A DNA stretch of 43,028 nucleotides from a virus. Positions within the stretch are counted from its first letter, which is position 1, and each line of letters opens with the position of its first letter. The stretch lies in IMG/VR virus record IMGVR_UViG_3300042549_003563, positions 1-43,028 of that record; one strand, written 5' to 3'. The position numbers and the translations under genes are program-made. Below, one piece after another: positions 1 to 43,028 of the stretch. The notes below the pieces were generated by a model, which had not been told where the DNA came from, searched no databases, and saw only the letters and a program-made list of their open reading frames with translations.

Positions 1-127
1 GTCTGGCGTTGCCGCCAGAACTGTCACCCGTGTTTTTCCATCGTGTCGAATGCCAACCACATAGCCGCAGGTCCAAGCCGCTTCAGGCCTGCCGTCCTTC
101 TCGGCTGATGCCAAAACATAGTCGCCC
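1..127. repeat. Terminal direct repeat, left copy (circular contig overlap)
   Basis: Bases 1-127 are identical to 42902-43028. A gene open at both contig ends is continuous only if the two copies are merged. A length of exactly 127 matches a common maximum assembler k-mer, so this is most simply the overlap left by a circular assembly graph, not a biological terminal repeat. Confidence 0.95.
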
Positions 128-144
128 AATTTCGTATCGTTCAT
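1..144 (-). CDS. 5' part of a junction-spanning hypothetical gene
   Basis: This is the beginning of the gene listed at 42596-43028. The ATG at 144-142 lies 9 bases after an AAAGGGA ribosome-binding site (about 160-154). The first residues read MNDTKLGDYVLASAEKDGRP and the frame stays open to base 1, which equals base 42902 in the right-hand copy. Joined, the product is about 149 residues. The ATG lies about 25 bases downstream of the T-run of the structured RNA/terminator at 169-270, so this gene may begin a new transcript or be reached by read-through. No family was recognised. Confidence 0.8.
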   Translation of the reverse strand, partial: MNDTKLGDYVLASAEKDGRPEAAWTCGYVVGIRHDGKTRVTVLAATPD

Positions 145-168
145 CGTTGTCGTCCCTTTCGTTGTGTC

Positions 169-270
169 AAAAAAACAAGCCCCGCACAGCCGCATAATGC
201 AGCGTAAGGGATCAGCTTACCAGTCAGCACCTTGCCGACATTGCACGCTATCCTTGTGCTGTGTGCGGGG
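169..270 (-). ncRNA. Multibranched structured RNA ending in a terminator-like U-tract
   Basis: On the minus strand the outer stem pairs CCCCGCA (270-264) with TGCGGGG (186-180), extended by CAGC/GCTG across a 2-base bulge. Inside are AGCGT/ACGCT (249-245 with 205-201), a hairpin GTCGGC-AAGGT-GCTGAC, and a hairpin GTAAG-CTGATCC-CTTAC. The outer stem is followed by CTTGTTTTTTT (179-169). It could be a terminator with an unusually large branched head or a small processed RNA. It is not a tRNA: there is no T-arm motif and no 3' CCA. Pairings were found by eye. Confidence 0.5.
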
Positions 271-282
271 AGTTGTTGTGCC

Positions 283-459
283 TTACCGTGTCATGCCCCG
301 CTCTACCGCTGCCAGAATCGCCGCCTGCCGCGTTGGTCCGATCTTGTCCAGCCGATCCATTAGCGACTTCGGGATGCGTACCAAACAGGTCACCGCATCC
401 GGCTTGTGCTTGCGAGGTCTTCCGACCTTTTGCGTTGTCACTGGAATCATTTTGTTCAT
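283..459 (-). CDS. Small ribbon-helix-helix-like DNA-binding protein
   Basis: 58 residues. After a basic stretch (VGRPRKHKPD) comes a segment typical of CopG/Arc-type ribbon-helix-helix repressors: a short beta strand (AVTCLVRIP) followed by two helices (KSLMDRLDKIG, TRQAAILAAVERG). The start chosen is the ATG at 459, about 8 bases after CAGGA; an ATG at 468 is possible but sits almost on that site. A CA-repeat leader (CACACACA) precedes it. It is the last gene of the P1 operon before the structured RNA at 169-270. A role as phage transcriptional regulator is inferred from fold and size only. Confidence 0.65.
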   Translation of the reverse strand: MNKMIPVTTQKVGRPRKHKPDAVTCLVRIPKSLMDRLDKIGPTRQAAILAAVERGMTR

Positions 460-497
460 CGAAATCATCCTGATTGTGTGTGTGTGAAAATTGCCCG

Positions 498-752
498 TCA
501 GTCTGTGCACATCGCCAGCCGCATTGCTTCACCCGCCGCGTGCACCAGAGCTTCCTGCCTTGTGTGGACCATAGTTATGCGGCCCCCTGCCGCAAAATTC
601 ACCGCCCATGATCCATTTTTTTTGTAAATCTCAACCCTATCTCCATCAGCCAGATCCGCAACGTACTTCGCCCCCTCAACCCTGAATTCCGTCGTGTGCG
701 TAATCAACCCGGTTGCGGTGAGGATTGATGTCTTTACTTTTGTTGGTTGCAT
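498..752 (-). CDS. Hypothetical small protein (84 aa)
   Basis: Starts at the ATG at 752, directly behind CACACAGGGGGCACACAC, where AGGGGG is the ribosome-binding site. The longer open frame upstream merely translates the repeated hairpin leader. The product has alternating beta-like segments (YVADLADGDRVEIYKKNG, WAVNFAAGGRITMVHT) and a C-terminal helix. No family recognised. It is the third gene of the P1 operon. Confidence 0.65.
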   Translation of the reverse strand: MQPTKVKTSILTATGLITHTTEFRVEGAKYVADLADGDRVEIYKKNGSWAVNFAAGGRITMVHTRQEALVHAAGEAMRLAMCTD

Positions 753-764
753 GTGTGTGCCCCC

Positions 765-812
765 TGTGTGAAAGATTGAAAATGAACCCCTGCCGGTTGA
801 CGGGGGGAAGTG
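765..812 (-). promoter_or_regulatory. Hairpin plus CA-rich leader, copy A
   Basis: 48 bases matching 1007-1054 at 44 positions. On the minus strand it contains a GC hairpin (outer CCCC/GGGG, inner CCG/CGG, loop TCAAC), then TTCATTTTCAATCTTTCACA, then the AGGGGG ribosome-binding site of the next gene. The T-run is weak for an intrinsic terminator, so it may act as a partial terminator, a processing site or a translation-control leader. Confidence 0.6.
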
Positions 813-832
813 TTGTCGGCCTGCCAGACTAA

Positions 833-991
833 TCAAATCTCAACGGCGACCTCGCTCAACTTAAGCCCGTAGTCTGTGGCGAATTGCTGCATTGCTTCTT
901 GTTCGTTCGGCCATTCGTCACGGCTAAACTCGCAGCCTTCAATTGCCGCCGACTTTGCTGGATTTGTACAGATAACGTAGTATGTGCCCAT
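833..991 (-). CDS. Hypothetical small protein (52 aa)
   Basis: The ATG at 991 follows CACACACAAGGGGAACGCACA, in which AAGGGGA is the ribosome-binding site. The product begins MGTYYVICTNPAKSA and is mostly acidic (SRDEWPNEQEAMQQF). The upstream in-frame extension is the repeated leader and is not counted. No family recognised. Second gene of the P1 operon. Confidence 0.65.
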   Translation of the reverse strand: MGTYYVICTNPAKSAAIEGCEFSRDEWPNEQEAMQQFATDYGLKLSEVAVEI

Positions 992-1006
992 TGTGCGTTC
1001 CCCTTG

Positions 1007-1054
1007 TGTGTGAAAGATTGAGAATGAACCCCCGCCGATTGACGGGGGAAAGTG
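1007..1054 (-). promoter_or_regulatory. Hairpin plus CA-rich leader, copy B
   Basis: Second copy of the module at 765-812. The hairpin pairs CCCCCG (1048-1043) with CGGGGG (1034-1029), followed by TTCATTCTCAATCTTTCACA and the AAGGGGA ribosome-binding site of the 991-833 gene. Conservation of hairpin and CA tract between two adjacent intergenic gaps suggests function or a recent duplication. Confidence 0.6.
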
Positions 1055-1064
1055 TGTCGAGCTG

Positions 1065-1214
1065 TCAGCCGTCAATCATTCGATAAATGACGAACTGAAT
1101 AAACGTCGGATCATCCAGAATGATCCATTTTTTAGGCTTGTCGCTGAACCGGACAGCCATCCTGTCGTTGTCGAGTTTCTTGACTTCCAACGGCTTTACT
1201 TTTTTGTTGCTCAT
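1065..1214 (-). CDS. Hypothetical small protein (49 aa)
   Basis: First gene after promoter P1. The ATG at 1214 follows a CACACACACAGGGGGCGAGGCG leader. The product starts MSNKKVKPLEVKKLDNDRMA and is lysine-rich, then hydrophobic (WIILDDPTFIQFVIYRMI). No family recognised. The position directly behind a strong promoter suggests early expression, which is an inference. Confidence 0.65.
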   Translation of the reverse strand: MSNKKVKPLEVKKLDNDRMAVRFSDKPKKWIILDDPTFIQFVIYRMIDG

Positions 1215-1314
1215 CGCCTCGCCCCCTGTGTGTGTGTTGTGTGCCAGACTCGTGTCTGATGGAAGAAGTATAATTTCATTATCGGAAATTGCAAGGGTGA
1301 TCCTGAAGAATTTT
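1215..1314 (-). promoter_or_regulatory. Promoter P1 with 5'-terminal hairpin leader
   Basis: On the minus strand, TTGCAA (1294-1289), 16 bases, then TATACT (1272-1267) form a sigma70-type promoter. The block 1265-1314 matches 37360-37409 at 42 of 50 positions, including 22 consecutive identical bases across the spacer and -35. Transcription would begin near 1259, exactly where a CAGAC-ACGA-GTCTG hairpin (1258-1245) begins. A CA-repeat tract and an AGGGGG ribosome-binding site follow. It drives the genes from 1214 down to 283. Confidence 0.7.
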
Positions 1315-1351
1315 AGAAAGAAAAATTCAGATTGATGAAAATGCAGTGTTT

Positions 1352-2566
1352 TCACTCGTTTTCCAGTTTCGTTCGAAACGCAATCAAATCGTCATACCGC
1401 CCCGCAATGCCCCTGAAGTCCTCAATAGTCCAGCCTTCAGCGCGGAACCACTCGACGGCCCGCTCATCCTGCAGATCCTCCACGACATACACACCACCCG
1501 GACGCAACGAAAACCACAACGCCCGCACGCCTGCAACCTGATCGGGCAGGGTGTGACTACCATCGTCGATAATCAGATCCACGGGGTGTTCTGCCCGCAG
1601 CCTCTCCCGTAACGGCTCGAAGTCTGGCGACGTCATCCGGACGCAATCCAGCCCCGCAGGCGGATTCCGATCGGCCCCAATGATTCGTCCGCCCGGCGCA
1701 ACATCCTGCCACGCGCGAAGGCTCGCCCCGTTCAACACGCCGATTTCGACCACGGTTTTCGGAATCAGATCCTTCCAGAGTCGATCATAGAACGTGCCAT
1801 ATGTGTGGACTGTAACCTTATCCGAACCGTGCCGCCTCAGGGCTTCGCTGACCGGCCCTGATTGCTTTTGGATCTTGTGCGTCGTGTAATCGCCGGAAGC
1901 CTGTCCGGATGCCGCAATGGCCCGGTCGATCGCCCGCAGGTTGATCGGGATTCTGTTCGCGTCGATCCCGCCCCGACGAACTGTTCGATATCTTCGAAGA
2001 GTTGAACTCGCCGCGTCGCCATGCCGCACCCAGATCCAGCCGACGTCATTGGAGACCATCCTAAACGGCCATTGCTTGTGATAGAGCCAGTGCCCCATAT
2101 CATGCGGACTTTTGTTGTCATCGGTGACGATTGACACAAACTGATTGCCCGGATGCGTCAGCAGGTGAGCGGTACTGCGCCACCATGTGTAACCGGTCGG
2201 CCAAATTAATGCGATTTCCCCGGACGAGGGGGCCGCCCCATAAACCCGCTCGCAAAAGTCAGCACTCAAAACGTCATCGTCGTCAATTCGTGACACGACT
2301 TTCCGGCCTGCCGGCAGTGCGTAGTCCGCCCCGTACAGTTGCCAAGTGTCATGCCAGACCGGGACCACCTCGCAGCCCGTTTGTTCGTAAAGAAACAGCC
2401 GCGTTTGTGCGTACGGATCTTTGGGCGATTGTGCCAAATGGATGATCGGCTTCTGCGTCTGATATCGCAGTGCGGGGAAACTTGTGTGCTCTGTGATTGC
2501 CAATCGCCGACGGCTCAAATCCGGATCGGTGAAAACGCTCTGAATCACAATGCAATGCGGTATCAT
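1352..2566 (-). CDS. Glycosyltransferase-like / SAM methyltransferase fusion
   Basis: 404 residues. The start ATG overlaps the upstream stop as ATGA (2566-2563). Residues 1-215 resemble the putative rhamnosyltransferase family (GT-A-like), with an acidic RIDDDD motif at 93-98 expected to hold metal and sugar-nucleotide. Residues 245-404 are a class I SAM methyltransferase of the macrocin/cephalosporin-hydroxylase-like type: GSDK at 247, VVEIGVLNGAS at 272-282 (motif I), IDDGSHT at 333-339, GGVYVVEDL at 357-365. With its upstream partner it probably builds or caps a glycan on the virion or host surface. Last gene of the late operon; substrate unknown. Confidence 0.75.
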   Translation of the reverse strand: MIPHCIVIQSVFTDPDLSRRRLAITEHTSFPALRYQTQKPIIHLAQSPKDPYAQTRLFLYEQTGCEVVPVWHDTWQLYGADYALPAGRKVVSRIDDDDVLSADFCERVYGAAPSSGEIALIWPTGYTWWRSTAHLLTHPGNQFVSIVTDDNKSPHDMGHWLYHKQWPFRMVSNDVGWIWVRHGDAASSTLRRYRTVRRGGIDANRIPINLRAIDRAIAASGQASGDYTTHKIQKQSGPVSEALRRHGSDKVTVHTYGTFYDRLWKDLIPKTVVEIGVLNGASLRAWQDVAPGGRIIGADRNPPAGLDCVRMTSPDFEPLRERLRAEHPVDLIIDDGSHTLPDQVAGVRALWFSLRPGGVYVVEDLQDERAVEWFRAEGWTIEDFRGIAGRYDDLIAFRTKLENE

Positions 2567-3603
2567 TGTCTGGCCTTGTGCGTGCTGGGATGTCTTCGCT
2601 TGACTACTCGAGCGCCTGCCCGTGCGACTCGCTTGAATGCAGGCTGATAGCCTACCTCGATTATCTCTGACTGCGTAGGCTCTGGCAACAGGCTTTCGAG
2701 AAACGCCCTCATTGCTGGCGTCCAGCCGGTTGCAAGGTGATTCAGAACACTGGCCCGAGTTGTCACCTGCTGCAATTGTTCGACTGTCATCGGCTGCGTG
2801 ATACGGGAGAAAAACGGGTGCACCGAATACGGTCGGCTTCGATACGTGTTCCCGTAAACGACCTCCCACAGCATACAATTTTGGTGCAGGTCGAAGTCTT
2901 CATAGACTTGCCGCAGCTTCGTTTTCTCCACGGTGTGTGGAAGGTGTGTCGCGTAGTCATGATTCGACCGCCCACGGTCGCGCAGTGCTCGCATGGTATT
3001 CGATTTCCTACGCTGCCAACTGTTCGACTGATCTTCACGCCACGGGTATGCTCTGGCCATTTCCAGATCGTCCCAGGTGACCGGCTTCAGCAGATAGATG
3101 TCGTCCATCATCCACACAAAATAGGGGTCGATTTCGGGGTGTGTGGCCATCGTCCACATTTTGGCCAGCATGTCCCGGAATCCGTGATTGCTCGTCATCG
3201 GGATGCGCTCTTGCGGTATCACGTGGCCCGTGTACCACGGCGGACGATCGCCCACGATTGTGCATTTGACCGGACCGCTGAAAAACGTCTCAACAGACCG
3301 AACTGAAAAACGGATCTCGTCGCCGTTGGCCCCGCCATGCCAGTACGGCCAAACAAACTGAGTGGTAGCCTCACGCCGTTTGACCGTGCCGCAGCCGCCA
3401 CAGGATGCAGGGGCAGGGCGATAAGGCCGACTCGACACCTGTGCGGATAGTCGTTCTGTTTGTGCAAAAAAGTCCGGCTGTCGTGCATACGGGCAACGCT
3501 CGCACGTGCTTTCCGCAACGGTCCCAAGGTGCACCAGATCTTTTGTGTTCCAGCAGTCATACCGCTCGCCGCGTTGCTGGCCTCTGTAGACGCAAGGTTT
3601 CAT
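2563..3603 (-). CDS. Putative glycosyltransferase with N-terminal Cys motifs
   Basis: 346 residues from the ATG at 3603, which overlaps the upstream stop as ATGA. The N-terminus has Cys4, Cys17, Cys34 and Cys37 (CERC) and a second CGGC at 68-71, probably binding zinc. From about 83 a GT-A-like domain begins (FVWPYWHGGANGDEIRFSVR), with WMMDDIYLL at 165-172 as the likely metal-binding acidic motif, similar in style to Stealth/capsule phosphosugar transferases. Translationally coupled to the 404-residue fusion downstream, so the two likely act on the same glycan. The family assignment rests on motif resemblance only. Confidence 0.55.
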   Translation of the reverse strand: MKPCVYRGQQRGERYDCWNTKDLVHLGTVAESTCERCPYARQPDFFAQTERLSAQVSSRPYRPAPASCGGCGTVKRREATTQFVWPYWHGGANGDEIRFSVRSVETFFSGPVKCTIVGDRPPWYTGHVIPQERIPMTSNHGFRDMLAKMWTMATHPEIDPYFVWMMDDIYLLKPVTWDDLEMARAYPWREDQSNSWQRRKSNTMRALRDRGRSNHDYATHLPHTVEKTKLRQVYEDFDLHQNCMLWEVVYGNTYRSRPYSVHPFFSRITQPMTVEQLQQVTTRASVLNHLATGWTPAMRAFLESLLPEPTQSEIIEVGYQPAFKRVARAGARVVKRRHPSTHKARQ

Positions 3604-4388
3604 GCTCCGGCCGCCAGCAGGGTGACTGACTGCGGAACGCCGCCAGATGTGTGCGGAACGTTGTAGCATGGCTCCCAAAATGGCCGCATCCATCCAGACG
3701 ACCATTTGCGTTTCGTCTGCTGAATGTCCCAGTGATCGCCGATAAAATCACACTGGATGTTTGCCAGACAATTCACGCCGCTGACGACTGTGCGATTTCC
3801 TGCCCCGTACCAAATGTAAGTGCTCTGCGGGTCGAGTGGACGGCCCAGCGAATCCCTTTGACGGTAAAGAAACCGCAACCCGGTTGCAATATGCCACGGG
3901 CCGTAATTGTTGCCTTCTCCCTGCAACGCGAAGTTATGCGGGCAAATGTCTTCGCCGCCCGCCGGCAATGGTGACCAAACAATTGCGAAGGCTCTTGCGT
4001 GTGGTGTTGGCGCACACCGCTTGTTTGGCGGTTGCGTCTCGTCGTACATGACTGCCCGCTCGTCCGACTCCCAGAAACAGCAGTGCTGTAATTCAGGCAA
4101 GTCTGATGCCTGCCGCTTCAGTGTATACTGCTTCGGCAGTGAATAGAACTGACAGCATGGCCACGTTGTCACGACCCCAGCCGGATCGGTGTAACTTGAC
4201 GCCCCGGTGTAGTCAATCTGCAACGTGAACTGTGTTGGTGCGACACTGTCCAGACAGCCAGCACATCCGGCAGACGGGACGATAACGCTTTCCTGCCCTG
4301 GAAAACTGGGGAAGGCACTTGGCGGAACGCTACTGAAATTCGAATACTCGCTTGCATCACCGCAATGACAACCGCAACCAAGTAGCAT
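3600..4388 (-). CDS. Hypothetical Cys-rich distal tail protein
   Basis: 262 residues. The N-terminus carries GCGCHCGDASEY, with further cysteine pairs (CAGC, CCQFY, CCFWE), which is unusual for a virion protein and could bind metal or form disulfides. Trp/Tyr-rich segments (YIWYGAGNRTVVSG, HWDIQQTKRKW) suggest a carbohydrate-facing beta protein. It follows the tape measure by three genes, where baseplate or receptor-binding proteins usually lie. It ends as ATGA with the glycosyltransferase gene. No family recognised. Confidence 0.65.
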   Translation of the reverse strand: MLLGCGCHCGDASEYSNFSSVPPSAFPSFPGQESVIVPSAGCAGCLDSVAPTQFTLQIDYTGASSYTDPAGVVTTWPCCQFYSLPKQYTLKRQASDLPELQHCCFWESDERAVMYDETQPPNKRCAPTPHARAFAIVWSPLPAGGEDICPHNFALQGEGNNYGPWHIATGLRFLYRQRDSLGRPLDPQSTYIWYGAGNRTVVSGVNCLANIQCDFIGDHWDIQQTKRKWSSGWMRPFWEPCYNVPHTSGGVPQSVTLLAAGA

Positions 4389-4389
4389 C

Positions 4390-4833
4390 TCATGGCCCTC
4401 CTATACTTTCCGACGGCGTTGGCCCGCCGCCGCCACCGCTGCCGATACTCATTGCCATTGACCCCGGCGCGCAGTTTGCCACGTACAACTGCCATTCGCC
4501 GTCTATCCATTCGGCCTTACCGTACGTGCCAGAGTCAACACTGATATCCTCACACCGATTGACAATCGTGATTTCGCGCGTCGTGATTTCCAGATCGCCG
4601 TTTGGTTTCTTCACTCTCACTCTGGCCTTCGCGAAGCTGGGGTCGGTGTCAGTGTCGACTGCTGCTAACAGGTCTTCCATGAGGATGACTTGCAGATTCA
4701 ACGGCCTCGCAATCTGTGCCCCGTACAGCTTTCGGATAATCGAAAGCACCGAATCAGACAGGCTATTCAGTCCCGCTGCCGTCAGCCTCTGGCCCTTCTC
4801 GAATCGCTGCGGAGTCTTATCGCCGATTGTCAT
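4390..4833 (-). CDS. Hypothetical tail protein (147 aa)
   Basis: Begins MTIGDKTPQRFEKGQRLTAA; the ATG at 4833 overlaps the upstream stop as ATGA. A helical N-terminal half (LNSLSDSVLSIIRKLYGAQ) is followed by a beta-rich half and a glycine-rich tail (SIGSGGGGGPTPSES). The next ATG follows its stop after one base, with GGAGGG as ribosome-binding site. Probably a distal tail component by position; no family recognised. Confidence 0.65.
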   Translation of the reverse strand: MTIGDKTPQRFEKGQRLTAAGLNSLSDSVLSIIRKLYGAQIARPLNLQVILMEDLLAAVDTDTDPSFAKARVRVKKPNGDLEITTREITIVNRCEDISVDSGTYGKAEWIDGEWQLYVANCAPGSMAMSIGSGGGGGPTPSESIGGP

Positions 4834-5717
4834 GCTGTCGCCGTCCAAATCGTGTTAAAATCGAACGTGGCAAATAACGGATCGCTCGAATCAGCCGCAA
4901 CCGGCTTGTCATAGTCGGCAGTGTCGTCTCTGTATTGGTGATTCCATCCGTAGACTGTACTGCCTGTCGGAGCGTTCCCGCCTTTCGCTCCTGACGTCAG
5001 ACTCTTCTGTGCCTTCTCGGTAAATCGCATTGACAGCTTTCGCGTTCCGACTTGGCCTGTCAGGCTGATTGTTGTCTGATCGGAGAGGCCTTCGAATAGT
5101 AGCGTCTCCGGAAGAAATATCTGCGGAGTTCCCGGCAATCGACAAGCCACGCTATTAACGCACCCTTTCGCGTTTGCCAGCGTCTGCCATGGAACTGACT
5201 GTAACTGATGCCATGCTATTTGATGCGTTGTGACAGCCTCCGGAACAATTGTATTGTTATCAGGTGGCAGAAGCGTCGAATCACTCAGCCACTTCATTCC
5301 ACGCCCCGGAATCGACCGGAATTCAATGTTTGAATCCTGCGAATAATCCGCCCACGTTCCGGACGGGACAAGAGGATCATTTGCTTCCGAAATGTCCCGC
5401 TCAAGTGGACTGTAAGTGATTGTGATTTTCGCCAACGTGCCAGTGTGTGTCAGTTGCTGTGTGTTCGGATCGGTGACAGTGACGACGTCAGGGCAGTTCG
5501 TTACCCGGCCGATGTCAAACGTGTCTGCAATAACGCCCGGCCAATAACTGGAGTAGCTTGCCGGAAGTCCGAACGGCCCTGATTTGTAATGCTCTGAAAT
5601 GAAGCTCCATCGGTCATCCCATGCCGTCAAAAATATCCGGGTGAACTGCAGTTCCCCGGACCTGTTGCCGCGTTCTATCGGGCTGTCTTCGTGTTCTGAA
5701 AATGCAGGATACGGCAT
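4830..5717 (-). CDS. Hypothetical distal tail / baseplate protein
   Basis: 295 residues, located 4 bases downstream of the tape-measure stop, the usual position of distal tail (Dit-like) proteins in siphoviruses. The N-terminus reads MPYPAFSEHEDSPIERGNRS, followed by an FTRIFLTAWDDRWSF segment and many beta-prone stretches. No diagnostic motif was found, so the Dit role is positional inference. Confidence 0.65.
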   Translation of the reverse strand: MPYPAFSEHEDSPIERGNRSGELQFTRIFLTAWDDRWSFISEHYKSGPFGLPASYSSYWPGVIADTFDIGRVTNCPDVVTVTDPNTQQLTHTGTLAKITITYSPLERDISEANDPLVPSGTWADYSQDSNIEFRSIPGRGMKWLSDSTLLPPDNNTIVPEAVTTHQIAWHQLQSVPWQTLANAKGCVNSVACRLPGTPQIFLPETLLFEGLSDQTTISLTGQVGTRKLSMRFTEKAQKSLTSGAKGGNAPTGSTVYGWNHQYRDDTADYDKPVAADSSDPLFATFDFNTIWTATA

Positions 5718-5721
5718 CAGT

Positions 5722-7305
5722 TTACCCCAGTATCGGAATCATTGGCATACCGCCGGAAATAGCTCCCAGCATTTGCTGTGCAACGTCCAGTGACTTCTGT
5801 TGCAGGTCCTTCTGCTCTTTCGCAATCTTAATCGCTTCGGCAGATCCTGACAGCCGCTCCTGCAACTTCTGAAACATTGCAGACGCCGAACCTCGCTCAA
5901 TCGTCTGAGCTTGCATTGCCGCTTGCCCGGCTGCCGCCGCTACCTGACCTCCAGCTGCGCCGCCCATGAAATCAACAGGGGCGAATCCTTCCCCCGGAGC
6001 TTTCTTTTCTTCCGGCTTCATTCGCTCAGCTTCTCGCTGTGCACGCACCAGAGCCAGTTCAGCGTTTGCCGCATCAATCACTGACGTTGTCGCTGCTGAA
6101 TTTGTCGGAGCCGTGAACCCTTGGAATTCTTCGAAGGCTCGCATCGTCGGTTCTGGAATCGTCAGCACCTCATCAGACAGCCCCAACTGAAAGGCGATGT
6201 TCTCGCCCAACTGTCGCGACTTCTGGTCCATCTTCGCCCACATGTTTCCGGCTGCGGTTGCGATGTTGTCCATCGCGATTTTGCTGTTTGACGTAATCCA
6301 CGAAAACGCCGCCTGTGCATACTGCGGGATTTCCTGGAACAATGCCGCCCAGACGTTGCCCATGTTTCCAGCAACTGACCCCATTACTACGCCGATGTCT
6401 TGGAAGGCGTCTCCGGTTGCGATGAACCACTCTTCCACTGACTGCAGAATTGACGCGAACGCACCGCCAACACCTTCGACGGCTTTGGTTGCATCAATCG
6501 TCCACGCCAAAAACCGATTCGCGTACGGCAACACCTGCGTTCCCAGTTCAATCGCCAGCATCTCAAGGCTGCTTTGCATCTTGGAAAACATGCCAGCGGC
6601 CGATTCTGCAACTTTGGCATTACGCCCAGCTAAACGACCGCTGCCAGTTGTTAGATCGCTTAACGCCTGTTTGACCATGGCCGCTGTAATCAGGCCTTTT
6701 TCCATGTCTTTCTTTAGGTCTATCATGTTGCGGCCTGTTGTTTCTGCAATAACAGACAGAGGCGAAAACGAGGCGTTTAGTAATTGCAGATTTTCCTGTC
6801 CTGTCAGCCTGCCAGCCTGTTCGACTTGCGATAAGGCATAGGCAAGTCTTTCCAATTTATCAACGGACCCTCCAGCTACTTCGGTCATCATGCCCATCAT
6901 GGCAACAACCTGATCTCCCTCGACTCCTGCGTGCATCATCATCGAAGATATTTTTGCCAGATCCTGCTGCCCGAAAACCGTCTTCAGGTCGATTTCCCGC
7001 AACTGCCCCAGCATGGTGTTTGCTTTGTCGGCTGAACCCAGCAGCACCTCGAATTCCATGCTGGTCTGCTCGGCTGCTGACGCAAGGCTCACCACCTTTG
7101 TGGCCATCGCCGTTATCGCAACGCCAGCAAAGGCACCTTTCAGGCCTGTAAACGCAGATCCAATCGCAGCCAACGCACCGCCGGCTTTTTTTGCGGCAGC
7201 AGTCATGCCATCCATGGCCTTTGCAGCTTTTGCGGCTTCTGAAGTGACCTTGCCCATACCCTCAGGGCTGAAGACTACTTGTGCTTCCTGGACAACTACT
7301 GCCAT
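5722..7305 (-). CDS. Tape measure protein
   Basis: 527 residues. Residues 20-60 are Ala/Gly-rich helical (AAKAAKAMDGMTAAAKKAGG) with a hydrophobic run (GAFAGVAITAMATKVVSLAS), followed by the tape-measure domain pattern around 70-230 (EFEVLLGSADKANTMLGQLR, LPYANRFLAW). The C-terminal half has coiled-coil Gln/Ala stretches. At roughly 0.15 nm per residue this implies a tail of about 80 nm. The ATG overlaps the stop of the frameshifted chaperone by one base (TAATG at 7305). Confidence 0.88.
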   Translation of the reverse strand: MAVVVQEAQVVFSPEGMGKVTSEAAKAAKAMDGMTAAAKKAGGALAAIGSAFTGLKGAFAGVAITAMATKVVSLASAAEQTSMEFEVLLGSADKANTMLGQLREIDLKTVFGQQDLAKISSMMMHAGVEGDQVVAMMGMMTEVAGGSVDKLERLAYALSQVEQAGRLTGQENLQLLNASFSPLSVIAETTGRNMIDLKKDMEKGLITAAMVKQALSDLTTGSGRLAGRNAKVAESAAGMFSKMQSSLEMLAIELGTQVLPYANRFLAWTIDATKAVEGVGGAFASILQSVEEWFIATGDAFQDIGVVMGSVAGNMGNVWAALFQEIPQYAQAAFSWITSNSKIAMDNIATAAGNMWAKMDQKSRQLGENIAFQLGLSDEVLTIPEPTMRAFEEFQGFTAPTNSAATTSVIDAANAELALVRAQREAERMKPEEKKAPGEGFAPVDFMGGAAGGQVAAAAGQAAMQAQTIERGSASAMFQKLQERLSGSAEAIKIAKEQKDLQQKSLDVAQQMLGAISGGMPMIPILG

Positions 7306-7945
7306 TATTTCGCGTCCTGTTTATGCCAGATATCCTCAGGGCACCAACAACCAGAATACACCAGAGCCTGATACATTGTCAGCCGCCCGATTTCTTCAGA
7401 CGTCCAGCCGTACTTTTCAGACAGTCCCCGAAAGATCGTTGCCCATGGAACCGTTCTCCGCGAAGGCAATGTCACTGTGTCGCTTCCGGGGACTCGGAGT
7501 TTCCCAGGATGTCTTTCTCTTCGACCGTGTGCATTGCCCGAACAATGCCCGCAATGTCACCATACCACGCAATGAAATTGCAGCCCAACTGGATACCTTT
7601 TTCGGCGGATAAATTCGGCGGGAACTCGTCTGCGTGGTGAACGCTGAGTGCTCGCCAGATCGACCATGCCAAACCCCGGAAGGACTTGTCAAACCGCTCT
7701 TCGTCGGCCATGGTTGCAATTAATGGACGTGCCGTGATGTCTGCAGCAATCTTGTAGGCTTCTGCCCTGACCGCTCTGTCTGCAATCAGATCCAGTCCCT
7801 GATATGGATTGCCCATTTTCAGCAGCATTGCTTCTTCTTTCGCCGCGTATCCCGCCAGCGTCTGAATCTGCAATTTGTAAACTCGATTGTCTTTTTCCAG
7901 CCGTGCGGTGCGTCCACCACACAAATTGAACAAACCATCCGCCAT
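7305..7945 (-). CDS. Tail assembly chaperone GT fusion (-1 frameshift product)
   Basis: Ribosomes shifting back one base at GGGAAAC (7505-7499) read 149 codons of the zero frame and then 64 codons of the -1 frame, ending at TAA 7307-7305; the total is 213 residues. The extension is clearly protein-like (GLSEKYGWTSEEIGRLTMYQ), with the WTxEEI/LTMYQ pattern seen in gpT-type extensions. It ends one base into the tape-measure start codon, the expected lambda G/GT layout. The fusion should bind tape measure and tail tube during assembly and be absent from the mature virion. Confidence 0.85.
7472..7945 (-). CDS. Tail assembly chaperone, G-like (zero-frame product)
   Basis: 157 residues, lying between the tail tube gene and the tape measure. 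The helical C-terminal part (DKSFRGLAWSIWRALSVHHA) resembles G-type chaperones that coat the tape measure. The N-terminus has LCGGRTARLEKDNRVYKLQI. The final eight codons after the slippery site are read only when no frameshift occurs. Confidence 0.8.
   Translation of the reverse strand: MADGLFNLCGGRTARLEKDNRVYKLQIQTLAGYAAKEEAMLLKMGNPYQGLDLIADRAVRAEAYKIAADITARPLIATMADEERFDKSFRGLAWSIWRALSVHHADEFPPNLSAEKGIQLGCNFIAWYGDIAGIVRAMHTVEEKDILGNSESPEATQ
7499..7505 (-). other. Programmed -1 frameshift slippery site GGGAAAC
   Basis: On the coding strand the zero frame reads CTG GGA AAC, so G GGA AAC fits the X XXY YYZ rule exactly, as in lambda G-T (GGGAAAG). The -1 frame stays open for 64 codons and stops exactly at the tape-measure start. 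Confidence 0.88.
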
Positions 7946-7959
7946 GATTTACCCCTCAA

Positions 7960-8370
7960 TCAAACAACGTCCATTGCCGTGCCGCTCGAAGACGGTGCAC
8001 CCTGCCCGTCAAACTTGTAATCAATCGCAATCGGATCGCCGGAATCTGCGTCGACCGTAATCGACCCGACTTCAGTGATCAAAATTGTTCCCGATATGTA
8101 ATTGGTCGCATCAACCAAAAACTGCGCCGCCATTTCGTCGTCAACAACGAACGGCATAGCCTCGCCATCATGCAGCATGACGGTGACCGTTCCGCTCCAC
8201 TCTTTCACGCCCTTGACAGATTTTCGCCAGCCGCCCGTACTGTTGCTGGCAAACTTCCCAGCGTTGCCCGTGATCGTCAATTCCCACTTGCCGGTGTGCA
8301 CCTCAACTGTCGGAGTTGCCCCGGTTTTGAATGACATGTCCTTGCCGGAGAATACGTTACCTGCTGGCAT
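7960..8370 (-). CDS. Major tail tube protein (probable)
   Basis: 136 residues, immediately upstream of the tail chaperones, the standard place of the tube protein. The sequence is beta-rich with repeated Gly/Thr strands (GKWELTITGNAGKFASNSTG, EWSGTVTVMLHDGEAMPF), resembling tail tube/Ig-like folds. Identified mainly by synteny and secondary structure; no family motif seen by eye. Confidence 0.65.
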   Translation of the reverse strand: MPAGNVFSGKDMSFKTGATPTVEVHTGKWELTITGNAGKFASNSTGGWRKSVKGVKEWSGTVTVMLHDGEAMPFVVDDEMAAQFLVDATNYISGTILITEVGSITVDADSGDPIAIDYKFDGQGAPSSSGTAMDVV

Positions 8371-8385
8371 TTCTTAATCCTTCAA

Positions 8386-8796
8386 TTATGGTTTTGCAAT
8401 ACCCGAATAAACGATGCCCATCTTCAGATTACTGGTGGTGGTAGCCACTCCTAGAACTGTCACAAAGTCGCCGGTCGCCAGATCGGCGTACGGTGCAATC
8501 CCACCAGCGTTGACGCTGCAAACATAAACCTGCCCAATTGTAAATCCCGCGTTGAATGTCAGGTTCCCGCTGACAGCATACTGCAAAGGCTGACCGGCTG
8601 AAGCACCATGCAGGGCAATGCCAACGCTTTGACTCGATGCTAAAACGTCTGCGTCTGTTGGCTTCAGTTTCAGGCTGTCTGTTGCGTCCTGATAAACAGG
8701 CTGCCCGGCTGTCACAGTTGCACCTGCAATGCCCATGACAACGCTTGTCGATGCTGTTTTGAGAACGCTGGCCGCTGTCACCGAAACGTCTGCCAT
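8386..8796 (-). CDS. Beta-rich structural protein between tube and tail terminator
   Basis: 136 residues with valine/glycine/alanine-rich strands (VVMGIAGATVTAGQPVYQD, FTIGQVYVCSVNAGGIAP). Its composition resembles the decoration-type protein at 12011-12418, and both have the GxxVYQ / ATSxS / GxA pattern of trimeric capsid decoration or head-fibre folds, here placed among tail genes. Function uncertain. Confidence 0.6.
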   Translation of the reverse strand: MADVSVTAASVLKTASTSVVMGIAGATVTAGQPVYQDATDSLKLKPTDADVLASSQSVGIALHGASAGQPLQYAVSGNLTFNAGFTIGQVYVCSVNAGGIAPYADLATGDFVTVLGVATTTSNLKMGIVYSGIAKP

Positions 8797-8797
8797 T

Positions 8798-9232
8798 TCA
8801 CACTCCTACGTGATTCATTTCCAGGCTGATTTGAGTTGCCCAGACGCCCGTCTGGTCATCCTGATTTGATTCCACCGGCCCAACTGGCCTGCAGCCTGTG
8901 ATATTCAATCCGGCTCCCTGATAGCTTTTGTCGGACCACGCAGTGATAACCTCTTGTGCCAGATCCTTTGATGCGTCATAACTGATCGAAAGGCAGGTCA
9001 CTTTAACGGAGCTTCTCCAGCCTCGTGCTGAATTGGTTCGCCAGGCTGGTTCGGATGATATCGTCAGCACCACGCAATCATCGAAATAATCGTCTTCGTT
9101 TTCGTCGTCTGTCTGATCTTCGCGTTCCTGGATTACCTCAGTTGCGACCCGATACGAAGGCACGATAGCAGACAGGTTTGCTGTCGCTCCCCACCATTCG
9201 CTTAACGCCTGATCCAGTCCAGTTGCCGCCAT
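8798..9232 (-). CDS. Tail terminator / neck protein (DUF3168-like position)
   Basis: 144 residues. The N-terminus (MAATGLDQALSEWWGATANL) is helical, the middle is very acidic (EREDQTDDENEDDYFDD) and the C-terminus is beta-rich, ending TGVWATQISLEMNHVGV. Small alpha/beta proteins at this place, after the gp10-like gene and before the tube, usually cap the tail. Its start overlaps the upstream stop by one base (TAATG). The assignment is by synteny. Confidence 0.55.
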   Translation of the reverse strand: MAATGLDQALSEWWGATANLSAIVPSYRVATEVIQEREDQTDDENEDDYFDDCVVLTISSEPAWRTNSARGWRSSVKVTCLSISYDASKDLAQEVITAWSDKSYQGAGLNITGCRPVGPVESNQDDQTGVWATQISLEMNHVGV

Positions 9233-9939
9233 TATGTGACCTTCGCTTTTCGCTTCGGTTTTGCTGTCGCCAGTTGCCTTAACTCAGTGCCGATAATCTT
9301 CCCGAGGATGTTCATGTTTCTGTCAATTGTCGGCTTCAAAAACGGCCGTTGTTTGTTGTCTGGCCTGAACTCCCAAAGTGCCATGTACGGGGCAATTTTC
9401 TTGTCAACGAAGACTCTGGATTTTATCTGTTTGCCTTGTCGAAACAACTCCGCTTTGATTGCTGACTGGCCCTTGCCAGTTCTGCGTCTTGGCGATTCTC
9501 CCGGCCTTGACGCCCCCGGATCTTCTGACGTCTCAACAGCAGAAGCACCAACGAGTGAAACATCACCTGTCAACTCTCTTCGCGTCCTCGCTCGTTCTGC
9601 GGCCTTCAGTGCCTTTCGCTGTATCCTTTGTCGCTCCAGTTTCTTTTTCTTGCGTGCCTGAATTGCCTTGCGTGCACCTCGCAGTGCTTTACTTGTGTTT
9701 CTCTTGCTGGCCTTCGTGAATCGCTTAACAGCCCTGACGGTCTTCTTCGTTCTTCTCGCCAGTGTTCGCCTGGCTTTGTTCGTGCTGACTCTTGTTTGCC
9801 GGATCGTTTTTCGTGTCGTCTTTGCGATTCGCCTTGCCGCTTTTCGTCGACCTGACGACAACTTCTTCGACGCTTTCCGCACGCTCTTAACGGCTTTCGC
9901 CCTGAGCTTTGAATATGCGGTTTTCTTGCGGCGTTTCAT
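9232..9939 (-). CDS. HK97 gp10-like connector C-terminal half with histone-like N-terminus
   Basis: 235 residues. The first 120 hold 53 Lys/Arg and only two acidic residues, a composition like histone H1 or bacterial Hc1 proteins (RRKAARRIAKTTRKTIRQTR). From about 155 the sequence turns into the end of an HK97 gp10-type tail-completion protein (KSRVFVDKKIAPYMALWEFR, NKQRPFLKPTIDRNMN). The gene before it (10124-9936) looks like the missing gp10 N-terminal half, joined by an ATGA overlap. The basic segment may contact packaged DNA at the neck or simply be an expanded linker. Confidence 0.7.
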   Translation of the reverse strand: MKRRKKTAYSKLRAKAVKSVRKASKKLSSGRRKAARRIAKTTRKTIRQTRVSTNKARRTLARRTKKTVRAVKRFTKASKRNTSKALRGARKAIQARKKKKLERQRIQRKALKAAERARTRRELTGDVSLVGASAVETSEDPGASRPGESPRRRTGKGQSAIKAELFRQGKQIKSRVFVDKKIAPYMALWEFRPDNKQRPFLKPTIDRNMNILGKIIGTELRQLATAKPKRKAKVT

Positions 9940-10124
9940 GCCTCGTCCGGCTCACTTCGCTGACGTCTTCGGCTCGGTTGTTTTCTTTTCACGTACTGCC
10001 GACCCACAGCCATTTTTGCCAACTCTTTGACCTTGAGCGCTGCCTGCGTTAATGCCTCAGCCGTGGCTTTGTCGATGCCGTCCAATAGCTCTTTCGTTCT
10101 GTCTTTTCGCTTAAGCTTAAACAT
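9936..10124 (-). CDS. HK97 gp10-like N-terminal half (separate small gene)
   Basis: 62 residues from the ATG at 10124; a GTG at 10130 is an alternative. KDRTKELLDGIDKATAEALT followed by QAALKVKELAKMAVGRQY matches the N-terminal helix of gp10-type tail-completion proteins, which normally continues into the beta domain encoded here by the next gene. It then becomes basic (VKRKQPSRRRQRSEPDEA) and stops at ATGA, restarting as the 235-residue protein. It overlaps the upstream gene by 8 bases. Confidence 0.6.
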   Translation of the reverse strand: MFKLKRKDRTKELLDGIDKATAEALTQAALKVKELAKMAVGRQYVKRKQPSRRRQRSEPDEA

Positions 10125-10734
10125 CAGCACGCCTCAAAATCAGGTACGGCAAATCGACCCGATTCAGTGAAGTTTCCAGCCTGTCAATGTAGAAACTTTC
10201 GCCTGCCGTATTGGTGACAGTATCCGCTGAACCGATATCGGCAACTGACTCCAGCATCAGGTAAAACTCGCCTTCCATTTTACGACGCTTCCCGTCTTCC
10301 CTGACCACAATTTCGGCAGACGACTGAAACCATTTGCCACGAACGCCCAGCGTATGTTCAGGCGGTCCCGCGGTGGCTGCCCCCTTCTTTGATACCATCC
10401 AACGCCGTCGGCTGAATCTGACCATGTCATCCAGCTGCAGGTGGCAATATGACCGCTGCAAAGCGGTCTCTGCCGGATCGGTGTACATGACTCGCCACGT
10501 TGTCGTGGTGTTATTGCGTTTGACCTGAAACAGGTTGCCAGTTGCAACTGATGTCGTTGCAATTGGCGTCCAGATATGTGCACGCCGGATCGTCTGTCTG
10601 TCTGGCTGTTCAATCAGACGCACCACCCGATCCAGCGTAGCACCGGCGGAATTCGTCCAGCGTGCCCGTTCACCGAGTTCATCGGTGTTCAGGATTGCAC
10701 AAACGTCTTCCGCCATCTGGTCTCTCAGGCTCAT
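10117..10734 (-). CDS. Head-tail connector / stopper-like protein
   Basis: 205 residues. MSLRDQMAEDVCAILNTDEL starts a helical region, followed by beta-rich sequence (QVKRNNTTTTWRVMYTDPAE) and an ILRR end. It lies between capsid and tail genes where adaptor and stopper proteins are encoded. No diagnostic motif. Coupled to the upstream gene by ATGA (10734-10731). Confidence 0.55.
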   Translation of the reverse strand: MSLRDQMAEDVCAILNTDELGERARWTNSAGATLDRVVRLIEQPDRQTIRRAHIWTPIATTSVATGNLFQVKRNNTTTTWRVMYTDPAETALQRSYCHLQLDDMVRFSRRRWMVSKKGAATAGPPEHTLGVRGKWFQSSAEIVVREDGKRRKMEGEFYLMLESVADIGSADTVTNTAGESFYIDRLETSLNRVDLPYLILRRADV

Positions 10735-10961
10735 CGCGTTGCCTTCGCCTGCTGCTGAACTCGCGTCGCTGTGATGAAATCACGGCTTGCCAGATTCTGA
10801 ATCATGTTGTCATCGACCTCGTTCACGGTCAATGTCACCTCACGTCCGTCAGACACTTCAAGAAAGCTGCCTGTTGAAAGACGGCTTCGAAAATGCCTCT
10901 TGTTTGTTTCTTTGTGTCGGCCTTCTGCCGCGCTGCCAAGTCCAATCGAATACGTTGTCAT
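10731..10961 (-). CDS. Hypothetical small connector-region protein (76 aa)
   Basis: Starts MTTYSIGLGSAAEGRHKETN; the middle has beta-like EVSDGREVTLTVNEVDD and the end is helical. First gene downstream of the capsid-gene terminator, so it is reached by read-through or from a promoter I cannot see. No family recognised. Confidence 0.6.
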   Translation of the reverse strand: MTTYSIGLGSAAEGRHKETNKRHFRSRLSTGSFLEVSDGREVTLTVNEVDDNMIQNLASRDFITATRVQQQAKATR

Positions 10962-10980
10962 TTTTCAATTCCTTACCGCC

Positions 10981-11043
10981 TAAAAATTGCCCCGGCTGCA
11001 TGGCGGACACAGCCGGAGCCAGGCCGAATCGTCATTCGGCCTG
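10981..11043 (-). terminator. Double hairpin terminator after the major capsid gene
   Basis: On the minus strand, a perfect 10-bp stem (11043-11034 with 11029-11020, loop GACG) is followed by a second stem, GCTCCGGCTG/CAGCCGGGGC (11019-11010 with 10998-10989), and AATTTTTA. It sits in the 103-bp gap behind the capsid gene, where partial termination commonly keeps capsid mRNA more abundant than tail mRNA. Confidence 0.8.
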
Positions 11044-11064
11044 TTGCTCAATAACTCACGCCAA

Positions 11065-11985
11065 TCAGGTTGTCAGTGTACAGAGAATCGACGTCCACCA
11101 CGCGAAGTATCCGACGTTGTAGCGAGCCTCTGCCATGAACTTGACGTCCTTTGTCTCCAGATCGTCAATGCCCTTCATCATTCGCGTTAACGGTGCACGC
11201 CGCTGGAACACAAACGGCTTCACCGCTTCACCCGTCTTGAACAGGTACAACTTGACGTCGCTCGTCAGGTACGGGCTGGAAACAATCTGCGGACGATCAA
11301 CGACAACGTTCGAGCTGTTGCTAATCAACTCGCTTTCCAGTGCGTCATACGCCAGATCTCGCAACGCAAGCGGGACCAGCAACGTCAGGTCATTTAGCCG
11401 TCCGACCGTTGGCCGGTTGTAGAGTTTGCCCTGATCGTTCTTGAACGCCAACATCGACCGAATCATCTTTCGAATTGCAGTCTTGACTTCTGCCACCGTT
11501 GGCGCGGAAGTGCTGGCGACCGTGCTCGTGATGTCGTTCGATTGGGTTCCGGAGTTGCCCCAAACGTGGTCAGTATCGTAGAAAAACTGGCCATCGAAGC
11601 AGGCTGTGCTTTCCCCCTGCTCAAGTACCGAAAACCACAACTCATCCGGGTGATGTGCAGCCTCGATTCCAAGCTGCTCAAGCACCGGCCCGTACTGCCC
11701 GAGATTGTCATCTGCCAAGTCTGTTTTTTTGATCAGCAGACTGTTTTCCCAGTGCTTATTCTCCAGCACAAAATTGGCCGCCCGCAACTCAGAGAACTGG
11801 CGTTCTCCAAGCCACTCACGCATCCCAGGCATGTTCCCAATCCACCCGTATTTTTCGCTGCTGCGAACGCTTGTAGCGTCGTAGCAAACTTGCGGGTAGA
11901 ACGGAGTGGATGCCGCCACCCGATTGTCAAACTTCGCCGTCAGGTCTCTCAGCTTGATTTGTGCTGATGCAATATCCACAGCCAT
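11065..11985 (-). CDS. Major capsid protein, Mu gpT type
   Basis: 306 residues. The signature GWIGNMPGMREWLGERQFSE (about 47-66) is characteristic of the Mu-like major head subunit gpT family, and its length matches (Mu gpT is about 305). The C-terminus contains the conserved KDVKFMAEARYNVGYFAWW segment. HK97-fold shell subunit. Preceded by the decoration-like gene and followed by a strong double terminator. Confidence 0.9.
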   Translation of the reverse strand: MAVDIASAQIKLRDLTAKFDNRVAASTPFYPQVCYDATSVRSSEKYGWIGNMPGMREWLGERQFSELRAANFVLENKHWENSLLIKKTDLADDNLGQYGPVLEQLGIEAAHHPDELWFSVLEQGESTACFDGQFFYDTDHVWGNSGTQSNDITSTVASTSAPTVAEVKTAIRKMIRSMLAFKNDQGKLYNRPTVGRLNDLTLLVPLALRDLAYDALESELISNSSNVVVDRPQIVSSPYLTSDVKLYLFKTGEAVKPFVFQRRAPLTRMMKGIDDLETKDVKFMAEARYNVGYFAWWTSILCTLTT

Positions 11986-12010
11986 CGTTAGATCCTTTCA
12001 GTCAAAAACA

Positions 12011-12418
12011 TCAGCCCAGAACGTCGATCATGACGTCCATCTGAGTTGCCGAAACGTAATTCACTGCCCGGCCAATCCGGGAAGCACTCGTCGATGTTGC
12101 AGTGATCGTAAAATTGTCAGTTGCATAAATCAGGTCACCGGCAATTGCCTGCGTGAAACTTGACCCAGTCAACCGGAACACGCCCTCACTGTACAACTCA
12201 CAAACCTTGTCACCAGCCGACCCTCCGGAGTTGTCACATTGCTGGTAGACGACTCCCGCAAAGGCATTCGCCCCGGCGTTGTCGTCGTTTGTAATAAACC
12301 CCGTCGAAGCATCCCAGAACGCCAGTGTGTTCTGATAAAGATTGACCGCAGCCGCCTTACACGCAATGATGTCGCCTGCGTCCTGCATCAACACAACTTG
12401 ATTCGCTGTTACTGCCAT
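12011..12418 (-). CDS. Capsid decoration-like protein (DUF2190-like)
   Basis: 135 residues from the ATG at 12418, behind GAGGAG. The N-terminus (MAVTANQVVLMQDAGDIIAC) and the repeated beta pattern (NAFAGVVYQQCDNSGGSAGD, ASRIGRAVNYVSATQMDVMI) resemble DUF2190/decoration proteins encoded between protease and capsid genes. It probably binds the outside of the capsid. Synteny and composition based. Confidence 0.6.
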   Translation of the reverse strand: MAVTANQVVLMQDAGDIIACKAAAVNLYQNTLAFWDASTGFITNDDNAGANAFAGVVYQQCDNSGGSAGDKVCELYSEGVFRLTGSSFTQAIAGDLIYATDNFTITATSTSASRIGRAVNYVSATQMDVMIDVLG

Positions 12419-12431
12419 GGTCCAACTCTCC

Positions 12432-12836
12432 TCACTTCTGCAAAGGCTCAAGGCCATCATCAATCCGACGGCTTCGAATGTACTGCTCTTCTGACACGCT
12501 CAGAAGACTCCTGTGCTGATTGAATTCCGCTTTGTATTTCGCATTCGGATCGGCTGGTGGTTCTGGTGCAGAATCCAGAACGCTTCCGCGCTTGCCCATC
12601 AGATCCTTCAGTGCCGCCTGAGTCTCTGCAACGCTGAAACCCGAATCGACAAAAGCGTTAAATTTCTCCCCCGCTCCAGCCAGGTCGCATAGTGCCCTGA
12701 TCTTCTTGCAGCGGTCACGCTCAATTGCCGCCAGATCGGCTGTAGGTGTTGCGACAATCACCGGCTCAACCACAGCACTCAAATCAGCCACCGGCGTTTC
12801 TGGGACCTCGCTCGGTTGTTCAGTTTCTCCAGGCAT
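12432..12836 (-). CDS. Nested scaffold protein (internal start in protease gene)
   Basis: An in-frame ATG at 12836 (codon 239 of the protease gene) is preceded by AAAGGA six bases upstream, a ribosome-binding site as good as those of full genes. The product (134 aa, MPGETEQPSEVPETP...) is acidic, Pro/Glu-rich and then helical, as expected for a scaffold. The layout parallels lambda C/Nu3 and Mu I/Z, where the scaffold is the C-terminal part of the protease gene. Confidence 0.65.
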   Translation of the reverse strand: MPGETEQPSEVPETPVADLSAVVEPVIVATPTADLAAIERDRCKKIRALCDLAGAGEKFNAFVDSGFSVAETQAALKDLMGKRGSVLDSAPEPPADPNAKYKAEFNQHRSLLSVSEEQYIRSRRIDDGLEPLQK

Positions 12837-13550
12837 GGCCTGTCCTTTACTCGAAAAATATCGGTCCAGAAACGCTGAGATACGACCTCGGACCACATCA
12901 GGTTCCGCATCTCCAAAATATGAACTCAGCAAGGCTGTTGCCTGTGCTGGCAGGTCTCGCAAATCTGCATTTAACGAAAAAAATCCGCCCCGTGTTGCTG
13001 CTGGTTCGTCGACAACGTCACCGGCCTTGATTGCAGCAAACCGCATTGGCCACATCGACCGCTCTTCTGTCGACTTTCCAGAATTTAACTTCTCGAATTG
13101 TGCCAAGTCGCCACGGTCCAACTTTGTCGCCAGGCTCACGCCAAATGATTCAGGATCGCTTTCAGCCAGATCCATCACATAGTTACCCAAGTCTCCTTGG
13201 GGACTCGTAAACGCAGCGTCTGCAATGTGTAGGTCGCCCCGAAGCGTATCGCCTTCGATTCGAACGTTCTGCCATCGACCCAAATAACTGCCCATGCCAT
13301 CGGCTGACATATTCGGGTGAGTGAATCGAGCTTTCAGCCCGTTCCGGCTTTGGTTTGCAAACTGATACGCCTGATCCAGTGTTTTTGCGTCAACGGTCCA
13401 TGGGCGTGCCTCAGCGTCATTCAGGTCGCCAACCTGCATCAGTGACGCGCCGAAAATCACGTTGGCTTTTCGGTCTACCCTGACAGGTCGCTCGGCCGTT
13501 GTATCTGTCCGGAAAAATCCCGGATCGGTTGCCGTTTTAAGCTGGTGCAT
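12432..13550 (-). CDS. Prohead protease-scaffold protein
   Basis: 372 residues. The N-terminal domain has KARFTHPNMS (His about residue 77) and SDPESFGVSLA (Ser about 137), the His/Ser pair expected of a head-maturation protease, with YLGRWQNVRIEGDTLRGDLH between. Residues 239-372 are the scaffold, which may also be made on its own. It lies between portal and capsid as in Mu and lambda. Its GTG/ATG region overlaps the portal end by 14 bases. Confidence 0.8.
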   Translation of the reverse strand: MHQLKTATDPGFFRTDTTAERPVRVDRKANVIFGASLMQVGDLNDAEARPWTVDAKTLDQAYQFANQSRNGLKARFTHPNMSADGMGSYLGRWQNVRIEGDTLRGDLHIADAAFTSPQGDLGNYVMDLAESDPESFGVSLATKLDRGDLAQFEKLNSGKSTEERSMWPMRFAAIKAGDVVDEPAATRGGFFSLNADLRDLPAQATALLSSYFGDAEPDVVRGRISAFLDRYFSSKGQAMPGETEQPSEVPETPVADLSAVVEPVIVATPTADLAAIERDRCKKIRALCDLAGAGEKFNAFVDSGFSVAETQAALKDLMGKRGSVLDSAPEPPADPNAKYKAEFNQHRSLLSVSEEQYIRSRRIDDGLEPLQK

Positions 13551-15129
13551 TTTGCGTCTCCATTGGTTTTGCCGTTGGCTCTTGCGTTGTGGCTTGTAGC
13601 CCCAGCCCTGTCCGAATCTTATTCAGTCGGGCTTCCATCTGAGCTTTTGCAATTTGCTCACGCTCAATCTGGACGAGTGTTTCATCGAAGTCTCTGCCAC
13701 GGCTCGCAAGACTTTCGGTTTGAGTCGTAAGTCCCGCACCGATTGCCAGAATATCCGCGTTTACTTCCTTCTCCGGATCAACCCACGGCCATCCCGGTGG
13801 AATCCATGCGTGTTGTAAAAAGTGGTCCCGGTTTTCTTCGTATTTTACCGGATCAACGTTTAGTTTCCCCTGCACCACGCACTGATCGATGAACCTCGCC
13901 CAGACTTTCCGGTAAACCGATTCGATGTCCAGTTGTTGCCAGATCCTGAACGTGATTCGCCCGTCAATCAGGGCCAATCGCCCCCCGCTGAAATTGTTGG
14001 TGAACTGCTTTGCCAGCAATTCGTAAGGATACCGCAGCGCCGCCGCTACGCCATGCAGTGACCACTCGACATACGGCCCCAGCGTTGTGCCAGGTCGTGC
14101 CGGATCGCTGAATTGAATACCTTCGCCTTCTGCCAGATACTGAATGCTTCCAGGTGCCAGATCCTCAAGGTTCGAACGTGACCGCCCCTGTTCCGCCAGA
14201 ATCACAGGATCGGTCACGCCAGTCACAAAAGCCCCATGGCAAGCAGCAACCTGCTCGGCAACCAAATTGGCGTAGACGAATTCCTTCAGGTCTTTCAGTT
14301 TTGCCATGGCCGGAGCCAGCCACGGAACACCTCGAAGTTGTCCCGGTGTCTGCTCCTCGTAGCAGTGCAGAAGGTCGTCAAGACTGACCTCATCTTCTTC
14401 CAGGCTGTAAGCGTAGCTGTCGTTCGGTAATGTCTTCGTCACATACGCCGCAACTGGCTTTCCGCTTGCATCCAATTTCATGCCCAATCTACGGCGTTCG
14501 GTTCCATTGTTTGTGCCGTAGCTGTAAAGCGGGATTCTCTGCGGGTGAATGACCTGAACCGTCATAGTGACCGGCTTCGTCATGTCGTCATCGTCTGCCA
14601 TATGCAGCCACGACTCACCGAAAATCCCGTTACACCGTTCGAGCATTCGCTGCTTCAGGTAAAAATCCTGATGCTCTGACCACTTGGCGAACAGCCATTC
14701 GCTCATGACGCGAAATTCTTCGGCCTGTGCGGGTGTCAGGATTCCGCGTTCGGCCTGTACTCGGCATTGTGGACGAATGCCCGTTCCGATAACGTTGTCA
14801 ACCCGCCCGTTGATTGCAGAAGCGGCGTAAACGTCTGTCCGATACAGATCGTTCGCCCTGTCAATCAGCGTCTCAAGCTCCGATTGAAGTGCGTCGTTTG
14901 CCGTCAGTTTGCTTGCCATCCATCGCTCACCGCGAAGGCGGTCATGATCGGCCGCTTCCCAAGCCGTGAACCGACTTGCGGCTCGCTCGGACATTGCCAC
15001 TCGGATCTCGTGGTCGATTCGTGCACGAACTCGACGTGCCGCCAGTGCAGGCGATACGGCGGAGATAACTCGATCAATACGAGTGAGTCTCTTCGCGACG
15101 TTAACACGTTTTTCAAGACTGTCAGACAT
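13537..15129 (-). CDS. Portal protein, lambda gpB type
   Basis: 530 residues, the normal length of the lambda-type portal family (gpB is 533). DNVIGTGIRPQCRVQA and MSEWLFAKWSEHQDF are typical, as are QVIHPQRI and the NNFSGGRLALIDGRITFR segment near the C-terminal third. Forms the dodecameric ring through which DNA passes. Overlaps the gpW-like gene by 8 bases. Confidence 0.92.
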   Translation of the reverse strand: MSDSLEKRVNVAKRLTRIDRVISAVSPALAARRVRARIDHEIRVAMSERAASRFTAWEAADHDRLRGERWMASKLTANDALQSELETLIDRANDLYRTDVYAASAINGRVDNVIGTGIRPQCRVQAERGILTPAQAEEFRVMSEWLFAKWSEHQDFYLKQRMLERCNGIFGESWLHMADDDDMTKPVTMTVQVIHPQRIPLYSYGTNNGTERRRLGMKLDASGKPVAAYVTKTLPNDSYAYSLEEDEVSLDDLLHCYEEQTPGQLRGVPWLAPAMAKLKDLKEFVYANLVAEQVAACHGAFVTGVTDPVILAEQGRSRSNLEDLAPGSIQYLAEGEGIQFSDPARPGTTLGPYVEWSLHGVAAALRYPYELLAKQFTNNFSGGRLALIDGRITFRIWQQLDIESVYRKVWARFIDQCVVQGKLNVDPVKYEENRDHFLQHAWIPPGWPWVDPEKEVNADILAIGAGLTTQTESLASRGRDFDETLVQIEREQIAKAQMEARLNKIRTGLGLQATTQEPTAKPMETQNAPA

Positions 15130-15367
15130 TGCGGAACCTCACAAGATTCCTACCGGCCGCAAGACCTCCGGATGATTGCCTTCGCAGGTCTGAAATCCTG
15201 GAATCCAGTTCCGCAAGCCACGACGACGTCGGTTCTTTTGTTACGACCTGCCCGTCAACTGAGTAGCTAACAACTGGTGATCCAGACAGCAACGCTCCCT
15301 CGACTTTGTCGCGGATTTGCTCGAATAGTGCCAGACGTTCGGAAGCGGATTTTGCCATGACAATCAT
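15122..15367 (-). CDS. gpW-like head-tail joining protein
   Basis: 81 residues between terminase and portal, the place of lambda W. The pattern of helix (RLALFEQIRDKVEGALLSG), beta hairpin (PVVSYSVDGQVVTKEP) and helix (WLAELDSRISDLRRQ) is the gpW fold order. Neither ATG candidate (15367 or 15358) has a clear ribosome-binding site. Confidence 0.75.
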   Translation of the reverse strand: MIVMAKSASERLALFEQIRDKVEGALLSGSPVVSYSVDGQVVTKEPTSSWLAELDSRISDLRRQSSGGLAAGRNLVRFRNV

Positions 15368-15417
15368 ATTGCCATGTTTTCAGCAGATTGAAACCCGCCA
15401 CTTCCAATCGTTTGGAA

Positions 15418-15555
15418 TCAACTTGGCTTTCGCTTTGTCCTGCGTGCCTGATCGTAGGCAATTGCAGCCGCCTGCTTTGGCGGCTTACCTTCGTTGATTA
15501 GCGTCCTGATGTTCTTCGAAATCGTCTGCTTTGACGCACCATGTTTCAACGGCAT
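15418..15555 (-). CDS. Small basic phage protein (45 aa)
   Basis: Starts MPLKHGASKQTISKNIRTLI at 15555, one base after the upstream stop. The pattern GxSKxTISKNI...GKPxKQAxAIA is recurrent in small phage proteins placed in head or DNA-metabolism operons (DUF6496-like). About a quarter of its residues are Lys/Arg. Function unknown. Confidence 0.65.
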   Translation of the reverse strand: MPLKHGASKQTISKNIRTLINEGKPPKQAAAIAYDQARRTKRKPS

Positions 15556-15556
15556 T

Positions 15557-15754
15557 TTAATACTCCCGCCGCACGACAGTCTGGAATCTGTTGCCGCATT
15601 GGCAAGCCCGGTATTGTGTGGCGAACCCTCCAGCAGTCGCCGTATGTTGCACGCTCGCAAATCGACCGCAGGACGGGCAAAGTCCATGCCCTGGAACCTG
15701 ATGCCACTGCGTATAAGCTCGCTTCGTGTAACCCGGTTGCTGTAATGGCTTCAT
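15557..15754 (-). CDS. Zinc-ribbon protein, Ogr/Com-like
   Basis: 65 residues; its ATG overlaps the terminase stop as ATGA (15754-15751). GLCPSCGRFASVQHTATAGG, then YRACQCGNRFQTVVRREY, give a CxxC...CxC treble-clef pattern ending in an FxT motif, as in the Ogr/Delta late activators of P2-like phages and Mu Com. Whether it regulates transcription or translation cannot be told from sequence; the fold resemblance is moderate. Confidence 0.65.
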   Translation of the reverse strand: MKPLQQPGYTKRAYTQWHQVPGHGLCPSCGRFASVQHTATAGGFATQYRACQCGNRFQTVVRREY

Positions 15755-17718
15755 TTCCACCCTTTCACGAACTTCTGCGGCTTTTTGCCCGAAATTACAC
15801 CGGTTTGAGACTGATTCTCGTTCTTTTTTTCCTGTCGTTTCGCCTCTGATTGTAACACCTCCATTGCCACAAACGAAAGATAACAGGCGTCCAGAAGGTG
15901 GTTTCGGGAAAACGTCTGAACCCATCGCGTAACATTGCCCTTGCCGACCTCGAAAGCCTGTGTCTCACGCTCGGCTGTCAACTGTTTTGCGATTTCTGCA
16001 CGCCCTTCCGGCCTGTCTGTGTGTGGCAGTAGCAATGCCGTCGGATTGTCAGCGCTGACCGATAACGCCTGATGAACTCGCCGCTTCCATTGGTCAGCAT
16101 TGTTTTGATATTCCCGGAACCTCTTAACGCCCCTCGTAAATGCGACGTCATGCCACCCGTCACCGATGCGGATTGTCGTCTTCGACTTGTCCTTCGGTGC
16201 GTGATAATTCGCTCCTGCATGTTGCTTGAATCCGAATCCTTTGGCCGTGTTCCATAGTTGGTGATTCTCGCATGATGCACGAATCAAATCCGTTTCCCAG
16301 CCTGCGTCAATCAGGACCATATCAACAGACTGATTGCCGCCTGTTTCCATTTCCCAACCGACGTCGAACTTTTCTTGTAGCAGCCTGATCGCGTGCGGAA
16401 TAGCGTGCTTCAGGTCTGTTAATTCTCGCTGAATTGGCTCGAATCCGTAGTCAATGCAAAGGGGCTGGCCGTTCGCCATCTCAGCAGTCACAAACCAGTC
16501 AAGCTGCGCCGCTCGAACGTCGACACCTGCCGCAATCCGCTTCACGCCAGAAGGCACCGTGCCGCGCCGGTACTGGCTCTGCCTGTGCATGATCGTCTTC
16601 CAGTCAAGCGGCTCCACGTCTCGTTCCTTCGGCTTCGCAGGCAATGCCCACGTCCATTGCAGCAACTCCTTTTCGGCGTTGTCTGAATTCACTTCGCGTG
16701 CACCTCGCCACTCGTCAGCCCCGACGATCCCCGCAGTCACGAAAGTATTGGTTGCCGCTGAGTACCGGAAACCCATTGTTTTGCTTTGCGGAATCTCACC
16801 AGAGACAGATCCATCCGGAAGGATTATCTGCCCCTTGTGCTTCAACCTGCAATTCTGCAACTGTCGCAGCCTGACTGTGTCGTTAAACAAAATGCCGCAC
16901 GACGGGCAAGCCCATTGAGTCTTCGATTCTGCTTCAAATTCGTTGGCGCAGTCCTGCCAGCCAATCAGGTTTGACCTGTCTGGACTGATCCAGTCATCGC
17001 ACGCATGACACGGGAAAACGACTTCGCCTGCTGTGCCGTTTTTGAACTCTTGCCAGATCCGGCCTTCTTCAATCGTGACCGTTGATTCCAGATAAATTCG
17101 TGCCTGACCGCTTGCCCGGTATGCTCTGACACGCCCTTCCATCTGCTTGAGTTTTGTCGCTTCGTCCGAATTTCCGCCAGTCTGGTCCAGGTGCGAAACC
17201 TCAGTCACCACCAAAACAGGCCCCGTGAATCCGGCTCGCTTTTCGTCACCTCCTCCGGCCGTGATGAATTTCAAATTCGCCCCGTTGCTGAACTGAATCA
17301 GTTCCGGCGTTCCACCTGCTGAACCGCCGCCTTTTTTGGGCAGGAAACGCGCGTACTGGCTCGCCTCAATTGCTGGCCTGATGTCGAGCTTCCATTTGTC
17401 GTTTGCCATGTCCATGCTAGGCAAACCGAACAAAACCGTTTGGTTTCGCTCGAACAAATGATACAGGATCGGGATAACAACGAAGGCCAGTGTCTTCCCG
17501 GACTGCTGCGGTCCAGTGCAGGCGTACCGGAACCAATTACCCTCGTCGACCGCCCGGAAAAACAACCCGTGTGCAGGTTGCCGGCTGATCCGGAATCTCT
17601 GCCCGCTGTAGGGGCCATCGGGTAGAACGATTTCCTGTTCGGCAAAGACTGCCATGCCTCGATATCTGGCCTGTCTAGGAGGCGGTTCCAGTTGTCGCGT
17701 CGCCCGGAGCAAAAGCAT
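15751..17718 (-). CDS. Terminase large subunit, lambda gpA type
   Basis: 655 residues (lambda gpA is 641). Walker A GPQQSGKT at 69-76, Walker B VLVVTE at 168-173, a zinc-ribbon-like pair CHAC (237-240) and CPSCG (271-275), and nuclease acidic residues Asp400 (AAGVD), Asp471 (VLIDAGW) and Asp610 (HLLDACY). Packages DNA into the prohead and cuts it, probably at a cos site given the gpA type. Start ATG at 17718 with GGAAG upstream; overlaps the small subunit by 44 bases. Confidence 0.93.
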   Translation of the reverse strand: MLLLRATRQLEPPPRQARYRGMAVFAEQEIVLPDGPYSGQRFRISRQPAHGLFFRAVDEGNWFRYACTGPQQSGKTLAFVVIPILYHLFERNQTVLFGLPSMDMANDKWKLDIRPAIEASQYARFLPKKGGGSAGGTPELIQFSNGANLKFITAGGGDEKRAGFTGPVLVVTEVSHLDQTGGNSDEATKLKQMEGRVRAYRASGQARIYLESTVTIEEGRIWQEFKNGTAGEVVFPCHACDDWISPDRSNLIGWQDCANEFEAESKTQWACPSCGILFNDTVRLRQLQNCRLKHKGQIILPDGSVSGEIPQSKTMGFRYSAATNTFVTAGIVGADEWRGAREVNSDNAEKELLQWTWALPAKPKERDVEPLDWKTIMHRQSQYRRGTVPSGVKRIAAGVDVRAAQLDWFVTAEMANGQPLCIDYGFEPIQRELTDLKHAIPHAIRLLQEKFDVGWEMETGGNQSVDMVLIDAGWETDLIRASCENHQLWNTAKGFGFKQHAGANYHAPKDKSKTTIRIGDGWHDVAFTRGVKRFREYQNNADQWKRRVHQALSVSADNPTALLLPHTDRPEGRAEIAKQLTAERETQAFEVGKGNVTRWVQTFSRNHLLDACYLSFVAMEVLQSEAKRQEKKNENQSQTGVISGKKPQKFVKGWK

Positions 17719-18295
17719 TTTCTTCCAGCCGTTTCCTTAGCGTTGTTAAGATATCCCTGACGTGATTTTCTGCAATCTCAATCGCGCGATCCTGATCCTC
17801 GCGAGGCAAGGCAGCAACAACCAATCCCGGCAACTGCATACACAAATCTCTGGCTTCTGAAAGTGCAACTGATGCCCACGCCTCAACCTCTTCGAGTTCA
17901 ACCATGGTTTTCCGGAGTCTGGCAAGTTCCAGCCGTTCACCCTCCAATTTAACTCGGCCTCGCTCCAGATCCTGCATGTGCTTTTCGTGTCGCACACCAA
18001 CTGAGTTTAGGCGATCAATCTTCCATTTGACGACCTCGCTTAGATCGTATCCTTCTGGTCCACCTCCCGGCATAGGTGGAGTTTCTGTTCGCCAGTTTTT
18101 TACGGTCTGGACAGCATACCCGAAAAACTCAGCCACCTCCGCCAAGGTCTTAACCGACCATTGCGAACGCAACGACTCCTGCGCTCGCGTGTGTGCTTTG
18201 TGCTCCAGCAGCAACTCACGCGCAGCCTCAAAATCTTCTGGAGTTTCGGCACTAAGTGCCAAGCTCTTCAAGTAGTCGACGTTTATGCTCAGCAA
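17675..18295 (-). CDS. Terminase small subunit, Nu1-like
   Basis: 206 residues. A winged-helix DNA-binding segment (WSVKTLAEVAEFFGYAVQTV, then KNWRTETPPMPGG) matches the Nu1 pattern, followed by a long charged coiled coil (about 100-140) for subunit assembly and contact with the large subunit. The start is probably TTG at 18295 within the upstream gene; a later TTG is possible. Recognises the packaging site. Confidence 0.85.
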   Translation of the reverse strand: MLSINVDYLKSLALSAETPEDFEAARELLLEHKAHTRAQESLRSQWSVKTLAEVAEFFGYAVQTVKNWRTETPPMPGGGPEGYDLSEVVKWKIDRLNSVGVRHEKHMQDLERGRVKLEGERLELARLRKTMVELEEVEAWASVALSEARDLCMQLPGLVVAALPREDQDRAIEIAENHVRDILTTLRKRLEENAFAPGDATTGTAS

Positions 18296-18584
18296 GGTTC
18301 TCTACCGTTACAGGGCCAAGTTCGAGTGAGTGTGTGTGTCGATGCTCCTTCGGCTTTGACGACTCTTCAGCATTGTCGTTTTGTGCTTTCATTTTCAGGA
18401 TCGTTTCAATGGCCTTCAACCTTGTCGATGGGCTTTCTTTGTTGCTGACAGCCATTGCCCCCGCTATTTTGGGCAGAACTGACATTAACTGTTCCGGGAT
18501 ATCCCAATCATGCCGAATGGCCTGCCGGATCATCTGCAGGTCGCCGCGGGCGTGTTTTGGGTCGGTTAGGAGTTCGGTTGTCAT
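18252..18584 (-). CDS. Hypothetical protein upstream of terminase (110 aa)
   Basis: MTTELLTDPKHARGDLQMIR starts a helical protein rich in charged residues, with a His-containing KEHRHTHSLELGP stretch. Overlaps the terminase small subunit by 44 bases. Similar-sized proteins preceding terminase genes are common but of unknown role. Confidence 0.65.
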   Translation of the reverse strand: MTTELLTDPKHARGDLQMIRQAIRHDWDIPEQLMSVLPKIAGAMAVSNKESPSTRLKAIETILKMKAQNDNAEESSKPKEHRHTHSLELGPVTVENLAEHKRRLLEELGT

Positions 18585-18588
18585 TGTG

Positions 18589-19650
18589 TTATGTCCTTGC
18601 CGGCAATAGCCACTGATCAATTACCGCCCTTGCAACTGCCTCAGTCATTTTAGGCGGTACGCTCATGCCGATCATGTATTTGCCGATCTTGTCTGTTTTT
18701 GCGTGATAGTCGTCTGGGAAAGAGCCGAGGCGTTTCCATTCTGCAAATCCCAATCTGCGGGGATGACGCCAGTGATAAAAATTTGCTGATTGTGCACTCA
18801 GTGAAACTGCCGGAGCCATTGCATTCAATTTGTACTCATTGAAACGCGAGTATTTGCCTGTAACTCGCACAGACCCATCTGCAAGCGTCTCTCCCGGCTT
18901 GGTAGCCTGCCATAGTCTTTCTGTTTGATCTGACAAGTTAAGATCGCTGCCTGTATTGTCGCCCAAATCTGCAGTCGCTTCGCCAGCTGAAATCCACCGA
19001 TGTTGCGGCTTCAGTTCCAGCGGTTTCGCCTCGATGTCATCCCGCACCGCACAGAAGAAAACACGTTCCCGACGTTGCGGAACGCCGCAGTCTGCCGCAT
19101 TGATCAGGAACAACTGCGGACGGTAGCCGATCTCTTTCAGTCGCTGCATGACCAGTTTCGTGTAGCCCTTGGCGTTGCCGAGAATCATGCCCTTCACGTT
19201 CTCTGCAATCGCCACGCGAGGCTTCAGTCGCTCCACCAGGTTCAGGTAATCGAAGAACAGGTCAGACAGCACTTGTTTCGCCTGACCCTCGCGAAAGTGC
19301 TTATCTTTGCCCCATGACTTCTCACGACTGCCAGCCATACTGAAAGTCGAACACGGTGGCGAGCCGTCGAGAATGTCCAGGTTGAAAAGTTCGTCCGGCA
19401 GTTTCGCTGTGATCAGGTCCACGATCGGGCAAAGATAGTAAAGCGGCGGATTGAGGTTTCGCTTGTAGTGCCACGCCATTTCAGGATCAATGTCATTGGC
19501 CGCGACGATTGCGCAACCTGCCCGTTTGTAGCCCATTGACGAACCGCCACCGCACGCGAACGTTGACATGACTGTCAGTCCGTTCTGCGGAACGTCAGTA
19601 AGGTCTTTCAGTGACCACGCACAATCAGGCTTTTGGAGGATCGAATTCAA
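18589..19650 (-). CDS. C5-cytosine DNA methyltransferase
   Basis: 353 residues from a TTG at 19650, chosen because GAGGTG lies five bases upstream; the first ATG (19569) lacks a ribosome-binding site. All core motifs are visible: FACGGGSSMGYKRAG (motif I, about 31-45), DGSPPCSTFS with catalytic Cys100 (motif IV), AENVKGM with Glu150 (motif VI), QRRERVFF (motif VIII), and YKIGMSVPP-like IGKYMIGMSVPP near the end (motif X). It methylates cytosine C5 in phage DNA; the target sequence is unknown. Starts inside the ParB-like gene. No restriction partner is visible, so it is likely protective. Confidence 0.9.
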   Translation of the reverse strand: MNSILQKPDCAWSLKDLTDVPQNGLTVMSTFACGGGSSMGYKRAGCAIVAANDIDPEMAWHYKRNLNPPLYYLCPIVDLITAKLPDELFNLDILDGSPPCSTFSMAGSREKSWGKDKHFREGQAKQVLSDLFFDYLNLVERLKPRVAIAENVKGMILGNAKGYTKLVMQRLKEIGYRPQLFLINAADCGVPQRRERVFFCAVRDDIEAKPLELKPQHRWISAGEATADLGDNTGSDLNLSDQTERLWQATKPGETLADGSVRVTGKYSRFNEYKLNAMAPAVSLSAQSANFYHWRHPRRLGFAEWKRLGSFPDDYHAKTDKIGKYMIGMSVPPKMTEAVARAVIDQWLLPART

Positions 19651-20212
19651 ATTGACACCTCGGGCATTTGCATTGCATTTCGAAACTGTCTGTGTCCACT
19701 TCTTCCGTGCTGCTTTCAGGCGGCTCCACTTCCCCCGCCTCAAACCCCAGCATCTTCGACAACTCATCCGGATCAAACCCCGTCAGCCCCAGATCAATGT
19801 CATCCGCGTGCAGGTCCTGCAGCTCATTCGCCAACATCGCCTCATCCCAGCCGCTGTTCAGGGCGATGCGGTTGTCGGCCAGAATGTACGCCCGTTTCTG
19901 TGCGTCGCTGAGATGCGACAGCCGAACACAGGGAACTGATTCCAGCTTCAGCAGGCTGGCCGCCAGGACTCGCCCATGCCCGGCAATGATGCCGTTCTGG
20001 CTGTCAATCAGAACGGGAGCATTAAAGCCGAATTCCTGAATACTCCCGGCAATCTGTGCTATTTGTTGGTCGCTATGTGTTCTCGCGTTGCGTGCGTAGG
20101 GAATCAGTTCCGCTGTTGCGATATGCTCAATAACCGCAGCATTAACCCCTGACCCCTTTTCTTTTTTCTTATTCAAAAGGTACTTCGCCTTTTCAAAAAT
20201 GTTCAAACACAA
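19625..20212 (-). CDS. ParB-like N-terminal domain protein with zinc ribbon
   Basis: 195 residues. ELIPYARNARTHSDQQIAQI, EFGFNAPVLIDSQNGIIAGH and GRVLAASLLKL are the ParB/Srx-like nuclease domain often found next to or fused with phage DNA methylases. The C-terminus carries CKCPRCQFEFDPP, a small metal site. The assigned TTG start at 20212 is uncertain; the conserved domain begins about residue 27. Overlaps the methyltransferase by 26 bases. Confidence 0.8.
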   Translation of the reverse strand: MCLNIFEKAKYLLNKKKEKGSGVNAAVIEHIATAELIPYARNARTHSDQQIAQIAGSIQEFGFNAPVLIDSQNGIIAGHGRVLAASLLKLESVPCVRLSHLSDAQKRAYILADNRIALNSGWDEAMLANELQDLHADDIDLGLTGFDPDELSKMLGFEAGEVEPPESSTEEVDTDSFEMQCKCPRCQFEFDPPKA

Positions 20213-20252
20213 AAAAACAGGGATGCTGCCGCCCCGACCGGCTTAAAAATTC

Positions 20253-20345
20253 TTACAGGGGACCCGTCACATGCTTTTTCTCATTTTTGAGAATTCTCAG
20301 TTTTGGGAAGCCATTTTGGCAGGTGCCGTTTTGGCAGACGATCAT
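20253..20345 (-). CDS. Tiny Cys-containing protein (30 aa)
   Basis: Its ATG overlaps the upstream stop as ATGA (20345-20342), the same coupling used by neighbouring genes. Product: MIVCQNGTCQNGFPK followed by a Lys-rich end. The duplicated CQNG could bind metal. Too short for composition arguments; coupling is the main support. Confidence 0.5.
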   Translation of the reverse strand: MIVCQNGTCQNGFPKLRILKNEKKHVTGPL

Positions 20346-20698
20346 GGGTCCACCACCTTGACACGGACCACAGCTTGCTCAGTCCCTGCCGACGTCGTGA
20401 ACGTGATCGTTAATGATGTCGTGGAGTCTGCAGCACTATCACCAGCCGTGCCGCCTGCCATCGTCCAGCGTACTCCTGTCGATGCCTCGATTGTTATTGC
20501 ATTTCCGTGCTGGTCGTAATCGCTGGTGTCTGCCGTCAGGATGCCCGTCGAAGTGATCGTAAGCCCTGCGTCCGCGCTCACGATGCTCGTCAGCCCTGTG
20601 ATTGTTCGACCGCGTATAGCCTCACCCAAATCGCAGTAGTAGACCTTACTCTCACCAGTGTAATGCAGCAACACATCGGACGTCGTACAACAACTCAT
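20342..20698 (-). CDS. Ig-like beta protein of the fibre cluster
   Basis: 118 residues. Starts MSCCTTSDVLLHYTGESKVY, then a run of Thr/Ala/Gly beta strands (GLTSIVSADAGLTITSTGIL, TSLTITFTTSAGTEQAVVRV) typical of Ig-like domains decorating phage fibres. Coupled to its neighbours by ATGA on both sides. Probably virion surface; no family name justified. Confidence 0.65.
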   Translation of the reverse strand: MSCCTTSDVLLHYTGESKVYYCDLGEAIRGRTITGLTSIVSADAGLTITSTGILTADTSDYDQHGNAITIEASTGVRWTMAGGTAGDSAADSTTSLTITFTTSAGTEQAVVRVKVVDP

Positions 20699-20910
20699 GT
20701 AACCCTCTCAATCATAGCCGTTCGGCTCCTGAATCCTGCCTGCATTGTACGTGCCCTGCAATCGGCTTGAAACGTTCGGCTTCGGTATCCTGCCGCAACT
20801 CCAGCCGCTGGCTGATAGACTGGCGCAACGCCACTATTCGCCAGATCCCACCCAGCAAACGCCCGCCCTTGAAACACCCTGCCCCGCATCACATACCGGC
20901 CGCTGCTCAT
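20695..20910 (-). CDS. Small Arg-rich repeat protein (71 aa)
   Basis: The second half repeats YRSRTFQADC, RARTMQAGF and RSRTAMIER with a period of about 10 residues, and the first half has the related MRGRVFQGRAF. Located in the fibre cluster between two ATGA couplings. It may be a linker or assembly factor; no family recognised. Confidence 0.6.
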   Translation of the reverse strand: MSSGRYVMRGRVFQGRAFAGWDLANSGVAPVYQPAAGVAAGYRSRTFQADCRARTMQAGFRSRTAMIERVT

Positions 20911-21797
20911 GTCTTCACCAACGTCTGGCCCGAACGATTACCGCTCGCGTCCAGTCCTGCAAAATCAACCGTGTAAGTGCTGCCATTAATTGTTATCGCA
21001 TAAGTCTCAGCCGCTGTCTGTGCGTCTGAAATCGTGCCAGCCAATACAGCCAGCGCGAACCCTTGTCGATCCAAAATCAGCGTCTGATTAACGAGTGTCG
21101 CCAGCCCTGTCTGGATCTCGGTGATCGCACTTGCAGCCAGCGCGGCAGAATCAATTACATCCGGCTGGAACTCATGTACGTCGGCCGCTGCGTGGTGGCT
21201 TCCAGTGAGCTGCAATTCGCGATTCGAGTTCAACGCCAGGATCAACCGCACGCCATACGACCCCGCAACAGTGTGATCGGCTGGCAATGCTGCGTAGACT
21301 CCAGTGACAACCTGCGCCACTGTTGGCGGTGTCGTGTAGGATGCTGTTGGCAATGGCATGCCAGTAACCGCCACTCCGCCCCATTGGTCTATGTTGGCGG
21401 TGACTCGTGCTGTCACGCTTGCTACCGCTTGACTTGTGCTGATCGTCGTGCTGCTCAGTGCCACCGCCGTTGTGGGATTGCCGACCTTTGACCAGTCCAG
21501 CCCGGCATAACCTGGCGTTGCCGATGCCGTTGTCACCACACTTTTTTCGATCGGTATACACCCAGTTTTGTATGCCACCAGCACGAACGCCGTGTGGTCA
21601 GTCTCTGCCTGTGTCGGTGTGTAGTACACAATGCCGCTCAGTGTCCCGTAACTCACGGTCCCGCTGCCTGCAGTCTCGGCACCGCCCTCGGTACGCACGG
21701 CAACAGATACGCCAGCCGTCTGCACAGCACCATCGGAAATCTGCACCACTGCACCGATGCTGATTCGTGGCGGACTCGCTGCATTTCGTGGGTACAT
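20907..21797 (-). CDS. Tail fibre-like protein
   Basis: 296 residues. The N-terminal half has a beta domain (GTLSGIVYYTPTQAETDHTA, FVLVAYKTGCIPIEKSVVTT) common to phage fibre proteins; the middle (PTASYTTPPTVAQVVTGVYA) resembles fibre linker helices; the C-terminal part is Ala/Thr-rich. Coupled by ATGA to the downstream gene and by one base to the upstream one. Likely host-contacting. Confidence 0.65.
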   Translation of the reverse strand: MYPRNAASPPRISIGAVVQISDGAVQTAGVSVAVRTEGGAETAGSGTVSYGTLSGIVYYTPTQAETDHTAFVLVAYKTGCIPIEKSVVTTASATPGYAGLDWSKVGNPTTAVALSSTTISTSQAVASVTARVTANIDQWGGVAVTGMPLPTASYTTPPTVAQVVTGVYAALPADHTVAGSYGVRLILALNSNRELQLTGSHHAAADVHEFQPDVIDSAALAASAITEIQTGLATLVNQTLILDRQGFALAVLAGTISDAQTAAETYAITINGSTYTVDFAGLDASGNRSGQTLVKT

Positions 21798-22549
21798 TAC
21801 AATCCTCCACCGATCAATTGTGTTCGCTGTTGTGCCCAGTATGGCTTGAATCCGGCCTCGCCAAAATCCTGCCGCCGTGCCTCGTAGACTATGCCGCGTC
21901 GCCGTGATAGTGTGCGAATTTCACCGGCTGTTAGTGCTCGGCTGTAGATTGCAACGTCATCAATCTGCCCGACAAAATAGGCCCCGTCAATCGCCCGACC
22001 AAGATACACAGTACCAAGCGCTGGCGTAGACGGCTGTGTGCCTGATGCCCCCAGTTTGCCGTCAACATACAGCGAATACGCTCCCGCGTTATCGGTCACT
22101 GCCACATGATGCCATGCCAAATCATAATAGCCACTCACTGATAGACCGCCGCCGAATCGGTCCATAGCTATGTTTTGCGCGTTATACCCAATCAGCAATC
22201 GCTGGCCTGTAGCCAAAACTCCGTAGTCATACGCAACCCGAAACCCAGTCCCCGGCCCAGTGTATCGCATCCACAGTGAGACAGTTCGCGCCCGTGATGC
22301 GGTGCCTTGCGACGTCGTCAAAACATGGTCATTCACGCCGTCGAAATCCAGACAGTACTGCCCTGACGAACGCACCCAATCGGTGGGCGCGTCCATGTTG
22401 GTTAACGTGCCCTGATATCGCCCGGCCTGCAAATCATACAGCCGCACCCCCGTCGGCCCTGTGACCGAGGGGCAATAGCCGACAACCCGACCATCCCACA
22501 GCGTCGGATATCGTGCCTCACCGCGTCGTGATGCGAATCGGCCCCACAT
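21797..22549 (-). CDS. LamG/concanavalin A-like lectin domain protein
   Basis: 250 residues. CLDFDGVNDHVLTTSQ, RTVSLWMRYTG, WHHVAVTDNAGAYSLYVDGK and GQIDDVAIYSRALTAGEIRT are the classic LamG/ConA-like jelly-roll series (about 65-215). Such domains bind glycans; here it is a good candidate receptor-binding subunit in the fibre cluster. Confidence 0.82.
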   Translation of the reverse strand: MWGRFASRRGEARYPTLWDGRVVGYCPSVTGPTGVRLYDLQAGRYQGTLTNMDAPTDWVRSSGQYCLDFDGVNDHVLTTSQGTASRARTVSLWMRYTGPGTGFRVAYDYGVLATGQRLLIGYNAQNIAMDRFGGGLSVSGYYDLAWHHVAVTDNAGAYSLYVDGKLGASGTQPSTPALGTVYLGRAIDGAYFVGQIDDVAIYSRALTAGEIRTLSRRRGIVYEARRQDFGEAGFKPYWAQQRTQLIGGGL

Positions 22550-22992
22550 CAGAATGATCCTGTAAGTGGGCGGATTTTGAATGAATGAGCGGTTGCTGGC
22601 GTTGCAGAAGTTGCTTGCCCTGTGCCGTCATTTCGCAGCAACGCAACAAATGACCCAGGTGGCAAATCGCCAGTCGCAACGATTCGCTGAGCTGTCGTTA
22701 CCGCTCGCAATGGAAACACCAGATCCGGGTTGCGTGCTGGCGTGACCGTGCTGCCGCCATCCTCGTAATTGGTGCCGTCGATTTCGCGAAGCAGCCAAAC
22801 TACAAACGCGGTATTGGCCGTCGGAGCCGTCGGAAACGTCACCACTAACTCCGCTTCACACCGCTGATATCCCGGCTCACCTGTGCTCAGGGTAATCGCA
22901 GAAGATGCCACCAGAGCATTGTTTGCTAAGCTGTTAAGCCCTGTGCTCAATACTGTCGTTGCGGTTCCACGAATGTCTTTGACTGTTGGCAT
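22549..22992 (-). CDS. Fibre-cluster structural protein (147 aa)
   Basis: Beta-rich protein (CEAELVVTFPTAPTANTAFV, VVWLLREIDGTNYEDGG, SFVALLRNDGTGQATSATPA). Its start and stop overlap neighbours by one base. This pattern of short beta proteins before a LamG gene suggests a fibre adaptor. No family recognised. Confidence 0.6.
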   Translation of the reverse strand: MPTVKDIRGTATTVLSTGLNSLANNALVASSAITLSTGEPGYQRCEAELVVTFPTAPTANTAFVVWLLREIDGTNYEDGGSTVTPARNPDLVFPLRAVTTAQRIVATGDLPPGSFVALLRNDGTGQATSATPATAHSFKIRPLTGSF

Positions 22993-23441
22993 TAGACCAC
23001 CTCAGTAGTCGGGTAGCGGTGAGGGAATGCAGCCTCTGAGACCTGATCGGCTGTGATGACCTGTGGGGTATTTCCAGCCGCTGAAATCTCAGCAAACTGA
23101 TTGGCAGTAGCCAGCGAATAGGCAATCAACGTGGCGGCCATTTCCTTGACGGATTGATTGTCTGTGTCCAACTCTGCCCCTCGCTCAACCCAATCGACAA
23201 ACGAAACAGCCGCACCGCGTGGAGGATTGCTCAGGGACTGATTCAGGGCTGCAATTTTAAGCATACCCCAGAGGCCGTTGAGCGAGGCAATCCGCTGCAC
23301 AAGTTCCGCCGGGACTGGTTTGCGTACCGGAGAAGCAATCTCGCTACACCTCACCGCACAATCACGGTCGTTGCCTGCGCCCGCGTAAGCCTTGGCCTGT
23401 GGATCGCTCTGGATTAGCGCCCATAAATCGTTCGGTGCCAT
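22992..23441 (-). CDS. Hypothetical helical protein of the fibre cluster (149 aa)
   Basis: MAPNDLWALIQSDPQAKAYA begins a mainly helical protein with RIASLNGLWGMLKIAALNQS and ends HRYPTTEVV. Short overlaps with both neighbours place it in the fibre operon. I recall helical proteins of this layout beside fibre genes in other phages but cannot name a family. Confidence 0.6.
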   Translation of the reverse strand: MAPNDLWALIQSDPQAKAYAGAGNDRDCAVRCSEIASPVRKPVPAELVQRIASLNGLWGMLKIAALNQSLSNPPRGAAVSFVDWVERGAELDTDNQSVKEMAATLIAYSLATANQFAEISAAGNTPQVITADQVSEAAFPHRYPTTEVV

Positions 23442-23803
23442 CAGTCATTAACCCCCAAAACCTTAGCAATCACTCCCATTCGTGCCTCTATCGCACGCCG
23501 CGCCCAGACAATAGCCTCCGCCTTAGAACGGCTCGCCCAATCCGCCTCGCCAATCATCGGCGAAGGACGCGAAAGGACCGCCGCTATCGGCTCCCCAGCC
23601 TCGCAGGCGAAAAGCTGATCCTCCAGTTCCGCCTGACGCTGGAGCATTGCTTTCAGCGCTATCATGTGCGCCCGTAGTTGCCCTCGCTCCAATCGGCACT
23701 TCAACACATACGGATCGGCCGCCGGTGCTGTACTGCTCTCGCTCAACCCGGAGGCCGTCGCCGAGATCTGCACTTGTGACGCTGGTGAGATAGACTCTTG
23801 CAC
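23441..23803 (-). CDS. Hypothetical coiled-coil protein, GTG start (120 aa)
   Basis: The GTG at 23803 follows CAGGGGG by 9 bases. Residues 35-70 form a charged helix (ERGQLRAHMIALKAMLQRQA) with a second helix at the end (AEAIVWARRAIEARMGVIAK). Its first 280 bases are also inside the membrane-protein frame 24023-23523. Codon pattern and helix periodicity favour this frame as real. Confidence 0.6.
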   Translation of the reverse strand: MQESISPASQVQISATASGLSESSTAPAADPYVLKCRLERGQLRAHMIALKAMLQRQAELEDQLFACEAGEPIAAVLSRPSPMIGEADWASRSKAEAIVWARRAIEARMGVIAKVLGVND

Positions 23804-24023
23804 TTACGTTTTCCCCCTGACTTTTCGCCGCCAAAATTGTGTTACAGACCTGCACCGAGTGATAACCGTACGCCGAAAGAATCCCCGGCGATAATGCCAA
23901 CAACAGACGGCTCAAAACTTTTCCGTAACCGCACCAACGATATGCGTGAAATATACCGGCCCCTGCGGCAAAACATAGCCACGAAACCGCTAACGCCCGG
24001 TAAAATTCTGTGCTTAATTCCAT
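23523..24023 (-). CDS. Membrane protein, possibly overlapping lysis gene
   Basis: From the ATG at 24023 (GGAG about 10 bases upstream) the frame gives two hydrophobic helices (AVSWLCFAAGAGIFHAYRWC and LSRLLLALSPGILSAYGYH) and stays open to 23523, overlapping the 23803-23441 gene out of frame by 281 bases. The first 75 residues fill a gap that would otherwise be empty; the remainder looks less protein-like. Neighbours make a holin or spanin role conceivable but unproven. Confidence 0.45.
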   Translation of the reverse strand: MELSTEFYRALAVSWLCFAAGAGIFHAYRWCGYGKVLSRLLLALSPGILSAYGYHSVQVCNTILAAKSQGENVSARVYLTSVTSADLGDGLRVEREQYSTGGRSVCVEVPIGARATTGAHDSAESNAPASGGTGGSAFRLRGWGADSGGPFASFADDWRGGLGEPF

Positions 24024-24208
24024 ACGAGACTCACTCCGTAGCAAGTCGCCACGACCAATAATGCTGCTGATGCTGAATACACAAGCCAACGCAGATCCGG
24101 TCCAATGTGTGCAAGCAAAGTCTGCGCGGTTTGACTATCGACCGAGCCTTCGAAGCCTGGCAGATTGATGTCAATTCCGTCGTCTTTTTTGTCTTGCTGC
24201 TCACCCAT
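24014..24208 (-). CDS. Small single-span membrane protein, holin/spanin candidate
   Basis: 64 residues: a charged N-terminus (MGEQQDKKDDGIDINLPGFE), then a C-terminal hydrophobic helix (WLVYSASAALLVVATCYGVS). ATG at 24208; a GTG at 24214 is possible. Lies beside other membrane and secreted proteins, suggesting a lysis or envelope role by position only. Confidence 0.6.
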   Translation of the reverse strand: MGEQQDKKDDGIDINLPGFEGSVDSQTAQTLLAHIGPDLRWLVYSASAALLVVATCYGVSLVWN

Positions 24209-24252
24209 CGCCACCCGTCCGGCTGGAGTCTTTACTTGTTTGCACCACTATG

Positions 24253-24666
24253 CTAGTCGCCAGAGGCTCCGGACGCAACACAAGCCGACACGATGCCGCT
24301 CAACGTCCCCCGTGAATACCCCGTTCGCGTGACCTGTTTCCCGCTGCTGTCGGTCCACCGAAAAGCCGGAACCTGCCTGCTGAATTTCGCGTAACGAATC
24401 TCAACCGGCAGTTCTCCGGCCGTCGTCAAATCCGCTTTCAGCACCTTGCACGGTGCACACCAATCTTCAATGTGAATCTCAAGTACCGGCTTTGCTGCTG
24501 CTGCCTTTGGTGCAGCTTTCGCCTCCAGATCGCTGACACGAGCTTCCAACGCTGCCACCCTCGCAAGTAGTGTGACTGCGTCCGCAACGGTCGAAGGCGA
24601 CTCGTCCGCAGTTCCAACCAACGACAACGCCCCGAAGCACGCCGTAAAAATCAATAGCGTCCTCAT
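24253..24666 (-). CDS. Secreted thioredoxin-fold protein
   Basis: 137 residues. Signal peptide 1-20 (RTLLIFTACFGALSLVGTA), a short coiled coil at 27-50 (LLARVAALEARVSDLEAK), then a thioredoxin fold with active site Cys70-Ala-Pro-Cys73 (DWCAPCK) and a likely cis-proline at 100 (QVPAF). Expected to act in the periplasm as oxidoreductase or isomerase. The start is ATGA-coupled to the papain-like gene before it, and the ribosome-binding site sits in CACACAGGGGGGAGG. The coupling suggests that it helps fold or activate the cysteine protease. Confidence 0.82.
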   Translation of the reverse strand: MRTLLIFTACFGALSLVGTADESPSTVADAVTLLARVAALEARVSDLEAKAAPKAAAAKPVLEIHIEDWCAPCKVLKADLTTAGELPVEIRYAKFSRQVPAFRWTDSSGKQVTRTGYSRGTLSGIVSACVASGASGD

Positions 24667-25517
24667 GCAAAGTATCCTCCCCCCTGTGTGATTCTGTCAT
24701 ATCGTTCCACCATCCTGTCGGGTGCCAACAGAAAGCCCCCAAACGGCTCGCATTGGTCTTTCTGGAGTTGCTCGTAACATCGACGGCTCATCAGGTAGTA
24801 ACCGTCGCCATGTGAATTCCAAACGCACAGATACCACTGGCCACCGTGCTCTTCAGCCCAGATGATTTCCGTCGCGTGACCACCGCCGGAACGTGGTGCG
24901 GAATCCATGCACCTTCGTCCGCCAACCCGCTTCCAATCGACGCCCCATAGCGTCCCGATGTGGATACTCGAACCCGCAGCCACAGCCGCAAGTGCCCCGT
25001 CCCAGTCCGGCATTGGCCCTGACTCTGTCACGTGAGGAATCTCAATCTTCAACCCGCTGCAATACCGTCGAAACTCGGTCGCACTCCGGCACCACCGGCT
25101 GTAAGGCCATGCGGATTCCATCGGCAATCCTGCACCCAATCCCAGCTTCGAAACGCCGTCAACCAGTAACCGCACGCCGCTGTGTATCGACGTTCCCTGA
25201 TCGCGTCCGACCTGCCCTTCGCTCATGAGGAATTCACTGGCCTGGTAGGCAAACATCTCCGACAATGTCGGCATGACCTGACGGCCTGAACAATACCAAG
25301 TACGATACTCTTCCCCGTTGGCGGTCGCATTGCCCTGGCAATCGTTCCGCTGCTGCCGTTCGACCTGCATCACTCGGAGCGGACTGTTCTTCGGATCTCG
25401 TAACACGTCCAAATAGCCCGAAAAGTCAGACGCACGCACAACAGGGACCGATAACGATTCCGCAACTGCTGCACGCTCTGCGTCAGATGGTCTAAACAAT
25501 CCGCTAGTTCCCGGCAT
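24663..25517 (-). CDS. Papain-like cysteine peptidase domain protein
   Basis: 284 residues from the ATG at 25517, behind a perfect AGGAGGT. The order of catalytic residues fits peptidase clan CA: Gln55/56 and Cys60 in QQRNDCQGNA, His214 in GGGHATEI, Asn234 in VWNSHGDGY. No signal peptide, so it needs a holin or acts in the cytoplasm. Possible roles: lysis through peptide cross-link cleavage, virion protein processing or attack on host proteins. Remote resemblance judged by motifs only. Confidence 0.65.
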   Translation of the reverse strand: MPGTSGLFRPSDAERAAVAESLSVPVVRASDFSGYLDVLRDPKNSPLRVMQVERQQRNDCQGNATANGEEYRTWYCSGRQVMPTLSEMFAYQASEFLMSEGQVGRDQGTSIHSGVRLLVDGVSKLGLGAGLPMESAWPYSRWCRSATEFRRYCSGLKIEIPHVTESGPMPDWDGALAAVAAGSSIHIGTLWGVDWKRVGGRRCMDSAPRSGGGHATEIIWAEEHGGQWYLCVWNSHGDGYYLMSRRCYEQLQKDQCEPFGGFLLAPDRMVERYDRITQGGGYFA

Positions 25518-26199
25518 TTGAATACCTCCTGATCCATGCAGCCTGCTTTTGTGCGGTCCAACCATCGCCACCGAATCCAATGGACTCAGCCCGAAGCAAT
25601 GGCAGAAAGGAATCCTTTCTCGCCTGCAGATTCGCCGCACCGAACCATTCAGCCGCCATCGCTTCGGACGTGATTTCGCCACGCTCCAGCCTGTCCGCCA
25701 AGTCTCCCTGTGCAGCTCGCCACGCCCGCTCATACGCCCGGAAGGCCACAGCCACGTCATCGGCTGGAATGTCTGGCTTTGGCGTGATTGGATCGACCTG
25801 CTGAATTGCCCGAACTGTCAGCACTCGCCGTCGCATGTCTGACAGATCCTGACTGCCCGCAGGCAAGATTATCAACTCAACAGACCCCGCTGCCAGTCCT
25901 CGCAAGACGTAGCCGTTCGCCCGTGTGACTTGCCGTTCTTCGAGCCCCTTGCCGCCTGCGAATTTGCTAAAAATAACCGACCCCGATTTAACGGCAGTGA
26001 CCTGCACGACTCCTGGAGGCGAAGGAATAACATGCAGGCCACTGTCCGATTGGATCAGGTACAGCTCGTCGGTTGCGAACTCATCAACCTCCGGCGGTTG
26101 TGGGGCCTCCTCAATCTCTTCCCGAGGTGGCCGCATGCCTTCCGGGAAGTCGATTGTCGGCGGTTGGAACAGACAGCACAACAGCAGCAGAATCTGCAT
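25504..26199 (-). CDS. Secreted protein with signal peptide (231 aa)
   Basis: MQILLLLCCLFQPPTIDFPE is a signal peptide, followed by a Pro/Glu linker and a beta domain (LYLIQSDSGLHVIPSPPGVV). The C-terminal third is helical with AYERAWRAAQGDLADRLERG. ATG at 26199 with CAGGAG 8 bases upstream. Overlaps the peptidase by 14 bases. Likely periplasmic partner of the lysis/envelope cluster; family not recognised. Confidence 0.65.
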   Translation of the reverse strand: MQILLLLCCLFQPPTIDFPEGMRPPREEIEEAPQPPEVDEFATDELYLIQSDSGLHVIPSPPGVVQVTAVKSGSVIFSKFAGGKGLEERQVTRANGYVLRGLAAGSVELIILPAGSQDLSDMRRRVLTVRAIQQVDPITPKPDIPADDVAVAFRAYERAWRAAQGDLADRLERGEITSEAMAAEWFGAANLQARKDSFLPLLRAESIGFGGDGWTAQKQAAWIRRYSNAGN

Positions 26200-26204
26200 C
26201 GAAA

Positions 26205-26660
26205 TCACTCCTGACAGGCTGCCACAATCGCTGCCGCTTTCGCCGCTGGAAGCGTCATGAATGTTCCGATGCCATGGTCGACAATTCGCAGAGCTGCTGG
26301 CGTGTCAATCTGGTATCGACCAACATCCGCAGGCAGTCCGGTCTTCTTGGCTTTCTTGCGTTCCTCGCCTCGCAGCCGTCGACATTCCGCCAGGATCTTT
26401 GCCGCTCCCGCGCTCCGTTGTTTTGCTGCCAATTTTGCGTCTGAATTGTGCTCAGATACTGATCGCTGCACTTCTTGATCGTTGCTGATTCCACGGCATT
26501 TTTTCAGGAAATTGATCAGCATTGGCCCGAGTGTATTGAGCAGCGTAAGCCATGTTACAGGATCAAATTGAACCTTCTGGCCTTCGTCGCCTTCGCAGAC
26601 CATCGCTCCGGTTTTGTTTGCCACAGTTTTGAAAAAATCATCCACCAGTTTACTTACCAT
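26205..26660 (-). CDS. Hypothetical basic protein with hydrophobic helix (151 aa)
   Basis: MVSKLVDDFFKTVANKTGAM starts at 26660. A segment TWLTLLNTLGPMLINFLKKC (about 36-55) is amphipathic to hydrophobic, followed by a Lys/Arg-rich helix (RRLRGEERKKAKKTG). Could associate with membrane. No family recognised. Confidence 0.6.
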   Translation of the reverse strand: MVSKLVDDFFKTVANKTGAMVCEGDEGQKVQFDPVTWLTLLNTLGPMLINFLKKCRGISNDQEVQRSVSEHNSDAKLAAKQRSAGAAKILAECRRLRGEERKKAKKTGLPADVGRYQIDTPAALRIVDHGIGTFMTLPAAKAAAIVAACQE

Positions 26661-27037
26661 CGCCTGCACCTCCAAACCCAAATCCCATAAACCCTGACAG
26701 CCAACCACATGGCCAGCCGTCGATATCTGCCTACGCCAGCCTCACGCAGGAGCCGCAAAAACACCGCGTCTGCAATTGTCCTGTCCTCGATGCACTCGGC
26801 TGTCTCGCATAGCCTGTCATGCCAGAGGGACGCCCAGCGATATTCCGGCGACAATGGCAACCCAAAGATTGACCACCCCCACCATGGGATGCTGGCACCG
26901 TCCCAGCGATATTCCTCCCGCAGGTTTAACGTCATCCAGCAAGCGTTATCGCGTATGATCGCACAGAACACGTCCCGTGTCAGCTCAAGGTATGTACCAT
27001 CGCCACAAACTGGGAGGTCGTTGCCGTTGGTGATCAT
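26654..27037 (-). CDS. DUF1353 family protein
   Basis: 127 residues. EYRWDGASIPWWGWSIFGLP, then ASLWHDRLCE and DAVFLRLLREAGVG, are the hallmark of DUF1353, common in phage lysis/tail regions. The C-terminus is hydrophobic and aromatic (LAMWLAVRVYGIWVWRCRRW), possibly membrane-associated. Biochemical role unknown. Confidence 0.8.
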   Translation of the reverse strand: MITNGNDLPVCGDGTYLELTRDVFCAIIRDNACWMTLNLREEYRWDGASIPWWGWSIFGLPLSPEYRWASLWHDRLCETAECIEDRTIADAVFLRLLREAGVGRYRRLAMWLAVRVYGIWVWRCRRW

Positions 27038-27039
27038 GC

Positions 27040-27273
27040 TCACTGCTGGCCGTCCCGCTCAGATCTTGCGTACATCGCTTCCAGCACATCTCCTGAGTAT
27101 TTCTCAGCCACAAATTCTTGGCAGATCCCGCGCACAAAATTCTCCAGCGTCATGACCGCTGCTTCCCGCCGTGTGTAGCCTTCGCTTGTGAAAAGCTTTT
27201 GCCCGTTGGCGTGCCTGATGGAAGTGTACCACTGCCCGTCATCGCCTTGATTGTACTCCACTCGGTACTTCAT
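27040..27273 (-). CDS. DUF1508-like small protein (77 aa)
   Basis: ATG at 27273 follows a T-run and CACACAAGCACAATCGAAAGG leader. YRVEYNQGDDGQWYTSIRHA, then NGQKLFTSEGYTRREAA, match the DUF1508/YegP pattern of a beta hairpin followed by Glu-Gly-Tyr. First gene downstream of the 27274-27709 control region. Its role in phages is not known. Confidence 0.6.
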   Translation of the reverse strand: MKYRVEYNQGDDGQWYTSIRHANGQKLFTSEGYTRREAAVMTLENFVRGICQEFVAEKYSGDVLEAMYARSERDGQQ

Positions 27274-27304
27274 CGCTGTCGCCTTTCGATTGTGCTTGTG
27301 TGTC

Positions 27305-27355
27305 AAAAAACAGGGGGCAGGGTTTTTCGGACACAACCCCGAAAAGCTCCCTGCC
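27305..27355 (-). terminator. Hairpin with T-run before the DUF1508 gene
   Basis: Minus-strand GGCAGGG (27355-27349) pairs with CCCTGCC (27322-27316); the inner CTTTTCGG/CCGAAAAA arms pair with one offset, and TTTTTT (27310-27305) follows after CCCTG. Lies between promoter 27592-27564 and the gene it should drive, so it could be an attenuator where an antitermination factor acts. Confidence 0.6.
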
Positions 27356-27563
27356 AAGCTCGACCCTCACGAGGGACCGCATGGGGGAACTAGGCTCCCT
27401 GTCGCGTGAATCATACCACGCTTTTTTTTTCAGGCCACCTCAGATCCTGACCGCCGGAAAAGATACTTCCCGCACGCACGCGTGAAAGAGAATCACGCTC
27501 AAAACAGCCCAAAAGGAAGCGAAGCAGGGGGGGTCTATGGAAATAGGGAAAAATCTCTCTTTT

Positions 27564-27592
27564 TTATATATATTACCAGTCTTTTTACTCAA
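27564..27592 (-). promoter_or_regulatory. Candidate late promoter
   Basis: TTGAGT (27592-27587) then TATATA at 16-base spacing or ATATAA at 17. The surrounding sequence is the most AT-rich of the window. It fires toward the late genes. The phased repeats begin three bases upstream of the -35 box, which suggests activator or repressor control. Confidence 0.6.
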
Positions 27593-27594
27593 AA

Positions 27595-27644
27595 AGATAA
27601 TTCCCTGCCCTCTTGGAATTATCTGGAATCATGCGGAATTATCT
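27595..27644. repeat. Phased 10-bp repeats upstream of the late promoter
   Basis: Plus strand: GGAATTATCT (27615-27624), GGAATCATGC (27625-27634), GGAATTATCT (27635-27644), and the inverted copy AGATAATTCC (27595-27604) separated by exactly one 10-bp unit. Perfect register on one helical face fits a cooperatively binding protein: operator, activator site or iteron origin. Confidence 0.7.
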
Positions 27645-27671
27645 CCCGGACCCCCGAAATAGCTCCGGGAA

Positions 27672-27699
27672 ATTTCCAGGCTGATTCCATGATATTTCC
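27672..27699. repeat. GGAA motifs at 11-bp spacing
   Basis: On the minus strand GGAAAT (27699-27694), GGAATC (27688-27683) and GGAAAT (27677-27672) repeat every 11 bases and share GGAA with the neighbouring 10-bp repeats. Probably part of the same binding array. Confidence 0.5.
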
Positions 27700-27709
27700 G
27701 ACCCGAAAA

Positions 27710-29878
27710 TCACTCAGAATTTTCCAAACTCATCCACAAAGTGACCGGCTTTGTGGCTGCCTCACTGACCTGAGATGTCACCAATTCGCTTGCCAGAAGC
27801 GTCTGAAGCACCTCCTGCCGTTGTTTCGGTGTCAACTTACGTGTTCTCCGCGTAATCTCCGTCATCGTCCACCAGCCGCCAGGTCGCTCCAGAAGCAGCG
27901 AACGCACTTGGTTGACCTGTCGCTCGAACTCGCTGCCGCTGACGTGTCTATCGGCCGCCTGAAGCATTCGGCGCGTAAGCCAATTGTTCAGCCGGATTGC
28001 CCGGTCCGCATCCTCGAGCTGGATCGTCGGCCAATCCTCGCCCTCTGCCCGGCTGCAGGCAAACAACAGGGCCAGCTTGTTCGTTTTTTCGGCTGCTCGT
28101 GACCAGATCGCCGATCTGATCGGTGACTCACTCATCCGCCGTTTGCTGATGTCAATTGTGTGCTGATGCAGTCGCTTGTGGGCCGCTTCGTCCCTGTCCA
28201 CCCTCCGGGGGTGTGCTCCTCCTGTTGCACCTGCCAAATTCCCGGCGTGCGTTTTCAAATCCAGCCACCACTTCGCCCGCTCGATGATCGCCTCAGGAAT
28301 CTCATTCTCCGACGGCTCCTGATAATCCACGTATTTTCGCGACTCGAAAACCAGACACCTTCCGATCAATCCGCCTTTCAGATTGTCTTCGGTTAAACTC
28401 TCCCAGAAGCCCTCAGGGACGGACGTGCCGTACACCACAGCGTGTGGGTACAATAGCCGCTTGACCTTGTTCCGATCCCCGTACGCATCCGAAATCCATT
28501 CCGAATCAGCAGAGGAAAACAACTGCATCAGGACTGCCGAAATCTGCACCAAGTGCGGACTGCCCCGGTCCTGCATTGCCATCACCAAATGGCCGATCTC
28601 GTCAAGCTGGAAAAGCGTCAACCACTGTTCCGCCATGGTGCTGATAATGCCTGCGTGACTGCCGATTCTCTCAGGCCCGACCACCTCATTATGACCTGCC
28701 CCGCGAAGGATGTTGCGGTTCAACTTTCGGCTGTGATCCTTACCGCCTCCAGACGGTGCCAGCCCAATTACAAATAGATTTGTCCGTGTCCTGACCTTGT
28801 CGACGACCTTGCCGCCGGTCAACGTGCTCATCAGCGACAACGCCCCAGCCAGCGCCAACTCCGGAAGCGGATAGTGTGCTGTCTGCAGGTTGTGAGTCAT
28901 CACATCGCCAATCAATCCCGGAATGTGCATCAGTTCTTCCGGCAGTTTCGTGTCGCTTGGCGTCGTCTGGATTTGTGCCACTGGCTTCGGGGCGATGATT
29001 CCGGACAGATCCACGCCGCTAAGATCGACGTCGGGAAATGCTGTCGGCAGTTTGGCCGCTCGTGCGGTCCCGTTCGTTCGCCCGTTTTTTGTCGCCTCTT
29101 GCAACTCACTGTCACGCAATGGTGGAGTGTTCCGCAGGTTCCAACCCCTCAACAGATCCAGCACCTGTTCATCGCTGAGACGGTTGCCGACGTCGTCTCT
29201 TAGCGAATGCAAATGACCGGATAGATGAAACGCCGCGTTCCGCAAATTGCCCTTTGTTTCGCCAGGCACCGCATCAGCATACGCCGTCGCTCGTGTCAGG
29301 ATGTCGCCGCACGCCAATCCAGACGCCACAGCCCTTGGCGGTACTGCAGTCTGCTGTGTCGGTGTCAGGTACTGACGACAGATCGCATCAATAGCCGTCT
29401 GGCCATCGCCAATCAACTCGAAGCCTGTGACCACTTCGCCTGTTATCGCCCAAAATCTGGCGTGGTCATAGCATTCGAGTTGCTGCTTCTCATCCCCAAA
29501 TTTCTTGACACAGATCGCCCCGGCTGGCTTGCGTGCCCGCGTCAGGAATTTGATGCCTTGACCGCTCGGCGAATACTCACCATAAGCTACGCCTCGCAAC
29601 TGATCGGCAATAGGTTTCGCCCAGTCCCGCAGACGTCCCTGATCGTCAAGGCAGTTGTCCAGATCAATGCCGGTAAACGGATCTTCGATTCCAATCGCAA
29701 TCCGCTGATGTTGTGAGACAGAATCAAAGTCTGTCCATGTGTTTGCGTCGTTGCTTTTTGCCCACGCCTGACCGTCAGCCTGAAGCGGGATTTTCGTCCC
29801 GTTGTGCAGCCCCCACCGCATCCATCGGCGGTAAAATTTCAGTTCGTCAGGAACTCGTCTGTAGTAGTCAATGGTCAT
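27710..29878 (-). CDS. Prim-pol / DUF3987-type primase-helicase
   Basis: 722 residues. The N-terminal 180 are an archaeo-eukaryotic primase-like domain: GIDLDNC at 70-76 (metal-binding acidic pair) and YSPSGQGIKF at 102-111. The central and C-terminal part is DUF3987 helicase/ATPase-like, with Walker A GLAPSGGGKD at 372-381 and Walker B FQLDEIGH at 423-430; the end looks like a winged helix (WWTMTEITRRTRKLTPKQRQ). Should prime and unwind phage DNA. Isolated by a terminator upstream and the control region downstream. Confidence 0.87.
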   Translation of the reverse strand: MTIDYYRRVPDELKFYRRWMRWGLHNGTKIPLQADGQAWAKSNDANTWTDFDSVSQHQRIAIGIEDPFTGIDLDNCLDDQGRLRDWAKPIADQLRGVAYGEYSPSGQGIKFLTRARKPAGAICVKKFGDEKQQLECYDHARFWAITGEVVTGFELIGDGQTAIDAICRQYLTPTQQTAVPPRAVASGLACGDILTRATAYADAVPGETKGNLRNAAFHLSGHLHSLRDDVGNRLSDEQVLDLLRGWNLRNTPPLRDSELQEATKNGRTNGTARAAKLPTAFPDVDLSGVDLSGIIAPKPVAQIQTTPSDTKLPEELMHIPGLIGDVMTHNLQTAHYPLPELALAGALSLMSTLTGGKVVDKVRTRTNLFVIGLAPSGGGKDHSRKLNRNILRGAGHNEVVGPERIGSHAGIISTMAEQWLTLFQLDEIGHLVMAMQDRGSPHLVQISAVLMQLFSSADSEWISDAYGDRNKVKRLLYPHAVVYGTSVPEGFWESLTEDNLKGGLIGRCLVFESRKYVDYQEPSENEIPEAIIERAKWWLDLKTHAGNLAGATGGAHPRRVDRDEAAHKRLHQHTIDISKRRMSESPIRSAIWSRAAEKTNKLALLFACSRAEGEDWPTIQLEDADRAIRLNNWLTRRMLQAADRHVSGSEFERQVNQVRSLLLERPGGWWTMTEITRRTRKLTPKQRQEVLQTLLASELVTSQVSEAATKPVTLWMSLENSE

Positions 29879-29893
29879 GATTCAAAACCCAAT

Positions 29894-29963
29894 AAAAAAA
29901 ACCCGCCTTACCGGGTCGAAGTCCGGCAAGACGGGTTAAGATTCGGCGGTAGTATCCGCCGAA
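29894..29963 (-). terminator. Tandem hairpin intrinsic terminator
   Basis: Minus strand: TTCGGCGG/CCGCCGAA (29963-29956 with 29949-29942), then AACCCG...CGGGTT (29937-29932 with 29905-29900) with internal CCGG pairs, followed by eight T (29901-29894). Ends the operon of small genes. The 144-bp gap 29879-30022 otherwise holds only the leader of the primase gene, and the hairpin lies 16 bases from its ATG. Confidence 0.85.
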
Positions 29964-30022
29964 ATTTGTGTCACGTTTTCGCCGCTCGCTTCGACTCGAT
30001 TGGCGTCAACCTGTGTTAGATG

Positions 30023-30310
30023 TCAAGGATTGCTGGACGGCTCTGTGTCCGCCAGTTTCGCCGCCCATTCCCACACCTTATCAGCCGTGAAATCTCTGGC
30101 CTCTGGATTATAGCACCATTCGGTCCCCACCAGCGCCACGGCAAACCGCCGTACCAACTCCGCCCGCTGCTCTTGCTCTGGCGTAATATGCTTGTCTCGC
30201 CACTCGCCGCAGAATGCAAACCGGTCCGTGTTTTCCATTGCCGGATATCGCCAACACATGCCCATAGGCTCTTTGAAAAACCGACACCCCTCACACAGTC
30301 GCTCAGCCAT
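30023..30310 (-). CDS. Cys-rich small protein (95 aa)
   Basis: Starts MAERLCEGCRFFKEPMGMCW; CEGC, CW, and FAFCGEW give four cysteines suited to one zinc. The remainder is helical and acidic. ATG at 30310 behind GGTGAT; a GTG at 30319 overlaps the upstream stop. Common in phage operons of short zinc proteins; role unknown. Confidence 0.65.
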   Translation of the reverse strand: MAERLCEGCRFFKEPMGMCWRYPAMENTDRFAFCGEWRDKHITPEQEQRAELVRRFAVALVGTEWCYNPEARDFTADKVWEWAAKLADTEPSSNP

Positions 30311-30315
30311 CGCTA

Positions 30316-30555
30316 TCACCGCCCTTTGTTTTTGTACGCCTCAATTGCCTGCGTAAATGCTGCCAGTCGTCCATAGATCTTAATATTTCGCCGCAAATCC
30401 AATAGGCTCATCCATGCCCAATCACCGCCAAAATCAATCCTTGCTGCTGGTGCACCACGTGCCGCGCGTCTCTGGTTAAATTCGACAAACCTGAATGTAA
30501 AATCATCAGCCATTACTACCTCTCCGAACTCATCAAATTTTTCAAACTGTTGCAT
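30316..30555 (-). CDS. Hypothetical small protein (79 aa)
   Basis: The ATG overlaps the previous stop by one base (TGATG at 30555). Begins MQQFEKFDEFGEVVMADDFT, is rich in Phe and Arg (RFVEFNQRRAARGAPAARID), and ends in a Lys-rich helix. No family recognised. Confidence 0.6.
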   Translation of the reverse strand: MQQFEKFDEFGEVVMADDFTFRFVEFNQRRAARGAPAARIDFGGDWAWMSLLDLRRNIKIYGRLAAFTQAIEAYKNKGR

Positions 30556-30800
30556 CACTCGTATCCCGTCGACCCTCGTCGGTACTCTCCTACCGTCCAT
30601 TCGAGCCAACCGCCCTCCTGTTTCGCCACCTCGCCGGATGCCTCCAGGCACTCCGGATGCATCCGCACCGTACCGGCATCTCCACTGATAGCAAACCGAT
30701 AACTATCGTACGGCTGCCCGACCTCAATAGTCTCGCCGCACCAGTCGCACCGCCTGCGCTTGCGGGATTTTTTCACTGATTGATGCTGAAACGTCCTCAT
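30555..30800 (-). CDS. Zinc-finger-like protein (81 aa)
   Basis: SRKRRRCDWCGETIEVGQPY carries a CxxC, and MHPECLEA provides His and Cys about 30 residues later: a CCHC-type treble clef like that in HNH/LIM-type small phage proteins, but with no nuclease His-Asn motif. Basic N-terminus. ATGA-coupled to the upstream gene. Confidence 0.65.
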   Translation of the reverse strand: MRTFQHQSVKKSRKRRRCDWCGETIEVGQPYDSYRFAISGDAGTVRMHPECLEASGEVAKQEGGWLEWTVGEYRRGSTGYE

Positions 30801-31087
30801 GGCGAACCCTCCGGATTTGTTGGAGTGTTGCCCGTCAGGATCTCGACGACCTCGGCAAGGTTAGACGCAAATACGCACCTGACGCTACTGTGAGGCTCAA
30901 ATCCAAATACTGTCGCCTGCCCCGCTCTGCTTATCGCCGCATCGATCCGCCGATACACCTTCACCAGATCCTCAACCATTGCCTGGGCAAGGATACCAGT
31001 GTCAACAGCTCGGCCGCTTTCGATAAATTCCGCCCGCTCACGATCAGTCTGCAGATCGCCCCACAACAACTTACTAAGGTCTCGCAT
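30797..31087 (-). CDS. Hypothetical protein (96 aa)
   Basis: ATG at 31087 behind GAGGAGGG. MRDLSKLLWGDLQTDRERAE is followed by helices (GILAQAMVEDLVKVYRRID) and ends NTPTNPEGSP. No family recognised. Mid-operon, ATGA to the zinc-finger gene. Confidence 0.6.
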   Translation of the reverse strand: MRDLSKLLWGDLQTDRERAEFIESGRAVDTGILAQAMVEDLVKVYRRIDAAISRAGQATVFGFEPHSSVRCVFASNLAEVVEILTGNTPTNPEGSP

Positions 31088-31098
31088 ATCAGCCCTCC

Positions 31099-31458
31099 TC
31101 ATCTTACCTGTCGTCGATTCATCACCATTCCCGCCAACTCCCTCAGCCCTGGGTGCCACTCAGTTGTCGATCCTGTCGCCTCTCGTGCGTGTAGGCACAC
31201 CCGCAGGCGCCACGGAGAAGCGGCACTCAGTTCAACTCGCACCCGATACGCATGAGCATACAGCACCAAATTCGTTAACTGATTCCAGTCCCATGTGCTT
31301 AAATCGCCAGGTAGACAAAACTCAATCCCATTGCCGCACTGACGTATTCGCTTTGGCCGATGGCTGCCAATCCATGCGTCCAGCATGTCCCACGCTATTG
31401 CCTGGCGCTCGCTGCAGTCCTCGCGGGTTTTCAGTTCCTTGCTGTTGTTTTTGCTCAT
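31099..31458 (-). CDS. Hypothetical protein (119 aa)
   Basis: MSKNNSKELKTREDCSERQA, then a Trp-containing alpha/beta region (LSTWDWNQLTNLVLYAHAYR), C-terminus RELAGMVMNRRQVR. Coupled by ATGA (31458-31455). No family recognised. Confidence 0.6.
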   Translation of the reverse strand: MSKNNSKELKTREDCSERQAIAWDMLDAWIGSHRPKRIRQCGNGIEFCLPGDLSTWDWNQLTNLVLYAHAYRVRVELSAASPWRLRVCLHAREATGSTTEWHPGLRELAGMVMNRRQVR

Positions 31459-31877
31459 CGCTGCCCCTCCTCATCTAAAGCACAATCACCCATCGCCCGC
31501 CGCAGATCCTCAATCGCGTCCATCATGTCATCAGCGTCCAGCCAGTCACCGCCAATGTCTGGAGCCATTGACAGGTATAGCTCGGGCACCGGCGCATACC
31601 GTTGCAGCCCCATCAGCCGCTCAAGCGTTTGCGAGACGACCAATTGCAGGTCTTCAAGCCGCTGCGCTGTCTGCTGTGGCTTTGCAGGGGCTAACTCATC
31701 CCACTTGCCGACGATCCGCAATTCGGCCTGCGTCGGATGGCTGCCGTCTTCGGCACGCCAAAACGTTGCCCCACATTCAGTGACAACACATCCATAGGCA
31801 CTACCCGCAAAAATAGTAGAAATGTCAACCATTTGTCCGCTGCTCGTACGGTACTGGCCAACCTTGTCAATTCGCAT
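31455..31877 (-). CDS. Hypothetical protein (140 aa)
   Basis: MRIDKVGQYRTSSGQMVDIS is beta-rich; the C-terminus is acidic and helical (DWLDADDMMDAIEDLRRAMG). The start overlaps the ThyX stop by one base (TGATG). No family recognised. Confidence 0.6.
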   Translation of the reverse strand: MRIDKVGQYRTSSGQMVDISTIFAGSAYGCVVTECGATFWRAEDGSHPTQAELRIVGKWDELAPAKPQQTAQRLEDLQLVVSQTLERLMGLQRYAPVPELYLSMAPDIGGDWLDADDMMDAIEDLRRAMGDCALDEEGQR

Positions 31878-32551
31878 CACTCCACCTCCTCAGCCTCGAC
31901 AGCCGCACACACAACCGGACACACTTGCCGTAATTGTTCCCAGCACAGATCAGCAATCTTGCGATGTTCTTTCTGTGTCTCCTCAGACCGCCTGACCTCG
32001 CAATAATGAATCCAGCTCCTGACGGAGCCTGTCATAATCAGAACCGACTGAGTCAAGCCCTCAGGCAGGACTACCCTTGCACATTCCTTGGCGATGCCGT
32101 TCTGAATCGCCCAAAGATAGGCTTCTGCTGCTGCCTTCAAAACGTCCTCCTGATAGACCTCCCATGACTCTTGTAATCCCTCGTCAGTACACTCAATTGA
32201 CGCCTGTCGGTTTTTCGGATCTTGTAACCGTGCTTCGCGAAGAGATATATCCCCAGACGGCTCAGCGTACCGCTGCGAAAACTCCTGAAAACGAAAAGAT
32301 TGATGCCGAAGAATCTGTCGGCTGATATCTCTCGGAGCTTTGATTTCCATCGAAATGCTGACCTGCTCAAACACCGACCAGTGTTTTTTCCGCAGACAAT
32401 ACCGCAGCAGTTTTTCGCCCGTATCGTGATTACTCTGATTTCCGGGATTACTGACTCGTGCCGCCCAGACCATGTACTGTTCAGGGCTAATACAATTGTC
32501 TGTTTGTTCGCCGACAGGAACCGTGTACGCTGTGATTTTAACGCTGCTCAT
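31877..32551 (-). CDS. thyX: Flavin-dependent thymidylate synthase ThyX
   Basis: 224 residues. The ThyX signature is RHQSFRFQEFSQRY at 82-95, where most members have RHR at the first three positions; here the third is Gln84. FEQVSISMEIKAPRDISRQI precedes it, and GSVRSWIHYCEVRRSEETQK near 174-193 gives the second conserved block. Makes dTMP from dUMP using FAD, NADPH and methylene-tetrahydrofolate, raising thymidine supply for replication. ATGA-coupled upstream. Confidence 0.92.
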   Translation of the reverse strand: MSSVKITAYTVPVGEQTDNCISPEQYMVWAARVSNPGNQSNHDTGEKLLRYCLRKKHWSVFEQVSISMEIKAPRDISRQILRHQSFRFQEFSQRYAEPSGDISLREARLQDPKNRQASIECTDEGLQESWEVYQEDVLKAAAEAYLWAIQNGIAKECARVVLPEGLTQSVLIMTGSVRSWIHYCEVRRSEETQKEHRKIADLCWEQLRQVCPVVCAAVEAEEVE

Positions 32552-32829
32552 GCTGTCACCGCCTCTCTGTTTTGCTTGCGCTTCTCGTGTGCCCTCTGTG
32601 CCGTCCTCTGTTCTCTCGACGGCTCCCGCAGCCGTGTAATTATCATCCCTTCCATGCCCTCGCGCCCACAGAATGCCGGTTCAATCCGGAACCACCTTGC
32701 GTTGTCCGGATGTCGCTTCCGCCAGTGGTGTAATTGCTCGGAAGCGTACTTTCGACTGCTCGTGATAATGTAGCGAGTCTCACCGACTCGCATTGTACAG
32801 TAAATCTCGTGCCAGTTGTTTGTTTTCAT
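32548..32829 (-). CDS. Hypothetical basic protein (93 aa)
   Basis: ATG at 32829 in the leader ACACAACACAAAGGGGACACACGGAA, one of the recurring CA/AGGGGA leaders. MKTNNWHEIYCTMRVGETRY, then a Lys/Arg-rich tail (RLREPSREQRTAQRAHEKRK). No family recognised. Starts a run of coupled genes leading to ThyX. Confidence 0.6.
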   Translation of the reverse strand: MKTNNWHEIYCTMRVGETRYIITSSRKYASEQLHHWRKRHPDNARWFRIEPAFCGREGMEGMIITRLREPSREQRTAQRAHEKRKQNREAVTA

Positions 32830-32854
32830 TTCCGTGTGTCCCCTTTGTGTTGTG

Positions 32855-35377
32855 TTATTCGAAAGATACTTCATCGGCAGCCATCAGGTCAAACAATGTC
32901 GGTGCCGTCAACTCCCGTTCCGCACGCTCGCAGAATGACACGCCGAATTTCCAGTAGTCCGGATTCAATTCAATTCCCCAGCCTTTACGCTTCATTTTAA
33001 TCGCGACATACGGCGTGGAATGAACGCCGCCGAACGGATCAAGAATCACGTCGCCGGGATTGCTATATCGCTCAATCAGCCTCTCAATCACGTCCAACTG
33101 CAACGGGCAGACGTGGTTCTCTGTTGTCTTTCGACTGAGTTCCGTGTTCAACGTTTTGATTCGCACGATGTCAGTCCAGATGTCTGGATTATTGCTGACA
33201 GGTGCGAATAACATCATCGACGCCGGAAGATGTCCATGTTGTTCAACGGACTCAGTGAACGCAACATGATCATGGTAGTTGTAGTTGTTTTCCTTCGCAT
33301 ACCTTCGCCACCAATGATAGATATCCGAAGTCCCCATTCCGGCCAACATCTTCGGCTGAACCAACTCATTGCCATCGCTACGCCAGATCCCGCTCGCGTG
33401 AATCTGCCACCGGCTTCGGCTGTACTCCGCTTTGTCTTTGGTCACAGGATCGGGACCAGAAGCCGTCTGGTTCGGTGACATGCTCGGTTCCCACTTGCGA
33501 AACAGCAAAACGAACTCAGTCGAACCACAGCCCATCTTCGTGCTGTCTTTGCCGTTCTCCGTGTGTCCCAGCCGATAGGTCTGCGCGTTCTCCCGGACCA
33601 CATCGGTATCAATCACAATCCTGCCCATATAAACAAAACCGCCTTTACGAAATGCCGCAACGGTCTTATCTGAGAACTCATTCACGCTGTACATTGCGTG
33701 ACCTGTCATCGTGCCGTATTGGATACGATCCTTCGTATGGATTGCCGCAACTCGCCCCGGCTTCAGGACTCGGTACAACTGCGGAACAAGAAAATCGAAC
33801 TGGGCAAAGAATCCATCATCGCCCTGATTATGCCCAAAGTCGTTGTAGTTCGGCGAATACTCGTAATGATCGGAAAACGGAATACTGGTCACAATTTCGT
33901 CAACGCAATCATCGGCCCACGATGTCAATTCCGTCACGCAATCATTATTGATTGCTCTGTACAGCTTACCGCTGACCTCGTGTCGTGGAACGCCCATGCC
34001 TCTCTCGAATTTCATTTTCAATGCCTCACCTGAAAGCCCATGTTCCCGAATAATTGAACGCATCTGCGTAGCCAGCTCCTCATGCCGTCGCCACTTCTGT
34101 TCCATAATCATCTTCGTGTCATACTGTGTGTCAGCGTACACAATATGGATTTCCACCGTCTTCTTTTGCATGAACCTGTGAATGCGGTGAACAGCCTGAA
34201 TGAAATCGTTAAACTTATCCGTTGGCCCAATGAAAATAGCCTTATTGCAATGCCTCTGGAAATTACAACCGCTGCCCAACAACTGCGGTTTGCTGCTCAG
34301 AATCTGCAATCGACCATCGGCGAAATCTCCGACGATTTCTTCACGCACTTCCAGGTCCTGAGTCCCGTACACAGCCCGTGAATCTGGGAATGACTTTTGA
34401 ATTTCATGCCGTTCGGATTCCAGATAGTGCCAGATAATCCAGTGATCGTCTGGCGACTGTTCCACAATCTGAACAGCTTTCGCAATGCGTGTGTCAGCGG
34501 TCTTTCGCCGCTGCTTTGAAACGTGCTTAATGCCGCCGCCAGGCTTCTCGAACAACAGAGGCTGCCCAAAGCTATCGACAAACGCTCCAGGCTTTCCCTG
34601 ATCGCCTTCGACCTCATGCCAGTAGACCTGCATCTCCGGCATATCATAGCCAGCATCGTCGTACCCCAGATCGCTCGGAGAGTTCACGAAGACTGCCCAC
34701 GATGCAACCCACAGCCAAAACCGCTGCTCTTCGTGCGGATACAGTTGCAGGTTCCCGGCCTTCTTAGAATCCCTCTGGAAGAATCGCGTCATCGCCTGCC
34801 CGCGGTCCATCACGCCTAAAAAATCGGCGTAGTTAATCAACTCAATAAACTCATTCGGTGAAGGTGTAGCGGTCGCAACAAAACGATACTGTACTTTGCG
34901 AAACAACATAGCAAATTGCTGTGTCGTCTTTGTGCCGTAAGATCGAAGACAGCTCGCTTCGTCCAGCGTCGCCCCAGCGAACTGTTTTGGATCGATGTCG
35001 CCATCCCTTACCCGCTCATAATTTGTGATTATAAATGGCGTGTCAGCCTCCGCAACCTCCGCATCTGTCCGGCAGTATTTGACTACCATCCCCATGCGTG
35101 GCCCGTCGTTACGGGTGAATTCCTGCCGAACTCCCAGCGGTGCAATGATTAGCACCTTGTCACCAGTGTGCTCGTGAATCCACTTGCAAATCTGCAATTG
35201 CTGGACCGTCTTGCCCAGCCCAAACGATTCGAACAACGCCGCTCGGCCTTTGCGGATCGCCCATTGCACGCAATCAATCTGATGCGGCAAAAACCAGTCA
35301 GGACAATCTGACTGCGGAACAAATCCATCCATTACCACCGGCGGCATTTTAGACCGCAAAAAATCCTGATAATCCAC
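32855..35377 (-). CDS. SNF2-like helicase fused to DNA methyltransferase
   Basis: 840 residues, GTG start behind GAGAGGGGG. Residues 25-445 are an SF2/SNF2-like helicase: SFGLGKT (51-57), DEAS (139-142), ATATPSP (168-173), QAVHRIHRF (394-402). Residues 470-830 are an amino-methyltransferase: motif IV TSIPFSDHYEY at 497-507 in place of the usual SPPY/DPPY, motif I LDPFGG at 779-784, and ENHVCPLQLDVIERL (753-767). Likely methylates adenine or cytosine amino groups as it translocates, protecting phage DNA. No nuclease domain is visible. Confidence 0.88.
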   Translation of the reverse strand: MDYQDFLRSKMPPVVMDGFVPQSDCPDWFLPHQIDCVQWAIRKGRAALFESFGLGKTVQQLQICKWIHEHTGDKVLIIAPLGVRQEFTRNDGPRMGMVVKYCRTDAEVAEADTPFIITNYERVRDGDIDPKQFAGATLDEASCLRSYGTKTTQQFAMLFRKVQYRFVATATPSPNEFIELINYADFLGVMDRGQAMTRFFQRDSKKAGNLQLYPHEEQRFWLWVASWAVFVNSPSDLGYDDAGYDMPEMQVYWHEVEGDQGKPGAFVDSFGQPLLFEKPGGGIKHVSKQRRKTADTRIAKAVQIVEQSPDDHWIIWHYLESERHEIQKSFPDSRAVYGTQDLEVREEIVGDFADGRLQILSSKPQLLGSGCNFQRHCNKAIFIGPTDKFNDFIQAVHRIHRFMQKKTVEIHIVYADTQYDTKMIMEQKWRRHEELATQMRSIIREHGLSGEALKMKFERGMGVPRHEVSGKLYRAINNDCVTELTSWADDCVDEIVTSIPFSDHYEYSPNYNDFGHNQGDDGFFAQFDFLVPQLYRVLKPGRVAAIHTKDRIQYGTMTGHAMYSVNEFSDKTVAAFRKGGFVYMGRIVIDTDVVRENAQTYRLGHTENGKDSTKMGCGSTEFVLLFRKWEPSMSPNQTASGPDPVTKDKAEYSRSRWQIHASGIWRSDGNELVQPKMLAGMGTSDIYHWWRRYAKENNYNYHDHVAFTESVEQHGHLPASMMLFAPVSNNPDIWTDIVRIKTLNTELSRKTTENHVCPLQLDVIERLIERYSNPGDVILDPFGGVHSTPYVAIKMKRKGWGIELNPDYWKFGVSFCERAERELTAPTLFDLMAADEVSFE

Positions 35378-35389
35378 AGCGTCCCCCTC

Positions 35390-35983
35390 TCAATGTGTGT
35401 TCCGAAAAACCCGCCGCCAAACAACCCCAGCCCCCACAATAGCCGCCACAATCACCGCCGGAATAAACCCCGACGGCTCAGGGACCGGCGTCCCTCGTAA
35501 TGTCCCCGCGTAGGCTGATGTAGCCACAGTGCCGCTCGATGTCGTCAGCGCTCCGCCTGTCGTGCCTGCTGGCGATACCCAGACGATGCTTCCGGCCAAA
35601 GACTCAACACTCAGCCATGACCTGCCCGCTGGCAGATGCACAGACAACCCCGACCAAGATGATTGCAGGCCGCCAGTATAAACCAGCTCTGACCGGCTGC
35701 CAGGTGTCCGATCAATCCAGAGCGATATTGACGGCGTGCCTGTCGTCTGCAGCCACCATGGTTGAGCGATGTTAAGTGCGACCTGCTCAAGTCGTGCCGC
35801 CGTAGCCAAGTCAATAGACTGACTTCGGATCTCGCCTGCCCGGATCTCAGCAAACGCAAACGACGTCCCAGGCGTTTGCTGGTAAAGGATCGTGTCCGCC
35901 TGTGCCGTGCTGGCCATCGCAACAATCGACAACCAAAACACCCGCTGCACCAGCCAATCAGCCAACGATGCAAAAAACCGCAT
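35390..35983 (-). CDS. PEP-CTERM sorted extracellular protein
   Basis: 197 residues from the ATG at 35983, behind ACACAAGGGGACACACA. N-terminal signal peptide ending at AQA (27-29). The mature part is beta-rich (SISLWIDRTPGSRSELVYTG). The C-terminus has all three parts of a PEP-CTERM signal: Pro-Glu-Pro at 168-170 (TPVPEPSGF), a hydrophobic helix 172-189, and Arg190, Arg191 and Arg194. Such tails are cut by host exosortase and the protein released or attached outside. Rare in phage genomes; it implies an exosortase host. Confidence 0.85.
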   Translation of the reverse strand: MRFFASLADWLVQRVFWLSIVAMASTAQADTILYQQTPGTSFAFAEIRAGEIRSQSIDLATAARLEQVALNIAQPWWLQTTGTPSISLWIDRTPGSRSELVYTGGLQSSWSGLSVHLPAGRSWLSVESLAGSIVWVSPAGTTGGALTTSSGTVATSAYAGTLRGTPVPEPSGFIPAVIVAAIVGAGVVWRRVFRNTH

Positions 35984-35995
35984 TGTGTGTCCCCT

Positions 35996-36018
35996 TGTGT
36001 GTGTGTGTGTGTGTGTGT
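35996..36018. repeat. (GT)11 dinucleotide microsatellite
   Basis: A T followed by eleven GT units, lying directly before the ribosome-binding site of the PEP-CTERM gene. Longest member of the CA-repeat leader family of this genome. Tracts of this length can change by replication slippage. Confidence 0.9.
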
Positions 36019-36024
36019 AAAACC

Positions 36025-36702
36025 TCAAATCAATTCCCGCGCCTGCTCTGCCGCCAACTGTATCACCATCAGGATGCCGGGCAGATCGTCGTGAATCTGC
36101 TTTGCACGCAACTGGCGAATCGTGTCCTGCAGTGCGGCATTCTCCTGCTGAAACATATCCGCCACCTCTTTAGCCTGTGTCAATTGCTCGCTAAGTGCAT
36201 CCCGCTCGGCCTGCAATTGGCTCACGTCACGCTGCAGCGCCTGCACCATCCGAAACTGACTGCCGTTAGCCTCTTTGACCGCATCCCGCTCGGCCTGTAA
36301 TTGGCTCACGTCACGCTGCAGCGACTGCACCATAAGAAATTTTCTGCCGTTAGCCTCTTCGACCGCGTCCCGCTCGGCTGTCGTCCGCGCCAACTCCTGC
36401 CTCACGTTAGCAGTGGCCTTGCGTGCCTCATCCCGCGAAACCCGCATCTCGTCGCGATACTGCCCAAGGGCATCCCGCTGGGCTGTCATCTCCTGCAACG
36501 ACGCATCCAATTTTGCGACCTGCTCACGCAATACCGCCGCGTTGGCCTCAGCCTGCTCCCGCTCTGCGATTGTTTTTCGCAGATTGTCGGTCACTCGCAG
36601 GTTCATCGCGTCCAGCTGATCGCGCTTTTCGCGGACCTCCGCCAGTTCTGCCATCAAATCTGCGACCCGCTGAAATGTCTCGTTTTGTTCCGCTTCGCTC
36701 AT
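36025..36702 (-). CDS. Coiled-coil protein with internal tandem repeat
   Basis: 225 residues from the ATG at 36702 (ATCAGGACA leader). Almost entirely heptad-patterned coiled coil (LMAELAEVREKRDQLDA onward). A 28-residue unit, RDVSQLQAERDAV...ANG, appears twice plus a partial third copy, preserving the heptad phase (28 = 4 x 7). Probably a structural or scaffolding rod in the cell; no family recognised. Confidence 0.7.
   Translation of the reverse strand: MSEAEQNETFQRVADLMAELAEVREKRDQLDAMNLRVTDNLRKTIAEREQAEANAAVLREQVAKLDASLQEMTAQRDALGQYRDEMRVSRDEARKATANVRQELARTTAERDAVEEANGRKFLMVQSLQRDVSQLQAERDAVKEANGSQFRMVQALQRDVSQLQAERDALSEQLTQAKEVADMFQQENAALQDTIRQLRAKQIHDDLPGILMVIQLAAEQARELI
36201..36368. 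repeat. 84-bp tandem duplication in the coiled-coil gene
   Basis: CCCGCTCGGCCTGCAATTGG at 36201 recurs at 36285 with one change, and the homology continues through both units. The unit equals four heptads, so copy number could change without breaking the coiled coil. Confidence 0.8.
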
Positions 36703-36727
36703 TGTCCTGATCCCTGAAATAGTGTTG

Positions 36728-36757
36728 AAAAACAAGCCCCTCCACGCAGGAGGGGCT
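36728..36757 (-). terminator. Intrinsic terminator between small genes
   Basis: AGCCCCTCC (36757-36749) and GGAGGGGCT (36743-36735) form a perfect 9-bp stem with loop TGCGT, followed by TGTTTTT (36734-36728). It lies 26 bases upstream of the coiled-coil gene's ATG, so that gene depends on read-through or on a promoter inside the gap. Confidence 0.85.
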
Positions 36758-36770
36758 GAACCCAGAAAAC

Positions 36771-36971
36771 CTACCGACTCCACTTTCTGCCACCGATTCG
36801 CCGCTCCGTGATCGTCTCGCGTGTCCACGCGTCATAAATTCGGATTGTGTGATCCACGAATCCCATCCCAAATTCTCGCACCGCCTGACGTTTTGCAGTT
36901 CGCAAATCGTCACTCACCTCGATGCTGTCGTGCTGGCTGATGCTGCTGTGTACTACTGTTGCTCTGAGCAT
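36771..36971 (-). CDS. Hypothetical small protein (66 aa)
   Basis: ATG at 36971 behind GGCACACAACACACACATACAGGACC, another CA leader. MLRATVVHSSISQHDSIEVS, then TAKRQAVREFGMGFVDHTIR; an alternating beta/alpha small protein. No family recognised. A hairpin CCCC...GGGG lies in the 76-bp gap upstream. Confidence 0.6.
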   Translation of the reverse strand: MLRATVVHSSISQHDSIEVSDDLRTAKRQAVREFGMGFVDHTIRIYDAWTRETITERRIGGRKWSR

Positions 36972-37047
36972 TGTTTTGGTCCTGTATGTGTGTGTTGTGT
37001 GCCAGAAACCCCGCCGGACGATCCAGCTGGGGAAAGAATGAAAGACC

Positions 37048-37293
37048 TCAGGCGATAGCCGCAGCGAATTCATCGGCCACATACCGAAAGCAATATGCAG
37101 TCTCTTTGCTTACGGTTACCTTGTCTGCAACCGCAATCACTCCGGCGTGAATCCAGCCCCTTTTTCCGCCAGAATTTCGTTCGCAGAGAACGCCCACGTT
37201 GCCATCAGAATCGACCACAACTTTTGCCCGACTGTCTTCAATCTTTGAAATATTCGCTGCAATCTTTGCCGCCAGTGTGTCGCGTGTGCTCAT
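37048..37293 (-). CDS. Hypothetical small protein (81 aa), first gene of P2
   Basis: MSTRDTLAAKIAANISKIED is helical; the rest is a beta meander (KVVVDSDGNVGVLCERNSGG) ending in AYCFRYVADEFAAAIA. AAGGGATCAGGACA precedes the ATG. The leader contains CA repeats. No family recognised; probably early-expressed. Confidence 0.65.
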   Translation of the reverse strand: MSTRDTLAAKIAANISKIEDSRAKVVVDSDGNVGVLCERNSGGKRGWIHAGVIAVADKVTVSKETAYCFRYVADEFAAAIA

Positions 37294-37409
37294 TGTCCTG
37301 ATCCCTTGTGCTGTGTGTTGTGTGTGTTGTCCCCGTCAGACTTGTGTTGTCTGATGGGGGAAGTGTAGTTTCATTATCGGAAATTGCAAGCCCGATTCCG
37401 AAGAATTTC
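37294..37409 (-). promoter_or_regulatory. Promoter P2 with 5'-terminal hairpin leader
   Basis: TTGCAA (37389-37384), 16 bases, TACACT (37367-37362). The 50-bp block 37360-37409 matches P1 (1265-1314) at 42 positions. The transcript would begin with a strong hairpin (37359-37349 with 37341-37331: CCCC, one mismatch, TCAGAC), then ACAACACACACAACACACAG and the ribosome-binding site. Confidence 0.7.
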
Positions 37410-37446
37410 CGTAAGAATAATTAAAATTCATGAAAACCCAGTATTT

Positions 37447-37545
37447 TTACAAGTCCGGATCAATCCAGAGTCTGACAGCAACCTCAGCGAAAACGATAGC
37501 AGCCGCCACAAATCCAACCAACTCCGCCAACTCAATCCAGCCCAT
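37447..37545 (-). CDS. Tiny single-span membrane protein (32 aa)
   Basis: ATG at 37545 behind a textbook AAGGAG seven bases upstream. Product starts MGWIELAELVGFVAAAIVFA and continues EVAVRLW before a short acidic end: one transmembrane helix with Glu residues inside. Shares 14 bases with the preceding gene. The last gene before P2; the 37410-37446 gap holds the distal P2 flank. Confidence 0.65.
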   Translation of the reverse strand: MGWIELAELVGFVAAAIVFAEVAVRLWIDPDL

Positions 37546-37675
37546 CACCGCACTCCTTGCAAAACGCATCCACCGACCACCACAGCCGGACACATTGCCA
37601 AGCTGACCACACTGCCACCGGACAACCGATCGCCCACATCAGATCCAGACAGCACTCCGCGATGTCACCGCTCAT
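37532..37675 (-). CDS. Tiny Cys/Trp-rich protein (47 aa)
   Basis: The ATG overlaps the DUF3310 stop as ATGA (37675-37672). Product starts MSGDIAECCLDLMWAIGCPV and has a CKEC near the end; five tryptophans. Could be a membrane-peripheral or zinc-binding microprotein. Supported by coupling and by the strong site of the gene it overlaps. Confidence 0.55.
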   Translation of the reverse strand: MSGDIAECCLDLMWAIGCPVAVWSAWQCVRLWWSVDAFCKECGDGLD

Positions 37676-37899
37676 TGTTTTGGTTCCTCCAGATACCTTA
37701 TCAGCTCGTCCAGATAGTGCTGTGCCTTCTTAAGGTCTTCGATGCCGCCTTTGGTGTTCGCCCGCATTACATACTTAATAACGTTCCCAGTCAGGAACCC
37801 AGCGAACGCCGCAGGCGTAAAACATGATCGCATAACATCCCACGGTTGCACCTGCATCTTAGCATAATGATCGCCACCAACCTGTTTTGAATCACCCAT
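37672..37899 (-). CDS. DUF3310 protein
   Basis: 75 residues. VGGDHYAKMQVQPWDVMRS, then GNVIKYVMRANTKGGIEDLK and YLDELIRYLEE, match DUF3310 from end to end. Often annotated as phage nucleotide-kinase-like, but its function is not established. ATG at 37899 or 37905. Between helicase and tiny genes. Confidence 0.87.
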   Translation of the reverse strand: MGDSKQVGGDHYAKMQVQPWDVMRSCFTPAAFAGFLTGNVIKYVMRANTKGGIEDLKKAQHYLDELIRYLEEPKQ

Positions 37900-37911
37900 A
37901 ATCACCCCTCC

Positions 37912-39615
37912 TTAAAACGGAACCCAATCCTCATCCACTTCCGCCGATCCTGTCACCTCGACAGGCTCCATAGTCTCTGGAATCTCGTCGTCAAATTCAA
38001 CCCGGACAATCTTCTGCCACTTGCCCTCCGGCACCACCCATAGCCGCGAAGCCTGACGACAGGCTCCGCTGTGCATCATCAGCAACGCCCTGACCACGGT
38101 ATCCGGTACCGGTTGCAGGCTTCGACATTGCCACCAGCCGACAGCTTTCTGCCGTGCGAAACCCTCGTGCTCAAAACACACCCACTCACGTACAACGGTT
38201 GCCGTCAAATTACCTTCGCCACGACTTTCCGGATAGCAGTTGTAGGTGATGCAGAGACTCGGTATCGCGTCAGGATCTCGCTTCTTTTCGTGGAGGTGCC
38301 AATCCACCGAAGTCACCACGTACAACTCCGGCTCCGGCTTGCCGGTGATCTTGCTTTCGGTGTCTGCTGTGCCCTCGTGATTGACGGGGAACGCCCAGCC
38401 GCACTCAGGGCAAAACGCGGACCGTGCCGCACACTCAATCTGACACTTATCACAGACCTTCGTGCCGCCCGCTCCATCACGCTCAATCGTCTCGCCTTTT
38501 GTCCAACCCTTGCCCCCGGTATACCGGCCGTAATCTGGTGAATCCAGACTTCCGTGCCTCGCGATATTGCCGCCGAAGTCCAACACCAAACAATCTTCCT
38601 TGCCTTCTGCTTTCCTCAATCCTCGCCCGACAATTTGAGCGAACAGACCTGGCGACATTGTCGCCCGAAGAACAGCCAACGCATCAATCCGAGGTGCATC
38701 AAAACCAGTCGTTAGCACATCGACGTTTACGCACCACCTCAAGGCCCCGTTCCTGAAGTCAGACAGAATCCGGCTGCGTGTCATCGTGTCCGTTTCGCCG
38801 GTGACGACTTCGACCGGCTCGCCCGTCATCGCCTGCAATGTCGCCTGAACCTGTTCTGCGTGGGCAATGCCAGCACAGAAAACCAGAATTGAACGACGGC
38901 CCGCACATGCCGAAACGATCTCGCCACAAGCCGCCAGGACATTGCTATCACCGGCAAACACCCGTTCCATTTCCGCTGCTACAAACTCACCGCCGCGAAT
39001 CGAAACCCGGCTTGTGTCAACCGTGCCGTCAGCGGGTTTGTTCGTCAGCGCGGACAGATACCCTTCGCTGATCAGAGTCCCCGTCATCGACTCGTAGCAG
39101 ATGCCGCTAAACAGCTTATCCTTTCCAGCAATGCTGCCCTCTCCCGTGCGGAACGGAGTAGCCGTCAAGCCCACCGCAAACAGCCGTTGATTGACTCGTC
39201 GCAGGTCTGCCAGGAACTGGCCGTACATGCTTTCCGCATCGCCTGAAATCAGGTGGGCTTCGTCGATCAGAATCAGCCCTCTCGCGCCGAAGTCCAGAGC
39301 CTTTCGATAGACGGATTGAATCCCGGCACAAATGACGGCAGAATCGAAGTCATGCCGACGAAGGCCAGCCGAATTCAGCCCGACCTGCACGCCTGCCATC
39401 GCCGCTATCTTCTCAGCGTTTTGAACGAGTAGTTCTTTCCGGTGTGCTAAGCACAAAACCCGCTGATTGAACTCCAACGCCTGCCGAATCAGCATGCCAA
39501 TTACGACCGACTTGCCCGCTCCTGTCGGCAGTACGATCAGCGGATTCCCTCGCCCGCTGGCCATCCATTCCCACGCCGCATGATTCGCAGCGTCCTGGTA
39601 ATATCTCGCCTGCAC
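37912..39615 (-). CDS. DEAD/DEAH helicase, RadD-like, with zinc ribbon
   Basis: 567 residues from a GTG at 39615, chosen because AAAGGGA lies 5 bases upstream and the frame before it runs through a terminator hairpin. Motifs: PTGAGKS (30-36), DEAH (118-121), GLTATPFR (149-156), TGFDAPR (303-309), QIVGRGLR (327-334). A zinc ribbon follows, CDKC...CPEC (388-405), as in RadD/YejH. Likely remodels branched or stalled DNA during replication/recombination. Confidence 0.87.
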   Translation of the reverse strand: MQARYYQDAANHAAWEWMASGRGNPLIVLPTGAGKSVVIGMLIRQALEFNQRVLCLAHRKELLVQNAEKIAAMAGVQVGLNSAGLRRHDFDSAVICAGIQSVYRKALDFGARGLILIDEAHLISGDAESMYGQFLADLRRVNQRLFAVGLTATPFRTGEGSIAGKDKLFSGICYESMTGTLISEGYLSALTNKPADGTVDTSRVSIRGGEFVAAEMERVFAGDSNVLAACGEIVSACAGRRSILVFCAGIAHAEQVQATLQAMTGEPVEVVTGETDTMTRSRILSDFRNGALRWCVNVDVLTTGFDAPRIDALAVLRATMSPGLFAQIVGRGLRKAEGKEDCLVLDFGGNIARHGSLDSPDYGRYTGGKGWTKGETIERDGAGGTKVCDKCQIECAARSAFCPECGWAFPVNHEGTADTESKITGKPEPELYVVTSVDWHLHEKKRDPDAIPSLCITYNCYPESRGEGNLTATVVREWVCFEHEGFARQKAVGWWQCRSLQPVPDTVVRALLMMHSGACRQASRLWVVPEGKWQKIVRVEFDDEIPETMEPVEVTGSAEVDEDWVPF

Positions 39616-39632
39616 CTGTATCCCTTTCCACG

Positions 39633-39666
39633 AAAAACAACCCGGCAGTGTGTGACCACTGCCGGG
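39633..39666 (-). terminator. Intrinsic terminator after the DUF669 gene
   Basis: CCCGGCAGTG (39666-39657) pairs perfectly with CACTGCCGGG (39650-39641), loop GTCACA, followed by TTGTTTTT (39640-39633). It closes the CsrA-RusA-Sak4-DUF669 operon; its T-run ends 17 bases before the helicase GTG. Confidence 0.9.
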
Positions 39667-39691
39667 CATGATGTCGAAATCCAAAACAAAA

Positions 39692-40174
39692 TCAGAACGG
39701 CGAACTGCCGAACGGGTTCGGCTTGCCGCTTGCCGCTGTCGGTTCGCCGGTCGCTGTCACCGTGACAGGTGGCACAACACCAGTCTGTTTCGGCTTGTAG
39801 CCCTTGACCTCATTCCGTAACTTGCCCTGATACTCTGACACGTCGACCACGGCCGTCAGTGTTCGATTGTGGAGCTGTTCGCTACGTTCCGGTGTCAGCA
39901 CATTCACCGCCCGACAAATAGCCGACAACGTCCCCTGTGCAATCTTCGCCGCCTGTTCGTTTTTGTTCCAGAGGTTCAACCTGTCGTACAGTTTTCGGCC
40001 TTTGAACTGGCCTTCGACAATCTGCAAAACCATGTTGAGCAGCGAGCCATCGCCCTTGCTTGTCGGCTTCTTTTCCGACTCCACGATTATCACCTGATAC
40101 TCGCCTTTCGGAATCGCCGATGCCGGTTCATTCGGCTCCACTCTTGCCGCATCAAATCCCATCAAATCAGCCAT
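39692..40174 (-). CDS. DUF669 single-strand DNA-binding-like protein
   Basis: 160 residues. SAIPKGEYQVIIVESEKKPT, GSLLNMVLQIVEGQFKGRKL, and LNLWNKNEQAAKIAQGTLSA, then ICRAV, are the DUF669 pattern. DUF669 genes typically sit next to Sak4-like recombinases and are thought to act as ssDNA-binding partners. The flexible C-terminus ends PNPFGSSPF, similar to SSB tails though not acidic. Overlaps the ATPase by 8 bases. Confidence 0.85.
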   Translation of the reverse strand: MADLMGFDAARVEPNEPASAIPKGEYQVIIVESEKKPTSKGDGSLLNMVLQIVEGQFKGRKLYDRLNLWNKNEQAAKIAQGTLSAICRAVNVLTPERSEQLHNRTLTAVVDVSEYQGKLRNEVKGYKPKQTGVVPPVTVTATGEPTAASGKPNPFGSSPF

Positions 40175-40970
40175 TGGTCACCTCCGTTTTTTTGCTTGAA
40201 CCATCAACCACAATGCCACCAATATTCGCCGCCGGAACAGCCTGAGTGAAATACTGGGCGTAAGCCGCCCAACTGAAGTCAATCGTCTCCGGCATTGTCA
40301 GCCTGTTTTTCGCCAACGCTCCCGGCGTCTCTGTGCAACGAATCAGACGTTCGCCAGATCCTCCGGCGATTGTCCGCTCCTTGCCAAAACCTTCGTCCTG
40401 CTTTCTCGTGTGAACGCGATAGGACGCGAACAGGACTTCATCGCACCATTCTTGCAGCGTCGCCGCTGCCGTCTCATGCAGTGCAGGCTGATACCTGTCG
40501 TAACTGTCAGTCATCGGATCGGTGTACTTTTTGACTGCTGTGTGGGCCAGCAAAATCACACCCAGTTTCCGCTCGCATTCAGTCCGCAACCAGTCCAGCA
40601 TTGTCAGGATCTTGTCCCAGTATGCCATTGCTGATTTGTATCCGGCACCGTAGCCGATATCGCCGATCGTCGGCTTACCGGCCTCTCGTGCCACCTCAGC
40701 ATGAATCAGGGCTTCCAGCCAGTCGACCGAATCAATTGCAACCCACTTGAAATCGTGCTTTTGGGTTGCCAAAAACGTCAACGCTTCCATCACCTGTTCA
40801 AGCCGGATCAGATGCTCAGTCTTCGCCACGTCGATGTCGTTCAACCCGTCTTCCAGATTCAAAAACAGCACGTCCGGAGCCTGTGCAGCCCACGACGACT
40901 TGCCGATGCCATGCGTGCCGTACAACAGCACCCTTCGCGGTACAATCTTCTTCCCTCGTGTAATCTTCAC
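40167..40970 (-). CDS. Sak4-like RecA-fold ATPase
   Basis: 267 residues. The GTG at 40970 overlaps the RusA stop as GTGA and follows AGGGGAG, so it is preferred over longer upstream reads. Walker A GTHGIGKSS at 18-26, Walker B KWVAIDSVDW at 75-84, and ILLAHTAVKKYTDP later match the AAA_24/Sak4 family of phage single-strand annealing ATPases. Probably works with the DUF669 protein in recombination-dependent replication. Confidence 0.87.
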   Translation of the reverse strand: MKITRGKKIVPRRVLLYGTHGIGKSSWAAQAPDVLFLNLEDGLNDIDVAKTEHLIRLEQVMEALTFLATQKHDFKWVAIDSVDWLEALIHAEVAREAGKPTIGDIGYGAGYKSAMAYWDKILTMLDWLRTECERKLGVILLAHTAVKKYTDPMTDSYDRYQPALHETAAATLQEWCDEVLFASYRVHTRKQDEGFGKERTIAGGSGERLIRCTETPGALAKNRLTMPETIDFSWAAYAQYFTQAVPAANIGGIVVDGSSKKTEVTNG

Positions 40971-41392
40971 GGCGTGTACTCCCCTGTTAATGTGTCGGTG
41001 ACAAAAACCACTGTCGAGCCATGCTGGCCCCACACTTTTCTGACAATCAATTCCCATACCACTGCATCGTCAGGCCAGCACTCGCTCAGCCCGTCCAGTA
41101 TCGCTTTCGCGATGTTGTCGCCGTCCGGCTTTTGCGTGTGTGGCTGTCCATCGTGCTTCAACTTTTTCGCTTTTGTCCAGCTTTTCGGCATTTCGAAAAC
41201 GCATCCAATTGTGACCCGGACCGGCCCTTCAAGTTTCGGCTTTCCAGCCGACAACTTAGCCGCAATACTGCGGTAAACCATGCCAGGCGACTTTTGCGGA
41301 ATGTAGTGCCTCACGCCCCATTTTGTCCGCACGCTACGTGCTCGTGGCATACCCGCAGGCTGCCCGAAGATTGTGATGTTCCACGTCGTCAT
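40967..41392 (-). CDS. rusA: RusA-like Holliday junction resolvase
   Basis: 141 residues. IFGQPAGMPRARSVRTKWGV starts the fold; KPDGDNIAKAILDGLSECW carries Asp90, Asp92 and Asp100, and PDDAVVWELIVRK gives Asp108/109, the RusA metal-binding acidic set. Resolves branched DNA before packaging. Coupled to both neighbours (ATGA, GTGA). Confidence 0.9.
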   Translation of the reverse strand: MTTWNITIFGQPAGMPRARSVRTKWGVRHYIPQKSPGMVYRSIAAKLSAGKPKLEGPVRVTIGCVFEMPKSWTKAKKLKHDGQPHTQKPDGDNIAKAILDGLSECWPDDAVVWELIVRKVWGQHGSTVVFVTDTLTGEYTP

Positions 41393-42405
41393 GCGGTCGC
41401 GTCCTCCAGTGCTTCGCGAACCATTCCCCGCCAATCTACGTCGCCATGCATTTGCAAGAGCTCACGCAATGCGGCCTTCAATTCTTCGAACTTCGTCAGC
41501 CTGTCACTGACGGATAAAACAAGTGGTTTCATCCTGTCGCTGACGGAGTAAATGACGGGCTTTCGATCTTCTTCAACCGCAGTATTCAACGGCAAAATAT
41601 CGGCCTCAATTGCCGCCTCTGTTGTCGCCAGCTCTTGTTCGTGATCGTCCCACATTTTGGCGATACGAGCGATGCGAGTCTGTTCGGCTTCTGCTACCTG
41701 CCGATCCTGTTCGGCCTGTCTTGCAGCCGCTTCAGTGCGGTTTCTTTCCGCCAGTAACTCCGCAATGCTTTCCGCTTCAATTCGTCGCCTTTCGGCCAGC
41801 AATTCAGCCTCTCGGCGGTCGCTCTCTGCTTTGGCCCGTCGCAGCTCCTCCAATTCCGCACGCTCAGCCGCTCGCTGTGCTTCCTCCTGACGTTTGACGT
41901 TTTCCGCCTTCACCCGCTCAAACGTGAACGAGGTCCATTCCAGTGCTGTCAGTGACCCCGCTTCAGCCTCAGGAAACACCCCGGCATTCTCCGGCCATGA
42001 CATTCGCCGGACTGCCACCCGTTCGACTCGCTCAGCCTCCGCTGCCTGTCGCTGCTGTTCTTCGTGCAATGCCTCTTGATGCTTCAAGTGCATTTCAACC
42101 GGCTCAATGATCGCCCCGATTTCCTTCGCGACTCCGTTGACCGTGTCGATCCACTTTTTCGCTTCTTCATTCAACAGCTTTCGCCGCTTGTCGATGCTGG
42201 TCCGCAACTTCACGACGGCCTTTCGGCCCTCTGTCACCCGCTTCAGACCATGCACTTCAACTGTCAATTCTTTCAGCGGTCGCACCGTTGCCAGTGCATC
42301 AGCCTTGACCTGATACAGTTCTGTTAACTGAGTCTCGCGACTTGTTTCCGCTGGTGGCTGCTCCACCTGTTCCGTGTATCCAAATGCGTCTTCAATGTCG
42401 TTCAC
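41389..42405 (-). CDS. Coiled-coil protein, DUF1351-like
   Basis: 338 residues. LKRVTEGRKAVVKLRTSIDK, then RRKLLNEEAKKWIDTVNGVA and EIGAIIEPVE, resemble the helical core of DUF1351 phage recombination-region proteins. A long charged coiled coil (about 165-245, RAKAESDRREAELLAERRRI) follows, then a duplicated YSVSDRMKPL/LSVSDRLTKF. Placed with RusA/Sak4/DUF669, so a recombination-accessory role is likely by context. Confidence 0.65.
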   Translation of the reverse strand: MNDIEDAFGYTEQVEQPPAETSRETQLTELYQVKADALATVRPLKELTVEVHGLKRVTEGRKAVVKLRTSIDKRRKLLNEEAKKWIDTVNGVAKEIGAIIEPVEMHLKHQEALHEEQQRQAAEAERVERVAVRRMSWPENAGVFPEAEAGSLTALEWTSFTFERVKAENVKRQEEAQRAAERAELEELRRAKAESDRREAELLAERRRIEAESIAELLAERNRTEAAARQAEQDRQVAEAEQTRIARIAKMWDDHEQELATTEAAIEADILPLNTAVEEDRKPVIYSVSDRMKPLVLSVSDRLTKFEELKAALRELLQMHGDVDWRGMVREALEDATA

Positions 42406-42599
42406 TGCTCTGTCCCTTTTTGTGTTTTTGACTTATCAAACAACTCACCACGCAACACCTTTACGCCCCCGGGGGCGTGAATCGCAATCCGAAAAGTTGA
42501 ACCGTCTTTTGAGACGACCTTCACCCGGATCTCGTCACCTATACAAATTTCTTCCTGAGCCTTTCGGCCCAACACTAACCAGTTTTTTTCGTGCTTCAC
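42402..42599 (-). CDS. csrA: CsrA-family RNA-binding regulator
   Basis: 65 residues, the length of CsrA (61 in E. coli). LVLGRKAQEEICIGDEIRVK, then VVSKDGSTFRIAIHAPGGVK and VLRGELFD, align along the whole CsrA fold: LTRK-like start, IGD, VRI-like FRI, AP, and Arg50 in the position of the RNA-binding Arg44. CsrA dimers bind GGA motifs near ribosome-binding sites. Coupled by ATGA at both ends, upstream of the recombination genes. May reprogram host or phage mRNA. Confidence 0.87.
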   Translation of the reverse strand: MKHEKNWLVLGRKAQEEICIGDEIRVKVVSKDGSTFRIAIHAPGGVKVLRGELFDKSKTQKGTEQ

Positions 42600-43028
42600 A
42601 GCCTCACCCCATGACCGCCAACACCCGTCAGCGCCTCAGTACTGCATACCGGCATTTCCCAAGTACTGTACCGGCCCGCTGACCGTCGCTCATGTTCGTC
42701 CGGTGTCCACTCCCGGCGGATCTCCGCAGCCCGTTCCGCAATCTCAGCGGGTGTCGGATCAGTAATGCGAAGTGAAACCAGTTCACGCCGCATCTGCCAA
42801 ACGCTTCGGCCTGTCAAGTTGTCCTCAGCCATAAGGGCGATGTCCTCGCCCTGTTGTGGCGTTATCGGTCGACACCATCGCCACTCACTCACCGGCTCGC
42901 CGTCTGGCGTTGCCGCCAGAACTGTCACCCGTGTTTTTCCATCGTGTCGAATGCCAACCACATAGCCGCAGGTCCAAGCCGCTTCAGGCCTGCCGTCCTT
43001 CTCGGCTGATGCCAAAACATAGTCGCCC
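42596..43028 (-). CDS. Junction-spanning hypothetical gene (main part)
   Basis: Continues from the ATG at 144 (left copy) to the TGA at 42596; full length about 149 residues. CGYVVGIRHDGKTRVTVLAA and GEPVSEWRWCRPITPQQGED suggest an SH3-like beta barrel N-terminal half, followed by a helical DPTPAEIAERAAEIRREWTP segment. ATGA-coupled to csrA. No family recognised. Confidence 0.75.
   Translation of the reverse strand, partial: GDYVLASAEKDGRPEAAWTCGYVVGIRHDGKTRVTVLAATPDGEPVSEWRWCRPITPQQGEDIALMAEDNLTGRSVWQMRRELVSLRITDPTPAEIAERAAEIRREWTPDEHERRSAGRYSTWEMPVCSTEALTGVGGHGVRL
42902..43028. repeat. Terminal direct repeat, right copy
   Basis: Identical to 1-127; see the left copy. Removing one copy gives a 42,901-bp circle. 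Confidence 0.95.

Follow-up and report, generated by a model that had tools for sequence, protein, structure and literature searches.

A probable two-chain tail completion protein with a basic arm in a group of uncultured viruses

The uncultured virus record IMGVR_UViG_3300042549_003563, whose 43,028 bases form the window analyzed here, encodes a real and conserved variant of the tail completion protein (TCP) that is made of two chains and carries a strongly basic arm. Our main reading, to which we give a probability of about 0.55, is that the 62-residue and 235-residue products of two overlapping genes form one two-chain tail completion (Neck1) protein, and that its basic hairpin holds the DNA end in the neck. 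The features on which this reading is built are the following, all on the minus strand.

8798..9232, minus: 144-residue acidic protein in the tail-terminator position (position and synteny)
9068..9127, minus: acidic stretch, residues 36-55 of the 144-residue protein (11 Asp/Glu in 20 residues)
9232..9939, minus: large gene, 235 residues, basic arm and TCP core (ORF, phrog_5 match, relatives)
9235..9516, minus: TCP core, residues 142-235 (20-relative alignment, hhalign to the gp10 family, phrog_5)
9469..9480, minus: TGKG loop, residues 154-157 (conserved motif; mapped to 80alpha by motif)
9580..9939, minus: basic arm, residues 1-120 of the 235-residue protein (composition, AlphaFold2, substitution pattern)
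9936..9939, minus: ATGA overlap of the small and large genes (sequence)
9936..10124, minus: small gene, 62 residues from its ATG, probable N-terminal helix of the TCP (ORF)
10117..10734, minus: 205-residue gene, probable head-tail joining protein (directly precedes the pair in relatives)

Both ORFs are present as the sequence-only reading had described them, a 62-residue and a 235-residue gene sharing the four bases at 9936-9939, and the small gene has an alternative GTG start two codons upstream of its ATG. Because dN/dS across relatives is low both in the small gene (~0.04-0.21) and in the basic region (~0.04-0.30), the two ORFs are real genes under purifying selection. The pair sits at the gene-order site of tail completion proteins (TCP/Ne1; lambda gpZ, HK97 gp10, SPP1 gp16.1, 80alpha gp51). 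Along the minus strand, the head part runs from a terminase of the lambda gpA type through a lambda-family portal, the protein at 12432-13550 and a cement-like protein to a Mu gpT-like capsid, which is followed by genes for proteins of 76 and 205 residues, the 62- and 235-residue pair and the acidic 144-residue protein, and then by a 136-residue protein, a tail-tube-like protein and the tape measure protein. The portal and capsid share only ~30-35% identity with known phages. The 205-residue protein gave only a weak Pfam match (Phage_attach, E 0.11), and for the 144-residue protein, which has a net charge of -14, no firm family match was found, its candidate role as terminator resting on gene position. 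The acidic stretch of the latter is kept in all 18 relatives, with 7-11 Asp/Glu each.

Several other features of the window were recorded alongside the pair. Two proteins resemble Phage_cement_2 (E 3e-5 and 0.003): one at 12011-12463 on the minus strand adjoins the capsid gene, and a second at 8386-8796 on the same strand lies between the genes of the acidic 144-residue protein and the tail tube, an odd site for a cement protein. Two minus-strand ORFs between the tail tube and tape measure genes (7305-7475 and 7472-7945) overlap by 4 nt and occupy the place of the lambda G/GT tail chaperones. A 508-residue ORF adjoining the tail genes (1352-2878, minus) matches a putative rhamnosyl transferase and a methyltransferase, an 840-residue protein (32855-35377, minus) joins an SNF2-type helicase region to an N6/N4 DNA methylase, and a separate ResIII-type helicase lies at 37912-39684. 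The tRNA and Rfam search of the window gave no match.

Relatives were gathered by scanning viral contigs with the 235-residue protein, its alignment and the 205-residue protein, and after the removal of duplicates, 60 distinct pairs from uncultured viruses were compared. Genome-contig scans with the alignments of the large gene and the 205-residue gene found no relative, and named phages yielded no relative of either the large or the 205-residue protein. An alignment of 20 relatives revealed many invariant positions in the C-terminal 94 residues of the large protein, centered on the motifs GASxPGEPPxxRTGKGxxSI, VDKKIAPYMAxWEF and RPFLKPA; the window carries GASRPGExPxxRTGKG, APYMALWEFR and RPFLKP, followed by a C-terminal helix. 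The invariant Y185 in this alignment corresponds by motif to Y78 of 80alpha. In a search of the window's record, phrog_5 ('tail completion or Neck1') matched the core of the large protein at 9271-9648 (E 2.3e-5), and it did so at E 1.7e-10 in the record of L022, the relative whose arm is shortest, with no other match of this profile in either record. The L022 protein compared with the whole profile library again gave phrog_5 (E 8.3e-7), which was not reported when the large protein of the window was scanned alone against the whole PHROGs library, and Pfam and PHROGs scans of each window gene singly gave no significant match.

A gp10-family profile built from HK97 and ten diverse relatives was aligned by hhalign to the small-chain helix joined to the core, with a probability of 90 and a score of 44.3, whereas the best of 100 column-shuffled controls of the same helix and core scored 19.9. 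Shuffling the core columns only reduced the score to ~20. Taken by itself, 80alpha gp51 gave an alignment too weak for use. The gene position fits as well, lying between the head-tail joining gene and the terminator and tail tube genes in the window as in the relatives. The proposal that the C-terminal half is of the gp10 type is supported, and tail completion (Neck1) protein is a better name for it than 'connector'. The match of either half to PF04883 that had been expected was found neither in the window nor in relatives: at the Pfam gathering score, HK97-gp10_like had no match in 19 records or 20 members, and the large protein is not a PF04883 member by this test. The single polypeptide usual in PF04883, a trait that is not strictly defining, is replaced by two chains in 60 of 60 pairs. 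In the AlphaFold2 model the core, with pLDDT ~60-70, has a pair of beta hairpins before its C-terminal helix, and the linker in front of the core has pLDDT <50. Foldseek (PDB, BFVD) and VIA-align searches returned no significant or specific structural match, with 'Type I neck' and 'HK97 gp10 family' models appearing at weak scores; this lack of a structural match does not indicate that the fold is new.

The first 120 residues of the large protein contain exactly 53 Lys/Arg and two acidic residues, as had been counted from the sequence, and no other stretch on the coding strand of the window is as basic. The best 80-residue segment of this arm holds 36 Lys/Arg against 21 in the next unrelated ORF on that strand, an overlapping alternative frame with 27 being left aside in this ranking. 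Across 20 relatives the arm measures 50-153 residues, with 41-50% Lys/Arg and 1-4 acidic residues. When Lys/Arg codons differing by one non-synonymous nucleotide were counted, Lys-Arg exchanges numbered 124 against ~37 expected and changes to Glu 0 against 21.6 expected, counts that pool related, non-independent pairs and give a direction rather than a p-value. Charge is conserved in the arm more than sequence, and the substitution pattern indicates that its positive charge is kept by selection. AlphaFold2 predicted a long two-helix hairpin (helices 8-61 and 65-119) followed by a poorly defined linker, and the spacing of hydrophobic residues along the arm follows the helical angle more closely than in shuffles. 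A poorly ordered linker of ~34 residues separates the end of the arm from the TG loop (T154-G157). In the predicted arrangement the hairpin is an insert, with the N-terminal helix before it and, after it, the loop with which 80alpha gp51 caps the DNA end.

The closest structural guide to the function of the pair is 80alpha, in which a gp51 monomer lies inside the neck and caps the DNA end with its loop; phosphates are held by R87 and by N55 of the TGN motif (T53-G54-N55), Y78 and F81 stack against the terminal base pair, and the DNA-facing surface is positive (PMC11661146). The gp51 protein (PDB 9mu2 chain P) resembles the window pair in the place of its gene before the terminator gene and in its succession of a helix, a beta-hairpin with TG loop, a Y..xEF motif and a C-terminal helix, but it is a single 115-residue chain with a net charge of -4 and no basic arm, and a direct sequence comparison of the two proteins shows very weak similarity. 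The HK97 gp10 family (PF04883) and phrog_5 share with the pair the TGxL/TGKG, Y..xEF and PFxxPA motifs as well as the gene order; unlike that family, the pair has two chains, a basic insert of ~110 residues and no GT after EF. Lambda gpZ belongs to the same role class, and the window likewise has a gpA-type terminase. The AlphaFold model of gpZ is reported to have an additional domain at the apex of its fold (PMC11661146), and this is a beta domain, whereas the window has a basic helical hairpin as its insert and a chain cut in two. SPP1 gp16.1, also a tail completion protein, promotes the joining of head and tail and infectivity, both it and lambda gpZ being needed for full infectivity (SPP1: PMC11099176); it differs from the pair as a single 141-residue chain for which no basic arm is reported.

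On these likenesses, the small chain would give the N-terminal helix, and the large chain the beta sheet, the DNA-facing loop and the C-terminal helix, preceded by the basic helical hairpin. The two chains would assemble in the neck or upper tail, where the core would cap the packaged DNA end as gp51 of 80alpha does and the hairpin would lie along the DNA backbone, holding the end until ejection. Because the T5 tail completion protein p143 is placed at the tail tip (PMC11784142), so that the location of these proteins differs between phages, we only infer the neck location of the two-chain protein. A DNA-end-holding protein with an added basic clamp is the most economical reading, and DNA holding is the likely and favored function of the arm. 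More tentatively, the hairpin may be kept mainly for its charge and clamp the DNA end in the neck channel, arm length and charge tuning the strength of retention across this phage family. The earlier suggestion that the arm condenses DNA or plugs the portal would belong among such conjectures.

The main rival accepts a split TCP and has the arm seat, with no grip on DNA, against the acidic lining of the terminator ring or the tail tube. In 80alpha, a positively charged tape measure protein seats against acidic walls (PMC11661146), while the tape measure protein of the window is itself acidic (net -12), and the adjacent 144-residue protein, with its charge and its retained acidic stretch, offers a possible partner for the arm. 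An arm that keeps charge more than sequence would suit this seating as well. However, the terminators of 80alpha and HK97 are also acidic and yet their TCPs have no basic arm, and the insertion point here precedes the DNA-facing loop; seating alone is the less likely reading.

That the small protein is the N-terminal helix of the TCP, as the sequence-only reading proposed, is probable from alignment with modest support. Homologues of the small ORF occur in 60 distinct pairs, always directly upstream of the large gene, and their pattern L..L......AL..AA....A agrees with gp10 N-termini. In a joined structure model of one relative (L045), in which an in-frame TGA was read as Trp as a modelling device with no readthrough claimed, the elements followed the same order as in the window and the small chain formed a further long helix. 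When only the small part was shuffled, the hhalign score averaged 36.8 instead of 44.3 and 3 of 200 shuffles reached the real value, and the small protein alone gave no significant profile match (hhalign P 0.023). It is the difference between this outcome and that of the core-only shuffle that makes the core secure and the small chain probable. The last two results would also be expected if the proteins were separate and only the large one TCP-like, a reading we consider improbable, given that the large protein alone lacks the N-terminal helix common to TCPs, that the small gene keeps its place directly upstream and that its pattern agrees with gp10.

Less probable still is a TCP-like pair whose arm acts inside the cell. 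It would be a histone-like or RNA-binding tail, either condensing or recruiting phage DNA or entering the new host together with the injected DNA and working there. The arm is rich in Lys, Arg, Ala and Thr with almost no acidic residues, resembling nucleic-acid-condensing tails, and its variable length (50-153 residues) suits non-specific binding. It is, however, always joined to a structural core within the neck gene block, and its predicted long helices with hydrophobic periodicity are not those of a disordered tail. Searches of the basic region for histone-like and other named DNA-binding families found none above the family cut-off, the matches being sub-threshold and of a composition type, such as DBINO (E 0.028, 15.2 bits against a cut-off of 31).

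The split itself is old. A separate small and large ORF was found in 60 of 60 distinct pairs, and the survey for a fused version found none among them; no locus that has the 205-residue gene and enough sequence is without the pair. The large gene lies in frame +1 relative to the small one in 48 pairs, +2 in eight and 0 in four, with an in-frame TGA between the genes in the last four, and the genes overlap by 4-38 nt or, in some pairs, are separated by gaps of up to 74 nt. Because the split is universal, frames, overlaps and gaps vary, and both genes are under purifying selection, we conclude that it is an old and maintained property of this phage group, and the proposed division into two genes with a basic insert is conserved in all relatives. 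A fixed ratio of the two products through ATGA reinitiation did not hold up: the exact ATGA overlap is limited to the closest relatives of the window, others overlapping by 17-38 nt or having gaps, and since such overlaps are also common at several junctions of the same operon there is no special reason to expect such a ratio. The conserved relative frame and overlap of a programmed frameshift pair such as lambda G/GT were not found. Programmed frameshifting, sequencing error and gene decay were rejected, and a single gene broken by frameshift or sequencing, or fused through frameshifting or stop readthrough, is a very remote prospect despite the +1 frame of most pairs and the four in-frame TGA codons, because none of the 60 pairs is joined, three different relative frames occur among them, their junctions are overlaps or gaps, and both genes are under purifying selection. 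In one relative (L046, 5615-6451; also L125, contig IMGVR_UViG_3300027487_000008), the large gene is itself broken between the basic arm and the core, probably by an assembly gap or mutation, while it is intact in the near-identical contig L050.

Annotation that relies on PF04883 overlooks this gene in one group of uncultured viruses, which is explained by its two-chain, basic-armed form, and a literature search among open-licence papers found none describing a split or lysine-rich tail completion protein. Only recently, with 80alpha gp51, has a structure shown how the packaged DNA end is held between portal and tail, and the location of TCPs is disputed. A natural family that has two chains and a charge-selected arm ahead of the DNA-facing loop makes the question of DNA-end holding testable.

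Follow-up and report, generated by a model that had tools for sequence, protein, structure and literature searches.

A csrA-family gene in the recombination operon of a probable planctomycete virus

That phages carry csrA genes is already documented. Sobrero and Valverde counted such genes in 30 of 2,517 phages (PMC7366521), and Campa et al. described many among the phages of GenBank and IMG/VR, proposed a function in anti-CRISPR or general host manipulation and reported that phage csrA presence correlates with host csrA, with suppression of host functions as the suggested outcome (PMC8450108). Knockdown of csrA in coliphage PTXU04 leads to smaller plaques (PMC11879866), Vibrio phage J26 encodes csrA (PMC12038007), and the plasmid-borne homologue RsmQ exerts global control in Pseudomonas (PMC9928087). 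Earlier reports of phage csrA genes mainly concern phages of Pseudomonas, Vibrio and relatives.

The gene described here is a stand-alone phage csrA, just as those of Pseudomonas phage F116, the Vibrio phages including J26, PTXU04 (gp28) and the members of PHROG 9500. Its product falls into a different sequence group, however: E. coli CsrA as the query matches 85 of the 50,697 phage records in INPHARED, whereas tblastn with the present protein retrieved no matching record from the same collection. Furthermore, the gene belongs to a Sak4/RusA recombination operon, and the viruses that carry it are probably planctomycete viruses. RsmQ (pQBR103) is likewise a CsrA protein of a mobile element but resides on a plasmid in Pseudomonas, and a global effect on the host has been shown for RsmQ.

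Identity and genomic setting of the phage csrA gene

The window, that is the whole stretch of 43,028 nucleotides that was analyzed, has the following features in and around the operon.

1–127, no strand: direct terminal repeat of 127 bp, exact copy of 42902–43028
42596–43028, minus strand, ATG at 144 across the repeat: first operon gene, 149 aa, no assigned function
42402–42599, minus strand: csrA, 65 aa, GTG start (PF02599, phrog_9500, PDB CsrA, AlphaFold, dN/dS)
41389–42405, minus strand: charged protein of 338 aa immediately after csrA, weak phrog_674 match, no assigned function
40967–41392, minus strand: RusA-like Holliday junction resolvase (PF05866 at 1.5e-21 for the ORF 40967–41434)
40167–40970, minus strand: Sak4-like ssDNA annealing protein, AAA_24 (PF13479 at 4.3e-45 and phrog_124 at 4.8e-43 for the ORF 40167–41057)
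39692–40174, minus strand: single-strand DNA-binding protein, DUF669 SSB (PF05037 at 3e-20, phrog_6015 at 1.9e-36)
37912–39615, minus strand: ResIII/DEAD-type helicase (Pfam and PHROG profile matches)

Every recognized gene lies on the minus strand, for which gene calling was done, and the plus strand at 42402–42599 holds no open frame. Translation of the minus strand at this position yields VKHEKNWLVLGRKAQEEICIGDEIRVKVVSKDGSTFRIAIHAPGGVKVLRGELFDKSKTQKGTEQ. That this 65-aa protein belongs to the CsrA family is near certain. The profile search proposed in an earlier note, which had described a full-length CsrA homologue with its key arginine (Arg50) kept, gave a clear match to PF02599 (E=2.4e-16, 59.9 bits as compared with a curated cut-off of 27 bits) that spans residues 8-57 of the protein and positions 2-51 of the 53 in the profile. 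Further matches, to the PHROG 9500 family of CsrA-like regulators (phrog_9500, 2.9e-11) and to CsrA/RsmA chains in the PDB (7e-7), bear out the first part of this description, and the gene is the sole PF02599 match within the whole record. In the AlphaFold monomer (mean pLDDT 84) strands 2-4 and the helix are assigned, the best 15 PDB matches found with Foldseek for this model are CsrA, RsmA and RsmE only (rmsd 0.7 for 2bti_A), and the predicted structure agrees with the CsrA fold of strands 1-5 followed by a C-terminal helix.

In CsrA, R44 and L4 are critical RNA contacts (PMC7652899; PMC3791407). Once the numbering is shifted by six, L10, R12, V48 and R50 of the phage protein are identical to L4, R6, V42 and R44 of E. 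coli CsrA, so that the second part of the description, the kept Arg50, also holds, while K13 and L53 conservatively replace R7 and I47. The critical RNA-contact residues are thus retained. What the phage protein has in common with the CsrA/RsmA/RsmE family is the full-length domain, the fold and these contact residues; identity with E. coli CsrA, P. aeruginosa RsmA and RsmE, on the other hand, amounts to about 30-38% across the aligned domain. It differs from E. coli CsrA by G51 for E45, G11 for T5 and L49 for H43 as well as by six additional N-terminal residues ahead of strand 1, and it has VLRGEL where the family has VHREEI.

The terminal repeat is exact and relatives read through the junction, so that the contig closes to a circular genome of 42,901 bp with an arbitrary cut point. 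Because the 149-aa gene that starts at 144 spans this junction, csrA is the second gene of its operon. The earlier placement of csrA at the head of a recombination operon was therefore right as far as the operon is concerned, which comprises RusA, the Sak4-like protein, the DUF669 SSB and the helicase, but not with regard to the leading position, which is held by the 149-aa gene. Both the start and the stop of csrA share four nucleotides (GTGA) with the adjoining gene, and these overlaps on both sides are a sign of coupled translation. Elsewhere on the minus strand (32855–35377) an 840-aa protein is encoded in which a SNF2-type helicase is fused to an N6/N4 DNA methylase domain and which is 97% conserved in relatives.

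Relatives, selection and probable host

Four related viral contigs carry csrA at the equivalent position, with 83-95% identity. One of them, G2, has the early module in common with the present virus but head and structural genes that are unrelated or very distant (25% for the portal protein), and csrA therefore travels with the early module. The comparison of these two viruses reveals clear module exchange. A csrA-like sequence inside the operon, nearer to Sak4, also occurs in L032 (Sak4 71% identical) and in L031 (Sak4 81% identical); it can be counted as a csrA of the operon in the former and probably also in the latter, where it ends at the contig edge. A different virus, L013, encodes a CsrA with 48% identity within a longer ORF, and at L013:8001-8490 the reading frame of the CsrA domain continues into a C-terminal extension of about 110 residues.

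The csrA core is under strong purifying selection. At a synonymous divergence of about 0.4-0.7 between copies, its dN/dS is 0.04-0.09 and thus in the same low range as for RusA and Sak4. Given this selection together with the kept contact residues, a working RNA-binding role of the protein appears very likely. No csrA lies near any of the 40 planctomycete Sak4 loci, and the gene is therefore to be regarded as an accessory gene of this virus lineage.

The host phylum is probably Planctomycetota. Sak4 relatives are present in 40 of 294 genomes of this phylum, with identities of up to 50% and mostly with the same SSB-helicase neighbors; for comparison, Sak4 matches were found in 22 of 299 genomes of Pseudomonadota, the phylum of Pseudidiomarina, the near-full-length ones reaching about 42%. 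The VLRGEL sequence at the end of strand 5 is common to multi-copy planctomycete CsrA paralogs, which rank with the nearest sequences retrieved (identity of up to 49-51% across the domain, with [VI]LRGEL). Planctomycetota have their own csrA in 73 of 199 genomes, with up to 17 copies. Ten to 17 PF02599 copies each are present in five of these genomes (G060, G081, G193, G206 and G164), and the paralogs of several csrA-rich genomes have [VI]LRGEL just as the phage protein. Literature searches retrieved neither a report on PF02599 expansion in Planctomycetota nor a Csr study for this phylum. A CsrA tree of 22 short sequences, in which 12 of the 19 inner branches stayed open, gave no donor for the phage gene.

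Proposed role and its alternatives

We consider the phage protein to be a functional CsrA that is made early and joins or overrides host Csr control by binding host messages, and put the probability of this reading at about 0.6. The protein would fold as the usual small dimer and bind GGA-containing RNA by the surface that strands 1 and 5 of both subunits are expected to form. Coupled translation within the recombination/replication operon would ensure that it is made early, and it would then most likely join or override the regulation exerted by the host Csr system. Binding of host messages at their ribosome-binding sites may shift translation such that phage replication is favored; metabolism, motility or defence are candidate host functions to be affected. 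Such host-directed action is plausible and our best guess. Counted against it are the accessory status of the gene, the loss of E45, T5 and H43, the N-terminal extension and the fact that the host is only inferred, so that a specific host target cannot be given either.

The alternative that fares best places the targets on the phage genome itself: the protein may mainly control phage early genes by masking GGA in CA-rich leaders. It goes back to the earlier note, in which GGA next to start codons in such leaders was seen as a set of possible CsrA targets. The sites concerned are the following.

283–459, minus strand: 58-aa gene ahead of the structured RNA described below, no Pfam match, its start being one of the noted leader sites
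460–484, minus strand: leader of the gene at 459, AATCAGGATGATTTCG-ATG
753–777, minus strand: leader of the gene at 752, CACACAGGGGGCACACAC-ATG, without GGA
992–1016, minus strand: leader of the gene at 991, CACACAAGGGGAACGCACA-ATG
35984–36008, minus strand: leader of the gene at 35983, ACACAAGGGGACACACA-ATG
36972–36996, minus strand: leader of the gene at 36971, ACACATACAGGACCAAAACA-ATG
37294–37318, minus strand: leader of the gene at 37293, CACAAGGGATCAGGACA-ATG, with two GGA

All six positions (459, 752, 991, 35983, 36971 and 37293) are true minus-strand gene starts, the CA-rich leaders are real, some of them recur along the genome, and most have GGA at the ribosome-binding position; the leader at 752 lacks GGA in the present virus (W). 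CsrA binding usually coincides with the ribosome site, which speaks for control of the phage's own genes, as does the leader at 37293, in which both GGA (GGGATCAGGACA) are kept in W, G2, G3 and G4 and which, judged by its sequence, is the best remaining candidate for a CsrA site on the phage side. The assignment of these leaders as CsrA targets nevertheless finds no support in the comparison with csrA-free planctomycete prophage loci. With GGA counted up to 20 nt from gene starts set by a simple purpose-made caller, 39 of the 59 early leaders from csrA-bearing viruses contain GGA, as compared with 273 of 484 from csrA-free loci (p=0.17), counts that are partly non-independent as the 59 leaders stem from three mutually related viruses. 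The same lack of excess applies to ANGGA (15/59 versus 124/484, p=1.0) and to leaders with two or more GGA (12/59 versus 81/484, p=0.47). Over the sense strand, ACARGGAT with at most one mismatch is found 27 times as compared with 43 in shuffled sequences, and ANGGA 170 times as compared with 258, so that both stay below expectation. In orthologous leaders it is the AAGGGG-type run at Shine-Dalgarno distance that stays, whereas GGA varies and is replaced by GGGC. The leader of the start at 144, for example, which reads AAAGGGACG in W, has lost GGA in G2 (AAAGGGGCG), and GGA is also absent from the leader of the start at 35377 in G4. The Shine-Dalgarno signal itself includes GGA, and at the phage leaders it looks like a component of ordinary ribosome-binding sites. 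Control of early phage genes as the main function is thus unlikely.

Intergenic blocks recur at 752–827, 992–1068, 1208–1355 and 37312–37450, with more copies in relatives. They comprise CA-rich leaders, promoter-like TTGCAA/TATACT (at 1294–1267) or a GC-rich hairpin, and look like shared early promoters/leaders.

A further possibility is that CsrA regulates its own operon, as E. coli CsrA does (PMC7652899), in this case via an RNA element located between the 58-aa gene and the csrA operon.

171–276, minus strand: conserved structured RNA of about 105 nt with a U-run end, terminator/attenuator-like
250–257, minus strand: ACAAGGAT, exact ACARGGAT, the core of the CsrA SELEX consensus and the only exact one on the transcribed strand

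The element has the sequence CCCCGCACA...UGUGCGGGG followed by U5-U7. Each of the five viruses with this region and csrA conserves it, the copy in G1 being shortened by the contig end. Its U-run stops about 25 nt ahead of the first ATG of the operon, a distance that is too short for a usual promoter, and the operon is therefore probably read through the element. Two folds of nearly equal energy are predicted, one of which exposes GGAU in a loop such that the ACARGGAT site can occupy the loop of a GCAC/GUGC hairpin. It is in the fold of lowest energy, however, that GGAU is paired, and the loop of the alternative hairpin comprises 9 nt, not 6. In addition, G2, G3 and G4 have ACATGGAT at the site, and a single exact 8-mer is at chance level (1.9 expected). 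Changes at variable pairs keep pairing but are all one-sided, and both folds fit equally, so that support for the structure is weak. Neither is there a CsrB-like array of GGA loops, and the element may be a mere terminator of the preceding gene. Autoregulation through this RNA is accordingly quite improbable, and the specific version of an attenuator in which binding at ACANGGAU flips the folds and sets read-through into the recombination genes is to be judged as highly improbable. A CsrB/RsmZ-type decoy RNA was likewise considered for the element and rejected on account of its single GGA, the missing array of GGA loops and the lack of an Rfam match. Rfam contains no family for this RNA, and a covariance model built for it matched in the same viruses only; run without a positive control, it had no match in 149 Planctomycetota genomes.

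It is very doubtful that the protein acts as a mimic or competitor that forms mixed dimers with host CsrA or titrates its partners and has no RNA set of its own. The probable hosts do encode one to many CsrA proteins and the fold includes the dimer interface, but the RNA-contact residues are kept and under purifying selection, and a pure competitor could dispense with Arg50. The notion of a passenger gene that has no role is hardly credible and largely refuted by the dN/dS values, and the gene also sits at the same place in five viruses, even though most relatives of the recombination module lack csrA.

A csrA gene that is under selection in probable planctomycete viruses, resides in an early recombination module and faces hosts that can be rich in CsrA paralogs extends a known pattern and adds an unusual host range to those described for phage csrA. 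Whether a global translation regulator is captured by phages could be put to a natural test with this system.
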